Assembly: GCA_011374625.1 (NCBI GenBank)
Contig: DRPN01000181.1
Coordinates: 1 to 45,011, forward strand
Length of the DNA stretch: 45,011 nucleotides
From: Bacteroidota bacterium
GTDB lineage: Bacteria; Bacteroidota; Bacteroidia; Bacteroidales; VadinHA17
Direction: 5' to 3'
Part shown: in pieces, positions 1 through 45,011 of the stretch
Position numbering within the stretch: the stretch's first letter is position 1
How the letters are laid out: every line of letters begins with the position of its first letter
Position numbers and translations under genes: made by a program
The notes under the pieces: generated by a model
What the model was told of the DNA's origin: nothing
Database searches by the model: none
The model's input: the letters and a program-made list of their open reading frames with translations, nothing else

Positions 1-680
1 AGGAGAGAGTTTCTTCCTTCGCCTTTTGGACAATAAAAGATAAAGGGAGAAGCAAAAAATATATTATTTAACAAATCATACTTTTGCTACCTAGTTTCCG
101 GCCGGTTGTCACTCTCTCCTAAAAAATAGTCCACAAAGATAGAGGTAAGTGGTTAAAAAAACAAAATAGAGGAAAAAAATGGTACAACCTAAGTTCAATT
201 AGTAAATGGGGCAGGAAATGAGTTTGTATTTCATCTGTTTATTTTTATTTTTTAGGGGTCAGATGGAACTTACCATGATAATTATGCACGTGTGTGTTAA
301 AATCATAATTATTTTATCATGGACGTTTCATAATGTCATAAATCTTTTTAACTTTTTGAATTGCCTCGGTGCATTGACGAATGAATATTCTTTTATTTGT
401 TATCCATTGTAGTGGGTACACATTTTTAGCCCAAGTTGAAAATGAGAAAGTATAAGGTATTCATTTTCAGCAGTGTGTATTTTTTAAGTTTACATTTGGG
501 TTACTACATTAATTTTCCGGTATAAGGTGGATGTTTCCACACAAATGCCTCATAGATTTGTGCTGCTTTTTTATTAAAAGATTTTTTTGCCTCACACAAA
601 AAAACACACACTGTGGATATAACTTCCCTCTTTCCGATTTTCCAATTATTTTTTTAAATTGTGAAAAAAATGGGTGGTTT

Positions 681-2054
681 ATGAAAAGATTCATCATTTG
701 GATCATTATTTTTCTCTTTTTCCCTGTGCTTCCGGTCTTATCTAAAACACAGGAAGTGCCCCCGACCGATACTTCTTACATCCATGCTCTTCTCAGAAAG
801 TACCCTATGAAACACCCAGGCAAGACAGATACAAAAGGTTCTAAAACAACCTGTTCCGGTCGCTTCTTACAGGATTCAACCTATTTTTTTAGCTGGTCTG
901 CCTCTGATTCATCATGGATTCTCTACCGGGGTTGTTTTTGGGGATACAACCGGGAAGGCAAAAAAGTTTGGTACGAAAATAGAAACCGAAACCAACAAGA
1001 AAATATCTGGACAGCCCGGTCCCGGACTGAGTATGAATATTCTTCATCCGGCAAGTTATCAAAAATCTATACCTTTTGCAATAACGCTGCAACAAACAGA
1101 TGGGACAGTTCTTATAGAAATTTATATCAATATACAAAAGAAGGATGGCTGGCAACAAATCTTTCTCAGAAGTATGAGTCCGTAAACATATGGGTAAATT
1201 CTTCCCGGAATGATTTTGAATATGATACGGTAGGTCATTGCGTTCTATCCCAATCAAGTTCATGGGATTCCGAACATAAAAAATGGAACCCTTCTTACAG
1301 AACCGTTGATTTTTGGGAACAAAACCTGGATACGGCATCAGTCAGACAACAGTATGATACGGCAACTGCTCTTTGGATAAATATTTCCAAACGATCTTTT
1401 TTTTACGATGATGCCGGTCGCCGCACTAAAGAGGTATTGGCCACATGGGATATAGCTTCAGATCATTGGATTAATCAATCAATGATCAGTTATTTATACA
1501 AAAACGGAGCCCTGACAGTGCAGGACTATCAAACCTGGCACACGGACCATTGGGAAGAAGCGGTAAAATATCTGTATTATAAAAATAAAATGGGAAATGA
1601 CACCTTAATTTTATTTCAGATTTTCCATTCCGGTTCCACTACATGGCAAGACAATTACCAATATCTTTACGATTATGATAACTGCGACATCCTGAAAGCA
1701 GAAACGGGACAGTTATGGAACGCCTCTGCCCATACCTGGGATAATGACTGGCATGTGGTCCATTTTGTCTCACCGTTTATTCCGGAACTGCCACCTGCCT
1801 ATGCCGAAAAAATCCAACAGGAAGCTATCCGTATATGGCCCAATCCGGCATGGGAAAAAATTCATATTCACCTGACCAACCGTTCTGCTTACACCATACG
1901 TCTTGTGGATATCTCAGGCAGAATTTGTAAAGAAATTAAAAAGACGAAAGATCAGGAACTCATCTTTGATGTTCGTGACTTATCCCCAGGTATTTACTTT
2001 TTACAGTTTACTTCCGCAAAAGAGAATTTTACCAGAAAAATAATAATCCGTTAA
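681..2054 (+). CDS. Secreted repeat protein with T9SS type A sorting domain
   Basis: ORF 531..2054; ATG at 681 gives a signal peptide (MKRFIIWIIIFLFFPVLPVLS). C-terminus IWPNPAWEKIHIHL...VDISGRI...DLSPGIYFLQF...RKIIIR is a Por-type sorting domain. Confidence 0.85.
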   Translation: MKRFIIWIIIFLFFPVLPVLSKTQEVPPTDTSYIHALLRKYPMKHPGKTDTKGSKTTCSGRFLQDSTYFFSWSASDSSWILYRGCFWGYNREGKKVWYENRNRNQQENIWTARSRTEYEYSSSGKLSKIYTFCNNAATNRWDSSYRNLYQYTKEGWLATNLSQKYESVNIWVNSSRNDFEYDTVGHCVLSQSSSWDSEHKKWNPSYRTVDFWEQNLDTASVRQQYDTATALWINISKRSFFYDDAGRRTKEVLATWDIASDHWINQSMISYLYKNGALTVQDYQTWHTDHWEEAVKYLYYKNKMGNDTLILFQIFHSGSTTWQDNYQYLYDYDNCDILKAETGQLWNASAHTWDNDWHVVHFVSPFIPELPPAYAEKIQQEAIRIWPNPAWEKIHIHLTNRSAYTIRLVDISGRICKEIKKTKDQELIFDVRDLSPGIYFLQFTSAKENFTRKIIIR

Positions 2055-2136
2055 GCTACTGGTATTATTTTAGCGCTTTTATTGTTACTTTTACGTCGAA
2101 ATTAAAGTAAAGTATTATTTAATAAAACATAATATT

Positions 2137-3210
2137 ATGGGACAAAAAAAATTCAAAGCAGGCGTACTTTTCGGTGATGAGGTTACCGAACTTTTCAATT
2201 ACGCAAAGGCCAACAATTTTGCAATACCTGCTGTCAATGTGGTAGGGACCGATTCTGTCAATGCCGTTATGGAAACGGCTGCTAAAGTCAATTCTCCGGT
2301 GATCATCCAATTTTCTAACGGAGGAGGCGCTTTCTATGCAGGCAAAGGGCTTCCGGCAGAGGGTCAAACCGGAGCTGTTCTCGGATCGGTTTCCGGAGCA
2401 CAGCATATTCATCTGCTGGCCGAACACTATGGCATACCGGTGATTCTGCATACCGACCATTGCGCAAAGAAACTGCTTCCCTGGGTGGAAGGCATGCTGG
2501 ATTACGGTGAAAAATATTATAAAGATCACGGCAAACCTTTATTCAGCTCTCACATGCTGGACCTCTCGGCAGAACCGCTCGAAGAAAATATTGAGATCAG
2601 CAAAAAATATCTTGAAAGAATGAGTCGGATCGGCATGACCCTGGAGATAGAACTGGGAGTCACCGGAGGCGAAGAAGACGGGGTAGACCACAGCAGCATT
2701 GACAATTCCAAATTGTACACACAACCCGAAGATGTTGCCTATGCTTATGAAGAGCTTAAAAAAATCAGCAACCGTTTTACCATTGCTGCTTCTTTTGGTA
2801 ATGTTCACGGAGTTTACAAACCGGGAAATGTCCGTCTGGAACCGGTGATCCTGAAAAATTCACAGGAATACATTCAAAAAAAATATAATACCGGCGAAAA
2901 ACCCGTGAATTTTGTGTTCCACGGTGGTTCAGGTTCCGAAAAAGCAAAAATCAAGGAAGCCATCTCTTACGGGGTCGTCAAGATGAACCTGGATACGGAC
3001 ATGCAGTGGGCTTTCTGGTATGGGGTAAAAGGATATTATGAACAATATAAGGATTATCTTCAGAGCCAGATTGGAAACCCGGAAGGCGATGATAAACCCA
3101 ACAAAAAATATTACGACCCGCGAAAATGGCTGCGTGCCGGTGAAGAACAGTTCGTCAAACGGCTCACTGAAGCTTTCGAAGACCTCAACGCCATCAACCG
3201 TCTGGGTTAA
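2137..3210 (+). CDS. fbaA: Class II fructose-bisphosphate aldolase
   Basis: Motifs FAIPAVNVVGTDSVNAVMETA, VILHTDHCAKK, TLEIELGVTGGEEDGVD, FVFHGGSGS, VKMNLDTDMQWAFW. Confidence 0.96.
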   Translation: MGQKKFKAGVLFGDEVTELFNYAKANNFAIPAVNVVGTDSVNAVMETAAKVNSPVIIQFSNGGGAFYAGKGLPAEGQTGAVLGSVSGAQHIHLLAEHYGIPVILHTDHCAKKLLPWVEGMLDYGEKYYKDHGKPLFSSHMLDLSAEPLEENIEISKKYLERMSRIGMTLEIELGVTGGEEDGVDHSSIDNSKLYTQPEDVAYAYEELKKISNRFTIAASFGNVHGVYKPGNVRLEPVILKNSQEYIQKKYNTGEKPVNFVFHGGSGSEKAKIKEAISYGVVKMNLDTDMQWAFWYGVKGYYEQYKDYLQSQIGNPEGDDKPNKKYYDPRKWLRAGEEQFVKRLTEAFEDLNAINRLG

Positions 3211-3313
3211 GCCGCAACGGAATCATTTTTAAAAGATATAGTGAAGGTATAACAGTATTTGCCACACCACTATCATACACCGCTCAGGGCATACCCTCGG
3301 GATATTCGTATTT

Positions 3314-3347
3314 GAAAGCGAAACTGAACAAACAGTTTCGCTTTTTT
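3314..3347. terminator. Rho-independent terminator after aldolase
   Basis: GAAAGCGAAACTG-aacaa-ACAGTTTCGCTTTTTT: strong stem followed by T tract. Confidence 0.8.
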
Positions 3348-3577
3348 GATAAAGGTATCATTTTCTGAAATGAGACGGTCTCCTGAAGTTCTTTTTAACG
3401 ACATCCTATCCATTTGAAGCATTCTCCGGCAGGCGCTGTGGAACAAAAAGAAGGAAAAAACCCTGGAAATCTTTGGTCTATACTTCCAATCACTAAAATA
3501 TACGGAAACATTTTCAAAGAATGTTTCGTAGTGAAGCATTCCCCGTGATAAAGACAACTAAAAATTCTTTTTCCGGT

Positions 3578-4489
3578 CTAACCGGCCACATCCCAGTAAA
3601 TCCCTTTTCTTTCCTCAATCTTAGGATCATTCCTCAATATTTCTCCCAGGATTTTTAAAGATGTAATAAGGCCGGTACAACTCCGGTTATAAAATACAGG
3701 TCCGTCAACAACATACTGTGAAGGAGGTTTGTCACAGGTGAAAACAGAAAACAATTTATTCTTATCAAGATACTTGATTTTTTCCTTATTTTCCGGCAAA
3801 GTAGCCCAAGGGTCTCCCCCGATGATAATGTCAGGACTTCTCTCAAAATAATAATCAGGATAAATATATAAATCGTCACCATAGAGCAAAGGGGTACCGC
3901 CTATCATTTCAATCATATCTGACACCCATCGTCCGGCCAACTGCAACAATGGCCATTTACGTAATACTCCAACAGCCGGAGTGTGACGTTTGAGTCCGTA
4001 CTTTTTAAGAGTCTTCTCTATTTCCCTCCTGCAATTTCTCACCAGAACTTTCCCCCGGTCTTCATAACCAAATACCCCGGCCATCATCATGATCTCATCA
4101 AATATATCATTTATGGACATAGAATAAATATCAAGAAGACGGCATCCCCGCAATCCGTCCTGCTCGAGTATTTGCTCTGCTTCTTCGGAAGACAAGCCTG
4201 ACAAATTAAGCATTCCTTCCGTGATAATGTGAGTCGGTTTTATTTTTCTGAGAAGATCCATCTTCACATTCCATGGCGAAAGCAGGATTTCTGTCATTGT
4301 AGGACCGGAATGCATAACCTTATCTACGGAAACTATATCTCTTTCGGGTGTAGTTATCACCGGTATATTATTTATTTCATTTTTAGCAATAAATGCATCA
4401 TGAGAACACCCTGCGATCCAAAGATCCAGTTCCAGGTCTAAAAGCACCTGCGTTCCCCAGGCCGATAAAGAAACAATGCGTACCTCCAT
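3578..4489 (-). CDS. Cobalamin/iron-type ABC substrate-binding protein (BtuF-like), no evident signal peptide
   Basis: Start taken at internal MEVRIVSLSAWGTQVLLDL; DLWIAGCSHD, KPTHIITE, periplasmic-binding-protein fold pattern GGDPWATLPENKEK. Confidence 0.75.
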   Translation of the reverse strand: MEVRIVSLSAWGTQVLLDLELDLWIAGCSHDAFIAKNEINNIPVITTPERDIVSVDKVMHSGPTMTEILLSPWNVKMDLLRKIKPTHIITEGMLNLSGLSSEEAEQILEQDGLRGCRLLDIYSMSINDIFDEIMMMAGVFGYEDRGKVLVRNCRREIEKTLKKYGLKRHTPAVGVLRKWPLLQLAGRWVSDMIEMIGGTPLLYGDDLYIYPDYYFERSPDIIIGGDPWATLPENKEKIKYLDKNKLFSVFTCDKPPSQYVVDGPVFYNRSCTGLITSLKILGEILRNDPKIEERKGIYWDVAG

Positions 4490-4704
4490 CAAAGAATCAG
4501 TTTTATTTTTACATTTCCCAGACCGGATATAAAAGTACAATATTTTCCCTTCCCTGACAAGAGACCGGTTTACTGAGCCAATAGAAAAGAAAATCCTTTT
4601 GGCTCAAATCAAATCAAAAAATGTAGAAAAGCTTCAAACATGACTTTTCTTATCGTTTTAATAATCAGACAATGATTATTTTTGTTAACCCAATATATTA
4701 CACC

Positions 4705-6300
4705 ATGGACTTGCTGACGCAAAGTTATTTTGTATTGTTTCTGATCATTGCGCTTGGTTTTATTTTAGGAAATATCAAAATTAAAGGGGTTTCCCTGGAT
4801 GCTTCGGCAGTCATTTTTGTGGCCCTGTTGTTTGGCCATTACGGAATTTTAGTTCCTAAAGATTTTCAATATATTGGTCTTGTACTATTCATATTTACAA
4901 TAGGATTACAGGCTGGACCCGGGTTTTTCTTTTCTTTCCGGAAACAGGGGAAACAATTGATCCTTACAACACTTGTTCTGGTTATTACGGGGTGGCTTAC
5001 GTCAATCCTTCTGGGGTGGGGACTGGGAATTGATTATCGCCTGTCAGTAGGTTTGTTTACCGGCGCACTCACCAGCACACCCGGTCTTGCAGCAGCTATT
5101 GATGCCACACACTCTCCCCTGGCTTCCATCGGATACGGTATCGCATATCCTTTCGGCGTTTTAGGAGTGATCCTTTTTGTCCGTCTTTACCCCGTTATTT
5201 TTAAGATAGATCTTAAAAAAGCAGAACAGGCGCTGGAAAATGAAAAAAGGGAACAATACCCGGAAGTACTTCGCCGGAATTTTGTAGTAGAAAACGAGAA
5301 CGTCCTTGGAAAATCCATTGGAGAACTAAAAATCCGCTCTATGACCGGGGCCAATATTTCCCGTGTATTAAAAGGGAAAACGGCCATAACTCCCGGTGTA
5401 GATACCCACTTGGAGAAAGGAGACATTGTTCGGGCAGTGGGGTCGGCCGAGTCATTGGAAAAATTCCGCCTGTTGATCGGCCCCCCGACAGAAAAAGAAA
5501 TTCCTCTCGGAAAAGACTATGAAGTCCGCTCCGTGCTGGTCACCAACAAAAAGATTATCAACAAAACACTGGCAGAACTAAATTTGTGGCACCACTTTCA
5601 TGCTACGGTAACACGTATACGGAGAAGCGGTATTGACATCGTCCCTTCCCCGGACACTCATATCCGGTTCGGGGATAAACTGATTGTGGCCTGCTCCCGG
5701 AGTCAGATGAAAAACATAATGTATTTGTTGGGAAACGAAGATAAAAAGCTTTCGGACACAGATTTTTTCCCTGTTGCTGCAGGCATCGTGCTGGGTGTCT
5801 TGCTGGGAAAAATAAGCATTGGCTTTAGCAACAATTTCACCTTTCGCCTGGGCCTTACAGGAGGGATATTAATTACCGCTATGCTCCTGGCAAGCATCGG
5901 AAAAACAGGCCCTGTAATTTGGACCATGTCGGGTGCTGCCACACAACTGCTAAAACAACTCGGATTGCTGCTTTTCCTGGCTACCGTGGGGACACATGCA
6001 GGACAGCATCTTTCCGCTACTTTTCAGCAATATGGATTGAAGCTGTTTTTTATCGGAGCAGCCATTACCCTGTTGCCGATGATTACAGGATCCTGGGTTG
6101 GCCAACAGCTTTTCAGGATCAACCCGCTAAAACTTATGGGAACCCTGACAGGAGGCATGACCAGCACCCCCGGACTTGCAGCCGTGGATTCTCTGACCGT
6201 TTCCAATGCCCCGCACATCGCTTATGCTACCGTATATCCTTTTGCCATGGTGCTGATCATCATCTTGGTACAAATAACAGGCACCCTTCCTTTTTTATGA
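4705..6300 (+). CDS. Aspartate:alanine exchanger (AAE) family transporter with two TrkA-C domains
   Basis: Duplicated membrane halves, each with GALTSTPGLAAAID / GGMTSTPGLAAVDS; central TrkA-C-like segments. Confidence 0.88.
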   Translation: MDLLTQSYFVLFLIIALGFILGNIKIKGVSLDASAVIFVALLFGHYGILVPKDFQYIGLVLFIFTIGLQAGPGFFFSFRKQGKQLILTTLVLVITGWLTSILLGWGLGIDYRLSVGLFTGALTSTPGLAAAIDATHSPLASIGYGIAYPFGVLGVILFVRLYPVIFKIDLKKAEQALENEKREQYPEVLRRNFVVENENVLGKSIGELKIRSMTGANISRVLKGKTAITPGVDTHLEKGDIVRAVGSAESLEKFRLLIGPPTEKEIPLGKDYEVRSVLVTNKKIINKTLAELNLWHHFHATVTRIRRSGIDIVPSPDTHIRFGDKLIVACSRSQMKNIMYLLGNEDKKLSDTDFFPVAAGIVLGVLLGKISIGFSNNFTFRLGLTGGILITAMLLASIGKTGPVIWTMSGAATQLLKQLGLLLFLATVGTHAGQHLSATFQQYGLKLFFIGAAITLLPMITGSWVGQQLFRINPLKLMGTLTGGMTSTPGLAAVDSLTVSNAPHIAYATVYPFAMVLIIILVQITGTLPFL

Positions 6301-6361
6301 CAATCAGGCAAGTATAACCGATCATATTGCAGATCCGACTACAAGGGGACAACAAAATACC

Positions 6362-6369
6362 TACCTTTG
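6362..6369 (+). promoter_or_regulatory. Candidate Bacteroidetes -7 box TACCTTTG upstream of rsgA
   Basis: Exact match to TAnnTTTG, 16 nt before the GTG start at 6385. No convincing -33 box. Confidence 0.35.
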
Positions 6370-6384
6370 TGGAAATTTCCTATC

Positions 6385-7311
6385 GTGAAAACAGGAAGAG
6401 TTACAAAAGCTACCGGACGCTGGTACATTGTTGAAACGGAAGATCACAGAAAATTCCGCTGCGCTGTTAAGGGAAGTTTTCGGATCAAAGGAATCCGCCT
6501 CTCTAACCCAGTAGTGGTAGGGGATTATGTTACTTTCGAACCGGATCCTCCGGGGGAAACGGGACTGATTACCCATGTCCGGAAACGAAAGAATTATATC
6601 ATACGAAAATCAACCAATTTATCCTATGAAGCGCAAATCATCGCAGCTAATATTGATCAGGCTTTTCTGATCGCTTCCCTGGTAAAACCCAAAACCCTTT
6701 TACCCTTCATCGACCGTTTTCTGGTAGCGGCAGAAGCTTACCGTATTCCGGTAATTCTTATTTTTAACAAGACAGATCTGCATGGGGAAACAGAAAACCT
6801 TGAACTGAAAAAACTGACGGACATCTATGAAAATATTGGTTACAAAGTCTTGCATACTTCTGTGCCCCAACGAAAAAATCTGGAAAAAGTTAAAGAGCTT
6901 TTGATAAACCGTACCACCCTGCTTTCAGGAAATTCGGGGGTAGGAAAAACATCTCTTATCAATGCGCTCGAACCCTCCCTGAACCTCAAGACAAAACCGG
7001 TATCCCGGTCACATCAAACCGGAAAACACACAACCACCTATGCGGAATTGTTTCCTTTAAGTTTCGGTGGGCATATCATAGATACCCCCGGAATCAGAGG
7101 CTTCGGGCTGGTGGATACTGATAAAAATGAAATCTATCATTTTTTCCCGGAGATCTTCAAAATGGCAAAAGAATGCAACTATTACAACTGTACACACACT
7201 CACGAACCTGGTTGTGCCGTGAGAGAAGCTGTAGAAAAAGGATCAATTGCCGAATCGAGATATAACAGTTACCTCGATTTGTATTTTGATAAAGAAAAAA
7301 AATACAGATAA
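6385..7311 (+). CDS. rsgA: Ribosome small subunit-dependent GTPase A
   Basis: N-term KTGRVTKATGRWYIVE, circularly permuted GTPase motifs NKTD, GNSGVGKTSLIN, DTPGIRGFGL, zinc site CNYYNCTHTHEPGCAV. GTG start preferred over TTG 6367. Confidence 0.94.
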   Translation: MKTGRVTKATGRWYIVETEDHRKFRCAVKGSFRIKGIRLSNPVVVGDYVTFEPDPPGETGLITHVRKRKNYIIRKSTNLSYEAQIIAANIDQAFLIASLVKPKTLLPFIDRFLVAAEAYRIPVILIFNKTDLHGETENLELKKLTDIYENIGYKVLHTSVPQRKNLEKVKELLINRTTLLSGNSGVGKTSLINALEPSLNLKTKPVSRSHQTGKHTTTYAELFPLSFGGHIIDTPGIRGFGLVDTDKNEIYHFFPEIFKMAKECNYYNCTHTHEPGCAVREAVEKGSIAESRYNSYLDLYFDKEKKYR

Positions 7312-7373
7312 AAGAACTATCATTTTTTTTATATTAGAGGCTAATTTAAAAAGTAACCTCTCGGGTTCCGGAA

Positions 7374-10226
7374 ATGAAAAAAATATACATTCTAATACCG
7401 CTGATCATTGCTATTATTATCGCTTCGAATGTTTATTATTATCTGAATATATACCATTTACAGGTTGACTTTCAAAAAAATTTCCTCTTAAAACAAACCC
7501 AGATTTCCGGTTATGAAATCGAAAAAACCGGTCAGGATTTTTTAAGCGACCTGAATTTTATTCTGTTTTCCGAAAACATCAACAAGTTTTTTACAGACCC
7601 CATTGCTAAAGAAGAAGTTTCGCGGAAGATTGAAATCTTTTATACAAAATATCAGAATCTGATCACCGGGATCAACCTTTATGACACTCACCGGAATAGT
7701 TTTACTTTTTACAAGGATAACACAAACAAACGTATCTCTAACATATTCGTCACCCGGGAACAGAAAGCATTGGTGTCCAAAGAAGAGATCCGTTATGAAA
7801 ATGGGCATTATGCCTATTATCTGCCTGTTTTTTATAATAACCAGGTGAACGGGAATATTGTGGTCATGCTTGATTATCAAAAATATATCGGATCCGTTTT
7901 TGAAAAATCTCACCTTGGGAATATACAATGGCAATGGTTATTAAATGAAAAAGGAAAGATATTGTTTAGCAATCTTCATACTGACAGCCTCCGTATTATG
8001 GAGCTTGACAAGATCGCTAAGAATATCAAAAACGGATATCAGGGAACGTTACAACACAAGGTGATTATCTCGGGCCATGAAACAAGTATTATATCTGCAT
8101 ACTATCCCGCCCATTTTTTAGGCAGAGATTTTGGCATCGTCTTCTCCCTCCAGAACGATGTAATTCTGAAAACCATCATAAAAAATGCCATAATCATAGC
8201 AACCTTAACGCTGGTATTGATTATACTGATTATCATTCTTTTTGTACTTTTTATATCCCGCCAGAAAACCGAAGAAAGAAAATTAAAAAACTCAGAACAA
8301 AACCTGCAGAAAATCCTGGAGAATATACCCATTGGAATCCTGATACTGGACAAGGACCGCCGCATCTTATTTCTGAACAACAGGGCCAGGGAAACTTTTT
8401 CAGAAACGGTGGAAGAACTGAAAGAAGGACAGGTAATTGGAAACTGGTTCTTTGAAGGAACCCGAAATCAGATTAAGGAATCTCTGGGTTTGGGTATTGA
8501 TATGAGGGATTTTCTTGTTTTGCGCAAGGATACTTCCGAATGGGTCCTGCTCAAGGAAGAAATCCCCATTGTTTTCCACAACAAAGAGGCCACCTTACAG
8601 GCGTTAATAGATGTCACTCCCCTGGAAAAAGCCCGTCGTCAGGAAGCCGCTGCCGTAAAAGCCAAAACCGAAATGCTGGTCAACATGAGTCAGGAAATAA
8701 GAATCCCGCTTGGGAATATCCTGGACAAAACCAGCTCCCTGTTGCATTCCCACAACAAACCCGACGAGTCCTTCTTGAAAGATATTAAATATTCAGCGGA
8801 TCTCCTGATATCCATCGTGGACGACATCCTTGAATTCTCAAAGATCGAAGCCGGGAAGATGATGCTTGAAGAGATTCCTTTCAAGCTCCGCTCCGAAATA
8901 AAAATCGTATTTAATGAATTCAAACCAAAAGCCGAAGAAAAGGGAATCAAACTGATAACCATTTTTGATGAAAATGTCCATAATAATTTTATTGGCGATC
9001 CTTTCAACATCCGCCAGATTCTGTCCCGGCTGGTGGAAAATGCAATCAACTACACGGATAAAGGGATAGTGAAAATCCTTGTTTCGCAGACACCCGAAGT
9101 TTACGGAAAACTATATCTCCATTTTGAAATTTCAGATACAGGATGCGGCTTATCCCCGGAACAACTCGACAAATTCAATCAGAAAGATATCCATTCAACC
9201 AACATTGCCGCCAACGGTAAAAAACACTGGACCGGCCTGGGAATTCCCATTACCATCCAACTTATTGACATGTTGAACGGAGATATCAGCTTCGTTAGTC
9301 CTTCCTCACTGAGCAAGGAAATAGGGGAAGATAAAGCAACAGGACCGGGGACCACCGTCCAGGTGAAAATTCCTGTTTTTTCCAATGAGCGTTTTCAAAA
9401 AGACATAGACATAAGCAACATTACACGATATTCTCAGATCCGTGCCCTAATCATTAAAAACAATGATGACAATGACAACGCCATTCAGGAACAGCTAAAA
9501 CAATTCGGGGTAAATGCCATTATGAATTTTTATATGGATAAAACCGTGCATTTACTGGAGAGCAACTCTTCCAATCCTGAACAACGATATCACCTTTTAA
9601 TTATCAAAGATTCCCCTACTTTTGATGGTTTTGAGTTACTCTATACATTGAATGAACGTAAACTGACCAACAAATACATCATCATTCTGACCAGCTCCAA
9701 TGACAAAAAGGGTAATTATACCCGTGCCCGCAAGCTGGGAGCTGATTATTACCTCATAGAACCTGTTCAGGGCTCCGAGATCTTCAACATTATCCAGGAC
9801 AACTTTACCTCCATAGAATTAGAGAAAACCTCTGGCATGAACCTTGAAGAAATTTCCCGTTCCCTGAAAATTCTTGTTGCCGAAGACAATACCATCAATC
9901 AGAAGGTACTACAGGTTTATTTTAAAAACCTGGGGATCGAAATTGACATTGCCGACGATGGTTCCTCGGCAGTGGAAAAAGCAAAAAAACAAAAATACGA
10001 CCTGATCCTGATGGATGTAATGATGCCCATCATGGATGGCTGGGAGGCTACAAGAACCTTAAGAAAACTTGGCATTGAGACTCCGATAATTGCCGTTACG
10101 GCAGACGTTTCCGAAGAAACAAAAATCCGTTCCATTGAAACCGGTATGAATGATTTTATTCCCAAACCGGTTAAAATAGACGACATCAAACGAATATTGG
10201 TCAAGTGGTTCTCTATCAATAACTGA
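7374..10226 (+). CDS. Membrane hybrid sensor histidine kinase / response regulator (Cache-like sensor, PAS, HisKA-like, HATPase, degenerate REC, REC)
   Basis: TM segments at the N-terminus and ~aa 265-290; ILENIPIGILILDKD (PAS); MSQEIRIPLGNIL (HisKA region, H replaced by Q); LVENAINYT, DTGCGL, GLGIPI (HATPase); KILVAEDNTINQKV...LILMDVMMPIMDG...KPV (REC). Confidence 0.93.
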   Translation: MKKIYILIPLIIAIIIASNVYYYLNIYHLQVDFQKNFLLKQTQISGYEIEKTGQDFLSDLNFILFSENINKFFTDPIAKEEVSRKIEIFYTKYQNLITGINLYDTHRNSFTFYKDNTNKRISNIFVTREQKALVSKEEIRYENGHYAYYLPVFYNNQVNGNIVVMLDYQKYIGSVFEKSHLGNIQWQWLLNEKGKILFSNLHTDSLRIMELDKIAKNIKNGYQGTLQHKVIISGHETSIISAYYPAHFLGRDFGIVFSLQNDVILKTIIKNAIIIATLTLVLIILIIILFVLFISRQKTEERKLKNSEQNLQKILENIPIGILILDKDRRILFLNNRARETFSETVEELKEGQVIGNWFFEGTRNQIKESLGLGIDMRDFLVLRKDTSEWVLLKEEIPIVFHNKEATLQALIDVTPLEKARRQEAAAVKAKTEMLVNMSQEIRIPLGNILDKTSSLLHSHNKPDESFLKDIKYSADLLISIVDDILEFSKIEAGKMMLEEIPFKLRSEIKIVFNEFKPKAEEKGIKLITIFDENVHNNFIGDPFNIRQILSRLVENAINYTDKGIVKILVSQTPEVYGKLYLHFEISDTGCGLSPEQLDKFNQKDIHSTNIAANGKKHWTGLGIPITIQLIDMLNGDISFVSPSSLSKEIGEDKATGPGTTVQVKIPVFSNERFQKDIDISNITRYSQIRALIIKNNDDNDNAIQEQLKQFGVNAIMNFYMDKTVHLLESNSSNPEQRYHLLIIKDSPTFDGFELLYTLNERKLTNKYIIILTSSNDKKGNYTRARKLGADYYLIEPVQGSEIFNIIQDNFTSIELEKTSGMNLEEISRSLKILVAEDNTINQKVLQVYFKNLGIEIDIADDGSSAVEKAKKQKYDLILMDVMMPIMDGWEATRTLRKLGIETPIIAVTADVSEETKIRSIETGMNDFIPKPVKIDDIKRILVKWFSINN

Positions 10227-10307
10227 TCATAAAACACCATCCTGTTTTTTTTCCGGGCAATATTTTATGTTTCTGATAATAAACATTTATCCAACTTACA
10301 AACCGGG

Positions 10308-11357
10308 ATGAAAAAAACCATACCCATACAGGTTTTTTTTGAACTGGCAGACCGTTATCCCGTTGTGGATGTGCGATCTCCGGCAGAATTTGAACACGGT
10401 CATTTCCCGGGAGCCTATAGTATTCCTCTGTTCAGTGACGAAGAAAGAGCTATTATCGGAACAACCTATACGGAGCAAAATCCGGAAAAGGCACTTAAAG
10501 AAGGGCTGAAGATCGTGGGTCCCAAAATGGTTTCTTTCGTCGAGATGGCCCGGAAAATTGCACGTGCAAACACTTTGCTGCTGTATTGCTGGCGGGGAGG
10601 GAAACGCAGCCACTCCATGGCATGGCTTTTTGAAACGGCAGGAATGAATGTCTATGTGCTGGAAGGAGGTTATCGCGCTTACCGTAAACATTTGAAAGCC
10701 TCTTTTCGTAAACCTCTCCCGATGATAATTGTCGGCGGAATGACCGGCTCGGGAAAGACAGAAATCCTATCCACTTTGCAAAAAAGAGGAGAACAGGTCA
10801 TCGACCTGGAGGGTCTTGCCAATCATAAAGGATCCGTTTTCGGTTCACTGGGACAGGCAAAACAACCAACCACCGAACAGTTTGAAAATAACCTTTTCCT
10901 GGTTTGGAACCGGCTCAATCCCCATAAAACAACCTGGATAGAAGACGAGAGCAAAGCCATTGGCCGGGTGTATATTCCTGATGAATTGTTCAATCAGATG
11001 AAAACTGCACCTTTGATTGATATCGCGTTGAATAGAAGTTACAGAATTGAACGACTGGTGAGGGATTATGCCGGATTTAACATGGAGGATTTAATTGTTT
11101 CCGTACAAAAGATTGAACGCCGGCTGGGGGGACTGAATGCCAGGAGATGTATAGAAGCAATACGTAACAAGGACTTCCCAAAAGCAGCAGATATCCTTCT
11201 CTATTATTATGATAAAACATACAGACATGCAATGTCGACCCACCCCAGGGAAAATATCATTCAGGTTGATCTGCCCGGAAATGATCCGGATGTAAATGCC
11301 GAGATCATCCTTTCTAAAATACGGGAGATACAGGGTATATCATGTAATCCGTCTTAA
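10308..11357 (+). CDS. mnmH: tRNA 2-selenouridine synthase (rhodanese + P-loop)
   Basis: PVVDVRSPAEFEHGHFPGAYSIPLFSDEERA, YCWRGGKRSHSMAWL, GGMTGSGKTEIL, IEDESKAIGRV: SelU/YbbB pattern. Confidence 0.93.
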   Translation: MKKTIPIQVFFELADRYPVVDVRSPAEFEHGHFPGAYSIPLFSDEERAIIGTTYTEQNPEKALKEGLKIVGPKMVSFVEMARKIARANTLLLYCWRGGKRSHSMAWLFETAGMNVYVLEGGYRAYRKHLKASFRKPLPMIIVGGMTGSGKTEILSTLQKRGEQVIDLEGLANHKGSVFGSLGQAKQPTTEQFENNLFLVWNRLNPHKTTWIEDESKAIGRVYIPDELFNQMKTAPLIDIALNRSYRIERLVRDYAGFNMEDLIVSVQKIERRLGGLNARRCIEAIRNKDFPKAADILLYYYDKTYRHAMSTHPRENIIQVDLPGNDPDVNAEIILSKIREIQGISCNPS

Positions 11358-11484
11358 CCATCTCGAAGAATATAAACATATTGCAGAATTACAACAAAGG
11401 TTTGAAGACCTGGACATCGATTTTATGAAAAAGAATTCAATGCGGAATATGTACCTCAAGGAAAAACGAAAGACACATCCTTAA
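11296..11484 (+). CDS. Small charged ORF overlapping the mnmH 3' end, unknown
   Basis: 62-aa ORF; the non-overlapping part LEEYKHIAELQQRFEDLDIDFMKKNSMRNMYLKEKRKTHP looks protein-like and amphipathic; no clear RBS. Confidence 0.3.
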   Translation: MPRSSFLKYGRYRVYHVIRLNHLEEYKHIAELQQRFEDLDIDFMKKNSMRNMYLKEKRKTHP

Positions 11485-11489
11485 CAGCA

Positions 11490-12764
11490 TTATTTTTCCC
11501 CTGTACTTATCAACCGGTACAGTTTATCCGACCGTCTGACCTTTCTTTTCACCGGAAAGGAACAGCGAATCCCTTTGGAAACAGATCCAACCGTCTGATC
11601 ATTTACTCGTATCTCGTCGACTGTCATCTGTATTACTCCCGTTGTCGGACCCGTAATTACGATCTCATCCCCCCTGGAGAGTGTTCCTGCTTCTATCACA
11701 AATTCCGCAACTTTAAGCTTGCTGAAATAGTTAATCCCTTTCCCGATATAAATTTTCTTTTTGGTAGCATGAGAACCATAGCGATCACTCCATGCTCCCA
11801 TTTTCCGGCCCAGATAATATCCGTCCCAGAAACCCCGGTTAAAGACAGTTGAGAGACATTCTTTCCATTCCCTGACACGTTCAGAGGAATAAGTTCCTTC
11901 CTCAAGGGCTTTCAGTGCCTCATTATAACAGGTAACCGTAGTATAAACATACTCGGGAGACCTTGCTCTTCCTTCTATTTTCAAAACACTTACCCCCGCA
12001 TCTATAATCAGGTCCAGAAAGTCAATAGTAGCAAGGTCTTTGGGTGACATGATATACTCATTGTTTATCTCCAGCTCATAGCCTGTCTCCTTGTCTGTCA
12101 CCACATAAGCTTTCCGGCATGTCTGCAAGCATGTGCCCCGGTTGGCCGATGAGTTTTGCTCATGTAAGCTCAGATAGCATTTTCCGGAAATAGCCATGCA
12201 TAAAGCCCCGTGTGCAAACAATTCAATGCGGATAAGGTTACCGGAAGGCCCCTTGATATTCTCGCGCCGTATATTGGCAACAATGTTTTTTACCTGTTTC
12301 AGGTTCAACTCCCTTGCAAGCACAACAACATCGGCATAATCAGCATAGAATTTCAGGGAAGCAGAATTGGAGATATTCAATTGAGTGGACAGATGCACTT
12401 CCATCTTTTTCTGTCGGGCATACTGCAAAGCTGCCTGATCACTGATGATCAAAGCATCCACGCCGGTATCGCAAGCTCTGTCTATAATCTTTTGCATAAC
12501 AGGCAGCTCTTTGTCATACAAAATGGTATTGACGGTCAAATAAGCTTTTTTAGAATGTTTATGCAACAGCCGGACAATTTTTGATAATTCACCCAATGGA
12601 AAATTATGCGACGACCGTGCCCGCATATTTAATTGTTTTACCCCGAAATATACAGCATCCGCCCCCCCCTGAATGGCGGCCATTAATGACTCATAATCCC
12701 CTGCCGGAGCCAGAAGTTCAATATTTTCTCGGGAAAAATTCTTTAATTTCTTTATGGCCGGCAT
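11490..12764 (-). CDS. Peptidase U32 family protein (TrhP/YegQ-like)
   Basis: IELLAPAGDYESLMAAIQGGADAVYFG, CMAISGKCYLSLHEQNSSANRGTCLQTCRKAY, KIEGRARSPEYV. Confidence 0.93.
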   Translation of the reverse strand: MPAIKKLKNFSRENIELLAPAGDYESLMAAIQGGADAVYFGVKQLNMRARSSHNFPLGELSKIVRLLHKHSKKAYLTVNTILYDKELPVMQKIIDRACDTGVDALIISDQAALQYARQKKMEVHLSTQLNISNSASLKFYADYADVVVLARELNLKQVKNIVANIRRENIKGPSGNLIRIELFAHGALCMAISGKCYLSLHEQNSSANRGTCLQTCRKAYVVTDKETGYELEINNEYIMSPKDLATIDFLDLIIDAGVSVLKIEGRARSPEYVYTTVTCYNEALKALEEGTYSSERVREWKECLSTVFNRGFWDGYYLGRKMGAWSDRYGSHATKKKIYIGKGINYFSKLKVAEFVIEAGTLSRGDEIVITGPTTGVIQMTVDEIRVNDQTVGSVSKGIRCSFPVKRKVRRSDKLYRLISTGEK

Positions 12765-12767
12765 GTT

Positions 12768-13910
12768 TTAGGCTTTTTTGGGCAACACAATCCGGAAAAC
12801 CGTTCCTTTTCCCATTTCGGAATAGTTAATGAACAGCTTTCCTCCATGATATTCATTAATAATTCTTTTTGATAATGTCAACCCCAGTCCCCAGCCACGG
12901 TTTTTGGTGGTATATCCGGGTTTGAATACAGTCTTGAATTTTGATTTGGGAATCCCTACACCGTGATCTTCCACATCGACATATACAAACTGCGTATTAT
13001 CTGTGATATGAATATCGATACGTCCCTGACCCTTCATGGCGTCAACGGCATTCTTGCAAAGATTTTCGACAACCCATTCAAAAAGTTCAGCATTCACCGG
13101 CACCAGAAACTCTTCGTCCGGACAAAAATTAAGATTAAATTCCACTTTTTCGGAGGTTCTGCGAATCATATAATCCACCACGTTCCGGATGATCCTTTTA
13201 AGATCTTCCTCTTTCATTATCGGTTTTGAACCTATTTTGGAGAACCTGTCGGTAATTTTTTCCAATCTTTTAACATCTTTTTCAAATTCCTGCACCCATT
13301 CCGTATCCGGATTTTTGTTTTTCATGATCTCCAGCCATGCCATCAGCGAAGAGGCAGGAGTACCAAGCTGATGAGCTGTCTCCCTGGATAAACCCAGCCA
13401 TACCTGATCCTGTTCGGATTTTCTGGAAGCGCTGAAAGCCAGATAGGCCACAAGGATAAACAACACGATTACAAATAATTGCACATATGGAAAATACTTT
13501 AACTTGGTAAGAACAGTTGAGTCTTTATAGTAGATAAAGTTTTTAATACTATTGCCTACATCTATCTCTATAGGAGAATGTTCCTTCCCCATCTTGCGTA
13601 ATTGACCGTAAAAATATTCCTTGTTCTGTAATCTTTTTTCATCCATGTTACGACTGGATACAAGAGTTGAGTCTTCATCGATCAACAACACCGGTACTGT
13701 GGTGTTATTCTCAATGATATCAGATAAAAAGCTGAAATAAACGCTGTTACTGGTCAAGTCGAGGTCAACAAGCTGCTGTGTCGCCTTAGCCCACAATTCT
13801 ACTTTCTTTTTTTCTTCGTTCTTAAGCTCCTGCACCAATTTGTTGGTATAATACAAAGAAGAAAAGCCGATAGCTACAGCTAAAAGAAAAAGTAAAAATT
13901 TCCAGCGCAT
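12768..13910 (-). CDS. Sensor histidine kinase
   Basis: SRETAHQLGTPASSLMAWLE (His intact), VENLCKNAVDAM, VEDHGVGIPKSKF, GWGLGLTLSKRI. Confidence 0.92.
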   Translation of the reverse strand: MRWKFLLFLLAVAIGFSSLYYTNKLVQELKNEEKKKVELWAKATQQLVDLDLTSNSVYFSFLSDIIENNTTVPVLLIDEDSTLVSSRNMDEKRLQNKEYFYGQLRKMGKEHSPIEIDVGNSIKNFIYYKDSTVLTKLKYFPYVQLFVIVLFILVAYLAFSASRKSEQDQVWLGLSRETAHQLGTPASSLMAWLEIMKNKNPDTEWVQEFEKDVKRLEKITDRFSKIGSKPIMKEEDLKRIIRNVVDYMIRRTSEKVEFNLNFCPDEEFLVPVNAELFEWVVENLCKNAVDAMKGQGRIDIHITDNTQFVYVDVEDHGVGIPKSKFKTVFKPGYTTKNRGWGLGLTLSKRIINEYHGGKLFINYSEMGKGTVFRIVLPKKA

Positions 13911-13983
13911 AAAAATTTGCGTATTTGTAATTATTCCTTACCTCAAAATTGAGAATAATTTTCCGGAATTGAAGTAGTACCGC

Positions 13984-16656
13984 TTATTTTTTTTGTGTCG
14001 TATCCGGTTCTTCTTCCCAAATCACCTTAAACTTCTTTTTAGGTATTATTGTATCCCGTACTTTCAGCGGTGTTTTTTTCTGTTCTTCTTCCGGCCATTC
14101 TATACGGAATTTCTTCTTCCCGTACATACCGTCCGATTCCGGCAAATAGTTGGAAGTATCTTTTTGGAACAAACCGGTCTCCTCCCGCAGAATCATTTTC
14201 AACCGGCTTTTTTCCTCCCTGAGCTCCTTAGATATTTTCTCTTTCACCTTTTTCTTGTCATAATACACTCCGGATTCCTTACCGTTGCCTGTATACCTAA
14301 GAAACAGAGTGGTTTTTCCCTCATCAGGGTCTTCAATCACATTTCCGAATTCCGGATTGTTTTGATTTCCTTTTCTCGCTTTACGCGCTAAATAATCAGA
14401 TAATAATATACCAATACGGTAGTCAAAATCCCCCTCGAAATGATGAACCCCTGAAACAGTAATGTTCAGAGCTGAGGATTTTACCTGCATATCCGGAATT
14501 ACAACCTGTTGATCATGAATAAATATTTCGTTCTTAAGCGTTGAAAACCGAATATTTTTCAATTCCGACAGCCTGATATATTTTGATAGTTTATACAAAG
14601 GTTCAAAACCAATCAATTCTCCCCGGGATATTTCCAGATAACTATCAGACAAAATACTTGGTTTAAACACTTTCCCGTTACTATCAAACCTGGCTTGAAA
14701 AGCAATGCTTCCGGAGACATAACCTTTCAGATTCTCTGCCCGAATAAATTCCTGATTAAAATTACGAAACGAATAAAACAACTTCTTTACATTAATATGC
14801 TCAGGTTCCAGATAAGTTTTTATCTGATCCGTCCCTTTTTCTTTCAGAGTTAACTCCATTTGTCCCGAACAACTTCCTTCCATGGCAGTAAATGTCACTT
14901 GTTTAAGCAATATTACAGGATCATCATAATTCAAAAATCCTTTAACATCACCGGCCTTAAAACCATTATAACGTAAAGTATCAACAAAAATGTTGCTTCT
15001 TATCAATGGGATCAAAGTTTTTCTCTCTGCTTTCCTGGGTTTATCTGAAACATCTCCGATTAATCTGAAAAAAGACAACATCTCTCCGATGTCCAGCTTT
15101 GTTCCTCTCAGATCAGTATAAAATACTGCCGGACCACTTCCCTCAAGATACTTCATCATATTCCTAACTCTCCCCCTTATCTGCCATGAATTTCCGGTCC
15201 AGATAACATTGTTCCCCCATAACGCAATATCCTGCCCGGGAATTAATTTTGTATCAAGGTTTGTAACATAAAGCATACTGTCATCAAATATTACGAGGTC
15301 CCTGAAACTTATTTGCCCGTTTACCCTCAGTTCTGATAATTTTTTGTTTGTGCCGGATTTAAACATCACGGAAGGAATCCCGACCTTTACTTTTCCGATT
15401 ATATTTCCGCTTTTAACGATCTTAGAAAAGTTTTCTCCGGTCCAGCCATACAAATCCTTTATCTTCATTTCACCATTCAAATAAATATTCATGGGCAAAA
15501 TCTTTTTATTCCTGATTTCCCAGAACATTTCCGTAGTAATCCCGGCATGGTTAAATCGTACTACGGATGGCAGAATATGAACCGAAACAAGGGATGATTT
15601 GCCTAAATGAAGAGTTATTTCTGCTTTCCATTTGTCTGCTTTTAATTCCTGGTTTTTTATAGCTGGAACAAAAACAAAATGATCCCCCGTTACCTGTATC
15701 ATTGTGTTTAAATGAAAAGGTCCGGATCCTTTCCCGGATAATTCTCCATCCACAGAAATATTACCTCTGATCCAACCGGTTTCAGAATGTATGATTTTTC
15801 TTTTTTTAAGATATTGTACAACTTCATCGGCTTTAATTTTCTTTGCATGCAGGTGTATGCTTATCCCTTTGCTTTTCAAATTATTCCCGATATCTCCTGT
15901 AAAATCAATGGGAAATCCTCCCATTACCACTCTGCCTTTGCTCAGATGCATGGTGTTTTTGCCCGTTTGAACATGTGCATTAAAGACAAACCCGTCAGGA
16001 AAATTATACGTAACCTGCTTTTCATTTTTTACAACCAATCCTGCATGTTTAATCTGCACATATCCGGCAGTTCCCGGCCACCATCCGCCATCCCATTGGG
16101 CTTTTCTGATCTTCCCTGTTATTCTAAAACCTGAACCCTCCTCTGCATAGGAATATTTCGTATTAACAATCCTGAACAAATGTATTTTAAGCGGATTTGA
16201 TTTCTTCCCGGTCTTTTTGGGACCTTTGTCTTTAAAAATATCCCAGTTTTTCTGCCCTTTTCTATTTTTTATCAGATGTATATCTCCCTCCGTTACAACT
16301 ATTCGTTTAATACTTAATTTTCTGAACAACAAGGCATCAACAATATTCATATCCAGTATTACTTCACCTGCCTTCAGGAAGGGTTTGTTCCCGTGTTCCT
16401 GTAACGGTAACGATCCGGAAATGGTAACCGATTGGAATGTGGCAGATAAATAGGGAAAGTGCTTTATCAATGAATACCGGATTTCCCCAACAGCTGCCTT
16501 AGTGTTCAACTGTTCGTTTAATTTTCCTATTATTACTTTTTGAATGTCTGATGAATATGCATGAAGTAAAATACTGACAATAATCAAGCCTGCCAGCACC
16601 ATACCCCCTATAATAAGAAAAACCCTGAAAATTCTTTTCATAACCCTTCGCATCAT
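13984..16656 (-). CDS. AsmA-like / DUF748-type inner-membrane protein
   Basis: N-terminal TM then KIIGKLNEQLNTKAAVGEIRYSLIKHFPYLSATFQSVTI; long beta-rich body; LKGYVSGSIAFQARFDSNGK AsmA C-terminal pattern. Confidence 0.8.
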   Translation of the reverse strand: MMRRVMKRIFRVFLIIGGMVLAGLIIVSILLHAYSSDIQKVIIGKLNEQLNTKAAVGEIRYSLIKHFPYLSATFQSVTISGSLPLQEHGNKPFLKAGEVILDMNIVDALLFRKLSIKRIVVTEGDIHLIKNRKGQKNWDIFKDKGPKKTGKKSNPLKIHLFRIVNTKYSYAEEGSGFRITGKIRKAQWDGGWWPGTAGYVQIKHAGLVVKNEKQVTYNFPDGFVFNAHVQTGKNTMHLSKGRVVMGGFPIDFTGDIGNNLKSKGISIHLHAKKIKADEVVQYLKKRKIIHSETGWIRGNISVDGELSGKGSGPFHLNTMIQVTGDHFVFVPAIKNQELKADKWKAEITLHLGKSSLVSVHILPSVVRFNHAGITTEMFWEIRNKKILPMNIYLNGEMKIKDLYGWTGENFSKIVKSGNIIGKVKVGIPSVMFKSGTNKKLSELRVNGQISFRDLVIFDDSMLYVTNLDTKLIPGQDIALWGNNVIWTGNSWQIRGRVRNMMKYLEGSGPAVFYTDLRGTKLDIGEMLSFFRLIGDVSDKPRKAERKTLIPLIRSNIFVDTLRYNGFKAGDVKGFLNYDDPVILLKQVTFTAMEGSCSGQMELTLKEKGTDQIKTYLEPEHINVKKLFYSFRNFNQEFIRAENLKGYVSGSIAFQARFDSNGKVFKPSILSDSYLEISRGELIGFEPLYKLSKYIRLSELKNIRFSTLKNEIFIHDQQVVIPDMQVKSSALNITVSGVHHFEGDFDYRIGILLSDYLARKARKGNQNNPEFGNVIEDPDEGKTTLFLRYTGNGKESGVYYDKKKVKEKISKELREEKSRLKMILREETGLFQKDTSNYLPESDGMYGKKKFRIEWPEEEQKKTPLKVRDTIIPKKKFKVIWEEEPDTTQKK

Positions 16657-16681
16657 TCCTGCTTACATCCTTCCGGGATTC

Positions 16682-17395
16682 TTATGGGGTAACCAATAAA
16701 AAGTCCAGTGAATCTTTCGGAGAAAGTTCTACCGGCTTCATTCCTTCCCGGAAAAGACGAAGGTTTTTCGGACCCAAAAGCCTCATCTTTTTCCCTTCCG
16801 CCCAAAGCATGGTCCCTTCCCGTAATCCTGCCACATAGATACCCGGATTGACTTTCAGAAATTCGCGTATTCGCATTTCGCGTGTCTCGCCGGCATGTCC
16901 CTCCGGGTTGGAATCCAGATAGTGAGGATTGATCTGAAACGGAATCAACCCGAGCGCTTCAAAACTTTTCGGCTGAATGATTGGCATATCGTTGGTCGTC
17001 TTTATTGTAGGACAAGCCAGGTTACTACCTGCACTCCATCCAATATAAGGCATCCCCTCCATGACTCGTTCAGCGATATTTCCCAGAAGGTCTTCGTTCT
17101 GCAACAGAGTCAGTAAATGCCATGTATTTCCCCCTCCCACAACGATAGCTTCCGCATCACGAATAGCATGACGGGGATTGTCTGCATGATGTATAGAATA
17201 TATTTCATGACCGGTTTCCAGAAAACGCTTCTGTACCTTACTTTCATATTCATCGTAGGAAAAAGTTACGGCCGCATAAGGAATAAATAAAGCATTGATT
17301 TTCTCTTTTCCGAGAAATTTTCCAATCGTTCCCAGGGCATGTGCCAGATAATTTTCTCCGGCATTCGTAGAATTACTTATCAATAATAACTTCAT
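16682..17395 (-). CDS. pepE: Dipeptidase E (peptidase S51)
   Basis: MKLLLISNSTNAGENYLAHAL, AIVVGGGNTWHLL, GWSAGSNLACPTIKTTNDMPI. Confidence 0.92.
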   Translation of the reverse strand: MKLLLISNSTNAGENYLAHALGTIGKFLGKEKINALFIPYAAVTFSYDEYESKVQKRFLETGHEIYSIHHADNPRHAIRDAEAIVVGGGNTWHLLTLLQNEDLLGNIAERVMEGMPYIGWSAGSNLACPTIKTTNDMPIIQPKSFEALGLIPFQINPHYLDSNPEGHAGETREMRIREFLKVNPGIYVAGLREGTMLWAEGKKMRLLGPKNLRLFREGMKPVELSPKDSLDFLLVTP

Positions 17396-17435
17396 ATAAC
17401 CTATCATATTTATTTTATTCACCCCTCATTACATG

Positions 17436-19778
17436 TCATGAGCGTGTCACCTTAAATCCGATGATCAACATGTCATCCACCTGTTCTTGCACTCCCATCC
17501 ATTCCTCCATGGTTTGTTCAAGAATATCCTTTTGTTTTTTCAGGTCCTCTTTGCTGATCTTTAATAGCAACTCTTTCATCCTGGTATACTTAAATTTCTT
17601 TCCGTTCGGTCCGCCAAACTGGTCGGCATATCCATCCGAGAAAAGATAAATCACATCATTTTCTTCAAGCATTACTTCATGGTCGGCATACTGTGTCTTC
17701 GGATTCTCCAGGTATGATCCGATGGGAAATTTGTCTCCCTTGATTACAATCATCTCTTCATTACGGGCAATCCACAGTGGATTATAGGCACCTGAATAGT
17801 TCAATATGCCTTTTTCCATATTAATTCTGCAAAGGGCCAGGTCCATGCTGTCGCGCAAAGCTCTTTTCTGATACTCCTTAAACATCCTTTCACTGAATCC
17901 TTTATTCAATTCATCCATGATCTCATTGGGTTTGATCTCCGGATTTTCTTTCAGGATCATATTTAGCAGATTGTATCCCAGCAGTGACAAAAAAGCTCCC
18001 GGCACCCCGTGTCCGGTGGCATCCACCGCAGCCACATAAGCATACCTGCCCGATTTTCCTATCCAGTAAAAATCTCCGCTTACAATGTCCTTGGGCCGGA
18101 AAAAGATGAAAATATCTCGGAAAATCTCATGAACATACTTTTCATGCGGCATAAAGGCTCTCTGAATATACCGGGCATACCTGATGCTATCGGTAATTTC
18201 CTTGTTTTTCAATTCAATCTCTTCTTTCTGCCGCCTCAGTATCTCATTAGCTTTCTTTTTCTGTCTGTAATTTCGGAAGATCAGGACAGCAATCAATAAA
18301 ACGAAGACCAGACCTGCAAGGATCACATTACGTTGCAGGTTTTGTTTTTCTATCTCAAGATCCTTTCGGCGCAATTGCTCATCCTTAAGCAACAGTTCTT
18401 TTTCCTTCTGGCGGGTCTGATATTTCGTTTCCAACTCAGCAATCTGCTGATGTATCTGCACATTCATCAAAGTGTCCTTAATCTCCAAGTATTTGAAGAA
18501 ATAATCCAGTGCTTTCTTATAATCCTTTTGTTGCTGATATATTCTGGCGAGTCCCAAATAATCATTCTGGATGAGCCGCAGGATATTCAAATCCCGTGCT
18601 ATCACGAGACTTTTAAAGTAATTGCCTTCTGCCTTTTTCTCTTCTCCTTTTTTCCAATAAGTCTCTCCTATTCTTGAATAACAGGAAGCCATTCCTCTCA
18701 TATCTTCGGTTTGCCTGTATAAGGAAAGCGTTTTGTCAAAGAAACGTAAAGCCGAATCAAGCAGGTTTTGCTTGAAATAGAGTTCTCCCATATTCTCAAG
18801 GGTGGCCGCCACACCCGGGACATTGTTAAGTTCCTGTTCGATGAGCAGTGATCGCGAAAAGTTGGTATCTGCTGCCTCATACTTACCCTGAACAATAAAA
18901 ACATTTCCAAGTTCGCGTAATGTAGCAGCCAGGTGACTTTTGTCTCCCAGTTTCTCTTGTATTCTCAAAGCTTCAAGGTAATATTTTTCAGCCTGTGAGT
19001 AATTGTTCAGCGACTCATAAATTCCGGCTATATTATGATAGGCCCCGGCCATGCCCTGCAAATTGTTGAGATTACTCCACAACGTCGAAGCTTCCAGATA
19101 ATATTTCAAGGCCTCCTGGTAATCGCCCCAAATAGAAAAAATCTCCCCCAGATTGTTCAGCGTATTGGCCATCCATTTTTTGTCTCCCAGTTCTTTTTTC
19201 AGGGTATATGACTCTCTGTAATTCCTGATGGCTTCCGGATACTCTCCCCTGAATTTGTGGATCTCTCCTATGTTGTTGAGTGTATTGGCTATTCCCTGTT
19301 TATCCTCCAGGATTTTTTTCAGCTCAAGCGACTTATTATAATAATCAAGAGCTTTGCTATAATCCCCTTTGCTGCGACACAAAACACCCAGGTTATTCAG
19401 CGTATTGGCAATCCCCTGCTTATCCCCCAGCTCCTGATAAATTTTCAGGGAAGCAAAATATTGCTTCTGGGCATTCGCATAATCTCCAAGGAAAAAATAA
19501 GCTTTGGCAATGTTTTGCAGAGCCAGGGCTTCTTCTTCAGGTTTTTTCACGGATCGGGCCACCCGGGCAGCTTCTTTACCATAATCAATAGCCTTTTTGG
19601 GGTCTGTTGAAAGACTCAGGCGGGTCAATTGGTGCAATATCTCAAGTTTTTTTCCCTTCTTTGAAGCCTTCAGCAGGACCTTAAGACTGTCCGTCTGCAA
19701 TTGTCCCGTACCGGAAGGAGCAAATAGTAACACAGCCACACAGATGCTGATAATTCCTGTAATTTTTTTCATAGACAT
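17436..19778 (-). CDS. TPR-repeat protein with C-terminal SpoIIE/PP2C-type phosphatase
   Basis: Signal peptide, multiple TPRs (ANTLNNLGVLCRSKGDYSKALDYYNKSLEL...), coiled coil + TM, then DIVSGDFYWIG...VAAVDATGHGVPGAFLSLLG. Confidence 0.94.
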   Translation of the reverse strand: MSMKKITGIISICVAVLLFAPSGTGQLQTDSLKVLLKASKKGKKLEILHQLTRLSLSTDPKKAIDYGKEAARVARSVKKPEEEALALQNIAKAYFFLGDYANAQKQYFASLKIYQELGDKQGIANTLNNLGVLCRSKGDYSKALDYYNKSLELKKILEDKQGIANTLNNIGEIHKFRGEYPEAIRNYRESYTLKKELGDKKWMANTLNNLGEIFSIWGDYQEALKYYLEASTLWSNLNNLQGMAGAYHNIAGIYESLNNYSQAEKYYLEALRIQEKLGDKSHLAATLRELGNVFIVQGKYEAADTNFSRSLLIEQELNNVPGVAATLENMGELYFKQNLLDSALRFFDKTLSLYRQTEDMRGMASCYSRIGETYWKKGEEKKAEGNYFKSLVIARDLNILRLIQNDYLGLARIYQQQKDYKKALDYFFKYLEIKDTLMNVQIHQQIAELETKYQTRQKEKELLLKDEQLRRKDLEIEKQNLQRNVILAGLVFVLLIAVLIFRNYRQKKKANEILRRQKEEIELKNKEITDSIRYARYIQRAFMPHEKYVHEIFRDIFIFFRPKDIVSGDFYWIGKSGRYAYVAAVDATGHGVPGAFLSLLGYNLLNMILKENPEIKPNEIMDELNKGFSERMFKEYQKRALRDSMDLALCRINMEKGILNYSGAYNPLWIARNEEMIVIKGDKFPIGSYLENPKTQYADHEVMLEENDVIYLFSDGYADQFGGPNGKKFKYTRMKELLLKISKEDLKKQKDILEQTMEEWMGVQEQVDDMLIIGFKVTRS

Positions 19779-19837
19779 CCTTGCCTGATCCGGAGAACTT
19801 TCCCCATGGCTTAAAGATACGAAAAAAAAGAAAAGCT

Positions 19838-20020
19838 GTTAAACCCAGTTTGCGCAATAGAGATTTCGGAAAAATCTTCTATGCGCACAGGCCGTAAGCC
19901 GTCCCGGGTAAATCCCGACTTAGGAATTCACTGTTTTGGTGAAAAGCCAAAACAGTTGAAATCCTTTGTCGTTCCGCAATAGAAAGCATTTTGGGGTTTC
20001 TATTGGGGAATTTGAATTAA
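19838..20020. repeat. Composite palindromic repeat element (B-type followed by A-type)
   Basis: B-type GTTAAACCCAGTTTGCGCAATAGAG... hairpin 19851-19887; A-type hairpins 19931-19955 and 19974-20008. Homologous copies at 23184 and 33360. Confidence 0.8.
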
Positions 20021-20062
20021 AAAACAGCCTTTTTCTGATTCTGATATGTGTCCCTTTATGAT

Positions 20063-21145
20063 CTAAAAACCAATGCTAATAGTTTCAATGGAAGCAGGGG
20101 GCCAAGGGTTCACATCACTCATATCTATAAACGAGGAAGTAAACTTTGCCGGATCCGGGTTGTCCTTGTCGTTGGAAACAAACCCATTTCCATCAAAATA
20201 CGCTATACCTACAGCGTCACTCACATATGTATCCACAACTTCACCCGGCATATTAGGAAAGAGTGTCATGATCTGCCGTTTCAAGACCTTGTCCATGGAA
20301 TAATCTGACCATATTTTATCCACCGTATTGACTGTTAACACAGGCAACCCGCATAATGCCACCGCAATATTCTCCTTAACATTGTTTTTTGCCTTGAAGC
20401 TCCAGCTTCTTCCTCGTGTCTCCTCGGCAACACTTAGCACATAAGCATTAGGCATGTTAAAGTTTCCATACAGGAAAACCACATCCCCTTTCTGTCCGAA
20501 AAAGACTTTCATCCTTTTCACATATCTTGTGTTCGTTGAATCCAGATTTATCGCACTAACAGTCATGGTCCTGTCATATTTCGGGTCGTCTTCCCCGTAC
20601 TCTACCTTTATGAACGCTTCCCGTTGCTTGTCGGCTCTGTAGTTATAAGCCACCGGATGCAAAATGGCAATTACTTTCAAAGGAGACAGGTTCCACACCA
20701 TCAGAAAAGCATTCCCCATTTTGGCATCTGAGATCAATAATCCATAATCCCATGCCTCTTTCCGGTAAAGGTAATGATTCGTGAACACCATTGTTTTTTC
20801 CTGCTGATCATCAGGACTGATATAGGAAAATGACCCGGGCTTTGTAATAGCCTGAGATTTTACAAAATTTAGTGTATTCTGGATCATTCCTGCAGAACAA
20901 TCACTGATAAAAACCAAGGCACGCAAATGTCGATAAAGATCCTTTCCTGTAATTATATCGCCTGATAAGACCATGCTCTTTTTCTTATCCAGGTCAGGAA
21001 AACTAATAGCACTTGAAACATTCACTTTCACGTTATCCGGGAAAACCGCAGGTCCTTCTTTTTTCTTGCAGCCTCCCAGGCCTCCCAAGATAAATACAAA
21101 AAGAACTCCTGCAATTGCAATAAAACGTATTTTTTTCATCCTCAA
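20063..21145 (-). CDS. Hypothetical lipoprotein
   Basis: Signal peptide with lipobox-like GGLGGCKKK; no family recognised. Confidence 0.75.
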   Translation of the reverse strand: MRMKKIRFIAIAGVLFVFILGGLGGCKKKEGPAVFPDNVKVNVSSAISFPDLDKKKSMVLSGDIITGKDLYRHLRALVFISDCSAGMIQNTLNFVKSQAITKPGSFSYISPDDQQEKTMVFTNHYLYRKEAWDYGLLISDAKMGNAFLMVWNLSPLKVIAILHPVAYNYRADKQREAFIKVEYGEDDPKYDRTMTVSAINLDSTNTRYVKRMKVFFGQKGDVVFLYGNFNMPNAYVLSVAEETRGRSWSFKAKNNVKENIAVALCGLPVLTVNTVDKIWSDYSMDKVLKRQIMTLFPNMPGEVVDTYVSDAVGIAYFDGNGFVSNDKDNPDPAKFTSSFIDMSDVNPWPPASIETISIGF

Positions 21146-21225
21146 TATAAAATTAATTACACAAATGTTTTATACGAAAATCAATGGTATTTGTTTCCAT
21201 AATTCTTGGTTTCATTTGATTTTCT

Positions 21226-21549
21226 TTGCTATCATCTCTGTGCTTTCCTGGTGCAGGGAAAAAACGCTCTTTCCTACTAAAAACAGGACAGGACGAACAC
21301 GCAGGTTCGCCCCTACATCGGGTGGTGCAATGGTTTAAAATAATGACCGCCAATGTATATATTTGTGATGTTAAACAAAACGGGTGGCCGCCATTTCCCG
21401 GGAAATTATGGCAACGGAATTATTATGAACATATTATCTGCCTGTCTGCGTACAGGCACGCACAGGCAGACAATGAAACCGAATTGGATAACATCCGGCA
21501 ATACATCATCAACAAACCATTAAATTGTCAATCTGATGAAAACTATTAA
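21226..21549 (+). pseudogene. C-terminal remnant of REP-associated tyrosine transposase (Y1/IS200-like, RAYT)
   Basis: VVQWFKIMTANVYICDVKQNGWPPFPGKLWQRNYYEHII...NETELDNIRQYIINKPLN is the RAYT C-terminal pattern; the N-terminal catalytic HUH part is absent. Confidence 0.72.
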
Positions 21550-21557
21550 TTCTGAAG

Positions 21558-21719
21558 GTTGGAAACATTCTCGCCATCACCAAAGACACCGATTATCTGC
21601 AAAATCCCGCCAAGCAGGCGCAGGTCAAAGAATACGAAAAACAAATCGACCAGATGGTCTATCAACTCTACGGCCTGACCGAGGAGAAGATCCGGATCGT
21701 GGAAGGGAAAACACAATAG
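21558..21719 (+). pseudogene. C-terminal remnant of a Type IIG-like restriction enzyme/adenine methyltransferase
   Basis: Frame from 21558: VGNILAITKDTDYLQNPAKQAQVKEYEKQIDQMVYQLYGLTEEKIRIVEGKTQ*, matching the usual tail of TaqI/Eco57I-like MTases; no upstream domain and no start. Confidence 0.7.
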
Positions 21720-21757
21720 AGCGCCATGCGAGAGTAACTCGTGAAAATATAAAATTT

Positions 21758-23083
21758 ATGAAGTTATTTTTTAATTTTATTGTTCGTTGTTCCAAATTCC
21801 CCATTATGACAAAAAGAAAAAGTATTTTCCTGTTATTATTATGGTTTTTTTTCTTTCATGTTCTGTCCCAGGAGGTTTCCGTTTATGATCTGCTTAAGGA
21901 GATTCCTGGGGCCGAAGTGAAGAAGATTACACCGGATTCTTTGTACAAAGCGGCCTGGGAGGTAATGATCTCACAACCTCTCGACCACGAACATAAAAGG
22001 AAAGGCCATTTCAAACAGCGTATCTGGGTGTCGTATCTGGATTCTTTGCAGCCGGTAGTGTTTGTCACCGAAGGATATTCCGCCGGCCGGAACTATGTAT
22101 CTGAACTGGCCCGCCTGACCCATGCCAACCAGATCATTGTGGAACACCGTTATTTCGGGAAATCGGTGCCGGATAAGCTTGACTGGCGTTATCTGACCAT
22201 ACAGCAGGCGGCTGCTGACCATCATTATATCTATACCCTGTTTAAGAAGGTCTGGCCCGGAAAATGGATCAGCACCGGCATCAGCAAGGGAGGACAAACC
22301 ACCATGTATTTCAAATATTTTTATCCGGAAGATGCGGATATCTGTGTGCCTTATGTGGGTCCATTGAACTTTGCCGTGGTAGAGCCGCGGATATTTACTT
22401 TTTTGGATACGGTCGGTAGCGATTCCTGCCGGGCAAGAATTCATTCCTACCAGATGCGGATGCTGAAAGAGAGGAAAAAGATCTTTCCCTTGTTTGAAAA
22501 ATATGCTGAAGAGATGGGGTATACCTGGAAGAGAGTCGGCGGAGACAGTGCCGCCTATGAGTATTCTGTCCTGGAATTTCCGTTTGCATTCTGGCAGTGG
22601 GGGTTAAAATGCCGGGATATCCCTGTGGCGGACACTTCGTCAAAGGCTTTGTTCGATTTTTTCAAAAAGGCAAAAATCTTCGATTATTTTTCTGATTTCG
22701 GAATAGGTTATTTTGAACCGTTTTTTTATCAGGCGATGACACAATTGGGATATTATGGATACCGGCCTTCCCGGTATCAGGGAGAAATACGTCATGTCAG
22801 GGACACAACCTTCAGATTTGCGGCTCCCCGGCATGTCCGGTTGAAGTATGACAACCGGATCATGCCTGAGATAGATGCTTTTCTGCAAGATCAGGGGGAT
22901 CATTTTATTTATATCTATGGTGGTACGGATACCTGGTCGGCTACAGCTGTACGCCTTCATGGCAAAGCTAATGCCCTTCAGATCTTTAAACCGCAAGGGT
23001 CGCACTTTACACGTATTGGCAACCTGCCGGAAACACAAAAAAAAGCAGTGATTGACTCGTTGGAGAAATGGCTTAAAGAATGA
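21758..23083 (+). CDS. S28/S37-type secreted serine peptidase
   Basis: Start after the remnants (MKLFFNF, or MTKRKS at 21806) with signal peptide; EGYSAGRN, VEHRYFGKSVP, STGISKGGQTTMYF nucleophile elbow, C-terminal GGTDTWSA and GSHFTRI. Confidence 0.85.
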   Translation: MKLFFNFIVRCSKFPIMTKRKSIFLLLLWFFFFHVLSQEVSVYDLLKEIPGAEVKKITPDSLYKAAWEVMISQPLDHEHKRKGHFKQRIWVSYLDSLQPVVFVTEGYSAGRNYVSELARLTHANQIIVEHRYFGKSVPDKLDWRYLTIQQAAADHHYIYTLFKKVWPGKWISTGISKGGQTTMYFKYFYPEDADICVPYVGPLNFAVVEPRIFTFLDTVGSDSCRARIHSYQMRMLKERKKIFPLFEKYAEEMGYTWKRVGGDSAAYEYSVLEFPFAFWQWGLKCRDIPVADTSSKALFDFFKKAKIFDYFSDFGIGYFEPFFYQAMTQLGYYGYRPSRYQGEIRHVRDTTFRFAAPRHVRLKYDNRIMPEIDAFLQDQGDHFIYIYGGTDTWSATAVRLHGKANALQIFKPQGSHFTRIGNLPETQKKAVIDSLEKWLKE

Positions 23084-23111
23084 GGAATGTCAGGTAAGAA
23101 AGGATGAACTT

Positions 23112-23153
23112 TTTAAATACATATTTAAATAAATATTTAAATATGTATTTAAA
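23112..23153. repeat. Perfect AT-only-type 20-bp inverted repeat with 2-nt spacer
   Basis: TTTAAATACATATTTAAATA-aa-TATTTAAATATGTATTTAAA. Confidence 0.85.
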
Positions 23154-23183
23154 TATGTATATTATTAATGTCTTTTTCTGACC

Positions 23184-23245
23184 GTTAAACCCGGTTTGCG
23201 CAATAGAGCCATTTACAATAACTCTATTGCGCAATTGAGTTAAAC
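23184..23245. repeat. B-type palindromic repeat element
   Basis: TTGCGCAATAGAG (23196-23208) / CTCTATTGCGCAA (23222-23234) perfect 13-bp stem, bounded by direct GTTAAAC repeats; 24/25 match to 19838 copy over GTTAAACCC(A/G)GTTTGCGCAATAGAG. Confidence 0.8.
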
Positions 23246-23277
23246 ATCCCGCAAACATTATACCGAAAATGACAGAG

Positions 23278-23997
23278 TCAGTGTTTCCGGAACATCTTAA
23301 ACCGGATACGGAAAATGACCCATAACAAGGCACAGACGCCAAACAACCAAACCCAAAACATATCCGGGTGAAAAGCGTTGTAAATATTATAATTACGGAC
23401 GATGTCCAGGACGAGAAAAAGACCGGGCACTTCCAGTAAAATATGATATTCGGACTTCAGGACCCTGAAGGCTTGAAAAGGGTGTTCCGGCTTACGATAG
23501 TTCTTGAAACGGGGCAGGAAGGGCGGGGTGTTTTCTGCCCATTGCAGATACTGTTGGCCGAATTTTTTTCGCAGAAAACTCTCTTCGGTAAACATGATCC
23601 TTTCATAATAAAGCCAGTAAACCAGACAGAAGATCAGGATGAACCAGGCCGATTCGGTATAGAGTGCCAGGCCAAGCCACATCAAGAAGTTTCCCAGGTA
23701 GAGAGGGTGCCGGACCATGGAGTACCAACCGCTGGTGTTAAGCACCTCGGCGACCTGTTGTTTGCGGTTTCTGCCTGAAGATCTTTCTCCGGCATGACCG
23801 ATGCTTTGGATCCGGATCAGAAAACCCAACAGGGTTACAAGAAAATATCCCAGGCTTCGGTAAAAAAAGGCAGAATCTTCCCGGTAGGGGTGAAAATACA
23901 GATAAGCCAGTTCGATCAGCAAAAAAAGAACAGGGATCTGTCCCCGGTAACGGAAAAGTTTTTGCCCTGTCTTCTCCCATTCTTCGATTAAAGCCAT
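23278..23997 (-). CDS. Isoprenylcysteine carboxyl methyltransferase / phospholipid methyltransferase family protein
   Basis: Multi-TM; TSGWYSMVRHPLYLGNFLMWLGLALYT and YERIMFTEESFLRKKFGQQYLQWAENTPPFLP. Confidence 0.85.
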   Translation of the reverse strand: MALIEEWEKTGQKLFRYRGQIPVLFLLIELAYLYFHPYREDSAFFYRSLGYFLVTLLGFLIRIQSIGHAGERSSGRNRKQQVAEVLNTSGWYSMVRHPLYLGNFLMWLGLALYTESAWFILIFCLVYWLYYERIMFTEESFLRKKFGQQYLQWAENTPPFLPRFKNYRKPEHPFQAFRVLKSEYHILLEVPGLFLVLDIVRNYNIYNAFHPDMFWVWLFGVCALLWVIFRIRFKMFRKH

Positions 23998-24028
23998 ATG
24001 GAAGGTTTTGTTATTGTTATACAGGCTG

Positions 24029-24036
24029 CAAAGATA
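24029..24036 (-). promoter_or_regulatory. Candidate -7 box TATCTTTG (minus strand) for the 23997 gene
   Basis: CAAAGATA on plus strand; TTG (CAA at 24059) 22 nt further upstream. Confidence 0.45.
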
Positions 24037-24262
24037 ATAATCCTGGTGAAAATGCAGCCAATCATGCTGAGCTTAGCTTATTGATCAACCGGTCTGTGGT
24101 GAAGGATCCCAAACCGTGTCTGTCCTTGCAGGACATCCTGACAGATGAAAGCCCGGGGAAACCGCTAATCCCTTTTTTTGATTTGATGAGAGGTCAAAAT
24201 TTTCAGAGACCGTTTTGGATGAGGTGTAATAAAGAACTTTCGTATGAAGGAATTTCTTCATT

Positions 24263-25477
24263 TTAAAAGCTCCACTTCAGCCGGAGGAATGCCAGCGTGA
24301 GCTTTTGTCGTCCTGCCACATTGTTAAATTCTCCGTTGAAATATTGCATGAAGAAGGAGATATCCAAGTTGTCCTGGATATTGCAGGAAAGACTGGGGCC
24401 CATGAAAAATCCTTTGATGGAAGGATAGTATATTCCGGAAAAAGTTCCTGAAAACAATGGTGTAAAAGGATAAGAGACCTGCCCGAAGATATTAAAATCC
24501 GTGAAAGTGATCTCTTTTACAGTCAGGGGCAGGAAATAAAATTCGGTAAAGTTCAGGTAATTATAATTTACACTGGAATAGAGGAATTCCATCTGTACGA
24601 ACAGGGAATTTCTGAAAGTGTAATCGGTACTGACCGAGCACATGATGTCTCCTCCTTTTCCGAGAGAGGAATCCCTGGGCTGGAACAGGGTCAGTTCACC
24701 GCTGAAACCGGCATTTTTAATATTTCCCGACCATCCGGTACCAGCCACAAGATCCCGGCTGTTTAATACTCCTCCGAAAAACTGCAAATCGTACATCCCC
24801 GGGTTAATACGCAGCATACCGGCCGCAGTGATTTTCTTATCGCTATTTACTTTTACGCCGGCTTCCAGGTTGGAGGAGACGCCGGTATAATACTGAATAC
24901 GGAGGGCGTCACAGCCAGGTTTTTCCGGATAGTCAAAATCGAAGAAAGAGTAAGCATTAAAGATATCATTGGGGTTCCACACCATGGTTTTGCCCCAGTT
25001 GATTCGTTGCCGTCCGGCTCTTAATTCCCAGTTGCCGAAACGGAAATTAGCCCAGGCTCTGTCGATGGTGCTTTCCAGGAGATAGGAGGTGCTGCTGGTC
25101 AGGGTGAAGGAGAGATCCGCCCACCCCTGATCCCGGGTGTAGGTATCTTTATACCCGGGAATTTCCATGGATTTTCCGTACAAGAACCGGTTGCGCACCT
25201 CGATATCGGTGGTGAAATAATCGTTGGCATACCACTTTAATTGCAGCCGGTTGTGGAGGAGGTTGTCATTGATCCAGGAATCATCGATGTGCTGGAACAT
25301 CACGCTTTGCATATTGGTCAGGTAGCCCTGGAACAACAGGTTGTTTTGTCCGGTCTGTGCGGTGACCGGGGGAAACAGAAAAAAGAGAACAAGCAGGGGA
25401 ACTCCCATGCCATGCTTAACCATGAAGGGGAATTGAAAAAACAAAGGGTTTGTCCGGTTATTTTTACTTTTTCTCAT
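24263..25477 (-). CDS. Outer-membrane beta-barrel porin-like protein
   Basis: Signal peptide, LLFQGYLTNMQSVMF, AWANFRFGNWELRAGRQRINWGKTMVWNPNDIFNAYSFFDFDYPEKPG, terminal aromatic LRLKWSF. Start uncertain (25495/25477/25423). Confidence 0.82.
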   Translation of the reverse strand: MRKSKNNRTNPLFFQFPFMVKHGMGVPLLVLFFLFPPVTAQTGQNNLLFQGYLTNMQSVMFQHIDDSWINDNLLHNRLQLKWYANDYFTTDIEVRNRFLYGKSMEIPGYKDTYTRDQGWADLSFTLTSSTSYLLESTIDRAWANFRFGNWELRAGRQRINWGKTMVWNPNDIFNAYSFFDFDYPEKPGCDALRIQYYTGVSSNLEAGVKVNSDKKITAAGMLRINPGMYDLQFFGGVLNSRDLVAGTGWSGNIKNAGFSGELTLFQPRDSSLGKGGDIMCSVSTDYTFRNSLFVQMEFLYSSVNYNYLNFTEFYFLPLTVKEITFTDFNIFGQVSYPFTPLFSGTFSGIYYPSIKGFFMGPSLSCNIQDNLDISFFMQYFNGEFNNVAGRQKLTLAFLRLKWSF

Positions 25478-26147
25478 CTGACAACACTTTACCATCCTCC
25501 AGGGTGATTACGCGGTGGGCTTTTTTCACCACGCGGGCATCGTGGGTGGAAAAGATGAAGGTAATGCCTTCTTCCCGATTTAGTTTTTCCATGATGTCGA
25601 GCAGGTTCTCGGTAGAGTGGGAGTCGAGGTTGGCGGTAGGTTCGTCAGCCAGAATAAACTTGGGTTTGGAAGCCAGCGCCCGAGCAACGGCTACCCGTTG
25701 TTGCTGACCGCCGGAGAGTTTGTTGGGCCGGCTGTTAATACGATCGCCCAGACCAACAGCCTTCAGCAGCTCTCTTGCTCTTTTCTCACGCTCTGCTTTA
25801 GGCCACCCCTGCAGGTGCATGATAAATTCCACGTTTTCTTTCGCCGTAAGCACAGGAAGGAGGTTATAGGACTGGAAAACGAAACCGATATTGTGCAGGC
25901 GAAAGTCCGTGATCTGCCTGGATTTGAGGGACCATAAATCTATCCCGTCAATCATGATATGACCGGCCGTTGGCCGGTCCAGACCCCCCAACAGGTTCAG
26001 GAAGGTTGTTTTACCGGACCCGGACGGTCCTACTACGGCAGAAAACTCTCCTTTCTCAAAGTTGAGATTAATGTGGTTTACGGCAGTCACCTCAATCTCA
26101 GTGCTGTCATAAATTTTTACCAGATCCTTAATTTCAATGATGTTCAT
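25464..26147 (-). CDS. LolD/MacB-like ABC transporter ATP-binding protein
   Basis: VVGPSGSGKTTFLNLLGGLDRPTAG, LSGGQQQRVAVARALASKPKFILADEPTANLD. Confidence 0.96.
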   Translation of the reverse strand: MNIIEIKDLVKIYDSTEIEVTAVNHINLNFEKGEFSAVVGPSGSGKTTFLNLLGGLDRPTAGHIMIDGIDLWSLKSRQITDFRLHNIGFVFQSYNLLPVLTAKENVEFIMHLQGWPKAEREKRARELLKAVGLGDRINSRPNKLSGGQQQRVAVARALASKPKFILADEPTANLDSHSTENLLDIMEKLNREEGITFIFSTHDARVVKKAHRVITLEDGKVLSDEKK

Positions 26148-26182
26148 ATGTTTGGTTTTATTGTGATTACACATGAGAGGAT

Positions 26183-27400
26183 TTATTCGATTCGCAATGC
26201 CTCGGCCGGATCATATTTAATGGCCTTAAGTGCCGGATAAATGGCTGCAATAATTCCGGTAAATATCACCATTATGGTCACGGATACGACCATTTCCGGA
26301 TCAATGCTGGTATTGACGAGTGAGCTGAACCCAAGTTGTTCCAGTCCTTTTCCGAACATGGAAAGGTTTATATAATGGTACTCAAAATATTTGGAAATGA
26401 GCGTTCCCAGTATAATTCCGGTAATCCCGCCGGTAAGAGAGAGAAGTACCGTTTCGATAATAATCATCAAGAATATGCGGGTACGGCTCATCCCAATGGC
26501 CAGCAGCATACCGATCTCTTTGTGCCGTTCCAGGATGACCATAAGCATTGTGTTGATAATCCCAAAGAGAAGGGCAAGAAGAATGATCAAAATAAAGATG
26601 TACATATATTGATCCATTACTACCGTAATATAACTCAGTTCTGGACTAATCTCTTTCCAGCTCATTACTTCCAGGGAGCCTGTTGTTTTTTTGATTCTTT
26701 GCTGTACGGATACTGTGTTGAGGTCGTTGTCAACGCGAATGGCAATCTCATGACAGGCTCCTGCCGGCAGATCCGTCAGCCGGGCCAGGTCTTCATATCG
26801 TACAAAGACATTGGATTCGTCATAAGCCGTGTTGCTGGTTTTGTAAATGCCGGCCACACGGAAAGCCCCGGCTGTAAGGTTATTGTCCATATCCTGAAGG
26901 GTAATAACCACTTTTGAACGGACCCTGACATTCAGCTTATGGGCCAGTTTTTGTCCGATTACCACAGGATTTCTTTTGATCCCCTCAAAATATTTTCCCT
27001 CCACCATTTGCTGAGCAATGTCGGTTACCTTTTTTTCATCATCCGGACGGATCCCCATGATCTTCACCCCGGCGCCGGTTTCGGCTGAAGAGATCATTGA
27101 TTGTACAATAATTCTTTGTGTAACCCCTTCTACATGAGGCAGGGTGTCAATTTTTCGGGCAAGAACATCTGCTCCGGGCATGTAATATCTCAGTTCGGCG
27201 GTTTTGCGAAACAGGGAATCATGGATTTGAATATGAGACAGTTCTGTGTGAATGGCTGTTTCTACTCTTTTGTCCATCATCCCTTTCATGAAAGCCGTTG
27301 AGAAAACCCCGGCCATGATCCCCAGGGTGATGGCGGTGAGCACCACCAGGCTGCGGGTCCTGCTTCTCCATATATTTCGCCAGGAAACTTGTATAAGCAT
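26183..27400 (-). CDS. ABC transporter permease, FtsX/LolE family
   Basis: SWRNIWRSRTRSLVVLTAITLGIMAGV; ERHKEIGMLLAIGMSRTRIFLMI; YPALKAIKYDPAEALRIE. Confidence 0.94.
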   Translation of the reverse strand: MLIQVSWRNIWRSRTRSLVVLTAITLGIMAGVFSTAFMKGMMDKRVETAIHTELSHIQIHDSLFRKTAELRYYMPGADVLARKIDTLPHVEGVTQRIIVQSMISSAETGAGVKIMGIRPDDEKKVTDIAQQMVEGKYFEGIKRNPVVIGQKLAHKLNVRVRSKVVITLQDMDNNLTAGAFRVAGIYKTSNTAYDESNVFVRYEDLARLTDLPAGACHEIAIRVDNDLNTVSVQQRIKKTTGSLEVMSWKEISPELSYITVVMDQYMYIFILIILLALLFGIINTMLMVILERHKEIGMLLAIGMSRTRIFLMIIIETVLLSLTGGITGIILGTLISKYFEYHYINLSMFGKGLEQLGFSSLVNTSIDPEMVVSVTIMVIFTGIIAAIYPALKAIKYDPAEALRIE

Positions 27401-27460
27401 GATATCTTTTTTTTAGTTTAATAAACAGGGTTCGTTATTCATCATTTGATTCGACATTTA

Positions 27461-28678
27461 TCAGGTTCTTAATGCGTTTGATATATCCAGTCTGAAGGTT
27501 TTCACCACCGGATATATAGTGATGATTATGATCAGGATAAAAACCGTAAGCGCCTGATTGTAAAAGACGGGAGGCATCAGGGAAAAAGCAAATACCGGTT
27601 CGATGCCCATATCCAGAAACGCCTTAGCCGCTTCGCCTGCTATTCGAATAGGATGGTGATAGAACCAGGTGGTGATGGGAATTGTTGCCAGGATCCCTGT
27701 TGTGACGCCCAACAGACCAATATAGAATGTTTCCATAAAAAGAATCCCGGCCAGCAGGGTCTTTTGCATCCCGATGGAAACCATGACTCCCAGTTCCCTT
27801 TTCCGTTCGGAGAACATCATGATGACGGTGCCCAGGATTCCGAAAGCAATAACGATGTAAAGAATGGCTTTCATGAACTTTCCTCCCATGCGGTCGCTGG
27901 CGATCATCTGCACCAGTTCGGGTTCCATCTCGTCCCAGCTCATTAACCGGTAGGGAGAACGGATAAAAGATTTCAAAGCTTTCTTTGCCGGTGGCATATG
28001 ATAGTGATCTTTAACCATGAGAACCAGTGAGGTGATACGATTCGGGGCAGAGTACAGGTCCTGGGCCAGATTCAAGTCCATATACACGAATGATTTGTTA
28101 AACTGGGGCAGAGGATTTTTGAAGATCCCGGTTATCGAATATTTACCGGCAGCATTTACTCCGTGGTAACCCATTCCCAGTAAAACCAAAGTGTCCCCAA
28201 CGTCCAGATGGAGATAACCGGCCAGCTCGTTTCCCATTATCACTCCTTTATCACCGTGATGAATATAGCGACCGCGGACGATCCATTTCTCCGTATTGGT
28301 AATTTTGTTCTCCCGTTCCGGGTCGATTCCGATAACCACAGCACCCTTGGTAAGCTGATCGGAAGAAGCAAGGGCAAAAGACTCCAGCCTGGGGGAAATA
28401 CCGATAATTTCTTTGGATTGATGTACTTTTTGTAATAAAGTATCGGTGAGAACGAAGGTATTGTTGATCGTCTTGTTTTCCCAGTAATCTTCCTGATGTA
28501 TCTGGAGATATCCGGAATAGAACTTGACCACATTGTCGATCATCTTACTGTAACTGCCTTCCTGCATGGAGGACATGACCGCGGCAAAAATCACCCCGAA
28601 GAAAATAGAGGCTGTAGTGATCAGGGTCCTTCGTTTGTTTCTCCAGATATTTCGCCAGGCAATAACGGTAATATTCAT
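27461..28678 (-). CDS. ABC transporter permease, FtsX/LolC family
   Basis: AWRNIWRNKRRTLITTASIFFGVIFAAVM; SERKRELGVMVSIGMQKTLLAGI; YPVVKTFRLDISNALRT. Confidence 0.94.
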   Translation of the reverse strand: MNITVIAWRNIWRNKRRTLITTASIFFGVIFAAVMSSMQEGSYSKMIDNVVKFYSGYLQIHQEDYWENKTINNTFVLTDTLLQKVHQSKEIIGISPRLESFALASSDQLTKGAVVIGIDPERENKITNTEKWIVRGRYIHHGDKGVIMGNELAGYLHLDVGDTLVLLGMGYHGVNAAGKYSITGIFKNPLPQFNKSFVYMDLNLAQDLYSAPNRITSLVLMVKDHYHMPPAKKALKSFIRSPYRLMSWDEMEPELVQMIASDRMGGKFMKAILYIVIAFGILGTVIMMFSERKRELGVMVSIGMQKTLLAGILFMETFYIGLLGVTTGILATIPITTWFYHHPIRIAGEAAKAFLDMGIEPVFAFSLMPPVFYNQALTVFILIIIITIYPVVKTFRLDISNALRT

Positions 28679-28755
28679 AATGGTTTGTTTTTAATTAAAT
28701 ATTGATAACAGGTGTGTAAAACACATAAGGTTTCATATTAAACAGGATACGCGGT

Positions 28756-28971
28756 TCAAATCCAATTTATAAAAAAGTCTCCCGCATGCTGAATGTTCAG
28801 GCAGCCTGATGAGAGGCGGACTGGTTTGTCGATCATGTTTCCGTAAGACCCTTCTTCCAGGGAATATATCATGACGGAAAAAATCACACCGAAAAGAATC
28901 GACGAGATCGTTATCAGCGTACGGCGCCTGTTACGCCACAAGTTTTTCCATGCCACCCTGATCAATTTCAT
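28756..28971 (-). pseudogene. N-terminal fragment of a third FtsX-type permease
   Basis: MKLIRVAWKNLWRNRRRTLITISSILFGVIFSVMIYSLEEGSYGNMIDKPVRLSSGCLNIQH parallels the first ~62 aa of the 28678 permease, then stops at 71 aa. Confidence 0.85.
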
Positions 28972-28983
28972 TTATATGCGTTT

Positions 28984-29757
28984 TTAATGAACTCTTTTCA
29001 TATTCTGCAAGGAGAAAAAAACATCCTGAAGGGGAACATTGAATTTGATGTGGGTAAATTCCATCGTGGTTTTATTCCCCGGTTTGTCAGCCGGGATCAT
29101 CTCAAAAAAGGTAGGGATGGTACGGTCGCCCACATTTTTTATTTTTGACAGGTTTTCCGTATTGACCAGATAACCGTCTTCATCATAAAACTCGTTTTTC
29201 AGGGTCAGGAACCCTTCTTTGGTGATCCAGGTATAAATCTTTCCCCATACTACCGCAGCCTCTTCTTTGGGAATAAGTTCTATTTTGTAACAATCGTACC
29301 CTTTCAATTCTTCGGAACCGATCAGCTTTTGATTATAGTCTTCCACAATGGATGATTCCTTGACCAGGTCATCATTGGTCATATCCGATCCCATCCACGA
29401 CTGCATCATCATGGAGGGCGGGATCTTAATGGTGCGGCCTATGGAAGGGATCCAATTCCACATCTCCTTGTCCCTTTTCAGGAAAACCTGGCCTTTCTCT
29501 TTGGCCGGGGCCGTGATGTAGATCATGGAATATTTGATCCCTTTTGACCACGCTTTGAACGAAAGAGTCCTTTCCCATTTTGGACGGACGATGTGCATGG
29601 TTACCTCCGAATAGCTCGATTTCCCCCGCATCAGGTCGTTGGCTTTGTTAACGATCTCTTTGGCGGTAAGCTCTCGTGACGGTGCAGCATAAGAAAAAAA
29701 GAAAAATGTAAGAAAAAATCCCAGTGTTTTCAGATATGAATGGTCGAATAGTTTCAT
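28984..29757 (-). CDS. Outer membrane lipoprotein-sorting protein (LolA-like)
   Basis: Signal peptide, ELTAKEIVNKANDLMRGKSSYSEVTMHIVRPKWERTLSFKAWSKG...VFLKRDKEMWNWIPSIGRTIKIPPSMMMQSWMGSDMTNDDLVKES. Confidence 0.92.
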   Translation of the reverse strand: MKLFDHSYLKTLGFFLTFFFFSYAAPSRELTAKEIVNKANDLMRGKSSYSEVTMHIVRPKWERTLSFKAWSKGIKYSMIYITAPAKEKGQVFLKRDKEMWNWIPSIGRTIKIPPSMMMQSWMGSDMTNDDLVKESSIVEDYNQKLIGSEELKGYDCYKIELIPKEEAAVVWGKIYTWITKEGFLTLKNEFYDEDGYLVNTENLSKIKNVGDRTIPTFFEMIPADKPGNKTTMEFTHIKFNVPLQDVFFSLQNMKRVH

Positions 29758-30334
29758 GGTATAAATTTTTATGTGAACATATTATTAATAACACGTTTTT
29801 TGTCTCTGCCAGAGGAAAATTTTCCCGGTTTGCGATAAAATCCACACCTACACCGTCAAGCACAACCATAAAAAGATAAGCATTGACTTTTGGGCATTTA
29901 TTCCCTTTTGCCTTGTAATACTTTTCAAGAAAACTTAGCAACTGAATAATCTGAGTAAAGAATTTATCCGGGAAAACATTGAGTATCCGGGGTTGTATGA
30001 TTACTAAAAAAAATAATTGGTAAAATTTTGGGTTCCCCTGCAATTTTAAAATATACCGACCCATTTTCTCTTTTGTAAAGAATTCATCACCCTCCATTTC
30101 GAAATCTTTGATTAACTCATCCATACCGAGAGAAATAATCTTGTTGAAGGGGTTGTTTATGTTTTCGAAATAATTGTATATCAACCCCTTGGAGTTTCCG
30201 TCCTCTTTGGCTATAAGACTGATGGAGATTTCGTGATATCCCCGCTGTGCAAACAGTACCAAGGCCGTATCCAAAATGATCTGAAATTTTTCATGCCCGA
30301 TTTTGATCCACTGATCAGGTGTGCGGGGTGTCAT
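29648..30334 (-). CDS. TetR/AcrR family transcriptional regulator
   Basis: ILDTALVLFAQRGYHEISISLIAKEDGNSKGLIYNYFENINNPFNKII DNA-binding domain; C-terminal end overlaps the lolA-like gene. Confidence 0.88.
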   Translation of the reverse strand: MTPRTPDQWIKIGHEKFQIILDTALVLFAQRGYHEISISLIAKEDGNSKGLIYNYFENINNPFNKIISLGMDELIKDFEMEGDEFFTKEKMGRYILKLQGNPKFYQLFFLVIIQPRILNVFPDKFFTQIIQLLSFLEKYYKAKGNKCPKVNAYLFMVVLDGVGVDFIANRENFPLAETKNVLLIICSHKNLYHETIRPFISENTGIFSYIFLFFLCCTVTRAYRQRDR

Positions 30335-30347
30335 ATTTTATATATTA

Positions 30348-30365
30348 TGACTGAACGGTCAGTCA
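30348..30365. promoter_or_regulatory. TetR-type operator palindrome
   Basis: TGACTGAACGGTCAGTCA, near-perfect 18-bp palindrome 14 nt upstream of the TetR start codon. Confidence 0.75.
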
Positions 30366-30527
30366 AAAATAAAAAAGGGAAATGAATTATACAAAAAACA
30401 AAGAAATCATTAAGAAAATTGTTCCAGCCACATCCGGTTTGGATGTTTCTTCAGGTTTTTATGATGTCTCTGTGTCTTATCCATGTGGGAAAATAAACTG
30501 AACAAATAAAAAATATACTGAAAACCG

Positions 30528-30535
30528 TAAATTTG
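30528..30535 (+). promoter_or_regulatory. Candidate -7 box TAAATTTG upstream of ECF sigma gene
   Basis: Exact TAnnTTTG. Confidence 0.4.
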
Positions 30536-30580
30536 TAACATTTGGGAGAAAAGAACGTCTTACGTTTGACGACAGAGCCT

Positions 30581-31066
30581 ATGACGGTCAGTGAATACAA
30601 CCGGAGTGTGGATGATTATGCGGACAACATTTTCCGTTTTCTTATGGGAAACCTGAAGCAAAAAGAAATGGCGGAAGATATTGTACAGGATACCTATGAG
30701 AAATTGTGGATAAAAAGGGAAACTGTTTCTTACGAAAAAGTAAAAACCTACCTGTTTACGACAGCTTATCATACAATGATCGACCGGCTGAGAAAAGAAA
30801 GAAGGATGATCAGCATGGAGGAATCGGGAGCCTCGGAAAACCCGGTTGAAATGGTCTCTCCCGATATTAATAAAGTCCTTCATGAAATATTAAACAAATT
30901 ACCAACCGATCAAAAAGCAGTCATATTGTTGCGGGATTATGAAGGGTATTCTTACAAAGAAATAGGAGAGATTACCGGGCAGTCGGAGTCACAGGTGAAA
31001 ATTAATATTTTCAGAGGCCGTAAGTTTCTGAAAAATTATATAGGAAGTATTGAGGTTTTGATATGA
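30581..31066 (+). CDS. ECF-type RNA polymerase sigma factor
   Basis: AEDIVQDTYEKLWIKRE (region 2), LPTDQKAVILLRDYEGYSYKEIGEITGQSESQVKINIFRGRKFLKNYI (region 4). ORF opens at 30542. Confidence 0.93.
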   Translation: MTVSEYNRSVDDYADNIFRFLMGNLKQKEMAEDIVQDTYEKLWIKRETVSYEKVKTYLFTTAYHTMIDRLRKERRMISMEESGASENPVEMVSPDINKVLHEILNKLPTDQKAVILLRDYEGYSYKEIGEITGQSESQVKINIFRGRKFLKNYIGSIEVLI

Positions 31067-32166
31067 GCAACGGGATGATCAATAGGAATAATTATGAAGC
31101 TTTCTTCCTGGATTATGTGGAAGGGAACTTGACGGAAGAGGAGAAGAAGGAGTTGTTTTTGTTTCTGGAGGCCCATCCCGGCCTCAGGAAGGAAATGGAG
31201 CAGTATGAGGAGTTTACACTGACTCCGAAAGGAATATCCTTCAGGAAGAAGGATCAATTGAAAAAAGCGGATCTTTCCTTTAAAAAAATTGATGATTTCA
31301 ATGCAGAAGAAGCTATGATCGCTTTCTGGGAAGGAATGCTTACCGTTGAACAACAGAACCGTTTGGAAGAATATATTTATCAACATTCCGGTCGCCAAAA
31401 AGACTTTGAATTATATGGGAAGCTATTCCTGAAGCCCGGGAATATTTCTTATGCAGGAAAGAAAAGCCTTATCAGAAAAAAAACCCGGGGTATTTTCTGG
31501 CTTTACCGGACAGGAGCTGCTGCTGCAATCCTGGCATTGTTGGCTTTATTGTTCTGGCAGACAATGTTCCGGAACCGGCCTGCAGAGAATCCCATGATTT
31601 CTGAAGTAACCGATACGTTGCCTGTTCAGGAGGTGGTCAGGAAACCTGTCAGTACTTCCAGTCCGGTACAATCTTTGGTTGTTTCTGCGGAAAGCACACC
31701 TCTTTCCGGATCATCCGGAGGGCATGAGCAAATAAGAGAATATCCCCGGCAGCCGGCAAATGAGATGAGTGCAAAACCTTACCGGGAAAAAATTTCAGAT
31801 GCTGAAAAAATTGCTTATTGTCCCGTAATCCGTGAATTTTCGGTTCCGGTGCGGGAGCCTGCACATTATATCGTTATAGAAAATCATTATTTGCAGGAGA
31901 ATACTCCGGAGAACGTACTTACACTTGCGGAATATGCCGCTTTAAAGATCAAAAAGAACATTCTGGATGAAGATACGGCAAGAACTCCCAGGTTAAATGC
32001 CCGGGATATAATGATACTTGGATTCAAAGGGCTCAATAAACTGACGGGGATGAACCTGCAGGTGAAAAAGGAAGAAGATCCGGTTGACAAAAAGGAATAT
32101 TTTGCGCTCACTTCACGGTTTTTCTCTTACACGCGGGTACGTCCGGTTGATAAAGGAGAAAAATAA
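31063..32166 (+). CDS. Anti-sigma-like single-pass membrane protein with duplicated N-terminal domain
   Basis: 4-nt ATGA overlap with the sigma gene; DYVEGNLTEEEKKELFLFLEAHPGLRKEMEQYEEF... then AFWEGMLTVEQQNRLEEYIYQHSGRQKDFELYGKL...; TM at AAAAILALLALLFWQTMF. Confidence 0.78.
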   Translation: MSNGMINRNNYEAFFLDYVEGNLTEEEKKELFLFLEAHPGLRKEMEQYEEFTLTPKGISFRKKDQLKKADLSFKKIDDFNAEEAMIAFWEGMLTVEQQNRLEEYIYQHSGRQKDFELYGKLFLKPGNISYAGKKSLIRKKTRGIFWLYRTGAAAAILALLALLFWQTMFRNRPAENPMISEVTDTLPVQEVVRKPVSTSSPVQSLVVSAESTPLSGSSGGHEQIREYPRQPANEMSAKPYREKISDAEKIAYCPVIREFSVPVREPAHYIVIENHYLQENTPENVLTLAEYAALKIKKNILDEDTARTPRLNARDIMILGFKGLNKLTGMNLQVKKEEDPVDKKEYFALTSRFFSYTRVRPVDKGEK

Positions 32167-32230
32167 GCCCCTGTAACTTTTTTTGGGGTTATGCCGTCTT
32201 ATGTGCAGAAATCAATAAAAACAAAAAGTC

Positions 32231-33319
32231 ATGTATAAAATCAATATGTTTATCATCCTGCTGGCCGCAATGACCTTCTCACTCCGGGGACAGGAAAGTG
32301 TTACGGCCCCGGATACCACGCAAAAAAAGGCGACGGAGAAAAAGTTTGTAACTCAGGATAAAGGAGATACGATTGTCATAAAAGTAGGGGAAAAAAACGT
32401 CATTTTGTCCGAAGATGCAGAAGATGCTACGGTAATGAACCGGTCAGAAACGGAAACAGAGAGTAAATCGTCTTCTGATAAGAAAAACGGAAGGGTTATT
32501 TATCAAGCAAAAGACAACGGAGATGAATATACGGTGACAGTGGGGAGTGAGGAGAATCCGATTGTGGAATATATTGAAGGAGATGATACGATTTATGTCA
32601 GATGGGGCAAAAAAGGAATAAAGATCATTGAGACCCCGAATGGCTCGATTATTAAGATCATCAAAGATTATGAACGGCCGGAAAAGAGCAAGAAAAAAAG
32701 AAATAAATTCAAAGGTAATTGGCAGGGATTTGAGTTTGGAGTGAACAATTACCTGACTCCCGACTTCCGGTTTCCCGGAGATTTTCTGGAGGTTTATGAC
32801 GGAAAAGCATATAATCTTAATTTCAATCTGATACAGTACAGCATGAATCTTTCACACTCGGGGAAGGTAGGATTAGTAACCGGCCTCGGATTTCGCATGA
32901 ATGATTATAAACTGACAGGAAACAACAGCATTACGGAAGACGGTACGGGCTATATTGTCAGCTTACCCTATGAACAGAATCTGAAAATGTCGAAATTGCA
33001 TGTTAACTATTTTACCGTTCCTTTACTTTTAGAATTTCATACAGGGAATTACAGCAAAGGATTCAGGATGGGTTTTGGTGTGATTGGAAGCCTGAAACTG
33101 CGATCTTATACCAAAGTAAAATGGTATCAAAACGGGAACAAATACAAAAATAAAAGCAAAGGAGATTTTAATATCTCCCCGTTGGATATGGCAGCCACCA
33201 TACGTGCAGGGGTAAACAAATTTGATATTTATGCCAACTACAGTATGGTTCCTTTGTTTAAAAAAGACCAGGGACCTGAAGTGTATCCGCTGGCAGTAGG
33301 CGTTGGTTTCCGGTTTTAG
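32231..33319 (+). CDS. Outer membrane beta-barrel protein
   Basis: Signal peptide, charged linker, WQGFEFGVNNYLTPDFRF..., GLGFRMNDY, LHVNYFTVPLLLEFHTG, terminal YPLAVGVGFRF. Confidence 0.85.
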   Translation: MYKINMFIILLAAMTFSLRGQESVTAPDTTQKKATEKKFVTQDKGDTIVIKVGEKNVILSEDAEDATVMNRSETETESKSSSDKKNGRVIYQAKDNGDEYTVTVGSEENPIVEYIEGDDTIYVRWGKKGIKIIETPNGSIIKIIKDYERPEKSKKKRNKFKGNWQGFEFGVNNYLTPDFRFPGDFLEVYDGKAYNLNFNLIQYSMNLSHSGKVGLVTGLGFRMNDYKLTGNNSITEDGTGYIVSLPYEQNLKMSKLHVNYFTVPLLLEFHTGNYSKGFRMGFGVIGSLKLRSYTKVKWYQNGNKYKNKSKGDFNISPLDMAATIRAGVNKFDIYANYSMVPLFKKDQGPEVYPLAVGVGFRF

Positions 33320-33323
33320 ACTG

Positions 33324-33455
33324 GCGGATTTCGGGATAATAAATACACCAAATATTTATTCCAAATCCGCAATAGAAAACCCAAAATGTTTTCTATTGCG
33401 GAACGACAAAGTATTTCATCTGTTTTGGCTTTTCACCAAAACAATGAATAGTCCC
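33324..33455. repeat. A-type palindromic repeat element (inverted relative to 19.9 kb copy), three chained hairpins
   Basis: Hairpins 33324-33370, 33367-33401 (14-bp perfect stem) and 33421-33443; reverse complement matches 19909-20020. Confidence 0.8.
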
Positions 33456-34058
33456 CCGATTTAAGGTATCTCTTTTCCCTACTCCCTGGCTTTCCAGGAA
33501 CTGATTTCCCGGATTTCTTCCGGTATCTATGAAAATACTAAGACTAACTCCGGCCTTCTCCCTGCCTTCGGTCTCCCTTGGCGCAGGAAACCTCACTCAC
33601 TATTATACCTCCTTGCTCTTAACGCCTTCATTGGTAGAGATATAGACTATCGTCGACCCGGATCTTTTCTAAGGATGGTATCCGTATTTCCCCTCTGTCG
33701 TGTAGAGCCGGCAGGCTCTCACAGGCTCCCCGAAAATCCTCCTGATCATTCGCCTTGCTATAACACTCCGATCATTCCTTAGTATCCCGTCTCTTTCAAT
33801 ACTTCGGTGCTGTCCCTGTCAAACAGAATACAAAGACTATGGTATTATTATAATTTCCGAAGCTATCACACGGCTTTTGACCTCGCTGTTTAGGCGTCAT
33901 GCAGGCATCTCTTCCTACTGCAAAGCTCGCTTCCGGCTGGCGGCAAACCTTTACCGGACAGGATTTGTTACCTACAGGATTTCTTCAAAAAGTTTCAAAG
34001 AACTTAGGCTCCTTATCCTCTTTTTCAGGACTTAGCCTGTCGCAACGGGCTTGTTACT

Positions 34059-35483
34059 TTAATACCGGTAATGTTCCGGTTTATACGGACCTTCCTGCGG
34101 TACTCCGATATATTCGGCCTGTTCCCTGGTCATTTTGGTAAGATGAACCCCCAGTTGCGGCAGGTGCAATCTTGCTACTTCTTCATCCAGGTATTTGGGC
34201 AGCCGGTAAACGCCGATTTTATAATCCTTTTTCCATAGTTCGATCTGTGCCAGTATCTGGTTAGAGAAGGAGTTACTCATCACAAAGGAAGAATGACCTG
34301 TGGCACAACCCAGGTTAACCAGGCGCCCTTCAGCCAACAGGATAATGGAATGTCCATCCGGAAAAATATATTGATCTACCTGAGGTTTTATATTGACTTT
34401 TTTAATACCCGGGAATTTCTCCAGTTCATCCACCTGTATCTCATTGTCAAAATGGCCGATATTACAGACAATAGCCTGGTCTTTCATTTTGGCCATGTGG
34501 TCGATGGTAATCACATCCCTGTTTCCGGTAGCTGTCACATAGATATTTCCGATTTCCAGGGCCTCTTCGACAGTCTTCACCTCAAACCCTTCCATGGCAG
34601 CCTGCAGGGCACAGATAGGATCAATCTCCGTAACAATCACACGGGCTCCGAAATTCCGCATCGAATGAGCCGATCCTTTCCCCACATCGCCATACCCGCA
34701 TACGACAACCACCTTGCCGGCAATCATGATATCGGTAGCACGTTTGATTCCGTCGGCCAATGACTCACGGCAACCATACAGATTATCAAATTTAGATTTG
34801 GTCACGGAATCATTCACGTTAATAGCCGGCGCCAGCAGTTCATTCTTTTCCCGCATCTGATACAGCCGGTGCACACCGGTAGTAGTTTCTTCGGAAACGC
34901 CTTTCCACTCAGCCACCAGACGATGCCATTTGTTCGAATCTTCTTCATAGATTCTTCGTAAGGTATTCAGGATGATCTGCTCTTCTCTGTTGGACGGTTT
35001 TTCGTTCAGCAAGTCAGGATTTTCTTCGATCTTATAGCCTTTATGGATGATCAGAGTAGCATCTCCGCCATCGTCCACCACCAGGTTAGGCCCTTTACCG
35101 TCCGGGAAAGAAAGTGCCTGCGTAGTACTCCACCAGTATTCCTCCAGAGACTCTCCTTTCCAGGCAAAGACCGGGATACCTTTTTCGGCGATAGCTGCTG
35201 CAGCATGGTCTTGGGTGGAAAAAATATTACAACTGGCCCAACGTACATCTGCTCCCAGCTCCGTCAACGTCTCAATCAACACGGCCGTTTGGACGGTCAT
35301 ATGGAGAGATCCGGTGATCCGGGCGCCTTTCAATGGTTTTTCGGCAGCATATTTCTTACGTATAGCCATCAAACCGGGCATTTCTTTTTCCGCCAATTCA
35401 ATCTCTTTCCTGCCAAAAGAGGCCAGGGATATATCCTTTATCTTATAGGGTAATGTTGACACAATAGAATCCGTAATGTTCAT
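34059..35483 (-). CDS. ahcY: Adenosylhomocysteinase
   Basis: [49 protein letters not shown]-terminal YKPEHYRY. Confidence 0.98.
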
Positions 35484-35509
35484 TTGATTATTTGTTTAAA
35501 TTTGTTATG

Positions 35510-35517
35510 CAAAAGTA
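35510..35517 (-). promoter_or_regulatory. Candidate -7 box TACTTTTG for ahcY
   Basis: CAAAAGTA on plus strand; TTG about 21 nt upstream within the ribF 3' end. Confidence 0.5.
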
Positions 35518-35520
35518 ATA

Positions 35521-36459
35521 TTATTTTTTGTCCCGCAGCAACTTCATAGCAATCTGTTTATCCTTTTCCAGTTGCCGTGCCAATTCTTCTACTCCTTCAA
35601 ATTTTTTTTCGTCCCGAATACGGTCCACGAAGGTCACGGTTACATCCTGGCCATAAATATCTCCGTGAAAATCAAAAATATGCACTTCTATAGTTTTATC
35701 CGGCACGCCATGATTGACCGTAGGACGTATTCCTATATTCAGCATCCCGCCAAAGGATCGTCCCGAAAGAAATACCTGCACCGCATAGACCCCGTCGCCG
35801 GGAATCAGCTTATGCTCGTCATCAGGACATATATTGGCCGTAGGAAAGCCCAGGCTGCGGCCAATTCGTTTGCCTCCTACAATCCGTCCGAAAATAAAAT
35901 AAGGATACCCGAGTAACTTTTCGGCATGACACACATCCCCTGACCACAGGACTTCCCGTATAAGGGTAGAACTCACCTCTTTACCGTCCACTTTCATGGC
36001 TTCCACTCTTACCACATCAAAACCAGCTTTTTCAGCATATTCCCGCATCTTCTCATAGTTTCCTTTCCGATCCTTCCCAAAAACATGATTAAATCCCATA
36101 ACCAATGTATGGATATGCAGGGAACCTACCAGTATGTTCTCCACGAATTCCCAGGCCGACATATTACGGATCTCCTCTGAGAATGGGAGTATTATCATGT
36201 GATCAATGCCGCATGCTTCCAACAGTTCCTGCTTCCCTTTCAGGGTGGAAAGATATTTCAGTTTTTCCGTCTGATGATTCAGTACAAGTCTGGGATGAGG
36301 CCAAAACGTCAGGATCACAGTCTCTCCACCACTATTGACACCTATTTCCTTCATCCTGTCGAAGAGATACCTGTGACCCACGTGCACACCATCAAAAATC
36401 CCGATACCCACCACAGGCTTATTTATTTTAAACTCCTCTAAAGAATAATATACATGCAT
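35521..36459 (-). CDS. ribF: Bifunctional riboflavin kinase / FAD synthetase
   Basis: GIGIFDGVHVGHRYLFDRM, VMGFNHVFGKDRKGN, RSLGFPTANICPDDEHKLIPGDGVYAVQV. Confidence 0.96.
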   Translation of the reverse strand: MHVYYSLEEFKINKPVVGIGIFDGVHVGHRYLFDRMKEIGVNSGGETVILTFWPHPRLVLNHQTEKLKYLSTLKGKQELLEACGIDHMIILPFSEEIRNMSAWEFVENILVGSLHIHTLVMGFNHVFGKDRKGNYEKMREYAEKAGFDVVRVEAMKVDGKEVSSTLIREVLWSGDVCHAEKLLGYPYFIFGRIVGGKRIGRSLGFPTANICPDDEHKLIPGDGVYAVQVFLSGRSFGGMLNIGIRPTVNHGVPDKTIEVHIFDFHGDIYGQDVTVTFVDRIRDEKKFEGVEELARQLEKDKQIAMKLLRDKK

Positions 36460-36481
36460 TCCGATATTCCTGTTTTAGCTG

Positions 36482-36489
36482 CAAAGTTA
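36482..36489 (-). promoter_or_regulatory. Candidate -7 box TAACTTTG for ribF
   Basis: CAAAGTTA on plus strand, 23 nt upstream of the start codon. Confidence 0.45.
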
Positions 36490-36756
36490 AAAAAAGAAGT
36501 GTATGTTATTCCGGACTTCCCTGTAAAAGCGTTTTCTCAGGATGAAATCGGATAAGCTCGTGTTTTTTGTTAACCACGTATAACTTCTGATAAGCCTGCT
36601 TTACGAAACTCCCCCAATACGTAAAAAAGATTCCTGGGGACAACCTTTCGCTGAAATTACCCTGGGCCGTCAAAAGAAATACCATTTGGCCGGATAGGAA
36701 CTGACCAGTCCTAAAAGCCTGGTTGTCTTTGCACAAGGATATCATTATTTTGGTCT

Positions 36757-36990
36757 TCACAAGAAAAGGTTTGGCATGCCGGAAACTGTAAAATCAATAC
36801 CGGATAACAACACATACTGTTCGCCTCCGAAAGCTTCTATGGGACATACCAGCCGACCATGATACTTACGGGTGTTGCATCCGTTTATGGGAAAAGAAGC
36901 ATATGATCCGGCACGGTTGGAACGGAAGATTTCCCTGTTCAGGGAATATTCAAGATTTACCGGTTGTTCTTTACCAAATTGATAACTCAT
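36757..36990 (-). pseudogene. N-terminal fragment of glycogen debranching enzyme (amylo-alpha-1,6-glucosidase)
   Basis: VNLEYSLNREIFRSNRAGSYASFPINGCNTRKYHGRLVCPIEAFGGEQYVLLSGIDFTV matches the conserved N-terminus of the family; ORF ends at 77 aa. Confidence 0.8.
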
Positions 36991-37091
36991 TCATTTTTAT
37001 GTAAAAACCGATTTGCCAGAAACATTAATTCTCTTTCTTTCTACATATAAGTTTTATGCTATGAAACGAACATGAATTTTTTTATTCCGCC

Positions 37092-37256
37092 ACAAAACCG
37101 ATCATTTTCACCTCTTACAAAGATGATGACCATGGAGGAGACACCAATGGCGACGGGAGTGTAACCACCCCCGGAAATGGAGACCGGGAAGGAATATATG
37201 ATGATAATGCCAGCATCCGGATAACCTGGAGCAACATCAGTTACGACAGTCATTAA
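37092..37256 (+). pseudogene. Fragment of a secreted repeat/beta-helix-type protein
   Basis: Open frame TKPIIFTSYKDDDHGGDTNGDGSVTTPGNGDREGIYDDNASIRITWSNISYDSH*, resembling FTS..DD..GGDTNGDG motifs of Bacteroidetes surface proteins. Confidence 0.5.
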
Positions 37257-37286
37257 AAAACATTTCAAACAACTATGCAACAAACA

Positions 37287-37317
37287 GGCCGGATATAATT
37301 TCCGGTCTGCTTTTTTT
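37287..37317 (+). terminator. Rho-independent terminator
   Basis: GGCCGGA-tataatt-TCCGGTC followed by TGCTTTTTTT. Confidence 0.65.
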
Positions 37318-37517
37318 CTGTCGGAATATAATTTTCAGGTCATATAATTACAGATCCTCTGAAGGAAGACTGATTCAAAAAAGCCAAAGGAAACCTGCTT
37401 ATAAATTTTTTTCCTGCAGTCTGTATACATCAGCCTGAAAAATTTATGTAGGTTTGTCCTTGTTTTACCAGGTTTTGGTATCTGCCGGTATTCCGGTAAA
37501 ACGATGACTGAAAGGAA

Positions 37518-37961
37518 ATGGCAAAACTTATTTCATATTTCATCTCACGGAACGCCCGGTATTACCGGAATTTTTTCTGTATTTGGCTCTCCCTGATCCT
37601 TTTTGTTTCTTCCCTCCCCAATTTGTCAAATCCGGATGTAATCATGTGCGGCCGTGAGATACGGGTAGACCATCTGGTCCATTGGTTTCAGTATATGATC
37701 CTTTCATTTCTGATGGTCTCCTGGCAATTCAAAAAAGCCCCTTCATTACTCCGGAAAATTATTTTTTACACCCTGGTCATAGGTATAGCCATCGCAGTAG
37801 GTGATGAAGCCCACCAACTCCTGATTCCCGGCAGATCTTTTACCTATATGGATATGCTCTCTAATTTTCTGGGGGTTATCTCCGGAGTGTTTCTATCAGA
37901 CTTGTTTTGGAGACCAGTCACAAAAGGAAAACCACAAAAGACCGGGAAAACGGGGTTGTAA
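37518..37961 (+). CDS. VanZ family protein
   Basis: Small multi-TM; DHLVHWFQYMILSFLM, GDEAHQLLIPGRSFTYMDMLSNFLGVISG. Confidence 0.83.
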   Translation: MAKLISYFISRNARYYRNFFCIWLSLILFVSSLPNLSNPDVIMCGREIRVDHLVHWFQYMILSFLMVSWQFKKAPSLLRKIIFYTLVIGIAIAVGDEAHQLLIPGRSFTYMDMLSNFLGVISGVFLSDLFWRPVTKGKPQKTGKTGL

Positions 37962-37965
37962 CCCC

Positions 37966-39411
37966 CTACTCTTTCACCGAAACAAGAATGGTTATCATCT
38001 GTTTCAGCGGAATTAGTTTTATCATCACGGCCAGCAACAGGGATAAAGCAAGCTGAATGAGATATCCGGTCAAGGGGTTCATTCCCGAGCCATACAAGAT
38101 CAAGCTTGTAAGTGTAATTATCCCGGCAAAAACAAACGTACGTAACGGAACCATTCGGTTTACGGGCATCCGTAACCGGCGGCTGACCATCAGAATCTGT
38201 ATAATCCCTATCCCTGCCTGGGTAACCAAGCTGGCCCAGGCAGCACCGATGGTCTGAAAACGGGGAATAAGAATGAAATTCAAAAGGATATTCAACAAAA
38301 ATCCTCCTGCCGCCAGCCAGCTTAATTGTTTGATATCTCCGCGAGCCGTAAGTAACGTTCCGAACAAATATCCGGAAGATGCGAATATCAGGGCAACCAT
38401 CAATAAACCCAACACATCGGAGGAAGCTTCTGCATGACTCAGGTAGAGAAAATGCATTACAGGATAACGGTAAATAATAGTGGTTATTCCCAGAATCAGT
38501 ATCGGGATCATCATAAGCAGAAAGGCAAATTTTACCAGCTCGGTTACGGGCTTATCTTCCTTGATCATCCTGGAAAACAATGGCAGTAAAATCACGGAAA
38601 AAAGGTACGCATACATAACAAAAGCATCCAACAGTCTGAAAGCCTGTGCGTATATCCCTGCCTGGCGGGCCCCGTCAGGCAGCATACGCTCCAGCATAAC
38701 CGAATCAACCCGGTAATACAAAGCCATTAAGAAGGTGAGCACGGCAAAAGGGAAACTTTCGCGGACGATCCTGAAGAAAAACATCTTGTCAAAACGGGGA
38801 CGGAAAAATTTCGTTTTGGTAAGCACCAGAATAAACGCCGCCACAGCAACAATGCCATAAGCCAGAGACTGCAGATAGACATACCACTCTATCCGGAAAG
38901 GCTGGTCGGTTACATGCCCCCATAATACGATACCCACCAGAAGAATCATTAGTATGCGGTCGGCTACAGATAGCACACTATCGGTTTTAAAAAGATGAAG
39001 CCCTGTAATATTAGACCGGAAAAACAAGATAAGGGATGCCAGAAACTGATTCAATATCAGGAACCATAGCAGGTGAAGCTGGCGGGGTGAATACCCCAAA
39101 ATAATGGCGATCGCTATAGAAACAATGACGTAAACCACCGCCAACAGTAACCGGATCAGAAACAACTGGGAAAACCAGACAGACAGTTTTTCAGGTTCAC
39201 GCGAGATAACCCGGTTATTGTAATTGGTGATTCCGGCATCCAGTAATATATTTAGCAAGAGGGAAAAACTGAACAAGGAAAAGTAAAACCCATAGGCCTC
39301 CGCTCCCGTAACATTCTGAACAGTGCGGTCGATTCCGAATATCCAGAAAGGTTTGACCACCAGGTTTAATGAAACCAATAAAATAAGATTCAAAAAAAAC
39401 TTTTTTTTCAA
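37966..39411 (-). CDS. Polysaccharide biosynthesis protein / oligosaccharide flippase (MATE-like)
   Basis: ~12 TM; GAEAYGFYFSLFSFSLLLNILLDAGITNYNNRVIS, FPFAVLTFLMALYYRVDSVMLERML. Confidence 0.88.
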   Translation of the reverse strand: MKKKFFLNLILLVSLNLVVKPFWIFGIDRTVQNVTGAEAYGFYFSLFSFSLLLNILLDAGITNYNNRVISREPEKLSVWFSQLFLIRLLLAVVYVIVSIAIAIILGYSPRQLHLLWFLILNQFLASLILFFRSNITGLHLFKTDSVLSVADRILMILLVGIVLWGHVTDQPFRIEWYVYLQSLAYGIVAVAAFILVLTKTKFFRPRFDKMFFFRIVRESFPFAVLTFLMALYYRVDSVMLERMLPDGARQAGIYAQAFRLLDAFVMYAYLFSVILLPLFSRMIKEDKPVTELVKFAFLLMMIPILILGITTIIYRYPVMHFLYLSHAEASSDVLGLLMVALIFASSGYLFGTLLTARGDIKQLSWLAAGGFLLNILLNFILIPRFQTIGAAWASLVTQAGIGIIQILMVSRRLRMPVNRMVPLRTFVFAGIITLTSLILYGSGMNPLTGYLIQLALSLLLAVMIKLIPLKQMITILVSVKE

Positions 39412-39438
39412 TCCTGATATTTTGGTTTATTTTACATG

Positions 39439-39446
39439 CAAAAGTA
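39439..39446 (-). promoter_or_regulatory. Candidate -7 box TACTTTTG for flippase gene
   Basis: CAAAAGTA on plus strand inside the ATGCAAAAGTAATA motif shared with the ahcY upstream region. Confidence 0.45.
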
Positions 39447-39477
39447 ATAAAGCCCTGTAAACAGAAAAGAGTCTTTC

Positions 39478-40605
39478 ATGAATATTGCCATAAATACCCG
39501 TTTTCTGATGCCCGGTAAGCTGGATGGCATCGGTTGGTTTACCTTCGAAGTAGCACGCCGTCTTGCCCGTGATCATCCTGAACATATTTTTTGTTTTTTC
39601 TTCGACCGGCCGTATGCTCCGGAGTTTATCGTCACCGAAAATGTTCAGCCGGTGATTCTCAGGCCTCCGGCCCGGCACCCGGTCTTATGGCATATATGGT
39701 TCCAGCATAGTTTGGCAAGATACTTGAAAAAACATCCTTTCGACCTGTTTTTTTCACCGGACGGTTTTATCCCCCTTCACGCCGGGGTCCCATCCATCCC
39801 GGTGATCCACGACCTGAACTTTATGCATTATCCCGGAGAACTCCCCAAAAGTGTCAACTGGTATTATCGACGTTATTTCCCCCGGTTTGCAGAAAGAGCG
39901 GCTCATATCATCACCGTTTCGGATTTTTCAAAAAAAGATATCACCCGACAGTTCGGGATCCCTCCTGAAAAGATCACTGTAGCCTGGAACGGAATTCATG
40001 AAGTTTTCAGCCCGCTCTCTGAAAAAACGAGAGAAGAAACCAGAAAACAATTTTCGGATGGAGATCCTTATTTTGTCCATATCGGATCATTACTGCCACG
40101 GAAAAACATACCCCGTATTCTTCAGGCTTTCGACCTGTTCCGGGCCTCTTCATCCGACCCCTGTAAACTGATGATCGCCGGCCGTCCCATGTTTGGAATG
40201 CGTGAGATTAAAAAGACGCTGCAAAATATGAAATATGCAGAAGATGTTATTATGGCCGGGAACCTTTCCCGCTGGGAAACCCACAGAATACTGGGTTCTG
40301 CCGAAGCGTTGATTTTTGCCTCTTATTTTGAGGGTTTCGGCATCCCTCCGGTTGAAGCCATGGCCTGTCATGTTCCCGTAATTGCCGCCCATGTAACGGC
40401 CATTCCAGAGGTGTGCGGGGATGCAGCCCTTTATGTGGATCCTTTCTCGTTAGAAAGCATCAGCCGGGCAATGCTCCGGATAAAAAAGGACCTCTTTTTA
40501 CGGAAGGAACTCGTCGAAAAAGGATCTCACAGAGCAACCCTTTTCAACTGGGATCATACTGCCGCAAAAGTCTGGAAAGTAATTGAACAAACAGTACAAA
40601 AATAA
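39478..40605 (+). CDS. Glycosyltransferase family 1/4
   Basis: MNIAINTRFLMPGKLDGIGWFTFEVARRL, HIGSLLPRKNIPRILQAF, ALIFASYFEGFGIPPVEAMACHVPVI. Confidence 0.93.
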   Translation: MNIAINTRFLMPGKLDGIGWFTFEVARRLARDHPEHIFCFFFDRPYAPEFIVTENVQPVILRPPARHPVLWHIWFQHSLARYLKKHPFDLFFSPDGFIPLHAGVPSIPVIHDLNFMHYPGELPKSVNWYYRRYFPRFAERAAHIITVSDFSKKDITRQFGIPPEKITVAWNGIHEVFSPLSEKTREETRKQFSDGDPYFVHIGSLLPRKNIPRILQAFDLFRASSSDPCKLMIAGRPMFGMREIKKTLQNMKYAEDVIMAGNLSRWETHRILGSAEALIFASYFEGFGIPPVEAMACHVPVIAAHVTAIPEVCGDAALYVDPFSLESISRAMLRIKKDLFLRKELVEKGSHRATLFNWDHTAAKVWKVIEQTVQK

Positions 40606-40685
40606 ACACGACCCAATCCTGAACCCGGAACCACTGATTATGAACCCAGAACAAATAACCTTAAACCCTGAACCATCAACCAGTC

Positions 40686-41324
40686 ATGCTTGAACCCTTT
40701 TATTATAATCCGGAAACAGAAGCTGGCGTAGACGAAGCCGGGCGGGGCTGCCTGGCCGGACCGGTGACGGCAGCAGCTGTAATTCTCCCCAGCGACTATG
40801 ATCTTCCGGACCTGAACGACTCAAAAAAACTCTCCGCAGAAAAACGGAAAACCTTACGTATAGAGATTGAAAATCAAGCTCTGGCGTGGGCTGTGACTAT
40901 GATAGATAACACACAGATAGACAAACTTAACATATTCCGGGCGTCGTATATTGCCATGCATGATGCCCTGCGCAAACTATACAGAAAGCCGGATCTTCTA
41001 CTCGTTGACGGGAAATTTTTCATTCCTTACGAAAACATCCCTTACAAATGTATCATTAAAGGGGACGGAAAGTATGCTTCCATTGCCGCTGCCTCTGTCC
41101 TGGCCAAGACACACCGGGATGAATACATGATCAGGTTACATGAGGAGTACCCCGTTTATCAGTGGGATAAAAACAAGGGGTATCCTACCAAAGGCCATCG
41201 CAGAGCCATCCGCGAACACGGCATAACCCCTTATCACCGCCGCTCTTTCCGCCTGCTGAATGAGCAAACGGAAATACATTTCAGAAAAAATATGGTTATG
41301 AACATATCACGTAAACTCAAATAA
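40686..41324 (+). CDS. rnhB: Ribonuclease HII
   Basis: AGVDEAGRGCLAGPVTAAAVIL, LLVDGKF, GDGKYASIAAASVLAKTHRD. Confidence 0.96.
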   Translation: MLEPFYYNPETEAGVDEAGRGCLAGPVTAAAVILPSDYDLPDLNDSKKLSAEKRKTLRIEIENQALAWAVTMIDNTQIDKLNIFRASYIAMHDALRKLYRKPDLLLVDGKFFIPYENIPYKCIIKGDGKYASIAAASVLAKTHRDEYMIRLHEEYPVYQWDKNKGYPTKGHRRAIREHGITPYHRRSFRLLNEQTEIHFRKNMVMNISRKLK

Positions 41325-41419
41325 ATTTGCTCTTTTTGAAAATAAACTCACTCATTTTTCCTTATTTTACCCCCGAATATAATACCAACAGCTTTATAAT
41401 ATTTTAACACTTACACATT

Positions 41420-43567
41420 ATGAAACGTACAGGAACATTCATTTTAGGATTATTTCTTCTGGTCAGTCCATTGCTCCGGGCCGATGAAGGGATGTGGCTC
41501 TTACCCTTGCTGGAAAAGCTGAATATCGGCACCATGACCCGCATGGGACTTAAGTTATCTGCCGAAGACATTTACAGCATCAATCATTCCAGTCTGAAAG
41601 ATGCTATTGTTATTTTTGACGGAGGATGTACGGGAGAGATCGTATCAGACCAGGGTCTCTTACTAACTAATCATCATTGTGGTTACGGAGCCATCCAGAA
41701 GCACAGCTCGACGGAACACAATTACCTGGAAGACGGTTTCTGGGCACCTACTCAAAAGGATGAACTCCCGAATCCCGGGCTTCGGGTCACCTTTCTCGTA
41801 CGTATGGAAGACGTAACGGACCAGATCATACCGGCCCTGAGCGACACCATGTCCGAAGACACCCGTGCACAGACCATCAGTGAAATCAGCGGAAAAATTG
41901 TCAAAAAAGCAACCGACAGTACGGATTATCAGGCTTCCGTCCGCTCGTTCTTCTCGGGAAACCGGTATTATCTTCTGGTTTATGAGATATACAAAGATGT
42001 CCGTTTTGTCGGGACACCCCCTTCTTCCATCGGAAAATTCGGCGGCGATACCGATAACTGGATGTGGCCCAGACATACCGGCGACTTCAGCGTCTTTCGC
42101 GTCTATATGTCTCCCGACGGAAAACCCGCCGAATATTCTCCCGACAACGTACCCCTGAAACCCAAACATTACCTGCCGGTCTCCCTGAAAGGCGTACACC
42201 CCGGCGATTTTGCCATGATCATAGGCTACCCCGGAGGAACCTCCCGCTACATGACTTCCTGGGAAATCGACGAAGTGATGAATATTACTAACCCTAACCG
42301 CGTTAAAATAAGGGGTACCCGTCAGGAGATCCTCTGGAAAGATATGATGGCCAGCGAAAAGGTCAGAATCCAGTATGCCGAAAAATATTCCATGTCGAGC
42401 AACTACTGGAAATTCTCTATCGGCCAGAATCAGGATCTTAAAAAACTCAATGTAAAAGCCCGGAAACTGGCCCTGGAAAAAAAATTCCGTAACTGGGTAT
42501 CCCGGGATCCGGAAAGAGAAAAAAAATACGGTCAGGCACTGGACCTGATCAAAGATGCCATTGAAAACAGGGCTGATTACCGCTATGCTTCTCAATATCT
42601 CAGTGAGGCTTTGATCCGGGGCAGTGAGGTAATCCATTTTACCTATTCCTTACGGGGACTGGAAATGGCTCTGCAATCCGACGATATTCAACAAATCCGT
42701 AAAACAGTGGAGACTGCTAAAAAAACAGCAAAGGAATTTTTCAAGGATTATAACCCTCCCACCGACAAAGCGGCATCCAAAGCCATGTTCAGATTGTACG
42801 CTGAAAATGTCAAACCGGAGTTTCAGCCGGACATATTCGCTATGATCCGGAAAAAATACAAAAACAACTTTGATAAGTATATCGATAATATGTTTAACAA
42901 GTCGGTCTTCGTCAATGAACAACGTTTCCACGCCTTTTTGCAGAATCCCAAACTAAAGACTCTGCTGAAGGATCCGGCTTACGATGCCGCCCAATCCATC
43001 TTCAACGAATATTTCTACCTCTTGGGTCAGGAAACACAGTTTGATGAAGAACTCAACAAGGGGCACCGCCTTTACATGGCAGGCCTGATGGAGATGTTCC
43101 CAAAAAAGATCTTTTATCCGGATGCCAACTTCACCATGCGACTCACTTACGGCACGGTAGAAGGTTATGACCCGAGAGATGCTGTTCACTACAAATATTT
43201 CACTACCCTGAAAGGAGTCATGGAAAAGGAAGATCCCGATAATTATGAATTCATTGTTCCCGAAAAACTCAAGGAACTTTATAAATCCAAAGATTTTGGC
43301 AGATACGGAGAAGACGGCATTATGCATGTATGTTTCATCACCAACAATGACATTACCGGCGGCAATTCAGGGAGCCCTGTGATGAATGGCAACGGCGAAC
43401 TTATCGGTCTGGCTTTTGACGGCAACTGGGAGGCCATGAGCGGGGACATCGCCTTCGAAAACAGCCTGCAGCGCTGCATCGTTGTGGATATCCGTTATGT
43501 GCTTTTCATTATGGATAAGTTTTCCGGAGCCCGCCATCTGGTGGATGAAATGACTATCATGGAATAA
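41420..43567 (+). CDS. S46 family dipeptidyl-peptidase (DPP7-like)
   Basis: GEIVSDQGLLLTNHHCGYGAIQKHSSTEHNYLEDGFWA, GGNSGSPVMNGNGELIGLAFDGNWEAMSGDIAFE; FDGN favours DPP7 over DPP11. Confidence 0.95.
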   Translation: MKRTGTFILGLFLLVSPLLRADEGMWLLPLLEKLNIGTMTRMGLKLSAEDIYSINHSSLKDAIVIFDGGCTGEIVSDQGLLLTNHHCGYGAIQKHSSTEHNYLEDGFWAPTQKDELPNPGLRVTFLVRMEDVTDQIIPALSDTMSEDTRAQTISEISGKIVKKATDSTDYQASVRSFFSGNRYYLLVYEIYKDVRFVGTPPSSIGKFGGDTDNWMWPRHTGDFSVFRVYMSPDGKPAEYSPDNVPLKPKHYLPVSLKGVHPGDFAMIIGYPGGTSRYMTSWEIDEVMNITNPNRVKIRGTRQEILWKDMMASEKVRIQYAEKYSMSSNYWKFSIGQNQDLKKLNVKARKLALEKKFRNWVSRDPEREKKYGQALDLIKDAIENRADYRYASQYLSEALIRGSEVIHFTYSLRGLEMALQSDDIQQIRKTVETAKKTAKEFFKDYNPPTDKAASKAMFRLYAENVKPEFQPDIFAMIRKKYKNNFDKYIDNMFNKSVFVNEQRFHAFLQNPKLKTLLKDPAYDAAQSIFNEYFYLLGQETQFDEELNKGHRLYMAGLMEMFPKKIFYPDANFTMRLTYGTVEGYDPRDAVHYKYFTTLKGVMEKEDPDNYEFIVPEKLKELYKSKDFGRYGEDGIMHVCFITNNDITGGNSGSPVMNGNGELIGLAFDGNWEAMSGDIAFENSLQRCIVVDIRYVLFIMDKFSGARHLVDEMTIME

Positions 43568-43579
43568 TGAAAACACAAC

Positions 43580-43619
43580 CTGCCGGGCTGTCTGTATCTG
43601 TACACAGGCAGCCTGGCAG
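43580..43619 (+). terminator. Likely terminator-like hairpin after the S46 peptidase gene
   Basis: CTGCCgGGCTGtCTGT-atctgtac-ACAGgCAGCCtGGCAG (16-bp stem with two G-U pairs) followed by TGTTATTTT. Confidence 0.6.
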
Positions 43620-43654
43620 TGTTATTTTGCAGGTGCCTTTCAGAATATTTTTAT

Positions 43655-44239
43655 ATGGAAATTAATCTTAAAGAGATATTAGCCACCTTCATGGTGTTGT
43701 TTGCCGTGATTGACATCACCGGCTCAATCCCGATCATTATCGATATCAAGAGCAAGGTGGGAAAGGTCGAGGCCGGGAAGGTCACTCTGGTGTCTTTTCT
43801 CATCATGTTTGCTTTTCTGATAATCGGAGAACCGCTTCTGGCGTTTTTCGGCGTGGACATATCCTCCTTTGCTATCGCCGGCTCTTTTGTCCTGCTTTTC
43901 CTGGCTCTGGAAATGGTACTTGGGATTCCTTTTTTCAAACATGATGCCGAAGGCGGAGGATCTATCGTGCCTATAGCTTTCCCTTTGATTGCCGGAGCCG
44001 GTTCTATCACCACCCTGCTATCGCTGCGGGCCAGTTACAGCACCATTAATATCCTGATAGGTTTGTTGCTTAATATGATCATCGTTTATCTGGTGCTGAA
44101 AGCTACCAAATGGTTTGAAAGAATCCTGGGGCCCACCGGATTATACATCCTGCAGAAATTCTTCGGCATTATCCTCCTGGCCATTGCCATCCGTCTGTTT
44201 ATCAGCAATACCGGAATTCATCTGAACAATGCCCCCTGA
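43655..44239 (+). CDS. MarC family integral membrane protein
   Basis: FMVLFAVIDITGSIPIIIDI, IVPIAFPLIAGAGSITTLLSL. Confidence 0.92.
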   Translation: MEINLKEILATFMVLFAVIDITGSIPIIIDIKSKVGKVEAGKVTLVSFLIMFAFLIIGEPLLAFFGVDISSFAIAGSFVLLFLALEMVLGIPFFKHDAEGGGSIVPIAFPLIAGAGSITTLLSLRASYSTINILIGLLLNMIIVYLVLKATKWFERILGPTGLYILQKFFGIILLAIAIRLFISNTGIHLNNAP

Positions 44240-44708
44240 TATCATCATATATACCGACGGAGCGGCCCGAGGGAACCCGGGGCCGGGCGGATACGGGGTT
44301 GTTCTGATGTCGGGCAAACACCGGAAAGAACTCTCTGAAGGATTTCGCCTCACCACCAACAACCGGATGGAACTACTGGCAGTAATCAAGGCACTGGAAG
44401 CCCTTAAGATCCCAAAAAGTAGTGTAACCATATACACCGACTCAAAATATGTGGCCGATGCCGTAAACAAGGGATGGGTTTTTCACTGGGAACAAAAAGG
44501 ATTTAAAAAGAAAAAGAATCCGGACCTCTGGAAACGTTTCCTCAAGCTTTACCGCAAGCATAACATTAAACTGGTTTGGATCAAAGGGCATAACAACACT
44601 ACGGAAAACGAACGCTGTGATCGTCTGGCTGTGGAAGCCTCCAAAGGGAACAACCTGAAAGAAGACGAGGGATACCTGTCCTCTGGCCAGGATCATTCAC
44701 TTTTCTAA
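44229..44708 (+). CDS. rnhA: Ribonuclease HI
   Basis: IIIYTDGAARGNPGPGGYGVVL, TTNNRMELLAVIKAL, YTDSKYVADAVNKGW, WIKGHNNTTENERCDRLA. Confidence 0.96.
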   Translation: MPPDIIIYTDGAARGNPGPGGYGVVLMSGKHRKELSEGFRLTTNNRMELLAVIKALEALKIPKSSVTIYTDSKYVADAVNKGWVFHWEQKGFKKKKNPDLWKRFLKLYRKHNIKLVWIKGHNNTTENERCDRLAVEASKGNNLKEDEGYLSSGQDHSLF

Positions 44709-44832
44709 ACATCCTACGTAGAGTCCTACGTAGGGAACTCCTCCCCCTCACCTTGTGACGGTCGGCTAAAAAAACCAAACGGGCGACTTTGCAAGCCTCC
44801 CATTCGGAAAATATCATGATTGCCTGAACCGT

Positions 44833-45011
44833 TTATTTCTTACTGACCTTATATACCCTTCTGACCTTCTGATCCTGACTGGTTACCGAGATCATGTAGA
44901 TACCTGCATGATAATTCTGCATGTCAACCTCTTTCACTTCGCCCGGCTGTACCCGCATATATTCTTTGACAAGTACTTTTTTCCCGGTAATATCCATGAT
45001 CACCACGGTAA
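44833..45011 (-). CDS. C-terminal end of a T9SS type A sorting-domain protein (runs off the window)
   Basis: Minus-strand frame TVVIMDITGKKVLVKEYMRVQPGEVKEVDMQNYHAGIYMISVTSQDQKVRRVYKVSKK*. Confidence 0.8.
   Translation of the reverse strand, partial: TVVIMDITGKKVLVKEYMRVQPGEVKEVDMQNYHAGIYMISVTSQDQKVRRVYKVSKK

What the first reader, a model, noticed from the sequence alone, without database searches (positions are those of the whole stretch)
19909..20020. Two-hairpin 'A-type' palindromic repeat, second copy inverted at 33360-33455
The reverse complement of 33360-33455 aligns with 19909-20020 over about 100 bp: ATTCAyTGTTTTGGTGAAAAGCCAAAACAGwTGAAATmCTTTGTCGTTCCGCAATAGAAArCATTTTGGGkTTTCTATTGsGG. 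Both copies keep two hairpins (9/8-bp TGTTTTGG/CCAAAACA stem; 12-14-bp CCGCAATAGAAA stem). Where the two copies differ the stems are largely preserved, which suggests the structure matters. This looks like a REP/MITE-like or RNA-structured element I cannot name.
Basis: partly seen in the sequence, partly recalled or inferred. Interest (0 to 1): 0.72.

Follow-up and report, generated by a model that had tools for sequence, protein, structure and literature searches.

The report
Small jumping DNA with folded ends
The repeated two-hairpin sequence is part of a 173-base non-coding mobile element (a MITE) that carries the ends of an IS1380-family insertion sequence, spreads into short A/T-rich sites mostly between genes, and here has landed inside the transcription terminator of a neighbouring gene; it is a new example of a known kind of selfish DNA.

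Summary
The whole element is window 19844-20016 (173 bp). It ends in terminal inverted repeats (consensus CCCRGATTGCGCAATAGA) and sits between two TTAAA duplications. The 33360-33449 copy is the 3' half only, fused to a truncated group II intron. A third, 50-bp copy at 23190-23239 also has exact TTAAA duplications. Related copies are dispersed in most genus mates. Over the catalogue, 41 of 85 long candidate end pairs have exact 5-bp flanking duplications against 5.6 expected (0 of 10,000 shuffles), consensus WTWAW. Three genus mates have the empty site at 19844: an intact intrinsic terminator whose loop is the target. A genus mate carries a 1,560-bp IS1380-family insertion sequence with the same ends (17/17 bases), and an order mate has one with the same ends and TTAAA duplications. 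So this is most likely a MITE moved in trans by an IS1380-family transposase. It folds into three main hairpins with compensatory changes across the family, although the two window copies alone do not show this. The own assembly holds no detectable IS1380 transposase. New member of a known kind.

The parts
19844..20016 (+). Full-length MITE (173 bp), subfamily A
   Evidence: Ends set by the alignment of copies with flanks and by identical TTAAA on both sides
19839..19843 (.). Left target-site duplication TTAAA
20017..20021 (.). Right target-site duplication TTAAA
19844..19861 (+). 5' terminal inverted repeat CCCAGTTTGCGCAATAGA
   Evidence: 0 mismatches to the end pattern
19999..20016 (-). 3' terminal inverted repeat, decayed (ends GAA instead of GGG)
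19851..19887 (+). Hairpin 1, contains the 5' end repeat and an inverted inner copy of it
19916..19969 (+). Central hairpin (CGAC...GTCG); compensatory changes across the family
19970..20010 (+). Hairpin 3, contains the 3' end repeat and an inverted inner copy of it; compensatory changes across the family
23190..23239 (+). Solo 50-bp mini-palindrome made of two facing ends, with TTAAA duplications at 23185-23189 and 23240-23244
   Evidence: matches hairpin 1 of subfamily C 40/40
33360..33449 (-). 3' half of a MITE copy; ATAAA at 33355-33359 is the likely right duplication; the left half is lost
33756..33967 (-). Group II intron remnant (RF02005, 74.4 bits) upstream of the truncated MITE copy; neighbouring DNA, not part of the element
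19820..20034 (-). Intrinsic terminator of the gene at 20063-21145 (-), split in its loop by the MITE
   Evidence: Intact at the empty site in G002, G003 and G004

Best explanation
The repeat is a non-autonomous DNA transposon (MITE) of an IS1380-family insertion sequence. Inferred mechanism: an IS1380-family DDE transposase made elsewhere binds the 18-bp ends (CCCRGATTGCGCAATAGA), mobilises the element and joins it to a 5-bp staggered break at a WTWAW site; gap repair leaves the 5-bp duplication. Shown here: the ends, the duplications, the empty sites, a matching autonomous insertion sequence in relatives, the number of copies, and stems kept paired through compensatory changes. Inferred: that IS1380 transposase is the enzyme, that it acted in trans, and that the inner inverted copies of the ends are extra binding or folding sites. 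The intergenic bias probably reflects A/T-rich targets plus selection against insertions in genes. At 19844 the insertion split a terminator and may let transcription run from the gene at 20063-21145 into the one at 17436-19778 (untested).
For: Dispersed copies in G000-G005 and one in G010. Facing terminal repeats with exact 5-bp duplications in 41 of 85 long candidates against 5.6 in shuffles, 0 of 10,000. Contiguous empty sites in G003 and G004 and across the junction in G002. End pattern 40 hits in G000 against 2 for the reversed control. G003 insertion sequence of 1,560 bp: transposase NF033539 IS1380 at 238.8 bits, cut-off 180; ends identical to subfamily B over 17 bases. Order mate L179: ends CCCAGATTACGCAATAGG / CCCAGATTCCGCAATAGA with TTAAA duplications; Aliarcobacter cibarius plasmid IS1380 element with ends of the same type and ATAAA duplications. 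The IS1380-family element IS1247 makes 5-bp direct repeats (PMC3281130).
Against: No IS1380 transposase was found in the own assembly or in the nearly complete G002. The MITE shares only the ends with the insertion sequence, so it is not a simple internal deletion of the one sampled. Movement itself was not observed. About half of the candidate pairs lack exact duplications; some are chance pairs and some copies have decayed ends.
Confidence: 0.93

Rival explanations
1. REP/REPIN repeat spread by a RAYT (Y1, TnpA-REP) transposase.
For: Paired palindromes in intergenic DNA; Y1_Tnp genes are present, 3 in G000; two Y1 loci have element ends near them.
Against: 10 of 12 Y1 loci have no convincing element end within the fetched flanks; 5-bp target duplications and CCC...GGG ends belong to DDE transposition; IS1380 elements carry the same ends.
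Confidence: 0.03
2. A conserved structured RNA or regulatory RNA whose copies are kept for a cellular function.
For: Strong folding and compensatory changes.
Against: No Rfam match; the site is empty in three relatives; insertions have duplications at unrelated sites with no common gene context; palindromic ends alone explain much of the pairing.
Confidence: 0.04
3. The element is a MITE that specifically targets intrinsic terminators.
For: The window copy lies in a terminator loop, and several others lie at the end of a T-tract.
Against: 12 of 56 insertions overlap a terminator-like site, against 92 of 535 control intergenic WTWAW sites (p = 0.46).
Confidence: 0.05

Closest known systems
IS1380-family insertion sequences (NCBIfam NF033539; e.g. 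IS1247, ISEcp1)
   Same: Terminal repeats of the same sequence type in the relatives fetched here, 5-bp duplications
   Different: The MITE has no transposase gene and shares only the terminal 17 bases with the G003 element
Bacterial MITEs with strong folding, such as Correia, RUP and BrickBuilt of Porphyromonas (reviewed in PMC10969869)
   Same: Short, non-coding, terminal inverted repeats, multi-copy, mostly intergenic
   Different: Different ends and target; the review does not mention IS1380; here each end lies in its own hairpin and a third covarying hairpin lies between them
REP/REPIN repeats with RAYT
   Same: Paired palindromes in intergenic DNA
   Different: Target duplications and DDE-type ends here; no consistent RAYT linkage

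Membership tests
MITE | Short and non-coding | tested here: met
   162-206 bp full copies, 173 bp in the window; no room for more than 57 codons
MITE | Terminal inverted repeats | tested here: met
MITE | Target-site duplications and empty sites | tested here: met
   41 of 85 exact against 5.6 shuffled; empty sites in three relatives
MITE | Many dispersed copies, mostly intergenic | tested here: met
   44 of 52 outside ORFs of 100 aa or more
MITE of IS1380 | Shares its ends with an autonomous IS1380-family element | tested here: met
   17/17 bases with the G003 element; same type in L179
MITE of IS1380 | Autonomous partner in the same genome | tested here: not met
   No PF13701 match in G000; the assembly is fragmented into 205 contigs
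MITE of IS1380 | Moved by the transposase in trans | not testable with these tools
   Needs a transposition assay
REP/REPIN | Linked RAYT gene | tested here: not met
   10 of 12 Y1 loci without convincing element ends
Rfam RNA family | Match above a family's gathering score at the element | tested here: not met
   Only the neighbouring group II intron reaches its cut-off

The most novel reading that the evidence does not exclude
The folded hairpins themselves are recognised: IS1380-family transposition in this lineage uses or tolerates ends extruded as hairpins, so that 50-bp mini-palindromes made only of two facing ends move on their own, and the central stem is selected as structure rather than as sequence.
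Probability: 0.12. Interest if true: 0.55.

Novelty: new member of a known kind. Interest (0 to 1): 0.33.

Why it matters
It gives exact ends and a partner enzyme family to a repeat that would otherwise be annotated as an unknown structured RNA, and it links MITEs to the IS1380 family, for which the searches made here found no described case (the library is not complete). With dozens of copies in three subfamilies it is a ready test set for whether end hairpins matter in DDE transposition. The window copy is a clean natural case of a terminator split by a MITE.

Tried and rejected
REP/RAYT origin. Terminator targeting as a rule (p = 0.46). Group II intron as carrier of the repeat: only one copy found touches an intron. 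Hairpin 1 covariation could not be counted on alignment A1 because its 3' arm is misaligned by about two columns between subfamilies.

Full report
What is there. The 19909-20020 stretch is part of a longer repeat. Searches of the own genome and of 59 relatives found dispersed copies in G000-G005 and one in G010 of the same family; G005 holds 40 matches or more. Aligning copies with their flanks shows where similarity starts and stops: CCC at the left, GGG at the right. For the window copy this gives 19844-20016, bounded by TTAAA on both sides.

The duplications. Pairing end-like 18-mers on all loci fetched gave 85 long candidates, some of them chance pairs. 41 had identical 5-mers outside the ends, against a mean of 5.6 when the right 5-mers were shuffled among copies, and none of 10,000 shuffles reached 41. 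The exact 5-mers are nearly all WTWAW (TTTAT, ATAAA, TTAAA, TTTAA, ATTAA, TTAAT, ATAAT, ATTAT). Among 17 short candidates 3 were exact (297 of 10,000 shuffles did as well). The window copy at 23190-23239 is a further exact one once its right end is set at GAG, one base from where the script put it. An internal deletion of a longer copy would also leave exact duplications, so the short copies need not have moved as such.

The empty site. The joined flanks of the window copy align without a break to G004 (82% over 1,187 bp) and to G003 (67%), and across the junction in G002, where the sequence reads GCTGTTAAATAAACAGC. In all three relatives this is an intrinsic terminator, a stem followed by a T-run, on the strand of the gene at 20063-21145. 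In the own genome the MITE sits in its loop. This is a local fact: over 56 insertions, terminators are not favoured over other intergenic WTWAW sites. Insertions lie mostly outside ORFs of 100 aa or more, 44 of 52, while 21% of WTWAW sites in the window are intergenic.

The partner. The end pattern, with up to two mismatches, occurs 40 times in G000 against 2 for its reversed control. In G003 two such ends face each other 1,560 bp apart around a 442-aa transposase, with flanking TTAAT and TTAAA. It passes the NCBIfam IS1380 model (238.8 bits, cut-off 180). Searching 295 genomes of the order with that protein found eight with strong relatives. Of the loci examined, L179 has ends CCCAGATTACGCAATAGG / CCCAGATTCCGCAATAGA with TTAAA duplications, and L180 and L181 have diverged ends of the same type. 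An annotated IS1380-family element on the Aliarcobacter cibarius plasmid NZ_CP043858.1 has ends CCCAAATTTTTCAATAGA / CCCGGATTTTGCAATAGG with ATAAA duplications. MITE and the G003 insertion sequence share the terminal 17 bases; no longer match was found among the top hits. A published IS1380-family element, IS1247, makes 5-bp direct repeats (PMC3281130).

Structure. The element folds into three main hairpins plus two small ones; RNA z is -6.9 and DNA z -8.0. On 29 aligned copies the central and 3' stems are 95.3% paired. 8 pairs change on both sides; 47 cells do, against 16.3 in shuffles, and slid registers give 2-13. Most of these changes separate two subfamilies (A in G000, G002 and G004; B in G001, G003 and G005), so they are few evolutionary events. 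A third subfamily, C, with 15 matches in G000 and 17 in G002, keeps the same layout with a different central stem. The terminal stems may be kept because both arms resemble transposase-binding ends. The central stem has no such explanation, and its cause is open.

The second copy. 33360-33449 holds only the 3' half. Nearly all full copies begin to match it at the same base, ATTCA. The DNA joined there belongs to the 5' part of a group II intron (RF02005), cut off soon after what looks like the start of its reading frame; the rest of the intron and the 5' half of the MITE are missing. A deletion joining the two is the simplest reading (inference).

Age. Within G005 copies are on average 95% identical, up to 99%. 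Within G000 the aligned copies average 71%, because two subfamilies are mixed. Recent movement is therefore likely in G005 and less clear in the own genome, where no IS1380 gene was found.

Verdict. An ordinary but well-resolved mobile element. The literature searches made here found no described IS1380-linked MITE, but the library is incomplete, so this is filed as a new member of a known kind.

Noticed in passing
window 33450-34042 (-): Truncated group II intron (RF02005, 74.4 bits over 33756-33967) directly after the SAHH-like gene, cut off early in its reading frame and fused to the half MITE; G000:C30:19658-19815 is 80% identical to its first 140 bases.
   Followed up: partly
window 23110-23165 and L008 downstream of its match: An A/T-rich palindromic run built of TTTAAATA-like units lies close to a mini-palindrome copy in both places.
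   Followed up: no
L067 (G004:C14) 848-2180: A Y1 transposase gene lies among several element ends, two of them in direct repeat about 850 bp apart.
   Followed up: partly
subfamily A copies of G002 (L029, L039, L043): These copies carry an extra 32-bp block (CTTTGCTCCGCTGAAGCTACGCGAAAGCGATG) between the small hairpins and the central hairpin.
   Followed up: no
L025, L030, L086 (G003, G005, G001): Subfamily B copies with a different extra block of about 34 bp (TTAACTTAGCGCAGCGATCTCATGAGCG-like) at a nearby position.
   Followed up: no
G002:C23 about 15742-15982 (L112): The same intergenic region in G002 holds about 190 bp of other extra DNA, G/C-rich and unlike the MITE, downstream of the intact terminator.
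   Followed up: no
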